Source: Acidihalobacter prosperus (GTDB lineage Bacteria; Pseudomonadota; Gammaproteobacteria; DSM-5130; Acidihalobacteraceae). From it: DNA of 45,362 nucleotides. The position numbers and the translations under genes were made by a program. How positions within the stretch are numbered: the stretch's first letter is position 1; each line of letters begins with the position of its first letter. The stretch lies in NCBI RefSeq assembly GCF_000754095.2, contig NZ_JQSG02000006.1, forward strand, positions 559,576 to 604,937, written 5' to 3'. Below are positions 1-45,362 of this stretch, in pieces. Below the pieces are notes generated by a model, which made no database searches, had not been told where the DNA came from, and saw only the letters and a list, made by a program, of their open reading frames with translations.

Positions 1-2
1 TC

Positions 3-623
3 GCCTACGTGACCCCGCAGATGGGCGGCTTCAAGGCCGTCGCGGCCTATGTGTTCGACGGCGGCGTGAAGAACGCGGGCACCTACAGCCTGCTGGGGCA
101 GTACGCGATGGGTCCGATGATGGTCGGTCTGGCCTACGAGAACCACGGCAAGGGCCTGTACAACGGCGCCAAGCCGGAAACCGGCCTGCGTCTGGCGGGC
201 AGCTACAAGCTGGGCGCCTTCAAGCTGGTGGGCCTGGTCGAGCAGCTGACCAACCTGGGCGGCTACGAGTACGTGGGCAACAACACCGCGAACCCGAAGG
301 CCAAGGCGACCGTGTACGGCGTCGGCGGCAAGTACACCATGGGTTCGAACGCGCTCAAGGCGCAGGTGTACCAGTCCAACCCGGACGGCAGCAACAACAA
401 CTCCACGATGTGGGCCGTGGGCTTCGACCACACCTTCAGCAAGCGCGTGATGGCCTTCGTCGACTATGCGCAGATGACGAACCAGAACGGCGCCAAGATG
501 AACGTGTGGGGCGGCGGTCACGTCGCGACGTACGTGGATGCGACCAACAACGCCGCCTCCATCTCGGTGGCGCCCGGCAAGAACCCCTATGCCATTTCCA
601 CCGGCATGATGATCAAGTTCTAA
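3..623 (+). CDS. Gram-negative porin, C-terminal part (5' end outside window)
   Basis: The reading frame is open from the first bases, so the gene begins before the window; about 206 residues of the C-terminal part are present. The protein has alternating aromatic and small residues, many Gly, Asn and Tyr, and ends in Met-Ile-Lys-Phe. A terminal Phe is the usual outer membrane insertion signal of trimeric porins recognised by the BAM complex. It probably forms a general diffusion channel in the outer membrane. Substrate preference cannot be read from the fragment. A strong hairpin lies 29 bases after the stop. Confident on the porin fold, not on the subfamily. Confidence 0.85.
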   Translation, partial: AYVTPQMGGFKAVAAYVFDGGVKNAGTYSLLGQYAMGPMMVGLAYENHGKGLYNGAKPETGLRLAGSYKLGAFKLVGLVEQLTNLGGYEYVGNNTANPKAKATVYGVGGKYTMGSNALKAQVYQSNPDGSNNNSTMWAVGFDHTFSKRVMAFVDYAQMTNQNGAKMNVWGGGHVATYVDATNNAASISVAPGKNPYAISTGMMIKF

Positions 624-651
624 GCCCGAGCGGCCAGCGCTTGATCCGGGG

Positions 652-680
652 CGGGCGCCTGCGGGCGCCCGTCTTCGTTC
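652..680 (+). terminator. Probable intrinsic terminator of the porin gene
   Basis: An 8-bp perfect stem (CGGGCGCC at 652-659, GGCGCCCG at 664-671) closes on a 4-base loop and is followed by GTCTTCGTTC. The tail is only partly T-rich, but position and stem strength fit a terminator after the porin stop at 623. Confidence 0.6.
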
Positions 681-787
681 GCGATTCGGCCGCCCGGGCG
701 GGCCGCCTTGGCGCGGACGTTGGTTTGTTTCGACGATATCGGGAGGGGAGCGCATGAACGGACAGGAACGAAACAGGAGCGCATGCG

Positions 788-1243
788 ATGACCATCAAAT
801 GGACCCGGGATCTGAATACCGGTATCGACGTGATCGACAGGCAGCATATGCGGATCGCGGATTACATTAACGAGCTTGAAGATATCCATCATCAGGGAGA
901 TCGTCAGACCATCGGCAGGGTTCTGGACGAACTGATGGATTACACCCTTTCCCATTTCGCCTTCGAGGAACGCCTGCAGGAAGAGGCCGGGTACGAATAT
1001 GCGGGGCCGCACAAGAAGGTGCACGAACTATTTGCGCGGCGGGTGCGGCAGTATCTCGACCGATTCCGGTTGGGCGACGACGTGGCAGGCGAGATCCACG
1101 GTTTGCTGCGGACCTGGTTGATCAGCCATATCAAACACGACGACGCGGACTATGTGTCCGCGGTGCGCGACAACATGCTGGAAATCGTTGCCGACAAACA
1201 GCGCCGCCGGCGAGAGGGCTGGTTGAGCCGTCTGCTGGGTTAA
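788..1243 (+). CDS. Bacteriohemerythrin
   Basis: A 151-residue single-domain hemerythrin, which binds O2 reversibly at a non-heme di-iron centre in the cytoplasm. All ligands of the family are present with normal spacing: His20, His56, Glu60 (HFAFEE), His75 and His79 (HKKVH), His114 and Asp119 (HIKHDD). The length is typical of stand-alone bacteriohemerythrins, with no fused signalling domain and no signal peptide. The start is supported by an AGGAG nine bases upstream. It is a single-gene unit between two hairpins. Likely roles in the family are O2 storage or delivery, or sensing for motility; which applies here is unknown. Confidence 0.93.
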   Translation: MTIKWTRDLNTGIDVIDRQHMRIADYINELEDIHHQGDRQTIGRVLDELMDYTLSHFAFEERLQEEAGYEYAGPHKKVHELFARRVRQYLDRFRLGDDVAGEIHGLLRTWLISHIKHDDADYVSAVRDNMLEIVADKQRRRREGWLSRLLG

Positions 1244-1253
1244 CGGGTAGTCA

Positions 1254-1278
1254 CCGGCGGGCGCGCCAAGCCCGCCGG
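1254..1278 (+). terminator. Stem-loop after bacteriohemerythrin
   Basis: A perfect 9-bp stem (CCGGCGGGC at 1254-1262, GCCCGCCGG at 1270-1278) with a 7-base loop begins 11 bases after the stop codon. No T-tract follows, so it may be a weak terminator or a 3'-end stabiliser. Confidence 0.5.
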
Positions 1279-1310
1279 CCATCCGCCGCAAAGGACATCG
1301 CGAGGCCGGC

Positions 1311-1339
1311 TTGCCTGTGCCTGTGGGCTTTGCTAGCCT
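1311..1339 (+). promoter_or_regulatory. Possible sigma70-type promoter for the M48-pilin gene
   Basis: TTGCCT (1311-1316) and TAGCCT (1334-1339) are separated by 17 bases, about 55 bases before the preferred start at 1393. The -35 is fair and the -10 is weak. This is inferred from spacing only. Confidence 0.3.
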
Positions 1340-1392
1340 CGCCTTCTCTGATCGATTTTTCTAATTAATAATAAATGACAAAGGGGTGTGCA

Positions 1393-2601
1393 ATGCGGCT
1401 CGTCTATCCGAACGAGAAGCGACTTTTCGTGCTGCTCGCGATTATTTCCACGCTGGTCTGGGTCGCCGTGCTTGTGGGGACGGTGGGCATGGTACTCATC
1501 TACGCACTGCTGTTCTGGGTGGTTTACCTGTTCGCACAGTCTGCGTTCATTGCCCATCTCAAGGGCAATGGCGTGAAAATTACCGCGGCCCAGTTCCCTG
1601 ATATCCACGAGCGGCTCGAACGGGCCTGCGAACGACTCGGAGTGACGCCGCTGCCGGAAGCCTATCTGATCAACTCGCACGGCATCGTCAACGCCTTGGC
1701 AACCCGTTTTCTCGGTCGTGACTTCCTGGTGCTTTATTCGGACGCGATCGAAGCGCTGGCCGAGCGACCCAATGCGGTCGATTTCTACATCGGGCACGAG
1801 CTGGGCCACATCCGCCGCAAGCACCTGCGGCATGCGCCGCTGCTTCTGTTCGGCTCGCTGCTGCCGTTGATCGGGGCGGCCTATTCGCGCGCCCGCGAAT
1901 ACACCTGCGATCTGCACGGTTTGGCCTGCTGCGCGGATACCGGCGATGCACAGCGGGCGCTTGCTGTGCTGGCAGCCGGCAACCATCTGTGGCCCAGGCT
2001 CGACCTGGACGCCTATCGCGCACAGTTGCCGCCGACGGGTGGATTCTGGATGTCCTTTCATGAGTTGACGGCCGACTATCCCTGGCTGGTCAAGCGCCTG
2101 GAATATGTGGCCGCGACGGCGGAGCAACGTGCGCCCGAGCGTCCACGCCGTAGCGCGCTGGCCTGGGTGCTGGCCGCCTTCGTGCCCCGGCTGGGCGGTC
2201 GCGCCGGCGGTCTCGCGCCGCTTCTGATCGTGGTGGCCATGATCGGCATCCTGGCCGCCATCGCCATTCCTGCGTATCAGAACTACACCGCCCGCGCGAA
2301 CGTGGCCTTGGCGCTGCAGCAGGTCGAGCCGCTCAAGCAGCGGGAGTACCGCTACATTCTCGAGCATCGTGCGTTTCCGGCCACGCTCGACGATATCGGC
2401 GCGGCGGATTTCCGTTCGCCACAGATTGCCGCGATCGAAGTCGGCGACAAGGGAAGCCTGATCGTTCATCTGGCGGGTCGAGTGCCGGCCCTGCGCGACA
2501 AAACCGTGGTGGTCAGCCCGTACATCAGCGATGGACGGCTGCACTGGCGCTGTACGGGCGGCAGTGTGGCCAAGGGGCTGCGCCCGCCGGCATGCCGCTA
2601 A
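1393..2601 (+). CDS. M48-family metallopeptidase fused to a type IV pilin-like domain
   Basis: A 402-residue membrane protein. Two hydrophobic segments (about 10-50) precede an M48 domain with the zinc motif HELGH at 135-139 and a likely third ligand Glu169 in REYTCD. After a basic linker, residues 274-296 read like a type IV pilin N-terminal helix (IVVAMIGILAAIAIPAYQ), followed by a pilin-like tail with two Cys (387 and 401) placed like the C-terminal disulfide of PilA-type pilins. Glu5 of the pilin consensus is Pro and the prepilin peptidase Gly is Ala, so cleavage and assembly are unlikely. The start at 1393 has an AAAGGGG ribosome site; an ATG at 1375 has none. Topology suggests a cytoplasmic protease and a periplasmic pilin head. 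The substrate is unknown. Confidence 0.8.
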   Translation: MRLVYPNEKRLFVLLAIISTLVWVAVLVGTVGMVLIYALLFWVVYLFAQSAFIAHLKGNGVKITAAQFPDIHERLERACERLGVTPLPEAYLINSHGIVNALATRFLGRDFLVLYSDAIEALAERPNAVDFYIGHELGHIRRKHLRHAPLLLFGSLLPLIGAAYSRAREYTCDLHGLACCADTGDAQRALAVLAAGNHLWPRLDLDAYRAQLPPTGGFWMSFHELTADYPWLVKRLEYVAATAEQRAPERPRRSALAWVLAAFVPRLGGRAGGLAPLLIVVAMIGILAAIAIPAYQNYTARANVALALQQVEPLKQREYRYILEHRAFPATLDDIGAADFRSPQIAAIEVGDKGSLIVHLAGRVPALRDKTVVVSPYISDGRLHWRCTGGSVAKGLRPPACR

Positions 2602-2784
2602 CGCGCCTGATGCGCAGCGCCTTGCCGAGCTGACACACGCGGGGTCCCGCGGGGCGGCCGCTCGGTCGCCCCGAGCCGCATCCGCGCGTGCGTGCGTGCG
2701 CGTGGCAGTGTCTTCATCTGTCCTTGGTTATTCGAATTTCTTAATAAGCCATTATATTTGATCATGTTTTGGGTGGCTTGTTGC

Positions 2785-2815
2785 TTGAGGTCCCGGTTGC
2801 GGCTGTGTTTAGAAT
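2785..2815 (+). promoter_or_regulatory. Weak candidate promoter for the outer membrane protein gene
   Basis: TTGAGG (2785-2790) and TAGAAT (2810-2815) lie in the 282-base gap before the gene at 2884. The 19-base spacer is longer than ideal. The gap is otherwise non-coding, with an AT-rich stretch at about 2725-2770 and a GCGT-rich run at about 2688-2702. Confidence 0.25.
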
Positions 2816-2883
2816 GGGCGTGTCAATGCGGCGGTATTCGACCGATACATCATAAGGGGGGCTCATCATCCTGGAGTGAACTT

Positions 2884-4062
2884 ATGATCCGATCGACCGA
2901 ATGGCGTATCGCAGGGTGTGCCCTGGCGGCCGGCTTGCTGTACGGCGGCCAGGCTCTGGCGGCCGGGCACATCTTGCCCAATTCCCTGAGCCTGGGTGGT
3001 GGTCTGGTGACCGAGTATCAGTACAAGGGGTACGCATACCCGGCTCAAACCCCCGGCGGCGATTTCAAGCTCGATTATTTCGAGGTCAACGTCAAAGGGC
3101 ATCATGGCGCCCTCAGCTACGCGGCGGAAGAACGCTTCTCCGGGGTGAATTTCAACAGTCCTTACCAGTTCCTGCACTATGGCTGGGCGGCCTACCGTTT
3201 CGGCGAGGGCGGCGACGAGCAGATCAAGGTGGGATATTTCAAGGTGCCCTTCGGCACGCTGCCCTACGGCTATCAGAGCTTCTGGGGCAACCTGGGCTAC
3301 TACGCCGGCCTGACCGACAATCAGGCGGCCGGCATCGGCTACCGTTACATGCCGGGAAACTGGCGTTTCGACGCCGATTTCTTCAAGAACAATACCCTGG
3401 GTCAGGTGACGACCTACGGCATCAATCCCGTGGGTAATTACCATAGCATCAACACGGTTAATCTGCGTGCAGCCTATACCGTGCACGATGGCGCCACCGA
3501 TCATGTGACCTTCGCCTGGTCGGGCAAGGGCGGCCAGCTCGAGTTGGGGCCGACGCCGAACAGTCGACATACCGGCAAGCAATGGGCCACCGCGGCATCG
3601 ATGAACGGTCACTGGGGGCCGTGGACGCTGCAGATGCAGGCGACCGCGTATGCCTACCTTGTCCCCGCAGACAGCGGCTATCCGCGTCACTCGATCACTG
3701 TCGAAAGTTACGGCTACCAGTATCAGCTTCCCGCCAGGGGGCAGTTGTACGATGCCAGCCTGGGGCGCAGGTTTTCAGTGAACTGGGGGCCGTTTCGCAG
3801 TATCCAAGTCTATGACGACTACGGTTACCTCAAGGTCGGCACGCCTTCGCGGCGGTTCCTCGATGCCGGCGGCCAATCGGTGGGTGACATCCAGCTCAAC
3901 GAGACCGGCGTCGCAGCCGTCGCCGGCCCGGTGTACCTGTGGGCAGAGATGATTGCCGGCAAGAACGCGGCGGGACCGGGATTCACCGGCTACGACAATG
4001 GTCACTGGTATTCGCGCTTCAATCTGGCGATGGCCTACTACTTCTCGACCGCGAGCGGTTGA
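2884..4062 (+). CDS. Outer membrane beta-barrel protein, porin-like
   Basis: A 392-residue protein with a Sec signal peptide (basic MIRSTEWR, hydrophobic AGCALAAGLLYGG, Ala-rich end QALAAG, cleavage near residue 24). The mature part alternates hydrophobic and polar residues and is rich in Tyr, Gly and Asn, as in transmembrane beta strands. The C-terminus is STASG rather than a terminal Phe, although YYF lies five residues before it. Start 2884 is chosen because GGAG lies just upstream and the signal peptide begins there; the frame is open further upstream without a signal. I do not recognise a specific porin family and cannot give a substrate. It stands alone in front of the prkA regulatory region. 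Confidence 0.75.
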   Translation: MIRSTEWRIAGCALAAGLLYGGQALAAGHILPNSLSLGGGLVTEYQYKGYAYPAQTPGGDFKLDYFEVNVKGHHGALSYAAEERFSGVNFNSPYQFLHYGWAAYRFGEGGDEQIKVGYFKVPFGTLPYGYQSFWGNLGYYAGLTDNQAAGIGYRYMPGNWRFDADFFKNNTLGQVTTYGINPVGNYHSINTVNLRAAYTVHDGATDHVTFAWSGKGGQLELGPTPNSRHTGKQWATAASMNGHWGPWTLQMQATAYAYLVPADSGYPRHSITVESYGYQYQLPARGQLYDASLGRRFSVNWGPFRSIQVYDDYGYLKVGTPSRRFLDAGGQSVGDIQLNETGVAAVAGPVYLWAEMIAGKNAAGPGFTGYDNGHWYSRFNLAMAYYFSTASG

Positions 4063-4122
4063 GTGGTTGAACGGTTGCCGCGCCGGCGGTGTCTGTCTGC
4101 CTCTTGAGTGGCAAGCGGCGGG

Positions 4123-4151
4123 CGCGGGCGGCGAGTTCCTGCCTGCCCGCG
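4123..4151 (+). terminator. Possible terminator of the outer membrane protein gene
   Basis: CGCGGGC (4123-4129) and GCCCGCG (4145-4151) form a 7-bp stem with a 15-base loop, about 60 bases after the stop at 4062. No T-tract follows. Confidence 0.3.
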
Positions 4152-4186
4152 AAGCCGCCTGCGGGAGGGGCGTGATCTGGTCGGCA

Positions 4187-4205
4187 GCGCACCGGTTTGG
4201 TGCGC
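4187..4205. promoter_or_regulatory. NtrC-like enhancer site (inverted repeat)
   Basis: Perfect 7-base arms GCGCACC (4187-4193) and GGTGCGC (4199-4205) flank a 5-base spacer. The core GCACC-N5-GGTGC matches the NtrC enhancer consensus TGCACC-N5-GGTGCA except for the outermost base of each arm. It is centred about 290 bases upstream of the predicted sigma54 start site, a distance at which DNA looping can work. Another enhancer-binding protein is possible. Confidence 0.5.
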
Positions 4206-4458
4206 TTGTCCGATGCTTGCGCCGTCGTTTGATGCGACTTTTTCTTGTTGATCCGGATGCTATTTGGCGCGCTTTGCACTAGCTTTAAAGGGGATGGGGG
4301 GCCTCATTATGGTGCGGGTCGCGCCATGCACGGCGCCGCAAACGGACGCCGGCTCATGGTACGTTCAAGCCATGGTCCGGTGTGTGGAGTGGGCGTGGCG
4401 GGGAGTGCGCAGGCGCGCTCCGCGCGCGGCGACTCGGCCCGACGGTGCCGGGCTCCCG

Positions 4459-4474
4459 TGGCACTGCAATTGCA
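4459..4474 (+). promoter_or_regulatory. Sigma54 (RpoN) -24/-12 promoter of the prkA operon
   Basis: TGGCAC, five bases, then TTGCA matches the sigma54 consensus at every conserved position. GG is at 4460-4461 and GC at 4472-4473, exactly 10 bases apart. Transcription would begin near 4485. In E. coli the homologous yeaGH genes are reported to depend on RpoN and NtrC, so placement agrees with family knowledge. Confidence 0.8.
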
Positions 4475-4601
4475 TCCGTTGCAAGTGGAGGCGTCCTCTG
4501 TTGGTCCGTGCCGATACAAAAACCAAGAATAACGGAGCAGGGACAAACCTCAGGTGGAACGTCCGTATCTGAAACGGTTGGTTTCGAGAGAGGGTATGTC
4601 C

Positions 4602-6524
4602 ATGACCATATTCAATCGCTATCAGTCTCGATATGCGCAAAGCCGTGAAGAGGAGCTGACGCTCCAGGAATACCTGGAGTTGTGCAAGCAGGATCCCACC
4701 GTGTACGCCACCGCGGCCGAACGCATGCTGATGGCGATCGGTGAGCCGGAACTGCTGGATACGCGCCATGACGCGCGCCTCAGCAGAATTTTTTCCAACA
4801 AGATCATCAAAATCTATCCTGCGTTCAGGGAATTCTACGGGATGGAGGAAACCATCGAGCAGATCGTGGCCTACTTCCGTCACGCGGCGCAGGGCCTGGA
4901 GGAGAAAAAGCAGATACTCTACCTGCTTGGACCTGTCGGCGGCGGCAAGTCTTCACTGGCTGAAAAACTCAAGTCATTGATGGAAAAAGTCAGTTTCTAT
5001 GCGATCAAGGGTTCTCCGGTCAACGAGTCGCCGCTCGGCCTGTTCTCCCCGACCGAAGATGCCGAAATCCTCGAAGAGGATTACGGCATCCCTCGCCGAT
5101 ACCTCAAGGGCATCATGTCTCCCTGGGCGGTCAAGCGCCTGCATGAGTTTCGCGGCGATATTTCCAAGTTCAAGGTCGTCAAACTCAAACCCTCGGTGCT
5201 CGAACAGATCGGCATCGCCAAGACCGAGCCCGGCGACGAGAACAACCAGGATATCTCCTCGTTGGTCGGCAAGGTCGACATCCGCATGCTGGAGCAATAC
5301 TCGCAGGACGATCCCGATGCCTATGCCTACTCGGGAGGGCTGTGCCTCGCCAACCAGGGCTTGCTCGAATTCGTCGAGATGTTCAAGGCTCCGATCAAGG
5401 TGCTGCACCCGCTGCTCACCGCCACCCAGGAAGGCAACTACATGGGCACAGAGGGGCTGTCCGCGATCCCGTTTGACGGCATCGTCCTGGCGCACTCCAA
5501 CGAATCGGAATGGCAGTCCTTCAAGAACAACCGCAACAATGAAGCCTTCCTCGACCGCATCTATATCGTCAAGGTTCCTTACTGCCTGCGCGTGTCAGAG
5601 GAGGTGAAGATCTACGAGAAACTGCTCAAGAACAGCTCGCTTTCGGATGCGATATGCGCACCGCACACGCTCGAGATGATGGCTCAGTTTGCCGTGCTTT
5701 CCCGGCTCAAGGAACCTGAAAACTCGAATATCTACTCGAAAATGCGCGTTTACGACGGCCAGAACCTGAAAGACGTCGATCCAAAGGCGAAGTCCTATCA
5801 GGAATACCGAGAATACGGTGGCGTCGACGAGGGCATGAACGGGCTGTCGACGCGCTTCGCATTCAAGATCCTGTCGCGCGTATTCAATTACGATCATCAG
5901 GAGGTCGCGGCCAATCCCGTGCATCTCCTGCACGTGCTCGAACAGCAGATCGAGCAGGAGCAATATCCGCCCGAGGTGCGCGATGCCTATGTTTCTTATC
6001 TCAAGGAATATCTGGCTCCGCGATATGCAGAATTTATCGGCAAGGAAATACAGACCGCGTATCTGGAGTCGTATTCAGAGTACGGGCAGAATATTTTCGA
6101 CCGCTATGTCACCTATGCCGATTACTGGATACAGGATGAGGAATACCGGGATCCGGATACCGGCGAGGTGCTCGATCGCGCCTCGCTCAACGAGGAGCTC
6201 GAGAAAATCGAAAAGCCCGCCGGCATCAGCAACCCGAAGGATTTTCGCAACGAGATCGTCAACTTCGTCTTGCGCGCGCGCGCCAACAACCATGGCAAGA
6301 ACCCTGCATGGACGAGCTACGAAAAATTGCGCGAAGTGATCGAAAAGAAGATGTTTTCGAGCACCGAGGAACTGCTGCCGGTCATCTCCTTCAATGCCAA
6401 GTCCTCGGCGGAGGATCAGCGCAAGCATCAGGACTTCATCGAGCGCATGGTGAGCAAGGGATACACCGAAAAGCAGGTGAGATTGCTGGCCGAGTGGTAT
6501 CTGCGCGTTCGCAAATCCTCCTGA
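4602..6524 (+). CDS. prkA: PrkA/YeaG family serine protein kinase
   Basis: A 640-residue cytoplasmic protein closely matching E. coli YeaG (644 residues) end to end. It has an AAA-type N-terminal part with Walker [10 protein letters not shown] at 110-118, the conserved segments EYGIPRRYL-like and HSNESEW, and a C-terminal PrkA kinase region ending WYLRVRKSS as in YeaG. The family phosphorylates serine on partner proteins and acts in starvation survival; B. subtilis PrkA is linked to sporulation. ATG 4602 is chosen for its GAGGG at ideal spacing and its match to the YeaG N-terminus; 4596 is an alternative. It is first gene of prkA-yeaH-spoVR-lysE, 13 bases before yeaH, behind a sigma54 promoter. 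Confidence 0.95.
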
Positions 6525-6537
6525 GCGGGGTAGTCTG

Positions 6538-7803
6538 ATGAGTCAGCTGATTGACAGACGGCTGAATGGGCGCAACAAGAGTGCGGTCAATCGCCAGCGC
6601 TTCATTCGCCGCTACAAGAGCCAGATCAAGCAGGCGGTGGGTGATGCCATTGCCGGTCGCAGCATCACCGATGTCGACAAGGGCGAGCAGATCAGTATTC
6701 CGAGCAAGGACATATCGGAGCCGATCTTCCATCATGCGCCATCGGGTCGTCGCGAGGCCGTGCACCCCGGCAATCACGATTTCGTGACGGGCGACCGGAT
6801 TAGGCGCCCGAATTCCGGAAGCGCGAGTGGCGGCAGCGGCGCCAGTCCGGATGGCGAGGGTGAGGACGATTTCGTGTTCAATCTCTCGCAGGAGGAATTT
6901 CTCGAGTTCTTTTTCGAAGACATGGCCCTGCCGGATCTGGTGAAAACGCAGCTCGCCAAGATCGATGACTACAAGTCCGTGCGTGCGGGCTACACGCCAA
7001 GCGGCGTGCCGACCAATATAGACGTAGTGCGCTCGCTGCGCGGTGCGCTGGCACGGCGCATGGCGCTGGGAGCGCCGCACCGCAGGCAGATCCGTGAATT
7101 GGAAGCCACGCTGGAAGCGCTGCTGAGCGAGTGTGCCGAGGACGATTCGGAAAGGATTCGATCCCTGCGAGACGAAATCGCCGAACTCCGCCAGCGCATC
7201 GAGCGCATTCCGTTTCTGGACACCTTCGATCTGCGCTACCGCAACCGGGTGCGCCAGCCGACCCCGGCATCGCAAGCCGTGATGTTCTGCCTCATGGATG
7301 TTTCCGGGTCCATGGATGCGACGCGCAAGGATATCGCCAAGCGCTTTTTCATCCTGCTCTATCTGTTTCTGACCAGGAATTACGAACATATCGAAGTCGT
7401 CTTCATTCGCCACCACACGACCGCCATGGAGGTCGACGAACACGATTTCTTCTATGCCCGCGAAACCGGCGGCACCGTGGTGTCGAGCGCGCTGGAGCTC
7501 ACCTACGAAGTGATCCGCGATCGCTATCCGTCTTCGCAATGGAATCTTTATGTCGCCCAAGCCTCCGATGGCGACAACTGGAGCGACGACTCGCCGCTGT
7601 GCCGGGATCTGCTGATCGAGAAAATCATGCCGTGCCTGCAGTATTACGCCTATGTCGAAATCGAGGCGGAAAAACCGCAGAACCTGTGGATGGAGTACGA
7701 GAAGGTCCAGGCGGCTTGCGAGAACTTCGCCATGCAGAGAATCCGCACTCCGGGGGATATCTATTCCGTTTTTCGCGAACTGTTCAGGAAGCGGCTGTCA
7801 TGA
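6538..7803 (+). CDS. yeaH: YeaH/DUF444 family protein with von Willebrand A domain
   Basis: A 421-residue DUF444 protein, the usual partner of PrkA. The N-terminal third is basic and carries a Gly/Ser-rich low-complexity segment (93-108). A probable coiled coil spans about 185-222. A VWA-like domain follows, with the MIDAS metal motif DVSGSM at 254-259 and a later acidic segment [13 protein letters not shown] domains with MIDAS bind partner proteins through a divalent metal. The biochemical role of the family is not established; it is co-expressed with PrkA and SpoVR in proteobacteria. The stop overlaps the start of spoVR in an ATGA, so the two are translationally coupled. Confidence 0.93.
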
Positions 7804-9335
7804 CGCGCCGGCAATGTCTCTCCGAGGGTTCCGAGTGGACGTTCGAGCTGATCCAGCGCTACGAAAAGGAAATTGCGCGCGTGGCTTCGCACTACGGCCT
7901 CGATACCTATCCCAATCAGATCGAGATCATCAGTGCGGAGCAGATGATGGACGCCTATTCGTCTGCCGGCATGCCTGTGGGTTATCACTACTGGTCGTAC
8001 GGCAAGCAGTTCATTGCCGTCGAGCAGCGCTACAAGCGAGGGCAAATGGGACTGGCGTACGAGATCGTGATCAATTCCGATCCCTGCATCGCCTACCTCA
8101 TGGAAGAAAACACCATGATGATGCAGGCGTTGGTGATCGCGCACGCCAGCTATGGGCACAATTCCTTCTTCAAGGGCAATTATTTGTTCCGTACCTGGAC
8201 CAATGCCGATGCCATCATCGACTACCTGCTGTTTGCCAAGCACTACATCGCGCATTGCGAGGAACGTTACGGCGAAGAGGCCGTCGAGTTGCTGCTCGAT
8301 TCCTGCCATGCGCTGATGAACTACGGCGTCGACCGCTACAAGCGTCCGACCCGGCTTTCGGCGCAGCGTGAAATAGCACGCCAGCGTGAGCGCGAGGCCT
8401 ACCGCCAGTCCCTGATCAACGATCTGTGGCGGACCATCCCGACCCGTCCCACCGACGAGGCCCGGGACGATGATGCGGAGCGTTTTCCGCAGGAGCCGCA
8501 GGAGAACCTGCTGTATTTCATCGAGAAGAACGCGCCGCTGCTCGAACCCTGGCAACGGGAGATCGTACGTATCGTGCGCAAGATCGCGCAATATTTCTTC
8601 CCACAGCGCCAGACCCAGGTGATGAACGAGGGTTGGGCCACATTCTGGCATTACACGCTCATCAACCACCTGTACGACGAAGGCCTGCTCAGCGACGGCT
8701 TCATGCTGGAATTCATGCAGTCGCACACCAATGTCGTCTTCCAGCCCGGTTACGACGACCCGCGCTACGGCGGCATCAACCCCTATGCGCTGGGCTTTGC
8801 GATGATGAGCGACATCCGTCGCATCTGCGAGCATCCGACCGACGAGGATCGTCAGTGGTTTCCTGAGCTGGCGGGGAGCGACTGGCTGCAGTCGCTGGAT
8901 TTCGCGATGCGCAACTTCAAGGACGAGAGCTTCATCGTGCAGTACCTCTCGCCCAAGGTCATCCGCGACCTAAAGCTGTTTTCCGTGCTGGACGACGACG
9001 AGCGCGAGAACCTCGAGATATCGGCGATCCACGACGAAGCCGGCTACCGCTACGTGCGCGACGCCCTGGCCGAGCAATACAACCTCGGCAGCCGCGAACC
9101 CGACATCCAGATCTACGACGTCGACCGTCGCGGCGACCGTTCGCTCACCCTGCGCCACACCCGGCACAACCGGCGCGAACTGGGCGAGTCGACCGACGAG
9201 GTGCTGCGCCACCTGGCGCGGCTGTGGGGTTTCGACGTGCGCCTGGAGACGGTGTTCGAGGACGGCAGCGTGGAAATCACCCACGAATGCCTCGTCGAAC
9301 CGAGCGCGGCTCCAGGCCGAGTGACCATGCGATGA
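7800..9335 (+). CDS. SpoVR family protein (YcgB-like)
   Basis: A 511-residue protein, near the 510 of E. coli YcgB. The start at 7800 gives [18 protein letters not shown]; the frame runs open far upstream but is shadow there. Typical SpoVR segments are visible: [53 protein letters not shown] and a [10 protein letters not shown] segment. In Bacillus SpoVR is needed for spore cortex formation; in non-sporulating proteobacteria the role is unknown and linked to stress with PrkA/YeaH. The His-rich and Glu-rich conserved blocks suggest a metal site, which is an inference. It overlaps yeaH by ATGA and the LysE-like gene by a second ATGA. Confidence 0.93.
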
Positions 9336-9967
9336 CGGGGGCCGCGCCGATCCATCTGCTCGGTTTCGGGTTGGTCAGCCTCGCGATGGTGCTGACCCCG
9401 GGGCCGAACATGATCTATCTGCTGTCGCGCACCCTCTGCCAGGGGCGCCGCGCGGGACTGGTGTCGTTGGCCGGCGTGGCCACCGGCTTCGTCTGCTACA
9501 TGCTGTGCGCCGCGCTCGGCATCACCGCACTGCTGCTGGTGGTGCCCTACGCCTACGATGCCCTGCGCGCGGCCGGCGCGGCCTACCTGCTGCTGTTGGC
9601 CTGGCAGGCGGTACGCCCCGGCGGGCGCTCGCCGTTCGAGTTGCGCGCCCTGCCGATCGCAAGCGGCCGTCGGCTGTATTTGTCAGCTCTATTGACGGCT
9701 CTGCTCAATCCCAAGGCCGCCGTGCTTTATCTCTCGTTGCTGCCGCAATTCATGACCCCGCATGGCGATGTATTCCTGCAGTCGATCGAACTCGGCACGA
9801 CGCAGATCCTGGTGAGTCTCACCGTCAACGGGCTGATCGTCATCGCCGCCGGCAGCGTCGCCGTCTTCCTGGCGCGTCGGCCCGCCTGGATGCTGATGCA
9901 GCGCTGGCTGATGGGGCTGGTGCTTCTGGGGCTTGCCGCGCGTCTGGCCTTCGACCGCCCGCGGTAA
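9332..9967 (+). CDS. LysE/RhtB family amino acid exporter
   Basis: A 211-residue inner membrane protein with about six hydrophobic segments and the family signature LTPGPNMIYLLSRTLCQGRRAGLVSLAGVATG near residues 22-53. A second conserved segment is LLNPKAAVLYLSLLPQF. RhtB-type proteins export amino acids such as homoserine, threonine or leucine, driven by proton motive force; the substrate cannot be told. The ATG at 9332 overlaps the spoVR stop in an ATGA, so it is probably co-translated with the sigma54 operon. An exporter is not a standard member of the prkA-yeaH-spoVR cluster. Confidence 0.88.
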   Translation: MTGAAPIHLLGFGLVSLAMVLTPGPNMIYLLSRTLCQGRRAGLVSLAGVATGFVCYMLCAALGITALLLVVPYAYDALRAAGAAYLLLLAWQAVRPGGRSPFELRALPIASGRRLYLSALLTALLNPKAAVLYLSLLPQFMTPHGDVFLQSIELGTTQILVSLTVNGLIVIAAGSVAVFLARRPAWMLMQRWLMGLVLLGLAARLAFDRPR

Positions 9968-9982
9968 AGCATCCCGGCACCC

Positions 9983-10011
9983 TTGATCCTGCCCGCAGGC
10001 GACGGAATATT
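9983..10011 (+). promoter_or_regulatory. Candidate sigma70-like promoter for cbpA
   Basis: TTGATC (9983-9988) and AATATT (10006-10011) are separated by exactly 17 bases in the 170-base gap before cbpA. I see no clear heat-shock (sigma32) element. Support is spacing and partial consensus only. Confidence 0.35.
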
Positions 10012-10137
10012 CCCCGGAGAAGGCGTGCCGAGGCGAATTCCCGTAGCGCAACTTGATCCCGGTCGTCACGCATTGCCTTGCGATCTTCCATACTTTCCCG
10101 GAACGCGCCGGCTGCGGCGAGGCGAGGGTGACGCACC

Positions 10138-11106
10138 ATGGAGTTCAAGGATTACTACCGGCTGCTGGACGTGGCGCGCGACGCGACGCAGGACGAGATC
10201 AAGCGCGCCTACCGCAAACTGGCGCGAAAATACCATCCGGACGTGAGCAAGGAGGCGGATGCCGAAGAGCGCTTCAAGGAGGTCAACGAGGCCTACGAAG
10301 TGCTCAAGGATCCCGAGAAACGCGCCGCCTACGACCAGCTGGGCGCCAACTGGAAGGCCGGGCAGGACTTCCGGCCGCCGCCGGACTGGAACCAGGGCTT
10401 CGAATACCACGACATGAATCCCGAGGACGCGGCGCAGTTCAGCGATTTCTTCGAGAGCCTGTTCGGCGGCGATTTTGCCGGCGGCCATGCCCGCCGTGCG
10501 CGCGGAGGCGCACATGGGGCGCACTTTCATGCCCGCGGCGAGGACGCGCACGCCCGCGTCGCCATCGCGCTGGAAGACGCCTACCGCGGCGCCACGCGCA
10601 GCCTCGCGCTCAAGCACACCGAACTCGGCGCCGACGGCCGCCCGCATCTGGTCGAGCGCACCCTGAACGTACGCATCCCCAAGGGCGTGCGCGAGGGTCA
10701 GATGATTCGCCTGAGCGGCCAGGGCGGGCCAGGCATCGGCGGCGGCGCTGCCGGCGACCTGTATCTCGAGGTCACCTTCGAGCCGCACGGCCTGTACCGC
10801 GTCGAGGGCCGCGACGTCTATCTTTCGCTGCCGGTCGCCCCCTGGGAGGCGGCGCTCGGCGCCAGCGTCGAGGCGCCGACGCCGGACGGGCGGGTGGATC
10901 TGAAGATTCCGCCGAACTCGGCGGGCGGGCGCCGGCTGCGTCTGCGCGGGCGCGGGATTCCAGGCGATCCGCCGGGCGATCTCTACGTGGTCCTGAGCAT
11001 CGCACTGCCGCCCGCCGACACCGAGGCCGCGCGCGAGGCCTATCGTACCTGCGCCCGCAGCATGCCCTTCGACCCCCGCGCCGATCTCACGGGAGGACGC
11101 CCATGA
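10138..11106 (+). CDS. cbpA: CbpA-type DnaJ co-chaperone
   Basis: A 322-residue class II Hsp40. The J domain (1-70) has HPD at 33-35, which stimulates DnaK ATPase. A Gly/Phe-like linker with FFESLFGGDFAGG follows, then His/Ala-rich sequence and two beta-sandwich substrate-binding domains (about 140-305, with IPKGVREGQMIRLSGQGGPG). There is no zinc finger, so it is CbpA rather than DnaJ. In E. coli CbpA is a DnaK co-chaperone that also binds curved DNA in the nucleoid. The next gene is its known inhibitor cbpM, which supports the assignment. The stop overlaps the cbpM start in ATGA. Confidence 0.94.
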   Translation: MEFKDYYRLLDVARDATQDEIKRAYRKLARKYHPDVSKEADAEERFKEVNEAYEVLKDPEKRAAYDQLGANWKAGQDFRPPPDWNQGFEYHDMNPEDAAQFSDFFESLFGGDFAGGHARRARGGAHGAHFHARGEDAHARVAIALEDAYRGATRSLALKHTELGADGRPHLVERTLNVRIPKGVREGQMIRLSGQGGPGIGGGAAGDLYLEVTFEPHGLYRVEGRDVYLSLPVAPWEAALGASVEAPTPDGRVDLKIPPNSAGGRRLRLRGRGIPGDPPGDLYVVLSIALPPADTEAAREAYRTCARSMPFDPRADLTGGRP

Positions 11107-11417
11107 GCCGAGACATACCGACGCCGCTCAGCGGCGATCTGCTGGCCGACGAGTTCGAGCTGACCCTGCAGGAGCTGTGCGCCGTCTGCCGGGTGCCGGT
11201 CGAGCGCATCGTGGAACTGGCGGAGGAGGGGGCGGTGGTGCCGCTGGGACGCGACGTCGGGAGCTGGCGTTTTCGGGCCGTCGCCGTCTACCGCGTGCGC
11301 AGCGCATTGCGCCTGCAGCGCGATCTCGGCGTGAATGCGGCCGGTGCCGCGCTGGCGCTGGAACTGCTCGACGAGATCGGGCGCCTGCGCGCACGGCTGG
11401 GTCCGGCCGCGGATTGA
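11103..11417 (+). CDS. cbpM: CbpM, modulator of CbpA
   Basis: A 104-residue MerR-like small protein, as expected for CbpM/DafA-type modulators. The N-terminal part (LADEFELTLQELCAVCRVPVERIVELAEEGAVVP) resembles a helix-turn-helix, followed by a C-terminal helix rich in Leu and Arg (ALALELLDEIGRLRARL). CbpM binds the J domain of CbpA and blocks its action on DnaK. Assignment rests on size, pattern and the overlapping position after cbpA, with GGAGG ahead of the start. Confidence 0.88.
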   Translation: MSRDIPTPLSGDLLADEFELTLQELCAVCRVPVERIVELAEEGAVVPLGRDVGSWRFRAVAVYRVRSALRLQRDLGVNAAGAALALELLDEIGRLRARLGPAAD

Positions 11418-11431
11418 GGTTACCGCTGGTG

Positions 11432-12388
11432 ATGCCCCCCGCCCTGCCTCCCGCCGCACGGCGCCATGCCTGGCGCAATGCGCTGCAGAGCATGCTGCTG
11501 CTGGCGTTCATCGCCGTCTTCCTGACCCTGCTGGGCTGGATGCTGTGGGGTCCGGCCGGCCTGGGTCTCCTGGTCGGCCTGTTCGTGCTGCCGTTCGTGT
11601 CGGGCATGTCGTCCGCGCAGGCCATGGCGCGCTTCGGCGCCGTGCCGATCCTGCCGGAACGCGCACCGGAGCTGTGGTCGATGCTCGACGAGCTGAGCGC
11701 GCGCGCCGGACTGCCGCGGCGTCCGGTCCTCTACTATCTGCCGAGTCCGGCCGCCAATGCCTTTACCGTCGGCGGCCGCGGCGCCGCCGCGGTGGCGCTG
11801 ACCGACGGCCTGCTCAGGCGGCTCGCGCCGCGCGAGCTGGCCGGGGTGTTGGCACACGAGATCGGACATATCCACAGCGGCGACCTGCGGGTGATGGCGA
11901 TCGCCGACCTGATGAGCCGGGCCATCGCCCTGTGCGCGCAGATCGGGGTCCTGCTGGCCCTGTTCAGCCTGCCGCTGATGCTGTTCGGCCACGTGGCGCT
12001 CAATCCCCTCGCCCTGGGTCTGCTCATCTTCGCGCCGTATCCGGCGGCGCTGGCTCAGCTCGCGCTGTCGCGCACGCGCGAATACGATGCGGACCGTTTC
12101 GCCGTCGGCCTGACCGGGGATCCCGAGGGTCTTGCCTCCGCGCTGGCCAAGCTGGACGAGGGGCGGCAGGGCTGGCTCGCGCGCATCCTGCTGCCCGGCT
12201 ATCGGCGCGAGCCCGCGCTGCTGCGCTCGCACCCGTCGAGCGCGCGGCGCATCGCACGTCTGGCCGAATACCGCCCGGTGCCCGCGCGTTCGACACCCTG
12301 GCGGCATGGCGAGGCCGGTTTCGCCGCCGGCGCAGGGCATGGTCGCGGCGCGATGTCGCCGCGTCGCTGGGGCGCGTTCCGATGGTGA
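11432..12388 (+). CDS. M48 family membrane zinc metalloprotease (HtpX-like)
   Basis: A 318-residue protein with two N-terminal membrane helices (about 18-60), an M48 catalytic domain with HEIGH at 142-146 and third ligand Glu217 in SRTREYDADRFA, and two more hydrophobic segments between them (about 165-210). This is the HtpX layout: an inner membrane protease with a cytoplasmic active site degrading damaged membrane proteins. Start 11432 follows a TGAGGT; a GTG three bases earlier is possible. It lies 14 bases after cbpM and before trxC, a context that supports proteostasis. The C-terminal tail after 290 is basic and low complexity. Confidence 0.88.
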   Translation: MPPALPPAARRHAWRNALQSMLLLAFIAVFLTLLGWMLWGPAGLGLLVGLFVLPFVSGMSSAQAMARFGAVPILPERAPELWSMLDELSARAGLPRRPVLYYLPSPAANAFTVGGRGAAAVALTDGLLRRLAPRELAGVLAHEIGHIHSGDLRVMAIADLMSRAIALCAQIGVLLALFSLPLMLFGHVALNPLALGLLIFAPYPAALAQLALSRTREYDADRFAVGLTGDPEGLASALAKLDEGRQGWLARILLPGYRREPALLRSHPSSARRIARLAEYRPVPARSTPWRHGEAGFAAGAGHGRGAMSPRRWGAFRW

Positions 12389-12422
12389 GCGTTTTTCGAC
12401 AACCCGACAGTGAGGTCGTCCC

Positions 12423-12863
12423 GTGAGTGATTCATTGCACATCGTGTGTCCGCATTGCGATGCGGTCAATCGCATCCCCGCCGCCCGCCTGGCCGACGGC
12501 CCCGGCTGCGGCAGCTGCCATCGCCCGCTGTTCACCGGCGAGCCGCTGCCGCTGACCGCCGAGCGTTTCCACAAGCACGTCGCGCGCAGCGACATTCCCC
12601 TGCTGGTCGATTTCTGGGCGCCATGGTGCGGCCCCTGCCGGATGATGGCGCCTTACTTCGCCGAGGCGGCGGCGCAGCTCGAACCGCACGTGCGCCTGGT
12701 CAAGGTCGACACCGAGGCGGAGCCGGCGCTGGGGGCGCAGTTCTCGATCCGCAGCATCCCCACGCTGGCGCTGTTCAAGGGCGGTCGCGAGGCGGCGCGT
12801 CAGGCGGGCGCCATGGGTACGGCCGACATCGTGCGCTGGGCAAGGGCCAACGGCGGCGCCTAG
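12423..12863 (+). CDS. trxC: Thioredoxin 2 (TrxC) with N-terminal zinc finger
   Basis: A 146-residue thioredoxin. An N-terminal extension carries two CxxC pairs (Cys9/Cys12 and Cys29/Cys32) that bind zinc in TrxC proteins. The thioredoxin fold follows with active site WCGPC at 68-72 and the cis-Pro segment SIPTLALF. It reduces protein disulfides in the cytoplasm using thioredoxin reductase and is linked to oxidative stress; the zinc finger can act as a redox switch. It is last of the cbpA-cbpM-M48 set. Its stop shares a CTAG with the stop of the convergent regulator gene. Confidence 0.95.
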   Translation: MSDSLHIVCPHCDAVNRIPAARLADGPGCGSCHRPLFTGEPLPLTAERFHKHVARSDIPLLVDFWAPWCGPCRMMAPYFAEAAAQLEPHVRLVKVDTEAEPALGAQFSIRSIPTLALFKGGREAARQAGAMGTADIVRWARANGGA

Positions 12864-13372
12864 CCGGGCTCCTGGTCGTCGCGCCGGCGGTTGTCCCAGA
12901 AGCGTTCGAGCGGGAATGCGCGGTCCTGCTTGACGGTGCGCGTGACCACGTAGGTGAAGTAGCGCTCCACGCCCATGCCGTCCTCCAGCCAGCCGTCGAT
13001 GAAGCGCTGGTAGGCGACGATATCGGCGGCCACGACCAGCAGCAGATAGTCGAAGCCGCCGGCGACCGCGTAGCAGGACAGCACCTCCGGGCGTTGCGCC
13101 ACCGCGCCTTCGAAGCGCGCGAAATCCTCCGCGCGATGGCGGGTGAGCGTGACCTCGACCAGGAAGTGGGCGACGTCGAGCAGTTCGTCGATCGCCACCT
13201 CGGCATGGTAGCCGCGCACCAGACCCTCGCGTTCGAGCCGGCGCAACCGCTCCCAGCAGGGGGTGGGCGAGAGGTGGATGGCCTCGGCCAGGCGCAGCTT
13301 GGACATCCGCCCGTCGCGCTGCAGCGCCGTCAGAATGGCGAGGTCGTAACGGTCCAGTCGCGCGCGCCTCAT
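12860..13372 (-). CDS. doeX: Lrp/AsnC family regulator of ectoine degradation (DoeX)
   Basis: A 170-residue Lrp/AsnC regulator. A winged helix-turn-helix (about 5-55, MSKLRLAEAIHLSPTPCWERLRRLEREG) is followed by a RAM ligand-binding domain (about 65-150). Start 13372 is chosen because the family N-terminus MRRARLDRYDLAIL begins there. It is 40 bases downstream of doeB on the same strand. In ectoine clusters the asnC/doeX product binds intermediates such as N-acetyl-diaminobutyrate or diaminobutyrate to control the genes, so the context gives the role. It ends tail to tail with trxC. Confidence 0.9.
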   Translation of the reverse strand: MRRARLDRYDLAILTALQRDGRMSKLRLAEAIHLSPTPCWERLRRLEREGLVRGYHAEVAIDELLDVAHFLVEVTLTRHRAEDFARFEGAVAQRPEVLSCYAVAGGFDYLLLVVAADIVAYQRFIDGWLEDGMGVERYFTYVVTRTVKQDRAFPLERFWDNRRRDDQEPG

Positions 13373-13412
13373 CGCGAACCGCCTCGTGTCCGTCTGCCGT
13401 GGCGGGCGGACC

Positions 13413-14417
13413 TCATGCGCCGTGTCCGCCGTCGCGGCCGACCACGGCCAGCGTGTCGCCGCGTGCCACGCCGCCGCGGGCCGCACGGCACACCAGCACG
13501 CCGTCGGCCGGTGCGTGCAGCGGCAGGGGGGGCGCCAGCGGCGTGTCGATGTCGTACAGCCGGGCGACGACCTGTCCCGCGGCGACCGGATCGCCGACCT
13601 CGATCAGCGGTTCGAGCAGGCCGCCGCGCAGCGCCATCACGTAGCCGTCTTCGGGCACCTCGAGAAAGCGCGTCGGCGCGGACGCCGGCGGGGCAGCGTC
13701 GAGCATGCCGAGGGCGGCGAGGCAGCGCAGCAGCCCGGCATGGGCCAGCGCCACGGTGGCGGGGGTGACGCCGCCGCCACCGCCCAGCTCGGTCGACAGG
13801 AAGGGCAGGCCCATGGACTCGACCGCGCTGTCCAGCTCGCCGGCGCTGTCCAGCTCGGTGAGCACCTGGGTGAAGGGGGCGGCGAAGGCCTCGGCCAGGG
13901 CGCGCGTCGCCGCGCGCTGCGCCGGATCGGCCAGTTCGTGGATGACCGCGCTGGGCGCAAAGCGCAGGGTGCTGCCCCCGGAATGGATGTCGATTACCGC
14001 ATCGGCCTGCGGCAGCAGCCGCGTGTGGACCCAGTGGGCGATGGCGGCCGTGGGGCCGCCGTCCGCGCGTCCGGGGAAGCTGCGGTTCATGTTGGCGCCG
14101 TCGAGCGGCGACAGCCGCCGGCCCGCCTGGAGCGCGGGATAGCAGAGCGCCGGCAGGGCGACGATGCGCCCGCGCAGCGAGGAGGCGTCCAGGCCCTGCA
14201 GCAGGCGCAGGATGCCGAGCGGGCCTTCGTACTCGTCGCCGTGGCTGGCGCCGGTGAGCACCAGGGTCGGCCCCGGTCCGCCCACGCAGGCGACGATCGG
14301 CGTCAGCAGACGCCCCCAGGCAGAGGCGTCGGTGGACAGGGGCAGATGCAGATTGCCGGCGCGCAGGCCGGGCGAGTCCAGGTTGATGTCGCAGTGCACG
14401 CGGCTGGTGTCGTCCAT
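13413..14417 (-). CDS. doeB: N-alpha-acetyl-L-2,4-diaminobutyrate deacetylase (DoeB/EutE)
   Basis: A 334-residue member of the AstE/AspA zinc carboxypeptidase-like family. Zinc ligands are His59 and Glu62 in GASHGDEYEG and His145 in DIHSGG. It removes the acetyl group from N-alpha-acetyl-diaminobutyrate, the product of ectoine hydrolase, giving diaminobutyrate and acetate in the cytoplasm. ATG 14417 is preceded by GGGAGGA, and the longer frame upstream has no such support. It is divergent from doeC across a 246-base control region and is followed by doeX. Confidence 0.92.
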   Translation of the reverse strand: MDDTSRVHCDINLDSPGLRAGNLHLPLSTDASAWGRLLTPIVACVGGPGPTLVLTGASHGDEYEGPLGILRLLQGLDASSLRGRIVALPALCYPALQAGRRLSPLDGANMNRSFPGRADGGPTAAIAHWVHTRLLPQADAVIDIHSGGSTLRFAPSAVIHELADPAQRAATRALAEAFAAPFTQVLTELDSAGELDSAVESMGLPFLSTELGGGGGVTPATVALAHAGLLRCLAALGMLDAAPPASAPTRFLEVPEDGYVMALRGGLLEPLIEVGDPVAAGQVVARLYDIDTPLAPPLPLHAPADGVLVCRAARGGVARGDTLAVVGRDGGHGA

Positions 14418-14455
14418 GAGTTCCTCCCGTAATGCTCCCAAGAAACCGCGATGCA

Positions 14456-14476
14456 GCCGGCGAGTCAAGCGCCGGC
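14456..14476. promoter_or_regulatory. Inverted repeat in the doeB-doeC divergent promoter region
   Basis: Perfect 7-base arms GCCGGCG (14456-14462) and CGCCGGC (14470-14476) around a 7-base spacer, 39 bases from the doeB start. It may be an operator for DoeX or another regulator. The sequence GCCGGCACC at its right end recurs at 19596 between eutC and doeA. Confidence 0.4.
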
Positions 14477-14663
14477 ACCCACCGGGGGGCGCACGCACTG
14501 CCGCGAAGCGGTCCGTTTCGAGGGCCGAGGACAGGCAAGACTCTCTGCGCAGCGGGGCCGTTTAAGGCCACGGTATCGCCCGGGGCGCGCCCATACTGTG
14601 ACCGTGGGCGCGGCGTGAGTCGTTGCCCGAACCCCCACGACCTCAGCAACGGAGGGCGACATC

Positions 14664-16139
14664 ATGGCCGAAGCCGCCATCAACCGCGAATTCGATACAC
14701 GCCTTGCCGATCCCGAACTCTGGAACGAGCGCGACTGGGTCGCGGGCGAATGGGTCGCCGAGGGCGGCCGCATCCCGGTCGTCGATCCCGCCACCGGCAA
14801 GACGCTGGGCCACGTGCCCGCGGCCGGCCCCGCAACGATGCGCCGCGCCATCGACGCGGCCGCCGCGGCGCTGCCTGCTTGGGCGGCGCTGACCCCGGAC
14901 GAGCGTGCCGAGCGTCTGCTGGCCTGGTACGAGGGCATGCGCGGCCACCGCGAGGATCTCGCGCGCATCATGACGCTGGAGGAGGGCAAACCGCTGGCCG
15001 AGGCGCGCGGCGAGATCGACTACGCCGCCAGCTTCGTCCGCTGGTTCGCAGATGAGGGACGCCGGGCCAGTGGCGAGACCATCCCCAGCCATCTGCCCGG
15101 GCGCCGCCTGAGCACCGTGCGCCGACCGGTGGGGGTCACCGCCGCGATCACGCCCTGGAACTTCCCCTCGGCGATGGTCACGCGCAAGGCCGCCGCCGCC
15201 CTCGCCGCGGGCTGCCCGATGATCGTGCGCCCAGCGAGCGAAACGCCGTTCTCGGCGCTGGCGCTGGCGCGTCTGGCCGAGCGCGCCGGGATTCCCGGCG
15301 GCGTGTTCCAGGTCGTCACCGGCGACGGGCGCACGCTCGCCGCCGAGCTGATGCGCGACGTGCGCGTGCGCGCGCTCAGCTTCACCGGCTCCACCGAGGT
15401 CGGCAAGGCGCTGATCCGCCAGTCGGCGGACACGGTCAAGCGCCTGACCCTCGAACTCGGCGGCAACGCGCCGTTCGTGGTGTTCGACGACGTCGATCTG
15501 GATGCCGCCGTCGCGGGCGCGCTCGCCGCTAAGTTCCAGACCTCCGGCGAGGACTGCCTGGCGGCCAACCGCATCCTGGTGCAGCGGCCGCTCTACGCAC
15601 GCTTCCTCGAACGCTTCGCCGCCGCCACGGCACGCCTGCGCGTCGGTCACGGCTTGGCCGAGGATACCGAGATCGGCCCGCTGATCGACGAACGCGCGGT
15701 GGCCAAGGCGGCGGCCCACGTGGCCGATGCGCGCCGGCTCGGCGCCCGCGTGCTGGCCGGCGGCGAGGCCCTCGGCGGCCATTTCTATGCGCCGACCGTG
15801 CTCGCCGACGTGACCCCTGAGATGGCCGTGTTCCGCGAGGAGACCTTCTCGCCGGTCGCCGCGGTGATGCCCTTCGACGACGAGGCCGAGGCGATCCGCC
15901 TCGCCAACGACACCGAATACGGCCTGGTCGCCTACTGCTATACGCGCGATCTCGCCCGCGCCGCCCGCGTCGGCGATGCGCTCGACTACGGCATGCTGGC
16001 GGTCAACTGCGTCAAGCTGACCGGCCCGCCGATCCCCTTCGGCGGCGTCAAGCAGTCCGGCCAGGGGCGCGAGGGCTCGCGCCACGGCCTCGACGAATAC
16101 AGCGAAATTCACTACACCTGCCTCGCCCTGCCGGCGTGA
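14664..16139 (+). CDS. doeC: Aldehyde dehydrogenase of ectoine degradation (DoeC)
   Basis: A 491-residue NAD(P)-dependent aldehyde dehydrogenase of the succinate-semialdehyde dehydrogenase type. Catalytic residues are Glu264 (LELGGNAP) and Cys298 (SGEDCLAANR); the cofactor motif is FTGSTEVGK. In ectoine breakdown DoeC oxidises aspartate semialdehyde, made by DoeD, to aspartate. The gene could also be a general succinate-semialdehyde enzyme, but its place directly before doeD and the order of the cluster argue for DoeC. GGAGG lies 12 bases before the ATG. It is first gene of the rightward unit, 22 bases before doeD. Confidence 0.93.
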   Translation: MAEAAINREFDTRLADPELWNERDWVAGEWVAEGGRIPVVDPATGKTLGHVPAAGPATMRRAIDAAAAALPAWAALTPDERAERLLAWYEGMRGHREDLARIMTLEEGKPLAEARGEIDYAASFVRWFADEGRRASGETIPSHLPGRRLSTVRRPVGVTAAITPWNFPSAMVTRKAAAALAAGCPMIVRPASETPFSALALARLAERAGIPGGVFQVVTGDGRTLAAELMRDVRVRALSFTGSTEVGKALIRQSADTVKRLTLELGGNAPFVVFDDVDLDAAVAGALAAKFQTSGEDCLAANRILVQRPLYARFLERFAAATARLRVGHGLAEDTEIGPLIDERAVAKAAAHVADARRLGARVLAGGEALGGHFYAPTVLADVTPEMAVFREETFSPVAAVMPFDDEAEAIRLANDTEYGLVAYCYTRDLARAARVGDALDYGMLAVNCVKLTGPPIPFGGVKQSGQGREGSRHGLDEYSEIHYTCLALPA

Positions 16140-16161
16140 GGCCAAGCCACGGGAGAATCGC

Positions 16162-17598
16162 ATGAGCCAGCAAGCCACCACCCCACGAGACAGCGCCGGC
16201 CTGGCCGAGCTGGAAGCCGCCGACCGCGCCTATGTGCTGCACCCGTCCACCCAGCTCAAGGCGCACGCCCAGGGCCTTTCGGGCGGCCCGCAGATCATCA
16301 CCGGCGGGCAGGGCGCGACCATCCGCGACGCCCACGGCAATGAATACCTCGACGGCTTCGCCGGGCTGTACTGCGTGAACATCGGCTACGGTCGCACCGA
16401 GGTGGCCGAGGCCATCGCACGGCAGGCACACGAGCTGGCCTACTACCACAGCTACGCCGGGTATTCGAACGAGCCGCTGATCGAGCTGTCCGAGCGCCTG
16501 ATCCGCATGGCGCCGGCGGGCATGAGCCGGGTGTACTACGGCCTTTCCGGCTCCGACGCCAACGAAACCCAGATCAAGCTGGTCTGGTACTACAACAACA
16601 TCCTCGGCCGCACCACCAAGAAGAAGATCATCTCGCGCCACCGCGCGTATCACGGTTCCGGCGTGATGACCGGCAGCCTGACCGGCCTGCCCGTGTTCCA
16701 TCAGGCCTTCGATCTGCCGATGCCGCAGATCCGGCATACGCTCACCCCGCATTACTATCGCCGCGAGGATGCCGGCATGAGCGAGCGGGAGTTCTCGCAG
16801 TACTGCGCCGACGAGCTGGAACGCATGATTCTGGAGGAAGGGCCGGACACGGTCGCCGCCTTCATCGGCGAACCGGTGCTCGGCACCGGCGGCATCATCC
16901 CGCCGCCCGAGGGCTACTGGGAGGCGATCCAGGCGGTGCTGCGCCGCTACGACATCCTGCTGATCGCCGACGAGGTGATCACCGGCTTCGGCCGCCTGGG
17001 CACGACCTTCGGCAGCGAGAAGTACGGCATCGAGCCCGACCTGATGACCCTGGCCAAGGGCCTGACCAGCGCCTACGCGCCGCTGTCCGCGGTGATGGTC
17101 GGCGAGCGCGTGTGGCGCGTGCTGGAAGAGGGCGCCGATCGCCTCGGCGCGTTGGGCCATGGCTGGACCTATTCCGGCCATCCGCTGGGTACCGCCGCCG
17201 CGCTGGCCAACCTCGACATCATCGAGCGCGAGGGGCTGGTCGAACGGGCGCGCACCACCGGCGACTATCTGCTGGCCGGCCTGCGCGAGGCGCTGGCCGA
17301 TTCGCCCATCGTCGGCGAGGTGCGCGGCGCGGGCATGCTGGCCGCGGTCGAGTTCGCCCGCGATCCGGCGGCGCGGCTGCCCTTCGCACCCAAGCACAAG
17401 GTCGGCGTGCGCATCTACGAGGCCTGCCGCGCGCGCGGCGTGCTCGCCCGCGCCATGCCGCACGGCGACATCCTCGGCTTCGCGCCGCCGCTGGTGCTCA
17501 CCCGCGCCGAGGCGGACCGCATCGCCGAAACCGCGCGCGAGGCGGTGGCCGCCGTGGCCGACGAGCTCGTGGGGCAGGGCGCGCTGAGTGGCGGCTGA
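16162..17598 (+). CDS. doeD: Diaminobutyrate aminotransferase (DoeD), class III
   Basis: A 478-residue PLP enzyme of the class III (omega) aminotransferases. The PLP lysine is Lys299 (TLAKGLTSAY), Asp270 of IADEVITGFGR contacts the pyridine nitrogen, and GLSGSDANETQIKL forms the phosphate site. In the ectoine route it takes the gamma amino group from 2,4-diaminobutyrate and yields aspartate semialdehyde. The sequence is also close to omega-amino acid:pyruvate transaminases, so identity relies on the cluster. The GTG start of eutB lies inside its last 11 bases. Confidence 0.92.
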   Translation: MSQQATTPRDSAGLAELEAADRAYVLHPSTQLKAHAQGLSGGPQIITGGQGATIRDAHGNEYLDGFAGLYCVNIGYGRTEVAEAIARQAHELAYYHSYAGYSNEPLIELSERLIRMAPAGMSRVYYGLSGSDANETQIKLVWYYNNILGRTTKKKIISRHRAYHGSGVMTGSLTGLPVFHQAFDLPMPQIRHTLTPHYYRREDAGMSEREFSQYCADELERMILEEGPDTVAAFIGEPVLGTGGIIPPPEGYWEAIQAVLRRYDILLIADEVITGFGRLGTTFGSEKYGIEPDLMTLAKGLTSAYAPLSAVMVGERVWRVLEEGADRLGALGHGWTYSGHPLGTAAALANLDIIEREGLVERARTTGDYLLAGLREALADSPIVGEVRGAGMLAAVEFARDPAARLPFAPKHKVGVRIYEACRARGVLARAMPHGDILGFAPPLVLTRAEADRIAETAREAVAAVADELVGQGALSGG

Positions 17599-18574
17599 GG
17601 CCGGCGCGCCGACCCCGGCCGACATCTACCGCGCCCGCGCCCGCATCGCCGGGCGCGTGGCGCGCACGCCGCTGCTGTCCTCGCCGCGTCTGGCGCGCGC
17701 CTGCGGCGCCGACTCGGTGTCGCTCAAGCTGGAGATGCTGCAGCCCAGCGGCGCCTTCAAGCTGCGTGGGGCGACGCATGCGCTGCTCGCGCTGGCGCCC
17801 GAGACCCGCGCCCGCGGCGTGGTGACCGCTTCCACCGGCAACCACGGCCGCGCGCTGGCCTGGGCCGCGCGCGCCGAGGGCGTCGCCTGCACCGTCTGTC
17901 TGTCCGCTCTGGTGCCCGCCAACAAGGTCGCGGCGGTGCGCGAACTGGGCGCCGAGGTGGTGCTGGCCGGCGACGACCAGGATGCCGCGGTGGCCGAGGC
18001 CCTGCGCCTTGCCGAGACGCGGGGCCTTGGCTATATCCCGCCCTTCGATCACCCCGATGTGATCGCGGGGCAGGGCACCCTAGGCCTGGAACTGCTGGAG
18101 GATGCGCCCGATCTCGACACTCTGCTGGTGCCGCTGTCCGGGGGCGGGCTGCTTGCCGGGGTGGCGCTGGCGGTGAAGGCGGTCAAGCCGGACGTGCATG
18201 TCGTCGGCATCAGCCCGCAGCGGGGTGCGGCGATGATCGAGAGCCTGCGTGCCGGGCGTCCGGTCGAGGTCGCCGAGGAAACGACGCTGGCCGACAGCCT
18301 GGGTGGCGGCATCGGCCTCGACAACCGCTACAGCTTCGCCCTGGTGCGCGCGTTGGCGGACACGGTCGTCCAGGTTTCCGAGGCGGAAATCGCCGCCGCG
18401 ATGCGCGAGCTCCATCGTCACGAGCGCCTGGTGACGGAAGGGGCGGCCGCGGTGGGCGCGGCGCTGCTGGCGCGCGGCGAGGTGCCCGGCGGCGGTCGCC
18501 GCGCGGTCGTTCTCGTCACCGGCAACAATGTCGACATGGACCGGTTTACCCGACTCATCTGCGAACGAGACTGA
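17588..18574 (+). CDS. eutB: EutB, threonine dehydratase-like PLP enzyme of (hydroxy)ectoine utilisation
   Basis: A 328-residue fold type II PLP protein related to threonine/serine dehydratase and serine racemase. PLP lysine Lys58 is in QPSGAFKLRGA, STGNHGRA is the phosphate-associated motif and PLSGGGLLAG the glycine loop. It starts at GTG 17588 inside doeD, so translation is coupled. EutB is thought to act with EutA and EutC in converting hydroxylated intermediates of hydroxyectoine to the ectoine route; the exact reaction is not settled. eutA is absent from this window. A generic dehydratase would look similar, but the eutC neighbour supports EutB. Confidence 0.87.
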   Translation: MAAEAGAPTPADIYRARARIAGRVARTPLLSSPRLARACGADSVSLKLEMLQPSGAFKLRGATHALLALAPETRARGVVTASTGNHGRALAWAARAEGVACTVCLSALVPANKVAAVRELGAEVVLAGDDQDAAVAEALRLAETRGLGYIPPFDHPDVIAGQGTLGLELLEDAPDLDTLLVPLSGGGLLAGVALAVKAVKPDVHVVGISPQRGAAMIESLRAGRPVEVAEETTLADSLGGGIGLDNRYSFALVRALADTVVQVSEAEIAAAMRELHRHERLVTEGAAAVGAALLARGEVPGGGRRAVVLVTGNNVDMDRFTRLICERD

Positions 18575-18575
18575 C

Positions 18576-19565
18576 ATGAGCGTACGGATTCTCGGCGAGG
18601 GTGAACTGCGCCGCCTCGTGCGGCTCGACGAGGCCGCCATCGAGGCCGCGGAGCACGCCTTTCTGGCCCTCGGCGAGGGCCGCGCGATCCAACCGCCGGT
18701 GTTGGCGCTGGAGATCGCCGCACGCAACGCCGAGGTCGACATCAAGACCGCCTACATCGACGGCTTGCCGCAGCTTGCGATCAAGGCCTCCTCGGGCTTT
18801 TTCGGCAATCCTGCGCGCGGTCTGCCCAGCCTCTCGGGCTTCATGGCGCTGCTCGATGCCACGAGCGGGCGCACGGTCGCGGTGCTGTTGGACAACGGCT
18901 ATCTCACGGACGTGCGCACGGCCGCCGCAGGCGCGCTGGCGGCACGCACCCTGGCGCGTGCCGATGCCCGCATGGCCGGCGTGCTTGGCAGCGGCGTGCA
19001 GGCGCGGCTGCAGATCGAGGCGCTGAGCCTCGTGCGTCCGCTCGAACGGGTGCTGGTGTGGGCACGCGAGCGCAATGCCGCGCTGGCCTATGCCGACGAG
19101 ATGCACGCGCGCCTCGGCATTCCGGTCGAGCCGCGCGAAGCGGCCGAGGCGGTGGTGCGCGAGGCGGATATCGTGGTGACCACGACGCCTGCGCGCGAAC
19201 CGCTGGTGCAGGCCGAATGGCTGCATCCCGGCCAGCACGTCACGGCCATGGGTTCGGATGCGCCCTACAAGAACGAGATCGCCCCCGCCGCCGTGGCGCG
19301 GGCAGACCGATTCATATGCGACGTGGCCGCGCAGAGCCTGGCCCTCGGCGAGTTGGGTCCGGCGGTGGCGGCGGGCGCAATGCCGGCGGACACCCTGCCC
19401 GTCGAACTGGGCGCGGTGCTCTGCGGACGGTCCAGCGGACGCACCGACAGGGACGAGATCACGCTCTGCGATCTGACCGGCACCGGTGCGCAGGACACCG
19501 CGATCGCGGCCCATGCACTGGCGCGTGCGGTCGCGGCGGGGTACGGTCTGGCTATCGGGGACTGA
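18576..19565 (+). CDS. eutC: EutC, ornithine cyclodeaminase/mu-crystallin family
   Basis: A 329-residue NAD(P)-binding protein of the ornithine cyclodeaminase/mu-crystallin family. The Rossmann motif GVLGSGVQARLQ lies near residues 129-140, and LDNGYLTDVRTAAAGALAAR is the conserved block before it. It starts one base after the eutB stop. In hydroxyectoine clusters EutC works with EutA and EutB; a true ornithine cyclodeaminase is less likely in this context. A 24-base perfect palindrome begins at the last base of its stop codon. Confidence 0.87.
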   Translation: MSVRILGEGELRRLVRLDEAAIEAAEHAFLALGEGRAIQPPVLALEIAARNAEVDIKTAYIDGLPQLAIKASSGFFGNPARGLPSLSGFMALLDATSGRTVAVLLDNGYLTDVRTAAAGALAARTLARADARMAGVLGSGVQARLQIEALSLVRPLERVLVWARERNAALAYADEMHARLGIPVEPREAAEAVVREADIVVTTTPAREPLVQAEWLHPGQHVTAMGSDAPYKNEIAPAAVARADRFICDVAAQSLALGELGPAVAAGAMPADTLPVELGAVLCGRSSGRTDRDEITLCDLTGTGAQDTAIAAHALARAVAAGYGLAIGD

Positions 19566-19588
19566 CGCGCCGGGCCGGCCCGGCGCGT
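19565..19588. repeat. 24-base perfect palindrome between eutC and doeA
   Basis: Arms ACGCGCCGGGCC (19565-19576) and GGCCCGGCGCGT (19577-19588) are exactly complementary with no spacer. In RNA this would form a strong hairpin directly at the eutC stop. It may attenuate or terminate part of the transcription, or protect a 3' end. No T-tract follows. Confidence 0.6.
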
Positions 19589-19595
19589 AGAGGGG

Positions 19596-19613
19596 GCCGG
19601 CACCTGCGCCGGC
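19596..19613. repeat. Second hairpin between eutC and doeA
   Basis: GCCGGC (19596-19601) and GCCGGC (19608-19613) form a 6-bp stem with a 6-base loop just upstream of the doeA ribosome site. The hexamer is self-complementary, so it is both a direct and an inverted repeat. Confidence 0.5.
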
Positions 19614-19638
19614 GCGAAAGTGAACGAGAGGCTCATGC

Positions 19639-20889
19639 ATGACCAATGAAACCCCTTACCAGCATGCCAGCGCGGTGTCGCCGGTCGGTTGCCCCGCGCG
19701 TCACGGCGACATCTGGCCGCTGCCCTTCAGCCCGCTGGAATACGCCGACCGCCTGCTGCGCACCAAGACTCTGATGAAGGCGCAGGGGATCGAGGTGCTG
19801 CTGGTGTTCGACCCGGCCAACATGAATTACCTGACCGGCTACGACGGCTGGTCGTTTTACGTGCCGCAGCTGATCGTGGTGGCCCTGGCCGAACCCGAGC
19901 CGCTGTGGATCGGGCGCGGGATCGACCTCAACGGCGCGCGCGAGACCACCTACGTGGACGACGGCAATCTCTACGCCTATTCCGACCGCTACGTGCACCA
20001 CGATCACCGCCATCCGATGGATTTCGTGGCGCACATCCTGCGCGAGCGTGAGTTGGACAACGCCCGCGTCGGCCTGGACATGGACAGCTACTATTTCTCC
20101 GCACGCGGTTACGAGGTGCTGCGCCGGCAGCTGCCGCATGCGAGCTTCACCGACGTCACCCGCTTGATCTCCGGCCTGCGTTCGATCAAGTCGCCGCAGG
20201 AACTCGAATACATGCGCCAGGCCGGACAGATCATGCAGCGGGTGATGAAGGTCGCGCTGGGCAATGTCGAGCCGGGCATCCGCCAGTGCGACGCGGTGGG
20301 CGAGATCTACCGCGCGCAGATGCGCGGCACCCAGGCCTATGGCGGCGACTACCCCGCCATCGCCCCGATGCTGCCGACCGGCCGCGGCACCTCGACCCCG
20401 CACCTGACCTGGACCGACAAGCCCTTCGTGCGCGACGAGGCCTGCATCCTGGAGCTGGCCGCGGCGCGCTACCACTACCACTGCCCGATGGCGCGCACCG
20501 TGTTCATGGGCGATCCGCCCAAGCGTCTGGTGGACGCGGCGATGATCGTCGCCGACGGCGTGCAGGCGGCGCTGGATGCGGTCAAGCCGGGCGCCACCTG
20601 CGAGGCCATCGAGGCGGCCTGGCGGTCGGTCACGGCGCCGCGCGGCATCGTCAAGGAGTCGCGCATCGGGTATTCGATGGGGCTGAACTATCCGCCCGAC
20701 TGGGGCGAGCACACCATGAGCCTGCGCCCCGGCGACCGTTCCGTGCTCGAACCGGGCATGACCTTCCATCTGATTCCCGGAATCTGGATGGACGACTGGG
20801 GCGTGGAGATATCCGAAAGCTTCGTGGTCACCGCCGACGGCTACGAACTGCTCGCGCCGTTCCCGCGCAAGCTGTTCGTCAAGCCCTAG
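19639..20889 (+). CDS. doeA: Ectoine hydrolase (DoeA/EutD), M24-fold
   Basis: A 416-residue protein of the creatinase/aminopeptidase P (M24) fold. An N-terminal domain (about 25-165, with FDPANMNYLTGYDGWSFY) precedes the pita-bread domain (about 175-400). It opens the ectoine ring to N-acetyl-diaminobutyrate, the first step of degradation. Family conservation visible includes GDYPAIAPMLPTG, ARYHYHCPMARTVF and GVEISESFVVT. Aminopeptidase activity is not expected. It is last gene of the doeC-doeD-eutB-eutC-doeA unit, after a gap with two hairpins. Its stop shares CTAG with the stop of the convergent HAD-like gene. Confidence 0.93.
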   Translation: MTNETPYQHASAVSPVGCPARHGDIWPLPFSPLEYADRLLRTKTLMKAQGIEVLLVFDPANMNYLTGYDGWSFYVPQLIVVALAEPEPLWIGRGIDLNGARETTYVDDGNLYAYSDRYVHHDHRHPMDFVAHILRERELDNARVGLDMDSYYFSARGYEVLRRQLPHASFTDVTRLISGLRSIKSPQELEYMRQAGQIMQRVMKVALGNVEPGIRQCDAVGEIYRAQMRGTQAYGGDYPAIAPMLPTGRGTSTPHLTWTDKPFVRDEACILELAAARYHYHCPMARTVFMGDPPKRLVDAAMIVADGVQAALDAVKPGATCEAIEAAWRSVTAPRGIVKESRIGYSMGLNYPPDWGEHTMSLRPGDRSVLEPGMTFHLIPGIWMDDWGVEISESFVVTADGYELLAPFPRKLFVKP

Positions 20890-21857
20890 AAGTAGCCTTC
20901 CTGCTCGGCCACCGCGTTGACCAGCGCGCGTCCGCCGTCGAGGCTGTTGCTGATGCCGTGGCGGTGGTCGATCCACCAGCGCGCCTCGGTCTGCGCGGCG
21001 AGATAGTCGGCGGCGCGGGCGATGCCCTGCTTGACCGCGCGCCAGTGGTCGGGGTCCTCGGCCTCGGCCTGCGCATCGACGCGGGCGACCCAGGCGTTGA
21101 CCTTGTCGAGGCCGCCGAAGGCGGACAGGCGTACGCCCTCGGCCCAGGCGACCTGCCTTTCCGAACCCTCCAGCGGCGGCAGCCCGCGCGCCTGCGCCGC
21201 GAGGCGTGCTGCGGCGGCCTGCCGGGCGCGCTCCGCCTCGGCCTCCCCGGCCTGGCACAGCAGGCAGGTGCCGGCGGCAAGCTGCCCGCAACGGTCTTCC
21301 CAGGCATAGTCGTCGTCGCCGTAGAAGGGGTAGAGCATCACATGCTCGCAGGCGTGGCGGACGGTTTTCAGCTCGAACTGCTCGCGCGTCGCGCCGTTGC
21401 CCTGGTTGGGGCCGAACAGCGTGCAGGGCGTGCCCTGCTGGGCATGCCAGCGCGCGACGTCGAGGTGATGCGCCGATTCGTAGACGCGGCGGATGCGACT
21501 GCCGGGGTAATGCCGCTCGATCACCTCGGCCTTGAAGGCGAGCGCCGGACGGCGGTCGCCTTCCGGCCGCAGCCAAAGCGCGTCATGCGCGATCTGCCAG
21601 TCGTGAAGCCACTGCAGGGTCTGCGCACGCACCTCGGCGCCACGGCCGCTCAGCAGCACCACCGGCGTTCCCGCCGCGCGCGCCTGATTGAGCCGCTGGA
21701 TCAGCGGCAGGTTGGGCATGTCGCCGCCGCAGGCGGCGTGGAAGGCCTGCCAGTTGCGTTCGCCGGTATCGTTGTAGAGGTGGTGCAGGCGATGCTCGAT
21801 CAGCGCGAGCACGCCGTCCAGTTCGCAAATCACGATTTCGCGTGCGTCCGCCGTCAT
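20886..21857 (-). CDS. HAD-fold protein with polynucleotide phosphatase-like domain, catalytic Asp replaced
   Basis: A 323-residue protein. The first 130 residues resemble the phosphatase domain of T4-type polynucleotide kinase: ELDGV at 12-16, WQAFHAACGGDMPN, LLSGR at 68-72, LRPEGDRR and Lys109. The nucleophile of the HAD motif DxDG is Glu12, and the acidic motif IV is Glu-Ser (VYESAHHLD), so normal phosphatase activity is doubtful. The rest, with Cys198 and Cys201 (CLLC) and an Ala/Arg-rich helix, is unknown to me. The start is at ATG 21857 after AGGGAGGA; a longer open frame upstream is antisense to the htrA-like gene and rejected. It converges on doeA and diverges from the protease gene. 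Confidence 0.75.
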   Translation of the reverse strand: MTADAREIVICELDGVLALIEHRLHHLYNDTGERNWQAFHAACGGDMPNLPLIQRLNQARAAGTPVVLLSGRGAEVRAQTLQWLHDWQIAHDALWLRPEGDRRPALAFKAEVIERHYPGSRIRRVYESAHHLDVARWHAQQGTPCTLFGPNQGNGATREQFELKTVRHACEHVMLYPFYGDDDYAWEDRCGQLAAGTCLLCQAGEAEAERARQAAAARLAAQARGLPPLEGSERQVAWAEGVRLSAFGGLDKVNAWVARVDAQAEAEDPDHWRAVKQGIARAADYLAAQTEARWWIDHRHGISNSLDGGRALVNAVAEQEGYF

Positions 21858-21945
21858 CGGTCTGCAGGTCCTCCCTGATGCGTAAAAACGAGTAAATCTT
21901 CGCCAAGCGGCAACCGCGGCGGGCTGGCCACAGACCGCGCGGTCT

Positions 21946-21976
21946 CTCGCTTTGCGGCATTTACGCCGCAAGCGAG
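21946..21976. repeat. Long inverted repeat in the HAD-htrA divergent gap
   Basis: CTCGCTT-T-GCGGC (21946-21958) pairs with GCCGC-AAGCGAG (21965-21976), a 12-bp stem with one bulged T and a 6-base loop. It sits between two divergent starts (21857 and 22056), so it may be an operator or a leader hairpin. I see no clear promoter hexamers around it. Confidence 0.5.
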
Positions 21977-22055
21977 CCGTTTCGAGCGCACGGAACCCAC
22001 GCGGCGCTTTCCTGTCCATCCGCCAGACAATATGCCAGACAGGGAGAAAACGATC

Positions 22056-23543
22056 ATGAAATGGAAAATGTTGCCGCGACGCCGGCACAGGGCGCCCCGC
22101 ATCTGGTTGAACGCGTTCCTGGCGGCGGTGTTCGGGATCGGTATGGGCATGAGCGGCTGGGCCTTCGCCGGCAAGCCGGACCTGCCCATACACCCCGACA
22201 CCTCGCCGCAGCGCCAACTGGTGAACCTGCCCGACTTCACGCCGATCATCAAGCGCGTCGGCGACGCCGTGGTGAACATCAGCAGCACCAGTTCCCGTGT
22301 GGTGCACGAAGGACCGCAGGATCCTTTCCCCCCGGGTTCGCCGTTCCATCAGTTCTTCCGCCAGTTCATGGCGCCCGGCGGGCAGCAGCACGAGAAGGTG
22401 ACTGACCTCGGCTCGGGCTTCATCCTCAGCTCCAACGGCTACATTGTCACCGCCGGCCACGTGGTGCGCCACGCCAGCCACATCGTGGTGACCCTGACCA
22501 ACCACCGCTCCTACCCGGCCAAGCTGGTCGGCCTGTCGGTGCGCTACGACACGGCGCTGCTCAAGATCGACGCGCATGATTTGCCCACGGCGCCGATCGG
22601 CAATTCCAATAACCTCAAGGTCGGCCAGTGGCTGCTTGCGGTCGGTGCGCCGTTCGGGTTCTTCAATACCGTGACCCAGGGCGTGGTCAGCGCGATCAAC
22701 CGCACCCTGCCGCACGACGACGAGTACATCCCCTTCATCCAGAGCGACGTGCCGATCAACCCCGGCAATTCCGGCGGCCCGCTGCTCAACATGTCCGGTC
22801 AGGTGGTCGGCATCAACGACCAGATCTACACCAGCAGCGGCGGTTACATGGGGCTCTCGTTCTCGATCCCGATCGACACCGTGATGCACGTGGTGGACGA
22901 CTTCAAGCAGCACAAGCCGGTGCAGTTCGGCTGGCTCGGCGTCGAGGTGCAGGACGTGACCACGCAGATGGCCAAGGCCCTCAATCTGAAGGAGCCGGTG
23001 GGCGCGCTGGTCGCCTCGGTGTCGCACCATAGCCCCGCCGCCATGGCCGGTCTCAAGCCCGGCGACGTGATCGTGACCTTCAACGGGCAGCCGGTCGACA
23101 CGGTGGGGCAGTTGCCGCCGATGGTGGGCAACACCCTGCCGGGGACGAAGGTCGACATCGGCATCCTGCGCAACGGCAAGGCGATGACGCTGCATGCGAC
23201 GGTCGGCGTACTGCCGCAAAACGCCGGCGGCGGCAACGGTTCGACGGTGAACGGCAATATCTCGCGCCTGCATATTCAGGTCCAATCGCTGAGCGAGAAG
23301 GACAAGAAGCATTTCGGCGTCGGGCACGGCGTGCTGGTCATCGGCGTCGGCAACGGTCCGGCCGCCAACGCGGGCATCACCCCGGGCATGGTGATCCTCG
23401 ATCTGGCCGGCGAGCCGATCCGTTCGCCGGAGCAGCTCAAACGTCTGGTCGACGGGCTGCCGGCCGGCCATTCGATCGCGGTCCGCGTGAAGGCGCATGG
23501 CCAGACGCTGTTCACCGCGATCACACTGCCGCCGGCGGACTGA
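22056..23543 (+). CDS. HtrA/Deg family periplasmic serine protease (Do)
   Basis: A 495-residue DegP/DegQ-type protease. An N-terminal basic stretch and hydrophobic helix (17-37, ending WAFAG) act as signal peptide or anchor. The trypsin-like domain has the triad His135 (TAGHVV), Asp165 (YDTALLKI) and Ser239 (GNSGGPL). PDZ domains follow at about 275-370 and 400-490. It degrades or refolds damaged periplasmic proteins. The start at 22056 is preferred, with GGGAGA upstream; an ATG at 22032 would add eight residues. A strong hairpin follows the stop. The usual Asn before the His is Gly here. I cannot separate DegP, DegQ and MucD. Confidence 0.93.
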   Translation: MKWKMLPRRRHRAPRIWLNAFLAAVFGIGMGMSGWAFAGKPDLPIHPDTSPQRQLVNLPDFTPIIKRVGDAVVNISSTSSRVVHEGPQDPFPPGSPFHQFFRQFMAPGGQQHEKVTDLGSGFILSSNGYIVTAGHVVRHASHIVVTLTNHRSYPAKLVGLSVRYDTALLKIDAHDLPTAPIGNSNNLKVGQWLLAVGAPFGFFNTVTQGVVSAINRTLPHDDEYIPFIQSDVPINPGNSGGPLLNMSGQVVGINDQIYTSSGGYMGLSFSIPIDTVMHVVDDFKQHKPVQFGWLGVEVQDVTTQMAKALNLKEPVGALVASVSHHSPAAMAGLKPGDVIVTFNGQPVDTVGQLPPMVGNTLPGTKVDIGILRNGKAMTLHATVGVLPQNAGGGNGSTVNGNISRLHIQVQSLSEKDKKHFGVGHGVLVIGVGNGPAANAGITPGMVILDLAGEPIRSPEQLKRLVDGLPAGHSIAVRVKAHGQTLFTAITLPPAD

Positions 23544-23563
23544 TCGACGACGGAAGTGCGCAG

Positions 23564-23596
23564 GCGCGGCGGTGTGCGTCACGCACATCGCCGCGC
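23564..23596 (+). terminator. Strong hairpin after the htrA-like gene
   Basis: Arms 23564-23579 and 23581-23596 pair over 16 positions with a single G-T wobble; in practice the loop would be GTCAC or similar. It lies 21 bases after the stop. A T-tract is absent. Confidence 0.6.
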
Positions 23597-23632
23597 GCTC
23601 GCGTCCGGCCGGCGGATGCTAACCTTAGGTCC

Positions 23633-23660
23633 GTCCGCCGTCCGCCGTCCGCCGTCCGCC
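23633..23660 (+). repeat. Four tandem heptamers GTCCGCC at a start codon
   Basis: GTCCGCC is repeated four times without change and is followed by one G and the ATG of the next gene at 23662. The array occupies the ribosome binding region, where no Shine-Dalgarno sequence is visible. Copy number change could alter spacing and translation. Confidence 0.85.
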
Positions 23661-23661
23661 G

Positions 23662-24270
23662 ATGTCAAATATGCACAAACCCTATTCAGAATCCAGCGAC
23701 CAGAATCGCGAGCCTATTCTCGCCGTCCTGATCCGCCTGTTCGCGGCGCCGGGCCGCGTGCTTGAAATCGGCAGCGGCACGGGCCAGCACGCGGTGTATT
23801 TCTCCAGCGATCTGCCGCATCTGATCTGGCAGCCGAGCGATGTCGCCGAGAACCTTTCCGGTATCCGCGCCTGGCGCGAGGAGGAGGGCGGCGAAAATCT
23901 TCTCGAACCGCTCGAACTCGATGTGCGCACGCAGCCGTGGCCGGTGCGTGCGGCGGCCTTCGATTATGTCTATTCCGCCAATACCGCGCATATCATGTCC
24001 TGGGCGGCCGTGCAGGCCTTCGTCGCCGGCGTTGGTCGCACGCTCGTCCCCGGTGGGCGTTTTGCCCTGTACGGCCCCTTCAACTACGGCGGCCGCTATA
24101 CCAGCGACAGCAATGCCCGCTTCGACGCCTGGCTCAAGGCGCGCGACCCGCAAAGCGGGGTGCGCGATTTCGAAGCGGTGCAGGCGCTGACCTCGGAGGT
24201 CGGCCTGCGGCTGCTGCAAGACATCGCGATGCCGGCGAACAACCGGGTGTTGTGCTGGGAGCGAAGCTGA
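23662..24270 (+). CDS. DUF938 family SAM-dependent methyltransferase
   Basis: A 202-residue class I methyltransferase-like protein. The SAM motif VLEIGSGTGQHAVYF (33-47) is clear, and the N-terminal PYSESSDQNREPIL and the segment YGPFNYGGRYTSDSNARFDAWLKARDPQSGVRDFE are typical of DUF938. The substrate of the family is unknown. Two starts are possible, 23662 and 23671; neither has a Shine-Dalgarno sequence, because the heptamer array fills that space. Monocistronic between the protease and an APC permease. Confidence 0.9.
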   Translation: MSNMHKPYSESSDQNREPILAVLIRLFAAPGRVLEIGSGTGQHAVYFSSDLPHLIWQPSDVAENLSGIRAWREEEGGENLLEPLELDVRTQPWPVRAAAFDYVYSANTAHIMSWAAVQAFVAGVGRTLVPGGRFALYGPFNYGGRYTSDSNARFDAWLKARDPQSGVRDFEAVQALTSEVGLRLLQDIAMPANNRVLCWERS

Positions 24271-24431
24271 AGGCCGTTCGTGCGGCGGTTTGAATGACGG
24301 ATCGAACCATCAGCAAAGGCGGGCGCCGAGGCCACTTTAGGCGCTGTCAAGGGTGACGCCGCAACCCCGCGTGAAACCTGCAGCCGCATCCGTTGTCCAA
24401 TCGTTTTTTACGATGATGGCGGGCGATCATC

Positions 24432-25838
24432 ATGCATTCCCACGCAGTGCCGGCAAGACTCCGCCAGGGCGAACTCGGCCTCGGGCATATCGTGTCGGCG
24501 ACGCTCGCGAATATCGCCCCGGCCATGAGTTTTTATTTCGGTTTCGGCGTCATCGTGGCGGGAGCGGGCGTGGCGGCGCCGCTGACCATCCTCGTGGCCA
24601 TGATCGCGGTGCTGTTCCTCGCCAACACGCTGGCGGAATTTTCGCGTTTTACGCCCTCGGCGGGTTCGTTCGTGACATTCATCGGCAAAGGTTTCGGCGC
24701 GACGGCGGCGGTGACCGCCGCCGTGTTCCTGATATTCGGTTATATCCTCGCCGGTTCAGCCGTGGTGGCAATCATGGGCGGCTGGACCAGCGAAACGCTT
24801 CATCGATACCTCCATGTGCAGATTCCCTGGCAGATCATGACCTTTGCGGCCCTGGTGCTGGTCGGCGCGATGACCGTGCGCGGGGTGCGCCTGTCCACGG
24901 CCTGGGCGGCGGCGGCCTTCTGGCTGGAACTGGCGATTCTGGTGGTCGTCGGCATTGCGCTGCTGGGCGTGCATGGTCGCCTGAGTCTGCGTCCGCTCGA
25001 TCCGCAGTCGCTGGCGGGCGGGTTCAAGGGGCTGGGGCTTGGATTTCCCATCGCCATTTTTCTGTTCATCGGCTGGGAAAACGCCTCCATGATGGCGGAT
25101 GAAACGATGACTCCCCGGCGACTGGTACCGCGTGCGCTGTTCGCCAGCGTGCTCGCCATCGGCGTGCTCTACACCTTTCTCGCCTATGCCACGGTGGTGG
25201 GGTTCGGTTACGACGCCAAGGCGCTTGAAGCTGCGCAGGTGCCCTATGTCGATCTGACGGCCCATCTGCTGGGCGGTGTGGTGGTGCTGCTGTATCTGGC
25301 CGGCGTGACGAGCATTCTCGGTTCGCTGATCGGGCTGGTGAACGCTCAATCGCGCATCCTATTCAACAGCGGGCGAGAGGGACTGCTGCCGAATCTGTTC
25401 GGCGCGGTGCACGACCGCCATCGTACGCCGTGGGCGGCCATCGCGACCTTCCTGCTCGCCGCGCTCGCTTTGTTGTTCATGTTTGCGGAGGGCAAGAATC
25501 CCGTGAATTACTTCGGCGAGGCCGCGACCTGCGGTACCATCCCGGTCGCGATCATTTATGGCGTGACCAATCTGGCCCTGCCGGCGTATGTCTGGCGAAC
25601 CCATCGCGCGGCTTTCTCCTGGGTACGGCATGCCGCGCTGCCGATGCTGGGTTTTCTGGCGATGATTCTGCCGGTCTGGGGGCTGGTCACGCCGGGGCAG
25701 CCCTACCCGTTCAATCTCTACCCTTATGTGGCGCTGGGCGTGCTCGCGGTGGCCTATTTCTATGCGCGTAGCGCCACCGCACGGGACCCCGGCATGGGCG
25801 AGCGCATCGGTTCCATTGTGGCCGACGAGGCAAAGTAG
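24432..25838 (+). CDS. APC family amino acid permease
   Basis: A 468-residue inner membrane protein with about twelve hydrophobic segments. The N-terminus (LGLGHIVSATLANIAPAMSFYFGFGVIVAGAGVAAPLTILVAMIAV) resembles the APC superfamily helix 1 region with its unwound small-residue motif, and ENASMMADETMTPRRLVPRALF matches the conserved loop after helix 6. Likely a proton-coupled amino acid or polyamine importer; substrate unknown. The ribosome site is weak, so the start is moderately certain. It could serve nitrogen uptake, but nothing ties it directly to the ectoine genes. Confidence 0.87.
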   Translation: MHSHAVPARLRQGELGLGHIVSATLANIAPAMSFYFGFGVIVAGAGVAAPLTILVAMIAVLFLANTLAEFSRFTPSAGSFVTFIGKGFGATAAVTAAVFLIFGYILAGSAVVAIMGGWTSETLHRYLHVQIPWQIMTFAALVLVGAMTVRGVRLSTAWAAAAFWLELAILVVVGIALLGVHGRLSLRPLDPQSLAGGFKGLGLGFPIAIFLFIGWENASMMADETMTPRRLVPRALFASVLAIGVLYTFLAYATVVGFGYDAKALEAAQVPYVDLTAHLLGGVVVLLYLAGVTSILGSLIGLVNAQSRILFNSGREGLLPNLFGAVHDRHRTPWAAIATFLLAALALLFMFAEGKNPVNYFGEAATCGTIPVAIIYGVTNLALPAYVWRTHRAAFSWVRHAALPMLGFLAMILPVWGLVTPGQPYPFNLYPYVALGVLAVAYFYARSATARDPGMGERIGSIVADEAK

Positions 25839-25855
25839 CCGCGCGCGCAATTCGC

Positions 25856-25871
25856 GGGCCTGAATGTTGCA
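25856..25871 (+). promoter_or_regulatory. Weak sigma54-like element upstream of the PilZ gene
   Basis: GGGCCT, five bases, TTGCA has the GG-N10-GC spacing and a perfect TTGCA -12 box, but the -24 box matches only in GGC. It starts 18 bases after the permease stop and 212 bases before the PilZ start. It is far weaker than the element before prkA. Confidence 0.22.
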
Positions 25872-26082
25872 GGAAAATGTTCAACGGCGGCCCGGGCCTG
25901 CAGGACGAGGCGGCCTGTCGTTGAAATAAGAATGCAGCGCGTATGTGATAAGTGTGTCGGCTGGCCAATCGACGATCCAGCGAATCAAATAACCGATAAT
26001 GTGGCGGCAGCTCGGTTCGCTTGCCGCCGGAGCGAGAGCGTTCGTGGTGAATACACAACAAGAAGTCACCCAGGGACAGGCC

Positions 26083-26727
26083 ATGGTCGAGCAGCCCGTC
26101 AGCCACGAGCTTGCCGCCGTGCTGGCGGGCGGGACCCGGGTCTATGTGCAGATACGGCCCTACGAGGCCCGTTTCGAGGCCAGCGTGCTCGGTTGCGTGG
26201 CCGACCGCTACCTCATTTTCCGTGCCGACGGCACGCGTGGCGGGCCGCCGGTGCCGCCGAGGGTGGGCGACAACATTGTCGTGCGTTTCCTGGTGGAGGG
26301 TGTGGCCTACGGCTTCAACAGTTCGATCATGCATACGATTTCGGTGCCCGAGCCACTGATATTCATGCAGTATCCGGCTACGATCACGCGCGTCAGCGTG
26401 CGCCAGCATCAGCGTCTGCCCTGTCGTCTGCCGTGCGTGGTGACCGGCGACAATGGCGAAAAGGAAACCGCCCTGCTGCTGGATATCTCCGAGCAGGGCG
26501 CCAAGGTGGCTTGCCGCAACCCGTCAGCGGGTCAGCGCAGCGCGGGCATGGCCGTCGGCCTGGAGCTGGCCTTGCCGGACCCGCTGGGCATCCAGGCGTT
26601 GATCGGCAAGATCGTGCGCATTACGGAGCAGGGCAAGGCGAACGTCGCCGGCGTCGTCTTCGACCAGCCCTATCCGGAGCTGCTGGCGAACCTGTACACG
26701 ATCCTCTGTATCGACCAGTTTATCTGA
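26083..26727 (+). CDS. PilZ domain c-di-GMP receptor, YcgR-like
   Basis: A 214-residue protein from ATG 26083, preceded by AGGGA at good spacing. ATG 25999 or GTG 26047 would add an N-terminal stretch. An N-terminal YcgR-like beta domain (about 10-98) is followed by a PilZ domain (from about 103) with both c-di-GMP motifs: RQHQR at 107-111 and DISEQG at 134-139. YcgR proteins brake flagellar rotation when c-di-GMP is bound; flagellar genes are not in the window, so the target is unproven. Its presence fits three GGDEF proteins further on. Confidence 0.9.
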   Translation: MVEQPVSHELAAVLAGGTRVYVQIRPYEARFEASVLGCVADRYLIFRADGTRGGPPVPPRVGDNIVVRFLVEGVAYGFNSSIMHTISVPEPLIFMQYPATITRVSVRQHQRLPCRLPCVVTGDNGEKETALLLDISEQGAKVACRNPSAGQRSAGMAVGLELALPDPLGIQALIGKIVRITEQGKANVAGVVFDQPYPELLANLYTILCIDQFI

Positions 26728-26804
26728 GCGCCGTACGCCAGACGCACCCGCGCCGTGCATGGATGCGATGCCGGCACCACGAGCGTGCCTGCGCGCGTGC
26801 CCAC

Positions 26805-26810
26805 TATACT
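26805..26810 (+). promoter_or_regulatory. Candidate -10 element for the GFA-family gene
   Basis: TATACT lies in an otherwise GC-rich gap, with no good -35 at 17 bases. A transcript from here would begin near 26817, about 23 bases ahead of the ATG at 26840. Confidence 0.3.
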
Positions 26811-26876
26811 CGGGGTATCCGCTGCAGCGAGTGCCGCACATGAGCGTTCCCGCTACCGACCGTCCGCACCCATCCG

Positions 26877-27302
26877 TTGTCGCCGGCCCGATCGCAGGCA
26901 GGCTGTGCCTGCGGTGCCTGCCGCTACCGGATCGACATGCCCGCTCTAGACGACGTGGCGATCTGCCACTGCGGCGAGTGCCGGCGCAGCACCGGAGGGA
27001 CGCATGTCACCTGGGCCAGCGTGCCGCGCGCGGCCTTCCAGTGGACCGGAGTCGAGCCGCACTGCTACCGGCCGGCAAGCGGGGGCGAACGTTATTTCTG
27101 TCCCGCCTGCGGCGCACACCTCGCGCTGTGGACGCCGCTCGCGCCGGATACCCTCGACGTCACCGTGAGCACCCTGGACCATCCCGAGCGCCATCCGCCG
27201 GATCGACATATCTGGGTGAGCAGCCGCCTGCCCTGGGTGTCGCTGAACGACGGCCTGGCGCAGGAGGACGAGGAAACGCTGCCGCCGCGCGAATCGCGCT
27301 AG
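26877..27302 (+). CDS. GFA-family (CENP-V/GFA) zinc protein, N-terminus uncertain
   Basis: A 141-residue protein if TTG 26877 is the start. The GFA fold is shown by CACGACRYRI near the N-terminus, CHCGECRRSTG and YFCPACGAHLALW, the Cys pairs that bind two zinc ions. The family was first tied to glutathione-formaldehyde chemistry, but most members have no proven activity. TTG lacks a ribosome site. An ATG at 26840 reads a plausible N-terminus in another frame, and removing one base near 26900 would join it to this frame in front of the first Cys motif, so a frameshift is possible. Ends tail to tail with the AEC gene at CTAG. Confidence 0.78.
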   Translation: MSPARSQAGCACGACRYRIDMPALDDVAICHCGECRRSTGGTHVTWASVPRAAFQWTGVEPHCYRPASGGERYFCPACGAHLALWTPLAPDTLDVTVSTLDHPERHPPDRHIWVSSRLPWVSLNDGLAQEDEETLPPRESR

Positions 27303-28231
27303 CCGCCGAGCCAGGCGGCGAGACCGGAGATCGTCGCCACCGAGAGCAGCGTGGAATAGAGAATCGAACGCGAGGCGAGACCCGCTTCGCGGTCGTAGAA
27401 CTTGGCCAGCATGAACGGTCCCGTGCCCACCGGCAGGGCGCTCATCAGCACCGCCGTATGCGACCACACCGCCGGCATCTGGAAGGCGCCGAAGGCGAGC
27501 GCGGCGGTGACCAGCGGCTGCAGGAACAGCTTGAATCCGACCACGCGGCCGACGCTGCCGCCGGCCTGCCCGGGTTGCCTGCGCGACAGGAACAGGCCGA
27601 TGGTGACCAGCGCGCAGGGGCTGGCGGCGGCGCCGAGCAGGCTGGTGAAGCGCAGCACCGGGGCGGGCAATGGCCATCCGGTGAGCGCGTAGGCCAACCC
27701 GAGCAGGGGGGCGAGCACCAGCGGATTGCGCAGCAGCGAGCGGCCCACGCGCAGCAGGGTGCGGCCGAAATGAGGGCTTTGCTGCAGATCGGTCTCGATC
27801 AGCACGATGGCGCCGGCGAACAGCACGGTCGCGGTCATCAGGGTGGCGATGATCGCGGGCGGCAGGCTGTCCTTGCCGAACAGGATCAGACACAGCGGGA
27901 TGCCCATGTAGCCGGTGTTGGCGTAGGACGCGCTCAGTCCCTCCAGGCTCAGGTCCGCGAGTCCGCGGCCCGGTGCGCGCGCGAACAGCAGTGCGACCAG
28001 GAAGGTGACGCCCATGCCGACGCCGAAGGCGATCAGGAAACCCGGGTGGGCGACCTCGCGCCAGGTGATCTGCGCCATGGCCTGGAACAGCAGCGCGGGC
28101 AGTGCCAGCCAGACCACGAAATTGTTCAGGCTGTCGGTCGCCGCGGCGCCGAGCAGGCCCCGCCGACCGACCACGAAACCGGCCAGAATCAGCGCGAACA
28201 CGGGCAGCACCGAACCCAGCACGGAGGTCAT
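27299..28231 (-). CDS. AEC (auxin efflux carrier) family transporter
   Basis: A 310-residue membrane protein with about ten hydrophobic helices arranged as two repeats. The conserved segments LNNFVVWLALPALLF and SASYANTGYMGIPL (with the Asn-Thr-Gly crossover) and LPVGTGPFMLA are typical of AEC permeases such as malonate or auxin carriers. Proteobacterial members move dicarboxylates or other small anions; the substrate cannot be told. Start 28231 is chosen by family length; no strong ribosome site is seen, and the frame is open upstream. It is close to the epimerase gene but reads from its own start 110 bases further on. Confidence 0.85.
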   Translation of the reverse strand: MTSVLGSVLPVFALILAGFVVGRRGLLGAAATDSLNNFVVWLALPALLFQAMAQITWREVAHPGFLIAFGVGMGVTFLVALLFARAPGRGLADLSLEGLSASYANTGYMGIPLCLILFGKDSLPPAIIATLMTATVLFAGAIVLIETDLQQSPHFGRTLLRVGRSLLRNPLVLAPLLGLAYALTGWPLPAPVLRFTSLLGAAASPCALVTIGLFLSRRQPGQAGGSVGRVVGFKLFLQPLVTAALAFGAFQMPAVWSHTAVLMSALPVGTGPFMLAKFYDREAGLASRSILYSTLLSVATISGLAAWLGG

Positions 28232-28341
28232 GTCGGCGTCCGGTGCGGGCGGGAGCGTGCTATGGAGATCGGCGGCAGGCCGGGCATGGCGGTACGACGC
28301 AGGCGGCAAACGCGGGATTCTCGTGCGCCTGCGCCTCGGGG

Positions 28342-29283
28342 TCAATCCGCTGGCACCGGCCCTTGCAGCATCTCGCGCATGACCTCGTCCAACGGGGTCC
28401 GCGGGCAACGGTCGCCGACGATCGACCGCAGCCGCCCGTCATCCAGGTTTACCTCCCGCTGCCACAGGTAGCGCATTTCGATCACGCCTCTCATCAGAGG
28501 CGAAAACGGAGCCGCGAGTCGCAACGGCCACCACGCCATGGGATGCGGAATCACTTCGAGGCCGCTGGCTGTGTGCAGGGCGGTGGCGATTTCGGCGAAA
28601 CTGGCGCGGTGGCCACGGTAGTGCAGGGAATACCAGGCGGGCAGCTCCCCCCGCACCTCGAGCAGGGCCGCGGCACAGGCCGCGGCGTCCGGCAGATAGG
28701 CCCAGGTATGCGGCAGTTCGGACGTGCCCGGCAGTGTGAGTCGGATGCCCCGGGGTACCCGTCGGATCAGGTACTGCAACCAGCTGCCTGCGGCATGGCG
28801 GCCGATGAAGTCGCCCATGCGCAGCAGGATGACCCTGGCGCCCCGCTCGGCGGCTTGCGCGAGCCGCGCCTCCATGGCCAGGCGCAGCCGACCTTTCTCG
28901 GTGATCGGCCGCTGCGGCGAGCTCTCGTCGAAGACCGGACCGTCGGCCGGGTCGAAGACGTAGACGTTGCCCGGGAAAAGTACGGTCAGACGTTCGCTCT
29001 CGGCGACTGCGGCGGCGTTTTCGAGCATCGGCAGCGCGACGCCGCGCCAGCGGTATTTGGCCGGGTTGGCCGCGTGCACCAGCACCTCGGCACCCTCCGC
29101 GGCGCGTTGCAGATCGTCGCGCCGCCGGGCATCGCCGGCGAATAGCCTCGCCGCCGGCAAGCCTGGGGGCAATCGCGACGCATCGCGTACCAACGCGCTG
29201 AGTTCCCAGCCCCGTGCGTGCAGCGCCCCGGCCACGGCACTGCCGAAACCGCCGCCCAGGCCCAAAATGAGTGCTCTCGGCAT
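28342..29283 (-). CDS. NAD(P)-binding epimerase/dehydratase-like protein
   Basis: A 313-residue extended short-chain dehydrogenase. The N-terminal Rossmann fold has GLGGGFGSAVAGAL at 8-21, and the segment LVHAANPAKYRW follows. The catalytic Tyr-x3-Lys is not obvious: VYVFDPADGPVFDESSPQRPITEKGRLR occupies the place, so it may be atypical or non-catalytic. GGAGA lies before the ATG. It is divergent from a LysR gene across 91 bases with a perfect LysR-type inverted repeat, so that regulator probably controls it. Substrate unknown. Confidence 0.8.
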   Translation of the reverse strand: MPRALILGLGGGFGSAVAGALHARGWELSALVRDASRLPPGLPAARLFAGDARRRDDLQRAAEGAEVLVHAANPAKYRWRGVALPMLENAAAVAESERLTVLFPGNVYVFDPADGPVFDESSPQRPITEKGRLRLAMEARLAQAAERGARVILLRMGDFIGRHAAGSWLQYLIRRVPRGIRLTLPGTSELPHTWAYLPDAAACAAALLEVRGELPAWYSLHYRGHRASFAEIATALHTASGLEVIPHPMAWWPLRLAAPFSPLMRGVIEMRYLWQREVNLDDGRLRSIVGDRCPRTPLDEVMREMLQGPVPAD

Positions 29284-29340
29284 GGTTGTCTCCTGACCAT
29301 GTGATTTCGACGGCCAGTTTGAGTTATGTATATTGGTATT

Positions 29341-29356
29341 AGAATAGGAATATTCT
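29341..29356. promoter_or_regulatory. LysR-type operator between the epimerase and LysR genes
   Basis: AGAATA (29341-29346) and TATTCT (29351-29356) are perfect inverted arms around GGAA, and T29340-N11-A29352 gives a T-N11-A pattern. The AT-rich site lies 19 bases before the regulator start and 58 bases before the epimerase start, as expected for a divergent LysR-controlled pair. Confidence 0.6.
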
Positions 29357-29374
29357 TCGTACCGTTATGCAAAT

Positions 29375-30277
29375 ATGAATGACGTCGATTGGCGCCGCGT
29401 GCGTATTTTCCTGGCCGTTGCCGTTGCCGGCAGTCTGTCCGCGGCGGCCCGTGAGCTGGGTCTTTCGCAGCCGACCCTGAGCAGGGAGATGCTGGCGCTG
29501 GAGCGCGAAACCGGGGTCAATCTCCTGCGCCGTACGAAACAGGGCGTGAGCCTGACCGAGGCCGGCGAACGCCTGGTCGAAACCGCGGCAAGGATGGGGC
29601 GGGCTGCGGGCGATTTTGCCCGCGAGGCTGCGGGCATTTCCGCCGAGACGGTGGGTGACGTCCGGGTCAGCGTCAACGAGGTGCTGGGTACCTATCTGCT
29701 GCCGGCCGCGCTGGCGGCGCTGCGCCGCCGTCATCCGGGCATCCGGGTGGATGTGGTGATCAGCAATCGCGTCGCCAGTCTCGACCGCGGCGAGGCGGAT
29801 ATCGCGCTGCGCATGTTCCGTCCGGCGCAGGCCGATCTGGTGGTGCGTCGGCTCGCCGACATGCCGCTGGGTTTTTATGCGCACCGGGATTACGTGGCCC
29901 GGCACGGCGATCCGGCCCATTGGGGCGATTTGGTCGGGCACAGCGTGATCGGCAACGATCTTGACGCCGATTTCATCGAGGGTGCTTCGCGCATGGGCCT
30001 GGAGATCACGCGTGACGATTTCAGCCTGCGTTGCGATCATCTGCCGACGCAGATCGAACTGGCGCGGGCGGGCGCGGGCATCTGTGCCATGCACCAGGGG
30101 CTTGCCGTGCGTTGGCCGGAGCTGGTTCCGGTCATGACCTGGCTGCAGCTGCCGGCGCTCGAATGCTGGTGCGTGGCGCATCGCGATGTCCGGCGCAATC
30201 CGGCGATCGGGGCCACGATGCGTCATTTGGCCGATTGGTTCGAGAGCGACCCGTATGCCCTGTCGCGCGCCACTTGA
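29375..30277 (+). CDS. LysR family transcriptional regulator
   Basis: A 300-residue LysR regulator. The winged helix-turn-helix at the N-terminus (RIFLAVAVAGSLSAAARELGLSQPTLSREMLALERETGVNLLRRTKQGVSLTEAG) is followed by a periplasmic-binding-protein-like effector domain (about 92-290). It is divergent from the epimerase-like gene, which is its probable target. No Shine-Dalgarno sequence precedes the ATG, so a short-leader or leaderless transcript is possible. Effector unknown. Confidence 0.92.
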   Translation: MNDVDWRRVRIFLAVAVAGSLSAAARELGLSQPTLSREMLALERETGVNLLRRTKQGVSLTEAGERLVETAARMGRAAGDFAREAAGISAETVGDVRVSVNEVLGTYLLPAALAALRRRHPGIRVDVVISNRVASLDRGEADIALRMFRPAQADLVVRRLADMPLGFYAHRDYVARHGDPAHWGDLVGHSVIGNDLDADFIEGASRMGLEITRDDFSLRCDHLPTQIELARAGAGICAMHQGLAVRWPELVPVMTWLQLPALECWCVAHRDVRRNPAIGATMRHLADWFESDPYALSRAT

Positions 30278-30354
30278 ACCGCGGGGCATGTCGCGGCCAC
30301 AGTCTTGCGAACAGACCCTAGCGATACCCGAACCACGCAACAGGAGGACACAAC

Positions 30355-30819
30355 ATGCTCGAAACGGGACAAAAGGCGCCGGATTTCTCCACGCTCGACC
30401 AGTCTGGCGCGCCGGTCAGGCTGGCGGATTACGAGGGCGTGCAGCACGTGGTGCTGTATTTCTACCCCAAGGACGACACCCCCGGATGCACCATCGAGGC
30501 GAAGGATTTCTCGCGTCTGGCCCGCGACTTCTCGGCCGCCGGCGCCGTGGTGTTCGGCGTGAGCCGGGATTCCAGCGAGAGCCATCGCGACTTTATCGAC
30601 AAGTACGGACTGGATATCGGCCTGCTCGCGGATACCTCGGGCGATTTGTGCGAGCGCTACGGGGTATGGCAGGAAAAGGAGAAAAACGGGGAGCGGCGGA
30701 TGGGTATCATGCGCTCAACCTTCATCGTCGACCGGGAGGGCCGGCTGGCCTATGTCGAATACGGCGTCGACCCGAATGGGCATGCCGAACGCATGCTGGA
30801 GCGGGTGCGCACGCTCTAG
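30355..30819 (+). CDS. bcp: Peroxiredoxin of the Bcp/PrxQ type
   Basis: A 154-residue thiol peroxidase reducing H2O2 and organic peroxides in the cytoplasm. The active site YPKDDTPGCTIEA places the peroxidatic Cys at 45. The resolving Cys five residues later, found in E. coli Bcp, is Lys50 here, so it is a one-Cys form or uses an external thiol. AGGAGGA stands before the start. A 15-bp hairpin separates it from the convergent ferredoxin reductase gene. Confidence 0.93.
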   Translation: MLETGQKAPDFSTLDQSGAPVRLADYEGVQHVVLYFYPKDDTPGCTIEAKDFSRLARDFSAAGAVVFGVSRDSSESHRDFIDKYGLDIGLLADTSGDLCERYGVWQEKEKNGERRMGIMRSTFIVDREGRLAYVEYGVDPNGHAERMLERVRTL

Positions 30820-30823
30820 TGCA

Positions 30824-30857
30824 CGCGGCCGCCGCCCGTCGTCGGGCGGCGGCCGCG
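30824..30857. terminator. Bidirectional hairpin between bcp and the ferredoxin reductase gene
   Basis: A perfect 15-bp stem (30824-30838 with 30843-30857) with loop TCGT fills the space between convergent genes. Being symmetrical it can act on both transcripts. T-tracts are short or missing. Confidence 0.65.
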
Positions 30858-30861
30858 CGGG

Positions 30862-31611
30862 TCAGTCGTCCTTGGCGAGGACGAAGGCCTTTTCGACGGT
30901 GAAGTTGCCGACGCCCTTGTAGTTGGTCATGACCCAGCCGTTGGCTTCGAGGTGGTCGGTCATTTCCTCGTTCATGTGCGGGTTGCCGCAGAGCATGACG
31001 CGGTCATGCTCCGGGTCCGGCACCGGGAGGCCGAGCATTTCCGACAACTCGCCCGAGCGGAACAGATCGGCGCCGCGGCGGCAGACCTCGAAGGGTTCCT
31101 GGGTGACGGTCGGCACGTAGCGCAGCTTGTCGTCGCACAGGGCCTCGATCTCGTGGCGATAGGCCAGTTCGGGCACGGTACGCACGGTGTGAACCAGGAT
31201 CACGCGCTCATGCTGGCTGTAGGTTTCGGGGGCGCGGATCAGGCTCATGAAAGGTGCCAGCCCGGTACCCGTGGCGAGCAGATAAAGATTGCGTCCCGGG
31301 CGGACGTAGTCCAATGTCAGGGAGCCGGTGGCCTTGGTGTTGATCCAGATGCCGTCACCCTCGCTGATGTGCACGAGCCGGCTGGTGAGCGGGCCGTCCG
31401 GGACGTGTATGCTCAGGAATTCGAGGTGATCCGCGTCATTGGTCGAGACGATGGAATACGCGCGTGCGATCAGCTTGCCCTCGGGGCGCAGACCCAGGGT
31501 GACGAATTCGCCGTTCTTGAACTGGAAATTCTCCGGGCGGGTGGTGGTGAGACTGAAGGTCTTGTCCGACCACTTGCGGACGGAGGTGACTTGCTGTTCC
31601 GTGTAAGGCAT
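30862..31611 (-). CDS. fpr: Ferredoxin--NADP+ reductase
   Basis: A 249-residue FAD enzyme of the bacterial FPR subclass I. FAD binding is shown by RAYSIVS from Arg50, and NADP binding by LLATGTGLAPFMSLIR (111-126) and VMLCGNPHMNEEM. The C-terminus VEKAFVLAKDD resembles the usual tail that stacks near FAD. It exchanges electrons between NADPH and ferredoxin or flavodoxin and often serves in oxidative stress. GGGAAG lies before the ATG. Convergent with bcp, which is a fitting redox neighbour. Confidence 0.94.
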   Translation of the reverse strand: MPYTEQQVTSVRKWSDKTFSLTTTRPENFQFKNGEFVTLGLRPEGKLIARAYSIVSTNDADHLEFLSIHVPDGPLTSRLVHISEGDGIWINTKATGSLTLDYVRPGRNLYLLATGTGLAPFMSLIRAPETYSQHERVILVHTVRTVPELAYRHEIEALCDDKLRYVPTVTQEPFEVCRRGADLFRSGELSEMLGLPVPDPEHDRVMLCGNPHMNEEMTDHLEANGWVMTNYKGVGNFTVEKAFVLAKDD

Positions 31612-31721
31612 GAATACTTCCCGATCTCTCTGTGGCTTGCGGCGGCGCGGCCTTGCCGGGGCCGTCGCGGTTCGAGTCAGTCCGCGGCGCGGCCGGCGTG
31701 CCGGCGCGGCGGGGTGTGTGC

Positions 31722-32171
31722 ATGGAGGCCCCTATTGTGACACCTGAAGGCGGGCGCTTCGAGTTGAGCCTGACGGTTTCGCCGGCCGACATCGATGCCC
31801 TGGGCCATGTCAACAACGTAGTTTACCTCCGTTGGGTCCAGGATGCCGCAATTGCGCACTGGCGCGTCGTGGCCACGCCGGAGCTGCGCGCGACCCTGCT
31901 GTGGGTGGTGCTGCGGCACGAGATCGACTACAAGCGTCCGGCCTACGAGGGCGAGACGCTGCGGGTGCAGACCTGGGTGAGCGAAGCGCTGCGTCGCCGT
32001 TTCGTGCGTCATACCGAATTTCTGCGTGCCGAGGACGGTCGTCTTTTGGTGCGCGCGCGCACGCTTTGGTGTCCGGTCGACCGTCACACGCGCAAGGCCG
32101 TGGCGACGGGGCCGGAGGTGCGCGCCTGTCTGTTGAAGCCCATGCCGACCATGCCTGAGCAGGAGGATTGA
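31722..32171 (+). CDS. Hotdog-fold acyl-CoA thioesterase (YbgC/4HBT type)
   Basis: A 149-residue hotdog protein. The 4HBT signature SPADIDALGHVNNVVYLRWVQDA near residues 18-40 contains the catalytic Asp region, and RHEIDYKRPAYEGETLRV and ETATTR-like RRRFVRHTEF strands follow. It hydrolyses acyl-CoA thioesters; chain preference is unknown. ATG 31722 has GGGG eight bases ahead; the frame is open upstream without support. One base separates its stop from the next gene, so both form an operon. Confidence 0.88.
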   Translation: MEAPIVTPEGGRFELSLTVSPADIDALGHVNNVVYLRWVQDAAIAHWRVVATPELRATLLWVVLRHEIDYKRPAYEGETLRVQTWVSEALRRRFVRHTEFLRAEDGRLLVRARTLWCPVDRHTRKAVATGPEVRACLLKPMPTMPEQED

Positions 32172-32172
32172 C

Positions 32173-32670
32173 ATGCTGCTGCGCGGAAGCTGTCATTGCG
32201 GCCGGGTTCGTTTCTCGGTCGAATCGGCCCAGCCCTATCCCTTCAACCGCTGCTATTGCTCGATCTGCCGCAAGACCGCCGGCGGAGGCGGCTATGCCGT
32301 CAACCTCGGCGCCGATCATGCCAGTCTGGCGGTCGAAGGATTCGAACACTTGGGTGAATATCGTCCGCTGATGACGGATCCCGAAAGCGGCGATCGTCGG
32401 CCGGATCCGGGTAGACGCTATTTCTGTACGCACTGCGGCAGCGCGCTGTGGCTGTGGGATTCGCGCTGGCCGGAGCTGGTGCATCCGCAGGCTTCCGCCA
32501 TCGATACGCCTTTGCCGGTACCGCCCGCGCGCACGCACATGATGCTGGGCTCCAGGGCCGGCTGGGCCGAACCCGAGCTGCGGCCAGGAGACCTCGTCTT
32601 CGACGATTACCCGGACGAATCCCTGGCCGAGTGGCATGCCCGCCACGGCCTGACCTTGCCGCCTGATTGA
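32173..32670 (+). CDS. GFA-family (CENP-V/GFA) zinc protein
   Basis: A 165-residue protein with the family zinc Cys pattern: CHCGRVRF at 7-14, CYCSICRKTAGGG near 27-39 and YFCTHCGSALWLWD near 83-96. Other GFA proteins are annotated as glutathione-dependent formaldehyde-activating enzymes, though activity is rarely shown. It differs clearly from the paralogue at 26877, being longer with an extra C-terminal part. A strong AGGAGG precedes the start, one base after the thioesterase stop. Confidence 0.9.
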   Translation: MLLRGSCHCGRVRFSVESAQPYPFNRCYCSICRKTAGGGGYAVNLGADHASLAVEGFEHLGEYRPLMTDPESGDRRPDPGRRYFCTHCGSALWLWDSRWPELVHPQASAIDTPLPVPPARTHMMLGSRAGWAEPELRPGDLVFDDYPDESLAEWHARHGLTLPPD

Positions 32671-32689
32671 GGACGGCCGATCGACGGCG

Positions 32690-33544
32690 TCAGTCGAACA
32701 CCACGGTCTTGTTGCCGTGGATGAGGACACGATCCTCCAGGTGATAGCGCAGGCCGCGTGCGAGGACGGATTTTTCCACGTCGCGACCGAGCCGGACGAG
32801 GTCGTCGACGGTGTCGTCGTGGGCCACGCGGATCACGTCCTGCTCGATGATGGGACCGGCGTCGAGCACCTCGGTGACGTAATGGCAGGTGGCGCCGATC
32901 AGTTTGACGCCGCGCTCGAAGGCCTTGTGGTAGGGCTTGGCGCCGACGAAGGAAGGCAGGAAGCTGTGGTGGATGTTGATCACCCGGCCGGCGTACTTCG
33001 TGCACAGATCGGGCGGCAGGATCTGCATGTAACGTGCGAGCACCACGGTATCGGCGTCGCAGCCGTCGACCAGCTTGCTGACGGCGGCGAAGGCGGCCTG
33101 TTTGTCATGCTGCGGCACCGGCACGCAGTGGTAGGGGATCCCGTGCCATTCGACGAAGTCGCGCAGATCCTCGTGATTGGAAATCACGCAGGGAATGTCG
33201 AACACCATTTCCTGGCTCCGCCAGCGGTGCAGCAGGTCCGACAAGCAGTGGTCCAGCCGGCTGGCCATCAGCACCACGCGCTTGGGCGTGGCGGCGTCGG
33301 CAATACGCCATTCCATGCCGAAACGCTCGCCGATGGGCGCGAAGCGGGTGCGGAAGCCGTCGAGGTCGAAGGGCAGCGAGTCGGCCAGGATTTCGTAGCG
33401 CATGAAAAACCAGCCGTTGGCCGCGTCCGCGTGCTGACTGGCTTCCAGTATCCAGCCGCCGTGCTCGGCGAGGAAGCCGGAAACGGCGGCGACGATTCCC
33501 ACGCGGTCTTCGCAGGCCATCACGAGTCGGTAGCTGTTGGACAT
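32690..33544 (-). CDS. purU: Formyltetrahydrofolate deformylase
   Basis: A 284-residue protein. An N-terminal ACT domain (1-85, [28 protein letters not shown]) is followed by a formyltransferase-fold domain with [44 protein letters not shown] and GPIIEQD. It hydrolyses 10-formyl-THF to formate and THF, balancing the one-carbon pool and supplying formate to PurT. It is divergent from arfB. Fits with the formaldehyde genes at 40252-42212. Confidence 0.95.
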
Positions 33545-33783
33545 CAGGTTATCCCTTGATCATGAATGATGCGCGGACATTGTCGTGGACAAGTATGCGC
33601 AATAAACCTTTTGCTTGTAATGGATATGATGCCCGCGCGCTGAAGCGGGTGGCGCGGGGCGTTATGCTAGGGCCTGTTCACGGTCGAGGGTGCGGGCAAT
33701 GCCGGAGGAGGCGCCTTTCGACGCGGCTTGTGGAAGCGACCGTATGTACGCCGTTGGGGCGAGAGGCCGACAAGGGTTGCAGA

Positions 33784-34204
33784 ATGAATGCGCAAGATGA
33801 CGATCTCAGAATGGCCGACGGCTTGACGATTCCCGCACGGGAGATCGAGCTGACGGCGATACGTGCGACGGGGCCTGGGGGGCAAAACGTGAACAAGGTG
33901 GCCACCGCCATCCATCTGCGCTTCGACATCCGTGCCTCCTCGCTGCCCGAATCCGTACGCGAGCGACTGCTGGCATGGTGCGACCAGCGCATCAGCCGGG
34001 AGGGTGTGATCGTGGTCAAGGCGCAGCGCTACCGCAGCCAGGAGCGCAACGTCGAGGATGCCCGGGCGCGCCTGCGCACGCTTGTCGAGGCCGCGCCGGC
34101 CGACCCGGCCCTCGCGTGGCGCGCGCGAGCGGCGCCTGGCGGGCAAGGCGTTGCGCGGGCGCACCAAATCACTGCGCGGCCGCGTGAAGGGATCGGACGA
34201 TTGA
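33784..34204 (+). pseudogene. arfB: arfB (YaeJ) peptidyl-tRNA hydrolase with a frameshift
   Basis: ArfB rescues stalled ribosomes by hydrolysing peptidyl-tRNA with a GGQ motif (residues 32-34 here, in [10 protein letters not shown]). The globular domain is intact: [14 protein letters not shown] and [13 protein letters not shown] match YaeJ. The basic C-terminal tail that enters the mRNA channel is also encoded, but in the next frame: [18 protein letters not shown] and [17 protein letters not shown], ending at TGA 34202-34204. The frame changes near 34092-34100 in a CG-rich run, by a 2-base loss or 1-base gain. In the uninterrupted frame translation instead runs into the next gene. This may be a real mutation, a sequence error or, less likely, programmed. 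Confidence 0.8.
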
Positions 34205-34905
34205 ACGCGCGGACCTGGAGGCGCGTGCGCGGCTGGGCCGGCGTGGTGCTGGGGTTGGGACTGCTTGCGGCGGGAGGGTGCGCGATGGCGAACGGCAAGG
34301 TGATCGCTTACGACGTGTTCCTGATCCCGGGAGACGGTCTACGTCCGCTGGTGCAGACGCTGGCGCGGCAGTTGTCGGCCCAGGGTTTGCACCCGCTATA
34401 CGCGCAGGGCTACCTGCCGCACGTCACGCTGTATCTCACCGACTACCCGTCGGGGCGGCTGCCGGAGATCGAGCGACGGGTGCGTGCGCTGGCGGCGCAC
34501 GAGCCTGGCTTCGACATGCGCCTCGGGCGGATCGTGGCCACGCCCAGCCACTGGCTGCTGCTTCAGGTCGGCGTCAATCGCCGCATGCGGCGTCTTGCCG
34601 ATGCGGTCACCCGCGCGCTCGATCCCCTGCGCGTGTCGCACCCGCCGATGCCGGGTTGGGTGAGGGCCTATCCGGAAAAGCAGGCCGTGTTCCGCCGCTG
34701 GGGCAGTCCCAACGTGTTCGCGCAGTTCCAGCCGCACCTGACCCTGCTGACCCCCGCCGACCCGGCACGCATCGCGTCCTTCATGCGCGGGCCGGGCGGG
34801 CATTTCGCCGGCGGTCGGATCCGTGCCGTGGGCATCGGCATCGCTGAGGTCGATGCTCACGGTCAGGCGCACCGCGTGCTGTTACGGGTACCGTTCGCGC
34901 CCTAG
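34201..34905 (+). CDS. Exported 2H phosphoesterase (2'-5' RNA ligase-like), possible lipoprotein
   Basis: A 234-residue protein starting at TTG 34201, which overlaps the arfB TGA and follows AAGGGA at good spacing. The N-terminus is basic, then hydrophobic ([13 protein letters not shown]), with Cys27 as a possible lipidation site. The mature part has two HxT motifs, HVTL at 74-77 and HLTL at 179-182, the catalytic histidines of the 2H/LigT superfamily that act on 2',3'-cyclic phosphates or 2'-5' bonds. An extracytoplasmic place is unusual for LigT-like enzymes. Without the signal, ATG 34285 would give a shorter cytoplasmic form. Substrate unknown. Confidence 0.75.
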
Positions 34906-34909
34906 CCGT

Positions 34910-35800
34910 TCAGGCTTCGGCCGGTTGCCTGCGCGGCAGCATCGCGAGCGTGACGCCGCCGATCACCAGCGCGCCGCCGACGAGTTGGGCGGCGGTCGGC
35001 AGAATGCCGACCAGGGTGTCGAGCAGCATGGCGAAGACCGGCACCAGATTGAGAAACAGCGAGGTGCGGCCCGCGCCCAGGTGGGCGATGCCGATGCTCC
35101 AGAAGAGATAGAACAGCACGGTACCGCCGATCACCATCACCGCCAGCGCGGCCAGGGCCTCGCCGCCCGGCATGCGCAGCGGCTCGCCCGAACCGAGGGC
35201 GACGAGCACCAGCAGCGCCGCGCCGGCCGCCATCACCAGCGAGGTGTTGGTCAGCGGCGGCCCGGCCGGCATGTAACGGCGGGTAAGTACGTTGTAGGCC
35301 GCCCAGGCGAAATCGGCGGCGATCATCAGCGCATCGCCGCTGGATATCTTGAGCGCCGCCAGGCGCTCCAGGCTGCCGCCCGAGATCACCACCACCACGC
35401 CGATCAGCGCCAGGGGCAGTGCGGCGAGCTGGCGCGCGGTGGGGCGTTCGCCTAGGGTGAGCGCCGCAAGCAGGGTGGTCAGCAAGGGGTTGGTGGCGAG
35501 GATCAATGCGGCGTTGGCCGGCGAGGTGTGCTGCAGGGCGAAGAAGAACAGCAGATTGAAGCCGCCGATGCCGACCACCCCGAGCATCAGGTAGATCGGA
35601 CCGTGACGGCGTGCGGAACCGACCAGATCGCCGCCGCGCCAGGCCACGATGGCCATGATCAGCAGCGTGCCGAAGAGAAAGCGCGCGGCCGCCGCCCACA
35701 GCGGGGGCAGGGCGGTCATCACCGGACCGGCGAGGGTGAAATTGGCGCCGCCGAAGAACACCGCGGCGGTGACGAGCAGATAGACCAGTGCCGTGTTCAT
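34910..35800 (-). CDS. DMT/EamA family transporter
   Basis: A 296-residue inner membrane protein with ten predicted helices in two EamA repeats (about 5-140 and 150-285). Typical segments are ANAALILATNPLLTTLLAALTLGERP and TSLFLNLVPVFAMLLDTLVGILP. EamA proteins export amino acids or other metabolites. AAGGAAA precedes the ATG. Divergent from a GcvA-like LysR gene over 76 bases, so it is the likely target of that regulator. Confidence 0.9.
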   Translation of the reverse strand: MNTALVYLLVTAAVFFGGANFTLAGPVMTALPPLWAAAARFLFGTLLIMAIVAWRGGDLVGSARRHGPIYLMLGVVGIGGFNLLFFFALQHTSPANAALILATNPLLTTLLAALTLGERPTARQLAALPLALIGVVVVISGGSLERLAALKISSGDALMIAADFAWAAYNVLTRRYMPAGPPLTNTSLVMAAGAALLVLVALGSGEPLRMPGGEALAALAVMVIGGTVLFYLFWSIGIAHLGAGRTSLFLNLVPVFAMLLDTLVGILPTAAQLVGGALVIGGVTLAMLPRRQPAEA

Positions 35801-35900
35801 CTAAAGTTTTCCTTGAATTGAATTTCGGATGGACACAGCCTAAATTCCGTTAAACAAGACATCAAACGACATTTCATTGAGTCAATTTAAAGGAAATCTA

Positions 35901-36791
35901 ATAGCAAGGCGTCTGCCGCCGTTGACCGCCGTGCGCGCGCTCGAGTCGGCCATCCGGCTGCGTTCGTTCACCCGCGCCGCCGAGGAACTGCATGTCACGC
36001 CCGCGGCCGTCAGCCAGCAGGTGCGGCAGCTTGAAGAATTGCTCGGCATCAGCCTGTTTCGCCGCGGTCGCGAACTGCAGCCCAGCGATGCGGCGCTGGC
36101 CGCGTTGCCGCTGCTGAGCGAAGGATTCGAACGTCTGTACGAGGGCATCGGGCGGCTGCGCGGCGCCGATGCCGGCCGGCCTCTGGTGGTTTCCTGTCCG
36201 CCGGTGTTCGCCGCACGCTGGCTGGTGCCGCGATTGGACGATTTCCAGGCCAGACATCCCGAGATCGAACTGCGCCTGTCGCCGACCCGCCGTGCGGTCG
36301 ATTTCCGCATCGAGGACGTCGACGCGGCGGTGCGCTTCGGCGCCGGGCCGTTTGCCGGACTGCATGCCGAGCGCCTGATGCCGGAATCCATCGTGCCGGT
36401 GGCCTCGCCGGCGCTCGCCGCCGGTCTGCGCACGCCGCACGATCTGTTGCGCGTGACCTTGTTGCAGGACGACCAGCAGGAGCTGGAACTCGGCATGCCG
36501 GACTGGGAGACCTGGCTGGCTTCGCTGGGCGTCGATGTGGACGGTCCGCTGCGCACGCGCTACGTCGGCGATCTCAATCTTTCGATCCAGGCTGCGGTGT
36601 CCGGTATCGGCGTGGCCTTGAGCTGGCGCAGCCTGGTGTCGGACGAGCTGAAGGCCGGCCGCCTGGTCCATCTGTTCGACGGCGCGGTGCCCACCGATCA
36701 TGTGTATCACTTCGTGGCGCCGCCCGCGCGTCTGCAACGGCCGGAGGTTGAGGCCTTCCGCGACTGGCTGCTGGCGCAGGCGGAGCGCTAG
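35901..36791 (+). CDS. LysR regulator of GcvA type, unusual start
   Basis: About 296 residues from an ATA codon at 35901, or 304 from TTG at 35877. The family start (M-x-RRLPPLNALRAFE) aligns with ATA-GCA-AGG-CGT-CTG, and AAAGGA lies at ideal distance from that ATA. The TTG has no Shine-Dalgarno sequence. HTH segment SFTRAAEELHVTPAAVSQQVRQLEELLGISLFRRG and a GcvA-like effector domain are clear. It probably controls the divergent EamA transporter. The start codon is the only odd part. Confidence 0.88.
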   Translation: MARRLPPLTAVRALESAIRLRSFTRAAEELHVTPAAVSQQVRQLEELLGISLFRRGRELQPSDAALAALPLLSEGFERLYEGIGRLRGADAGRPLVVSCPPVFAARWLVPRLDDFQARHPEIELRLSPTRRAVDFRIEDVDAAVRFGAGPFAGLHAERLMPESIVPVASPALAAGLRTPHDLLRVTLLQDDQQELELGMPDWETWLASLGVDVDGPLRTRYVGDLNLSIQAAVSGIGVALSWRSLVSDELKAGRLVHLFDGAVPTDHVYHFVAPPARLQRPEVEAFRDWLLAQAER

Positions 36792-36818
36792 GCGCGGCGG
36801 GGGGCGTTTCCGGCGAAC

Positions 36819-38237
36819 TCAAAGCCAGCCGAGCACGTGCCACCACAGATAATCGAGCGGCAGCAGCACCGTCAGGCTCAGCGCGGCCAACGCCAGCAGC
36901 AGGCGCAAGGCGGGCAGCAGCGATTCGCCACCCAGCTGCATCGCCACTACCAGCGGCGCGGATTGGTAGGGGAACAGCGCGGTGGAAAAGCCCAGAACCT
37001 GAGTCATCAGCACGGTTTCGACCGGCAGTCCGGAGGCGGCTGCCATCTTGCCGGCCAGCGGGGTCAGCACGGCGGGCACGCCGGGCAGGGTGGTGAAGAT
37101 GCCGGTGACCAGCGAAACCAGGGTCAGCGAGGCGAAGTCTCGCAACGGATGTCCCGGTGCCAGCGGCAGCACCTGAGCGAGCAGGTGGGCAAAGCGCGCG
37201 CCGAGGCCGGTGTAAGTGACGACCGCGCCGAAGCCGATGACCCCGGCGACGAAGAAGAGCGAATTGAAGTTGATGCCCTCGCGGAAGGCGGCGGGCCCGA
37301 CCATGCCGAATCGCGGCAGCATCAGGATCAACGCCGCCGCGAGCGCCACCCAGGCCGGCGAGAGATGGTTGATCGAATCGGTCATCCACAACGCCAGGGC
37401 CGCTGCCAGTACGCCGGCGAGCAGGCGCTCGTCGCGGCTCAGGGGGCGTTTGACGGTCGCAGGCCTGGCGGCAGGCCGCGTGCGGTCGGGATAGAGCCAG
37501 GCCACGAGCAGGGTCAGCACGACCGCCTTGAGCAGGCCCAGCACCGGAAAGTGGAGCAGCAGATATTCGCCGTAACTGGGCGAGAGATGGAGCTGGGTCT
37601 CGGCGCTGCCGGCAAGCACCATATTCGGTACGTTGGCGGTGAGGATGGCGAAGGCGGGAATCTGGCAACCGAAGGCGGCGGCCAGCACCACGCCGGTGCG
37701 GCCGCGCGAGCCGGGCTCGAAGCCGGCATGCTCGGCCACGGACAGCGCAATCGGCACCAGCAGGGCCACACGCCCGAGCGAGGATGGCATCAGGAAGCTG
37801 AGCACGACCCCGACGGCGACGAGTCCGCCGAGCAGGGCGAGATAGTGGTGAGTGATGCGGTCGGCCATCTGCCTGGCGATGCGTGCGCCCAGGCCGGTAC
37901 GGTCGATCGCCAGCCCCAGCACCAGCCCGGAGAACACCAGCCAGAGCGCCGGCGAACTGAAGCCGGAGAAGACTTCGCCGGCCGGCGCCACCGACAGCAG
38001 CATCGCGAGCAGCATGAACCACAGTGCGGTGAGGTGCTCCGGTAGGGCGCCGGTGGCCCAGAAGCCGATGGTCAGCACCAGCAGCGCGGCGCCGCGCGCG
38101 GCGTCGGTGTCCAGCCCGAAAAGCGGGTGGGCGAACAGCACGGCGGCCAGCAGGGCGGCGAGCGAGATCGCCGCCCTGCGAAGCCGACGGGACCAGTGCG
38201 CCAGGCGCTTATCGTGCGAGGCAGGCATGTCGGGCAT
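36819..38237 (-). CDS. DASS/SLC13-type anion transporter
   Basis: A 472-residue inner membrane protein with about twelve helices. The family pattern includes GALPEHLTALWFMLLAMLLSVAP, PSSLGRVALLVPIALSVAEHAGF and TTLPGVPAVLTPLAGKMAAASGLP, resembling sodium- or proton-driven carriers of dicarboxylates, citrate or sulfate. The two SNT-like substrate motifs are altered (TANVPNMVL), so the substrate is open. Starts at 38237 or 38228; ribosome site weak. Divergent from the GAF-GGDEF-EAL gene. Confidence 0.83.
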   Translation of the reverse strand: MPDMPASHDKRLAHWSRRLRRAAISLAALLAAVLFAHPLFGLDTDAARGAALLVLTIGFWATGALPEHLTALWFMLLAMLLSVAPAGEVFSGFSSPALWLVFSGLVLGLAIDRTGLGARIARQMADRITHHYLALLGGLVAVGVVLSFLMPSSLGRVALLVPIALSVAEHAGFEPGSRGRTGVVLAAAFGCQIPAFAILTANVPNMVLAGSAETQLHLSPSYGEYLLLHFPVLGLLKAVVLTLLVAWLYPDRTRPAARPATVKRPLSRDERLLAGVLAAALALWMTDSINHLSPAWVALAAALILMLPRFGMVGPAAFREGINFNSLFFVAGVIGFGAVVTYTGLGARFAHLLAQVLPLAPGHPLRDFASLTLVSLVTGIFTTLPGVPAVLTPLAGKMAAASGLPVETVLMTQVLGFSTALFPYQSAPLVVAMQLGGESLLPALRLLLALAALSLTVLLPLDYLWWHVLGWL

Positions 38238-38378
38238 GAAAAATGCTGTCCGTAATATGCGTGAAGGCGGGCATTCTTGACCCGGTGTGCGGGCGTTGCA
38301 ATCACAATGACGAATCGGCGTGCACTTGCGGTATCCTGAGCCGCTTGAGCGTGCCGATATGGAGCGACTGGAAGGGGC

Positions 38379-40205
38379 ATGGAAAACGCGGGCACATTGA
38401 ATCTGGCGGCGGTGCTCAAGGCTTTGTCGCGCGAGTCGCGTTTCGAGGATTATTTCCGCAAGGCGGCAGGCGCTGCGGCGAGTTGCTGCGGCGCCGATGG
38501 CGCGGCCTTGATCGTGCGCGACGGCGACACCATGCAGTACCGCTTCTTTCTGGGCGTGCCGCCGGCCTTCAGCAAGCGTTTCATGGGCTATCGCTACCCC
38601 GTGGAACAGGGCGTTTCCGGCCAAGTGCTGCGCACCGGCCAGTCCCGCTTCGTGGGCGATTATGCGCATTCGTCGATGGCGATGGAGATATTCGTCGCGG
38701 CCGGGCTGCGCGCCAATCTTGCGGTGCCGGTGCGCTGGCCGGACGGCGAGATGGCCGCCGTGCTGGCCGTGTCCTGGTTCGGCAGCCGCACCAACCTGCC
38801 CGACCCCGAGGCCCTGGAAACCGTCGAGGCGCTGGCCGGCCTCATCGGCGCGGCGCTGCTGCGCGAGGAAATGGAGTCGCGCCTGCGCAGGCAGGCCATG
38901 AGCGATTCGCTGACCGGCCTGCCCAACCGGCATGCCCTGCCCGAAGTACTGGAAGGGGCCATGAACCGGGCGCGGCGTCAGGAACGCATGCTCAGCGTCA
39001 TTGTGATCGATATCGACGGCTTCAAGGCGGTGAATGATCGCCTCGGTCACCATTTCGGCGATTTGTTGCTCAAGAGCTGCGCCGATCGCCTGCGCGAGAT
39101 CGTGCGCCGCGGCGATACCGTGGTGCGCATGGGCGGCGACGAGTTTCTGGTGCTCTCGGAAGGTATCGGGCGCGTGAGCGAGGTCGAGGCGCTGTGCCGG
39201 CGCATCGACCTCGCCCTGCGTCTGCGCATGACCGTCGAAGGCCGCCGCGTGGGGGTGCGTCCGAGTATCGGCGTGGCCATGCTGATGGACGACGAGGGTG
39301 ATGCCGATACCCTGATCCACCAGGCCGACATGGCGATGTACAGTGCCAAGGCCGACGGCGGCGGCTACCGCTTTTACGGCTACGAGATCGACCGCCATCT
39401 GCAGGCCCGGCGCGCGACCCGCGAGGCGCTGGAGTCGGCTCTGCAGGAGAACCGCCTCGCGCTGTATCTGCAGCCGATCGTCGACCTGCGCGATGGCCGC
39501 CCCGTCGGCGCTGAGGCGCTGCTGCGCTGGGTGCGGGCGGACGGCACGGTTCTCGCGCCGGACAGCTTTCTCTGGGCCGTGCACGATGATCCGCTGATGG
39601 AGCAAATCGGTCGCTGGGTCATCGTGACCGGCGTGGCGCTGCTGCGCGCCTGGCAGTGCCGCGAGGCCCTGTCGGGCATGACCCTGGCGCTCAACGTGTC
39701 GGATTGGGAGCTGCGCAAAAAGGGTTTTTGCGAATCACTCGATCAGCTCACGGCCGGGGAGCATCCCATCGATTACGACCGCCTGCACCTGGAGATCGTC
39801 GAGACCGCCGCGCTCAGCGACCGCAAGGAAATCGTCGACGTGCTGTCGCAGTGCGTGGCGCGCGGCATTTCGGTCTACCTCGACGATTTCGGCACCGGGC
39901 ACGCCAGTCTTTCCCATCTGAGCGAAATGCCGGTCAGCGGGGTCAAGATCGACCGCCGCTTCGTGGCCCAGATCGACAACGTCAGCCAGAGCCGCAGTCT
40001 GGTGCAGGCGATCATCGGCATGGCGGAGCCCTTCGGTCACGCGGTCGTGGCCGAGGGGATCGAGCGCCCCGAGCAGACCGAACAGCTGCTCGGTCTGGGT
40101 TGCCGCTATGGTCAGGGTTATCTGTACGGCCGGCCGATGCCGGCGGACGCATTCTGCGACTGGGCGGCCGCGCAACACGCGGCGCGCGAACCCGGGCTGG
40201 CGTGA
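38379..40205 (+). CDS. GAF-GGDEF-EAL c-di-GMP signalling protein
   Basis: A 608-residue soluble protein. A GAF-like sensor (about 18-162) leads to a GGDEF domain with an intact GGDEF at 252-256 and an inhibitory site RxxD at 243-246, then an EAL domain with EAL at 379-381, LDDFGTGHASL, VKIDRRF and VVAEGIE. Both catalytic sites look complete, so it could make and break c-di-GMP, with the balance set by the GAF ligand. No membrane segment is present. A 12-bp hairpin follows the stop. Confidence 0.93.
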   Translation: MENAGTLNLAAVLKALSRESRFEDYFRKAAGAAASCCGADGAALIVRDGDTMQYRFFLGVPPAFSKRFMGYRYPVEQGVSGQVLRTGQSRFVGDYAHSSMAMEIFVAAGLRANLAVPVRWPDGEMAAVLAVSWFGSRTNLPDPEALETVEALAGLIGAALLREEMESRLRRQAMSDSLTGLPNRHALPEVLEGAMNRARRQERMLSVIVIDIDGFKAVNDRLGHHFGDLLLKSCADRLREIVRRGDTVVRMGGDEFLVLSEGIGRVSEVEALCRRIDLALRLRMTVEGRRVGVRPSIGVAMLMDDEGDADTLIHQADMAMYSAKADGGGYRFYGYEIDRHLQARRATREALESALQENRLALYLQPIVDLRDGRPVGAEALLRWVRADGTVLAPDSFLWAVHDDPLMEQIGRWVIVTGVALLRAWQCREALSGMTLALNVSDWELRKKGFCESLDQLTAGEHPIDYDRLHLEIVETAALSDRKEIVDVLSQCVARGISVYLDDFGTGHASLSHLSEMPVSGVKIDRRFVAQIDNVSQSRSLVQAIIGMAEPFGHAVVAEGIERPEQTEQLLGLGCRYGQGYLYGRPMPADAFCDWAAAQHAAREPGLA

Positions 40206-40241
40206 GCCGTGTCGGGGGGCGGTGGCGCACCCCGACACGGC
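40206..40241. terminator. Bidirectional hairpin between the GGDEF-EAL gene and fghA
   Basis: A perfect 12-bp stem, GCCGTGTCGGGG (40206-40217) with CCCCGACACGGC (40230-40241), and a 12-base loop lie between convergent genes, starting one base after the GGDEF-EAL stop and ending 10 bases before the fghA stop. Confidence 0.65.
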
Positions 40242-40251
40242 AGGACGGGCG

Positions 40252-41094
40252 CTATTTCAGCGCGGCCGCATGGTAGGCGAGGTGCTCGCCGATGAAGCTC
40301 GCGATAAAGTGGTAGCTGTGGTCGTAGCCTGCCTGCATGCGCAGGGTGAGCGGGAAATCGCGCGCGCGGCAGGCGGTTTCGAGATCCTGCGGATAGAGCT
40401 GGTCGGGCAGGAATTCGTCGTCGGTGCCGTGGTCGATCAGCAGCGGGATGGGCGCGGCGCCGGCGGCGACCAGTTCGGTCGCGTCGTAGGCCTTCCAGGC
40501 CTCGCGGTCGTCGCCCAGATAAGCGCCGAAGCAGCCCTCGCCCCAGCCGCACACCGTCGGGTGGCAGATCGGCGCGAAGGCCGACACCGAGCGGTAGGCG
40601 CCGGGATTCTTCAGCGCGCAGATCAGCGCGCCGTGGCCGCCCATCGAATGCCCGGAGATGGACTTCAACCCTGGCACCAGCGGGAAGTGCGCCTCGACCA
40701 GCGCCGGCAGTTCGCGGGTGACGTAGTCGTACATGTGGTAGTGCTCGGACCACGGCGCCTGGGTGGCGTTGACGTAGAAACCTGCGCCCTGACCGAGGTC
40801 GTAGCGCTCGGGCACGTCGGGCACGCCCTCGCCGCGGGGGCTGGTGTCGGGGATGACCAGCGCGAGACCGAGTTCCGCGGCGTAGCGCTGGGCGCCGGCC
40901 TTGGTGCGGAAGTTGTCGTCCGTGCAGGTCAGGCCGGACAGCCAGTAGACCGCCGGCACCGGTCCCTGCTCGGCCTGCGGCGGCAGGTAGATCGAGAAGG
41001 TCATCGGGCAACGGCAGCTCGCCGAGTCGTGGCGGTAGCGCTCCAGCCAGCCGCCGCTTTCCTTGATGCGTTCGATGCGTTCGAGTGAGCTCAT
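40252..41094 (-). CDS. fghA: S-formylglutathione hydrolase
   Basis: A 280-residue alpha/beta hydrolase of the esterase D family. Catalytic Ser150 in GHSMGGHG, Asp226 in [10 protein letters not shown] and His259 in YDHSYHF form the triad. It cleaves S-formylglutathione to formate and glutathione, the second step of glutathione-dependent formaldehyde removal. It lies 8 bases after adhC on the same strand, so both form an operon. Confidence 0.96.
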
Positions 41095-41102
41095 GGCCGG
41101 CC

Positions 41103-42212
<1,110 letters not shown>

Positions 42213-42536
42213 GTTGATCGACTCCTTGTCCGGTGTGCAAACGGGTCGCTGCGGGTGCGGCTCCCCCGAAGACTGCCCGCCGGCGTGTCGGCTGGACGCG
42301 GCCGCGGGGCGGGTGTGGCGAATGGAACGTGACGGGAAAGGCCGCAGGGGCCTGTCTGCCGAGGGCGGCATTTTATGCCCGATGGCCCGAAACCGCCATG
42401 CGGCCCCGGGCCGGGCTTTCATTGCCAATATTTATTTAATTTGTTGTTTTTTTATTGTTTTTTTTGGATTCAGCGGGATTGCCGATGGTGATATAGGGAA
42501 AAACGATAAGACGGCCCGCCTTGCCGGTCGCTGCGT
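42213..42536. other. 324-base intergenic region with an AT-rich tract
   Basis: No gene is seen. The middle (about 42421-42472) is strikingly AT-rich, with long T runs on the plus strand, in a GC-rich genome. It separates the start of adhC from the stop of the ATP-grasp gene, both leftward. It may hold promoter upstream elements for adhC or terminate plus-strand transcripts; no convincing promoter hexamers were found. Confidence 0.5.
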
Positions 42537-43358
42537 TCAGGCGGCGGTGGGCCACACCGGGGTGGGGCGAATGGGGTCATGGGGACCATGATGGTCGCCC
42601 TGCGTGCGGAGGTGATCGAGTATGGCGCCGGCGAGCCGATCGAGGCGGCCGTTGAGCCCCTGGTAGCCGAACAGGCGGTTGAATTCGAGTACGTAGGGAT
42701 GACCTCCGACCATCGCGATATCGAAGCCGGCGTGGTCGATACCGAGCGTGCGTGCGAGCAGCAGGGCGAGTTCGATCGCCGCCGGAGGGACCGGGTCGTC
42801 GCCGATGCGGCCGCCGCGCGCGAGGTTGTTGTGGAAGCTGCGGGCGGACTGCAGGCGCCAGTAAGCGGCCACGACTTCGCTGCCGGCGATCACCACGCGC
42901 AGGTCGCGGTCGATGGGCAGGTATTCCTGCGCGTATATCGTCGGCGTGGCCGCGAGATAGCGCGTCCAGTCGGCGTGCGATTCGATCAGAGACACGCCTT
43001 CGCCCATGCTGCTGCGGGGGATTTTGGCAACGAAGGGCGGCGTCAGCGTGGACCATAGCCGGTCGGCATCGTCCGGTGTGTTGGCGGCGATGACGGTTTC
43101 GGGCACGTGACGCGGCGCCACCGCCTGGAAGGCTCGCGTCATCTCGATCTTGTCGTGACCGAGCAGGTAGCTCGACAGACTCGGGAAGATGCGTTTGCGC
43201 AGGGCGAACACCAGGGTGCCGAGCTGCCAGAATTCCGGGAACAGTACCCAGTCGGCGGCATCGACCAGCGCCTGCTGATGCAGGAAGTGCTCGGGTTTGA
43301 CGTAATGGATGCCGGGCAGTCCGAGGGTTCGGAAAGCATCGAAGGAGACCAACCGCAT
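42537..43358 (-). CDS. RimK-like ATP-grasp protein
   Basis: A 273-residue ATP-grasp ligase-like protein. Visible signatures are VAKIPRSSMGEGV (Lys112), DRDLRVVIAG (Arg154), FHNNLARGG (176-183) and LEFNRLFG with metal ligands Glu225 and Asn227. RimK-type enzymes join an amino acid to a carboxylate through an acyl phosphate. The N-terminal part (1-80) is not the standard RimK start. The substrate is unknown; a YheC or lysine-biosynthesis role is not supported. Start 43358 is preferred over 43376 for a weak AGG upstream. A perfect TATAAT lies upstream. Confidence 0.82.
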   Translation of the reverse strand: MRLVSFDAFRTLGLPGIHYVKPEHFLHQQALVDAADWVLFPEFWQLGTLVFALRKRIFPSLSSYLLGHDKIEMTRAFQAVAPRHVPETVIAANTPDDADRLWSTLTPPFVAKIPRSSMGEGVSLIESHADWTRYLAATPTIYAQEYLPIDRDLRVVIAGSEVVAAYWRLQSARSFHNNLARGGRIGDDPVPPAAIELALLLARTLGIDHAGFDIAMVGGHPYVLEFNRLFGYQGLNGRLDRLAGAILDHLRTQGDHHGPHDPIRPTPVWPTAA

Positions 43359-43387
43359 GTAGCGCCTGCCAATCATAGGATGCGCGG

Positions 43388-43393
43388 ATTATA
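43388..43393 (-). promoter_or_regulatory. -10 element of the ATP-grasp gene
   Basis: The minus strand reads TATAAT exactly, 30 bases before the start at 43358. The -35 at 17-18 bases is weak (TTCCAC or TCCACT). Confidence 0.45.
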
Positions 43394-43420
43394 CTTCGCG
43401 TGCTGACTGTAGTGGAATAC

Positions 43421-43432
43421 ACCCGTACGGGT
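43421..43432. promoter_or_regulatory. 12-base palindrome between the ATP-grasp and GGDEF genes
   Basis: ACCCGTACGGGT is a perfect palindrome in the divergent gap, next to the -10 of the ATP-grasp gene on its upstream side. It could be an operator shared by both genes; no regulator is known. Confidence 0.4.
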
Positions 43433-43515
43433 ATGGAGCGACGCCGTTGCCACGATGGGCGGCATACATAACGACCGGCCCGGTCATCGCGGGCGGCATG
43501 CACTCCGAGGCACTC

Positions 43516-44613
43516 ATGACCGACGCCGTGATCCGCGACATTGCGCGCGATCTGAGCCGTAGCGACGAGTTCGTCAGGACCAAGATCCGGTTTCTCGACA
43601 TCGCCACGCCGATCGGTGTGGCGGTGGCCTTGCTGATGAGCTATATCGAGCTGCAGCAGGTGCCGTGGTTCCGCGTGCTGCCCGCGATGCTGTTCCCGCT
43701 GTTCGCCCCTTTTCTGCTGTATCGCATCCATCGCGGCGGCTACCGCGGCTACGAGCAGGGTCTCACCGGTTTTGCGCTGCTGATCAGCGCGCAGCAGCTG
43801 CTTGGCGCGCTGTTCACGCTCAACGAGCTGGTCGCGCTAATCTGGTTTCCGGTCTTCCCGCTGACCTACATCTTCCTACTGGGTTATGAGCGCGCCATCC
43901 GCTGGAATGCGGTCGTGATGACAGGTCTTGTCGCCGGCTATCTGTTGTTCCCGGTCGTCAACCATGGCATGCACCCGGTGCCGCCGATGGCCTTCGTCGC
44001 CGGGTTGCTGGCATATGCCTTCGCGACGTTGCTGGCTTGGCACGATCACCGCGAGGTGAGCACATATCAGCGCCGTCTGTACGAGCAGGCGAGCTACGAC
44101 GCGTTGACGGGCGCGATGATGCGCGAGCCGGGGCTTGAGGTGCTGGCGCGCTGCATGGCGCAGGTGGATCGGCGTCCCGGCGAGGCGGTCAGCGTGGCGC
44201 TGCTGGATCTGGACGATTTCAAGCGCATCAACGACGAAGAGGGCCACCAGGCGGGCGACCGGGTGCTGCGCGGCGTGGCGGCCGAAGTGCGCGGGCACAT
44301 TCGGCGGGGCGATTATCTGGTGCGCCTGGGCGGCGAGGAATTCCTGATCGTGTTTCCGGGTATGCGCGCGGAGGCGGCGTATGCGCTGTCGGACGGTCTG
44401 CGTGAACGGATACCGGCGGTGACGGACGGATTGAGCCGGCGCCCGGTGACCGCGAGCATCGGGCTGGTGCAATACCGCGGCGGCGAGACGGCGGGCCAGT
44501 TGCTCGGTCGTGCGGACGTGCTGATGTATGCCGCCAAGACCGGCGGCAAGAACCGCGTCTGCCGCGAGGCGCCCCCCGCGGCTGGGCAAACCGCCACCGG
44601 TGCGATCGCATGA
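43516..44613 (+). CDS. Membrane-bound diguanylate cyclase (first of a tandem pair)
   Basis: A 365-residue protein from ATG 43516, with GAGG upstream; ATG 43498 and TTG 43447 are alternatives. About six hydrophobic helices (residues 25-185) form an uncharacterised membrane sensor. After the linker YQRRLYEQASYD comes a GGDEF domain with GGEEF in RLGGEEFLIVF and an inhibitory RxxD site five residues before it (RRGD), so it probably makes c-di-GMP and is feedback-inhibited. A paralogue follows 57 bases later, with near-identical DNA at the start of the GGDEF domain. Confidence 0.9.
   Translation: MTDAVIRDIARDLSRSDEFVRTKIRFLDIATPIGVAVALLMSYIELQQVPWFRVLPAMLFPLFAPFLLYRIHRGGYRGYEQGLTGFALLISAQQLLGALFTLNELVALIWFPVFPLTYIFLLGYERAIRWNAVVMTGLVAGYLLFPVVNHGMHPVPPMAFVAGLLAYAFATLLAWHDHREVSTYQRRLYEQASYDALTGAMMREPGLEVLARCMAQVDRRPGEAVSVALLDLDDFKRINDEEGHQAGDRVLRGVAAEVRGHIRRGDYLVRLGGEEFLIVFPGMRAEAAYALSDGLRERIPAVTDGLSRRPVTASIGLVQYRGGETAGQLLGRADVLMYAAKTGGKNRVCREAPPAAGQTATGAIA
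44083..44204 (+). repeat. GGDEF segment duplicated in the next gene (copy 1)
   Basis: These 122 bases are repeated at 45241-45362 with one synonymous difference (44109 G, 45267 C). The repeat continues to the window edge, so its full length is unknown. Upstream of 44083 the paralogues are clearly diverged. Confidence 0.95.
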
Positions 44614-44670
44614 CGGGGTCGCCACCGGCGTGGCTCCGTCTTCGGCCGCCGATCTGAGAGGGAAGACGAC

Positions 44671-45362
44671 ATGGCAAAGGCGTCGCCTGACCGGGCAGGC
44701 TACGAGGTGGGCGGCGTCGGAAACCGTGCCGAGCGCATCCGTTTTCTGTTCGTGATCGTGCCGCTCGGCGTGGTGGCCTCGCTGGTGATGTTCTATATCG
44801 AGTCCCGCCATGGCGAGACGCCGCTGACCCTGCGTACGTTGCCGTCGCTCGTATTCCCGATTTGTGCGCTGCCGCTGTGGTACTGGATGTCGCGCAGCAC
44901 GGGTACCGGTGAGCGTATCTTCGGCGTCATGGCGCTGTTGATCACGCTGTCGCTGCTCTGGGGCAGTCTGTTCAATTTCGATTCGCCGATCTTGCTGGTC
45001 TGGATACCGGTGATGCCCTTGGCCTACGTGCTACTGCTCGGACATGTGCGTTCGCTCCGCTGGAGCGCCGGCTTGATGGCCGGCCTGAGCGCGATCTATG
45101 TCCTGTTTCCGGCCATCAACCAGGGGGCGCAACCGGTGGCGCCGACGGTATTCGGGGTTTCGCTGCTCGCGGCCGGGGTTTCGATGATGCTGTCCTGGCA
45201 CCACTATCGCGAGCTGAGCGTGTACCAGCGGCGCCTGCGCGAGCAGGCGAGCTACGACGCGTTGACCGGCGCGATGATGCGCGAGCCGGGGCTTGAGGTG
45301 CTGGCGCGCTGCATGGCGCAGGTGGATCGGCGTCCCGGCGAGGCGGTCAGCGTGGCGCTGCT
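44671..45362 (+). CDS. Membrane-bound diguanylate cyclase, 3' end outside window (second of a tandem pair)
   Basis: The first 230 residues are present. An AGAGGGAAG ribosome site precedes the ATG. The N-terminal membrane domain is homologous to that of the previous gene (for example WIPVMPLAYVLLLGHVRSLRWSAGLMAGL against WFPVFPLTYIFLLGYERAIRWNAVVMTGL) but diverged, while the segment from EQASYD onward is almost identical in DNA. The GGDEF active site lies beyond the window, so activity cannot be judged. Confidence 0.88.
   Translation, partial: MAKASPDRAGYEVGGVGNRAERIRFLFVIVPLGVVASLVMFYIESRHGETPLTLRTLPSLVFPICALPLWYWMSRSTGTGERIFGVMALLITLSLLWGSLFNFDSPILLVWIPVMPLAYVLLLGHVRSLRWSAGLMAGLSAIYVLFPAINQGAQPVAPTVFGVSLLAAGVSMMLSWHHYRELSVYQRRLREQASYDALTGAMMREPGLEVLARCMAQVDRRPGEAVSVAL
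45241..45362 (+). repeat. GGDEF segment duplicated from the previous gene (copy 2)
   Basis: Second copy of the 122-base segment at 44083-44204, offset 1158 bases, 121 of 122 bases identical. It runs to the last base of the window. Confidence 0.95.

Follow-up and report, generated by a model that had tools for sequence, protein, structure and literature searches.

The closest described system to the locus reported here is ArfB, or YaeJ in Escherichia coli (PDB 4V95, 6YSS and 7JSS), a ribosome-rescue protein made of a GGQ catalytic domain, a linker and a basic C-terminal tail. According to PMC7427801, the linker and the tail position and activate the GGQ domain. Mutants of the E. coli protein were described by Kogure et al. 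(PMC3950681): YaeJ deprived of Thr100 keeps 35% activity, removal of both Thr100 and Glu101 leaves a protein that binds ribosomes with undetectable activity, and the isolated GGQ domain is inactive and does not bind ribosomes. Across 15,259 genomes, arfB was reported in 58% and trans-translation in over 97% (PMC11633108).

We analysed a stretch of 45,362 nucleotides from Acidihalobacter prosperus (assembly GCF_000754095.2, contig NZ_JQSG02000006.1, positions 559,576–604,937 of the forward strand; hereafter the window), which carries an arfB gene on its + strand. The gene starts with the ATG at 33784, and the frame opened there (frame 0) covers the entire GGQ domain (33784–34089), including TIPAREIEL, up to the motif RLRTLVE, whose last codon is the GAG at 34087–34089; past this motif, frame 0 encodes non-ArfB residues. 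Indeed, the frame-0 product contains the RF-1 domain of Pfam (PF00472) and matches the ArfB equivalog model of NCBIfam (NF006718) with 137.1 bits for a cut-off of 100, which bears out both the identity of the gene and the integrity of its GGQ domain, as claimed in an earlier note on this DNA. The match is restricted to positions 3–104 of the 140 in the profile, whereas the intact ArfB of a congener (G001) extends to position 138.

The conserved basic, ribosome-binding tail is encoded on the same strand at 34094–34204, but in the +1 frame only. It ends at a TGA (34202–34204) overlapping the TTG (34201–34203) that opens the reading frame of the next gene, exactly the arrangement that had been noticed earlier. 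Judging from residue identity, the likeness of this +1 translation to an ArfB tail is no chance match, because 28 of its 36 residues, counted on the sequences, agree with the in-frame tail of G001 (a second comparison gave 78.6% over 28 residues). All the equivalents of the residues required in the E. coli tail (R105, T108, R118, L119, K122, K129 and R132; numbering from PMC3950681) are still encoded in the +1 frame, the equivalents being taken from a gap-free alignment of the G001 ArfB with E. coli YaeJ. In both congeners available, G001 and G002, as well as in a further relative (G004), the tail is read in frame with the GGQ domain.

What parts the tail from the GGQ domain in the window is a loss of linker DNA. 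A DNA alignment to the two congeners reveals that 20 nt of the linker are missing from the window as one gap, at the junction between GGCCGCGC and CGG (34090–34097, + strand), which MAFFT sets between 34096 and 34097 with endpoints ambiguous by a few bases; the remaining arfB gaps in the same alignment are single in-frame codons. Accordingly, measured from the RSQERN Asn codon up to the RR codons of the tail, the distance is 46 nt in the window, for 66 nt in G001 and 66 nt in G002. Since a loss of 20 nt does not correspond to a whole number of codons, it displaces the tail into the +1 frame. The earlier note had envisaged a cure by two added bases or one removed, which does not fit a lesion of 20 nt missing relative to both congeners. 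The first reading of the locus is therefore corrected: the damage is a linker deletion, hence frameshifting would not restore the normal protein.

The length of this linker was then compared across 97 aligned homologues, of which 17 came from the genomes of relatives and 80 from named public contigs, the latter being the best 80 of 557 confirmed relatives and hence the nearest ones rather than a random sample. Between the same anchors, the linker counts 21 residues in 88 homologues and 22 in seven, the last two being unscorable (L018, itself broken, and L041, ended by a contig edge), against 13 residues plus 4 nt in the window; homologue lengths were taken from the alignment, motif-based distances being used for the window, G001 and G002 only. 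One homologue, L006, whose tail switches frame farther on, was kept among the 95 scored because of its intact linker. The 20-nt loss, a lesion of the disabling kind expected in a pseudogene, is thus absent from the orthologues compared. With 20 nt of linker missing and the tail out of frame, no single frame of the window encodes an ArfB protein. Moreover, when mapped by us on the gap-free alignment of YaeJ and the G001 ArfB, the missing block appears to span the equivalents of Thr100 and Glu101.

These results make it very probable that the arfB of the window is an ordinary, recent pseudogene created by the 20-nt linker deletion. Ribosomes starting at 33784 would pass the arfB stop and continue in frame 0 through the next gene, yielding a 373-residue chimera devoid of the ArfB tail. 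By analogy with the E. coli mutants, such a factor would neither bind stalled ribosomes nor free the peptide, so that the gene would have lost its function, as the earlier note expected of an ArfB without its tail, and ribosome rescue would be left to tmRNA–SmpB. The deletion itself may have been produced by slippage between short GC-rich repeats; at the deletion site, no perfect repeat was found in either congener. Counted against the pseudogene are the 373 codons over which frame 0 stays open, the preservation in the +1 frame of all the tail residues required in E. coli, and the intact appearance of the rest of arfB, in which no decay other than the deletion is visible. The comparison is based on one genome of the species and two congeners. 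A search by title and abstract start among open-licence papers retrieved none on an arfB pseudogene or an arfB frameshift.

The age of the break was approached through substitution patterns, with synonymous distances close to saturation and low counts. Between the window and G001, dN/dS is 0.15/1.00 for the GGQ part and 0.17/0.82 for the tail read in the +1 frame; the corresponding values are 0.13/1.15 and 0.36/1.13 between the window and G002, and 0.20/1.54 and 0.26/1.27 between the two congeners. Where the congeners agree, the codons changed in the window only are mainly synonymous, both in the GGQ part (12 synonymous and 1 non-synonymous among 87) and in the tail (5 and 1 among 36). Since the split, both parts thus seem to have changed mainly as those of an intact protein would, and the break looks recent because the tail and the GGQ domain are still largely constrained, in line with the earlier suggestion of a recent shift. 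However, the dN of the tail relative to G002 (0.36) exceeds both that of the GGQ part (0.13) and that of the tail between congeners (0.26), and of the 13 bases of the tail changed in the window only, 7 are at first or second codon positions, so that the comparison with G001 may make the break look somewhat younger than it is; at most, these values hint at an early relaxation in the tail.

The other rescue systems of the genome were also considered, as the earlier note had suggested. Both tmRNA (228.6 bits) and SmpB (192.1 bits) are present, and tmRNA was found in all four relatives examined (G001–G004). The suggested search for ArfA returned no match in this genome with PF03889, a model of limited reach that recognized E. 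coli only among 14 controls, and the NFACT-R domain (PF05670) was not detected in the genome either. No second arfB was found, with a single match at E 0.001 or better; the ArfB model gave four matches in this genome, of which arfB is the one among the matches listed, the three weaker ones being presumably ordinary release factors. tmRNA–SmpB would then be the only rescue system detected in the genome, a point that counts against the pseudogene. Among relatives, an ArfB protein was matched in 18 of the 37 genomes searched, and 69 of 140 genomes of the class (at least 90% complete) exceeded the cut-off of the ArfB model, the genome of the window being included in both counts. Together with the presence of tmRNA and SmpB, the class figure speaks for a dispensable arfB.

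Among the alternatives, the one that best survives holds that arfB is intact in the strain and that the 20 nt were lost during assembly or culture. The locus offers some grounds for it, as the DNA there has a very high GC content and a potentially strong fold (−71 kcal/mol over 111 nt, with a z of only −1.25), the tail is well preserved and a single assembly of the species is available. The lesion, however, is one non-tandem block, which is atypical of homopolymer or base-call errors, and the assembly is rated complete (8 contigs, completeness 100, contamination 0.06). Besides, in the tracts of the window that are near-identical to G002 (at least 96% identity, alignments of at least 1500 columns), one indel, of 2 nt, was counted in 17,566 aligned columns. 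An error of base calling is an unlikely cause because the linker lost 20 nt, not the one or two bases of a slip, and the artefact as a whole strikes us as improbable. Of the possibilities of a recent shift, an error or frameshifting raised in the earlier note, the first therefore stands, while the second is less likely than was thought.

The alignment with G002 (window positions 4459–42187) also revealed a sharp mosaic of identity, in which tracts at approximately 94–100% alternate with tracts at 70–87%, a pattern that recent recombination between congeners would produce. The high-identity tracts lie at roughly 9.0–21.5 kb, 26.9–30.8 kb, 35.0–35.5 kb and 40.5–42.2 kb, and arfB sits in a tract divergent from G002. 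At position 9302, within a near-identical tract, a 2-nt deletion relative to G002 makes an upstream open reading frame lose its stop and gain ten residues. Upstream of arfB, the segment 32121–33823 holds two genes, one with a GFA domain and one of the formyltransferase-ACT type (purU-like); this segment has no aligned counterpart at the corresponding place in G002, and G001 aligns over the GFA part but not over the purU-like one. Scanning 33500–35000 for promoters and terminators gave no site.

The gene following arfB encodes a 2H phosphoesterase (LigT/DUF1045/2'-5' RNA ligase superfamily; 34201–34905, + strand), whose TTG overlaps the arfB TGA. It has a signal-peptide-like start and shares the frame of the GGQ domain (frame 0), which meets its first stop after 33784 at 34903–34905 and hence crosses this next gene, a point absent from the earlier note. 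A continuous, apparently accidental frame of 373 codons (33784–34905, + strand) thus runs through the GGQ domain, the out-of-frame tail DNA and the 2H phosphoesterase. Were it expressed as a 373-residue protein and kept for a new use in this lineage, a peptidyl-tRNA-hydrolase GGQ domain and a 2H phosphoesterase would form a live gene fusion. What argues for such a fusion is the open frame, in which each of the two Pfam domains exceeds its cut-off; we nevertheless regard it as very improbable. Indeed, the joint would consist of out-of-frame tail DNA followed, in our own reading, by the apparent signal peptide of the 2H partner, arfB terminates at its own in-frame stop in both congeners, the two genes occupy different frames in G002, and the GGQ domain by itself binds no ribosomes in E. 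coli (PMC3950681). The 2H phosphoesterase gene adjoins arfB in G002, where it is intact, and in G001, where it looks broken, and was not found in the 15 kb examined near the arfB of G004. In G001 (L002:1960–2070), its beginning shows a TAG in frame and a change of frame, and a four-residue gap follows later, so that it looks broken; with arfB intact and the 2H gene apparently broken, G001 presents the reverse of the window.

A further alternative, that programmed +1 ribosomal frameshifting unites GGQ domain and tail in a working or regulated ArfB, deserves next to no credence. A programmed +1 frameshift does exist in a GGQ-family gene, prfB, and the window has a tail conserved in the +1 frame, a +1 frame open from 34010 and a frame-0 CTT codon (34081–34083), CTT being the slip codon of prfB. 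As the +1 frame opens no earlier than 34010, the shift would need to fall between 34010 and 34094. No frame-0 stop occurs among the codons of 34009–34098, the CTT is followed by a G and not by a stop, and the longest homopolymer in 34000–34110 is 3 nt, so that neither a stop-coupled nor a homopolymeric slip site is found there. The fold of the stretch is unremarkable compared with shuffles, and both congeners lack the shift; the search for the same shift in relatives, proposed in the earlier note, revealed tails in frame in G001, G002 and G004. Finally, the product of a shift, at whatever position it took place, would have 14 residues between the anchors, approximately 7 fewer than the 21–22 of all 95 scorable homologues, whereas the loss of two linker residues abolishes detectable activity of E. 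coli YaeJ (PMC3950681), from which a working geometry of the joined product would not be expected. With a linker too short and no run above 3 nt, the idea of a shift overcome in a CG-rich run is very unlikely to hold. Two other candidates were rejected: transcriptional slippage, argued against in 34000–34110 by the absence of any run longer than 3 nt, and a tail-only peptide from the +1-frame ATG at 34058, which nothing supports.

Returning to the pseudogene, arfB appears to be broken, albeit uncommonly, in other genomes of the class. By our own count, 66 of the 69 genomes over the cut-off extend to profile position 135 or more of 140, the exceptions being the genome of the window (104), G031 (118) and G013 (120). 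The arfB of G031 has an internal TGA. In G013 (L006), the last tail residues (SKTRRGKTKKLRGRV) lie in another frame, with the change beside a G run, which would be either an error or an independent break. Below the cut-off, the remnant of G045 (L117) is split between two frames, and that of G114 (L119) changes frame and lacks the middle of the GGQ domain. Thereby, arfB is broken in at least 5 of the 71 class genomes with arfB or with a remnant among the matches listed, the remaining 66 genes being judged intact from their profile span only, and some of the genomes with a broken arfB being drafts, possibly with errors. From these comparisons, broken arfB genes are uncommon but recurrent, with differing lesions. 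Two genomes were not counted as broken. G077 (L118) encodes in one frame a shorter protein resembling release factors; it contains GPGGQHVNR and a basic tail similar to that of ArfB, lacks approximately 25 residues of the ArfB GGQ domain and apparently belongs to another family. G087, flagged for one TAA, aligns in one frame without a stop and was counted as intact.

If the pseudogene is accepted, the window would capture, cleanly and in nature, a backup gene for ribosome rescue just as it is lost, with tmRNA–SmpB kept in the cell. Such a loss agrees with the picture of arfB as a patchy and expendable gene, and its importance is otherwise modest. Compared with ArfB/YaeJ, the window retains a full-length GGQ domain in frame 0 and tail DNA that keeps the equivalents of E. 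coli R118, L119, K122, K129 and R132, but it lacks 20 nt of the linker and has its tail in another frame. As in prfB, a gene of the GGQ family has its 3' part displaced to +1, but the window has no stop-coupled slip site, its two congeners are without the shift and a protein joined by the shift would fall short of the required length. With the broken arfB genes of G031, G045, G114 and G013, it has in common a disruption by frame changes, stops or deletions; their lesions sit elsewhere, however, whereas the window displays one clean deletion with no further visible decay.
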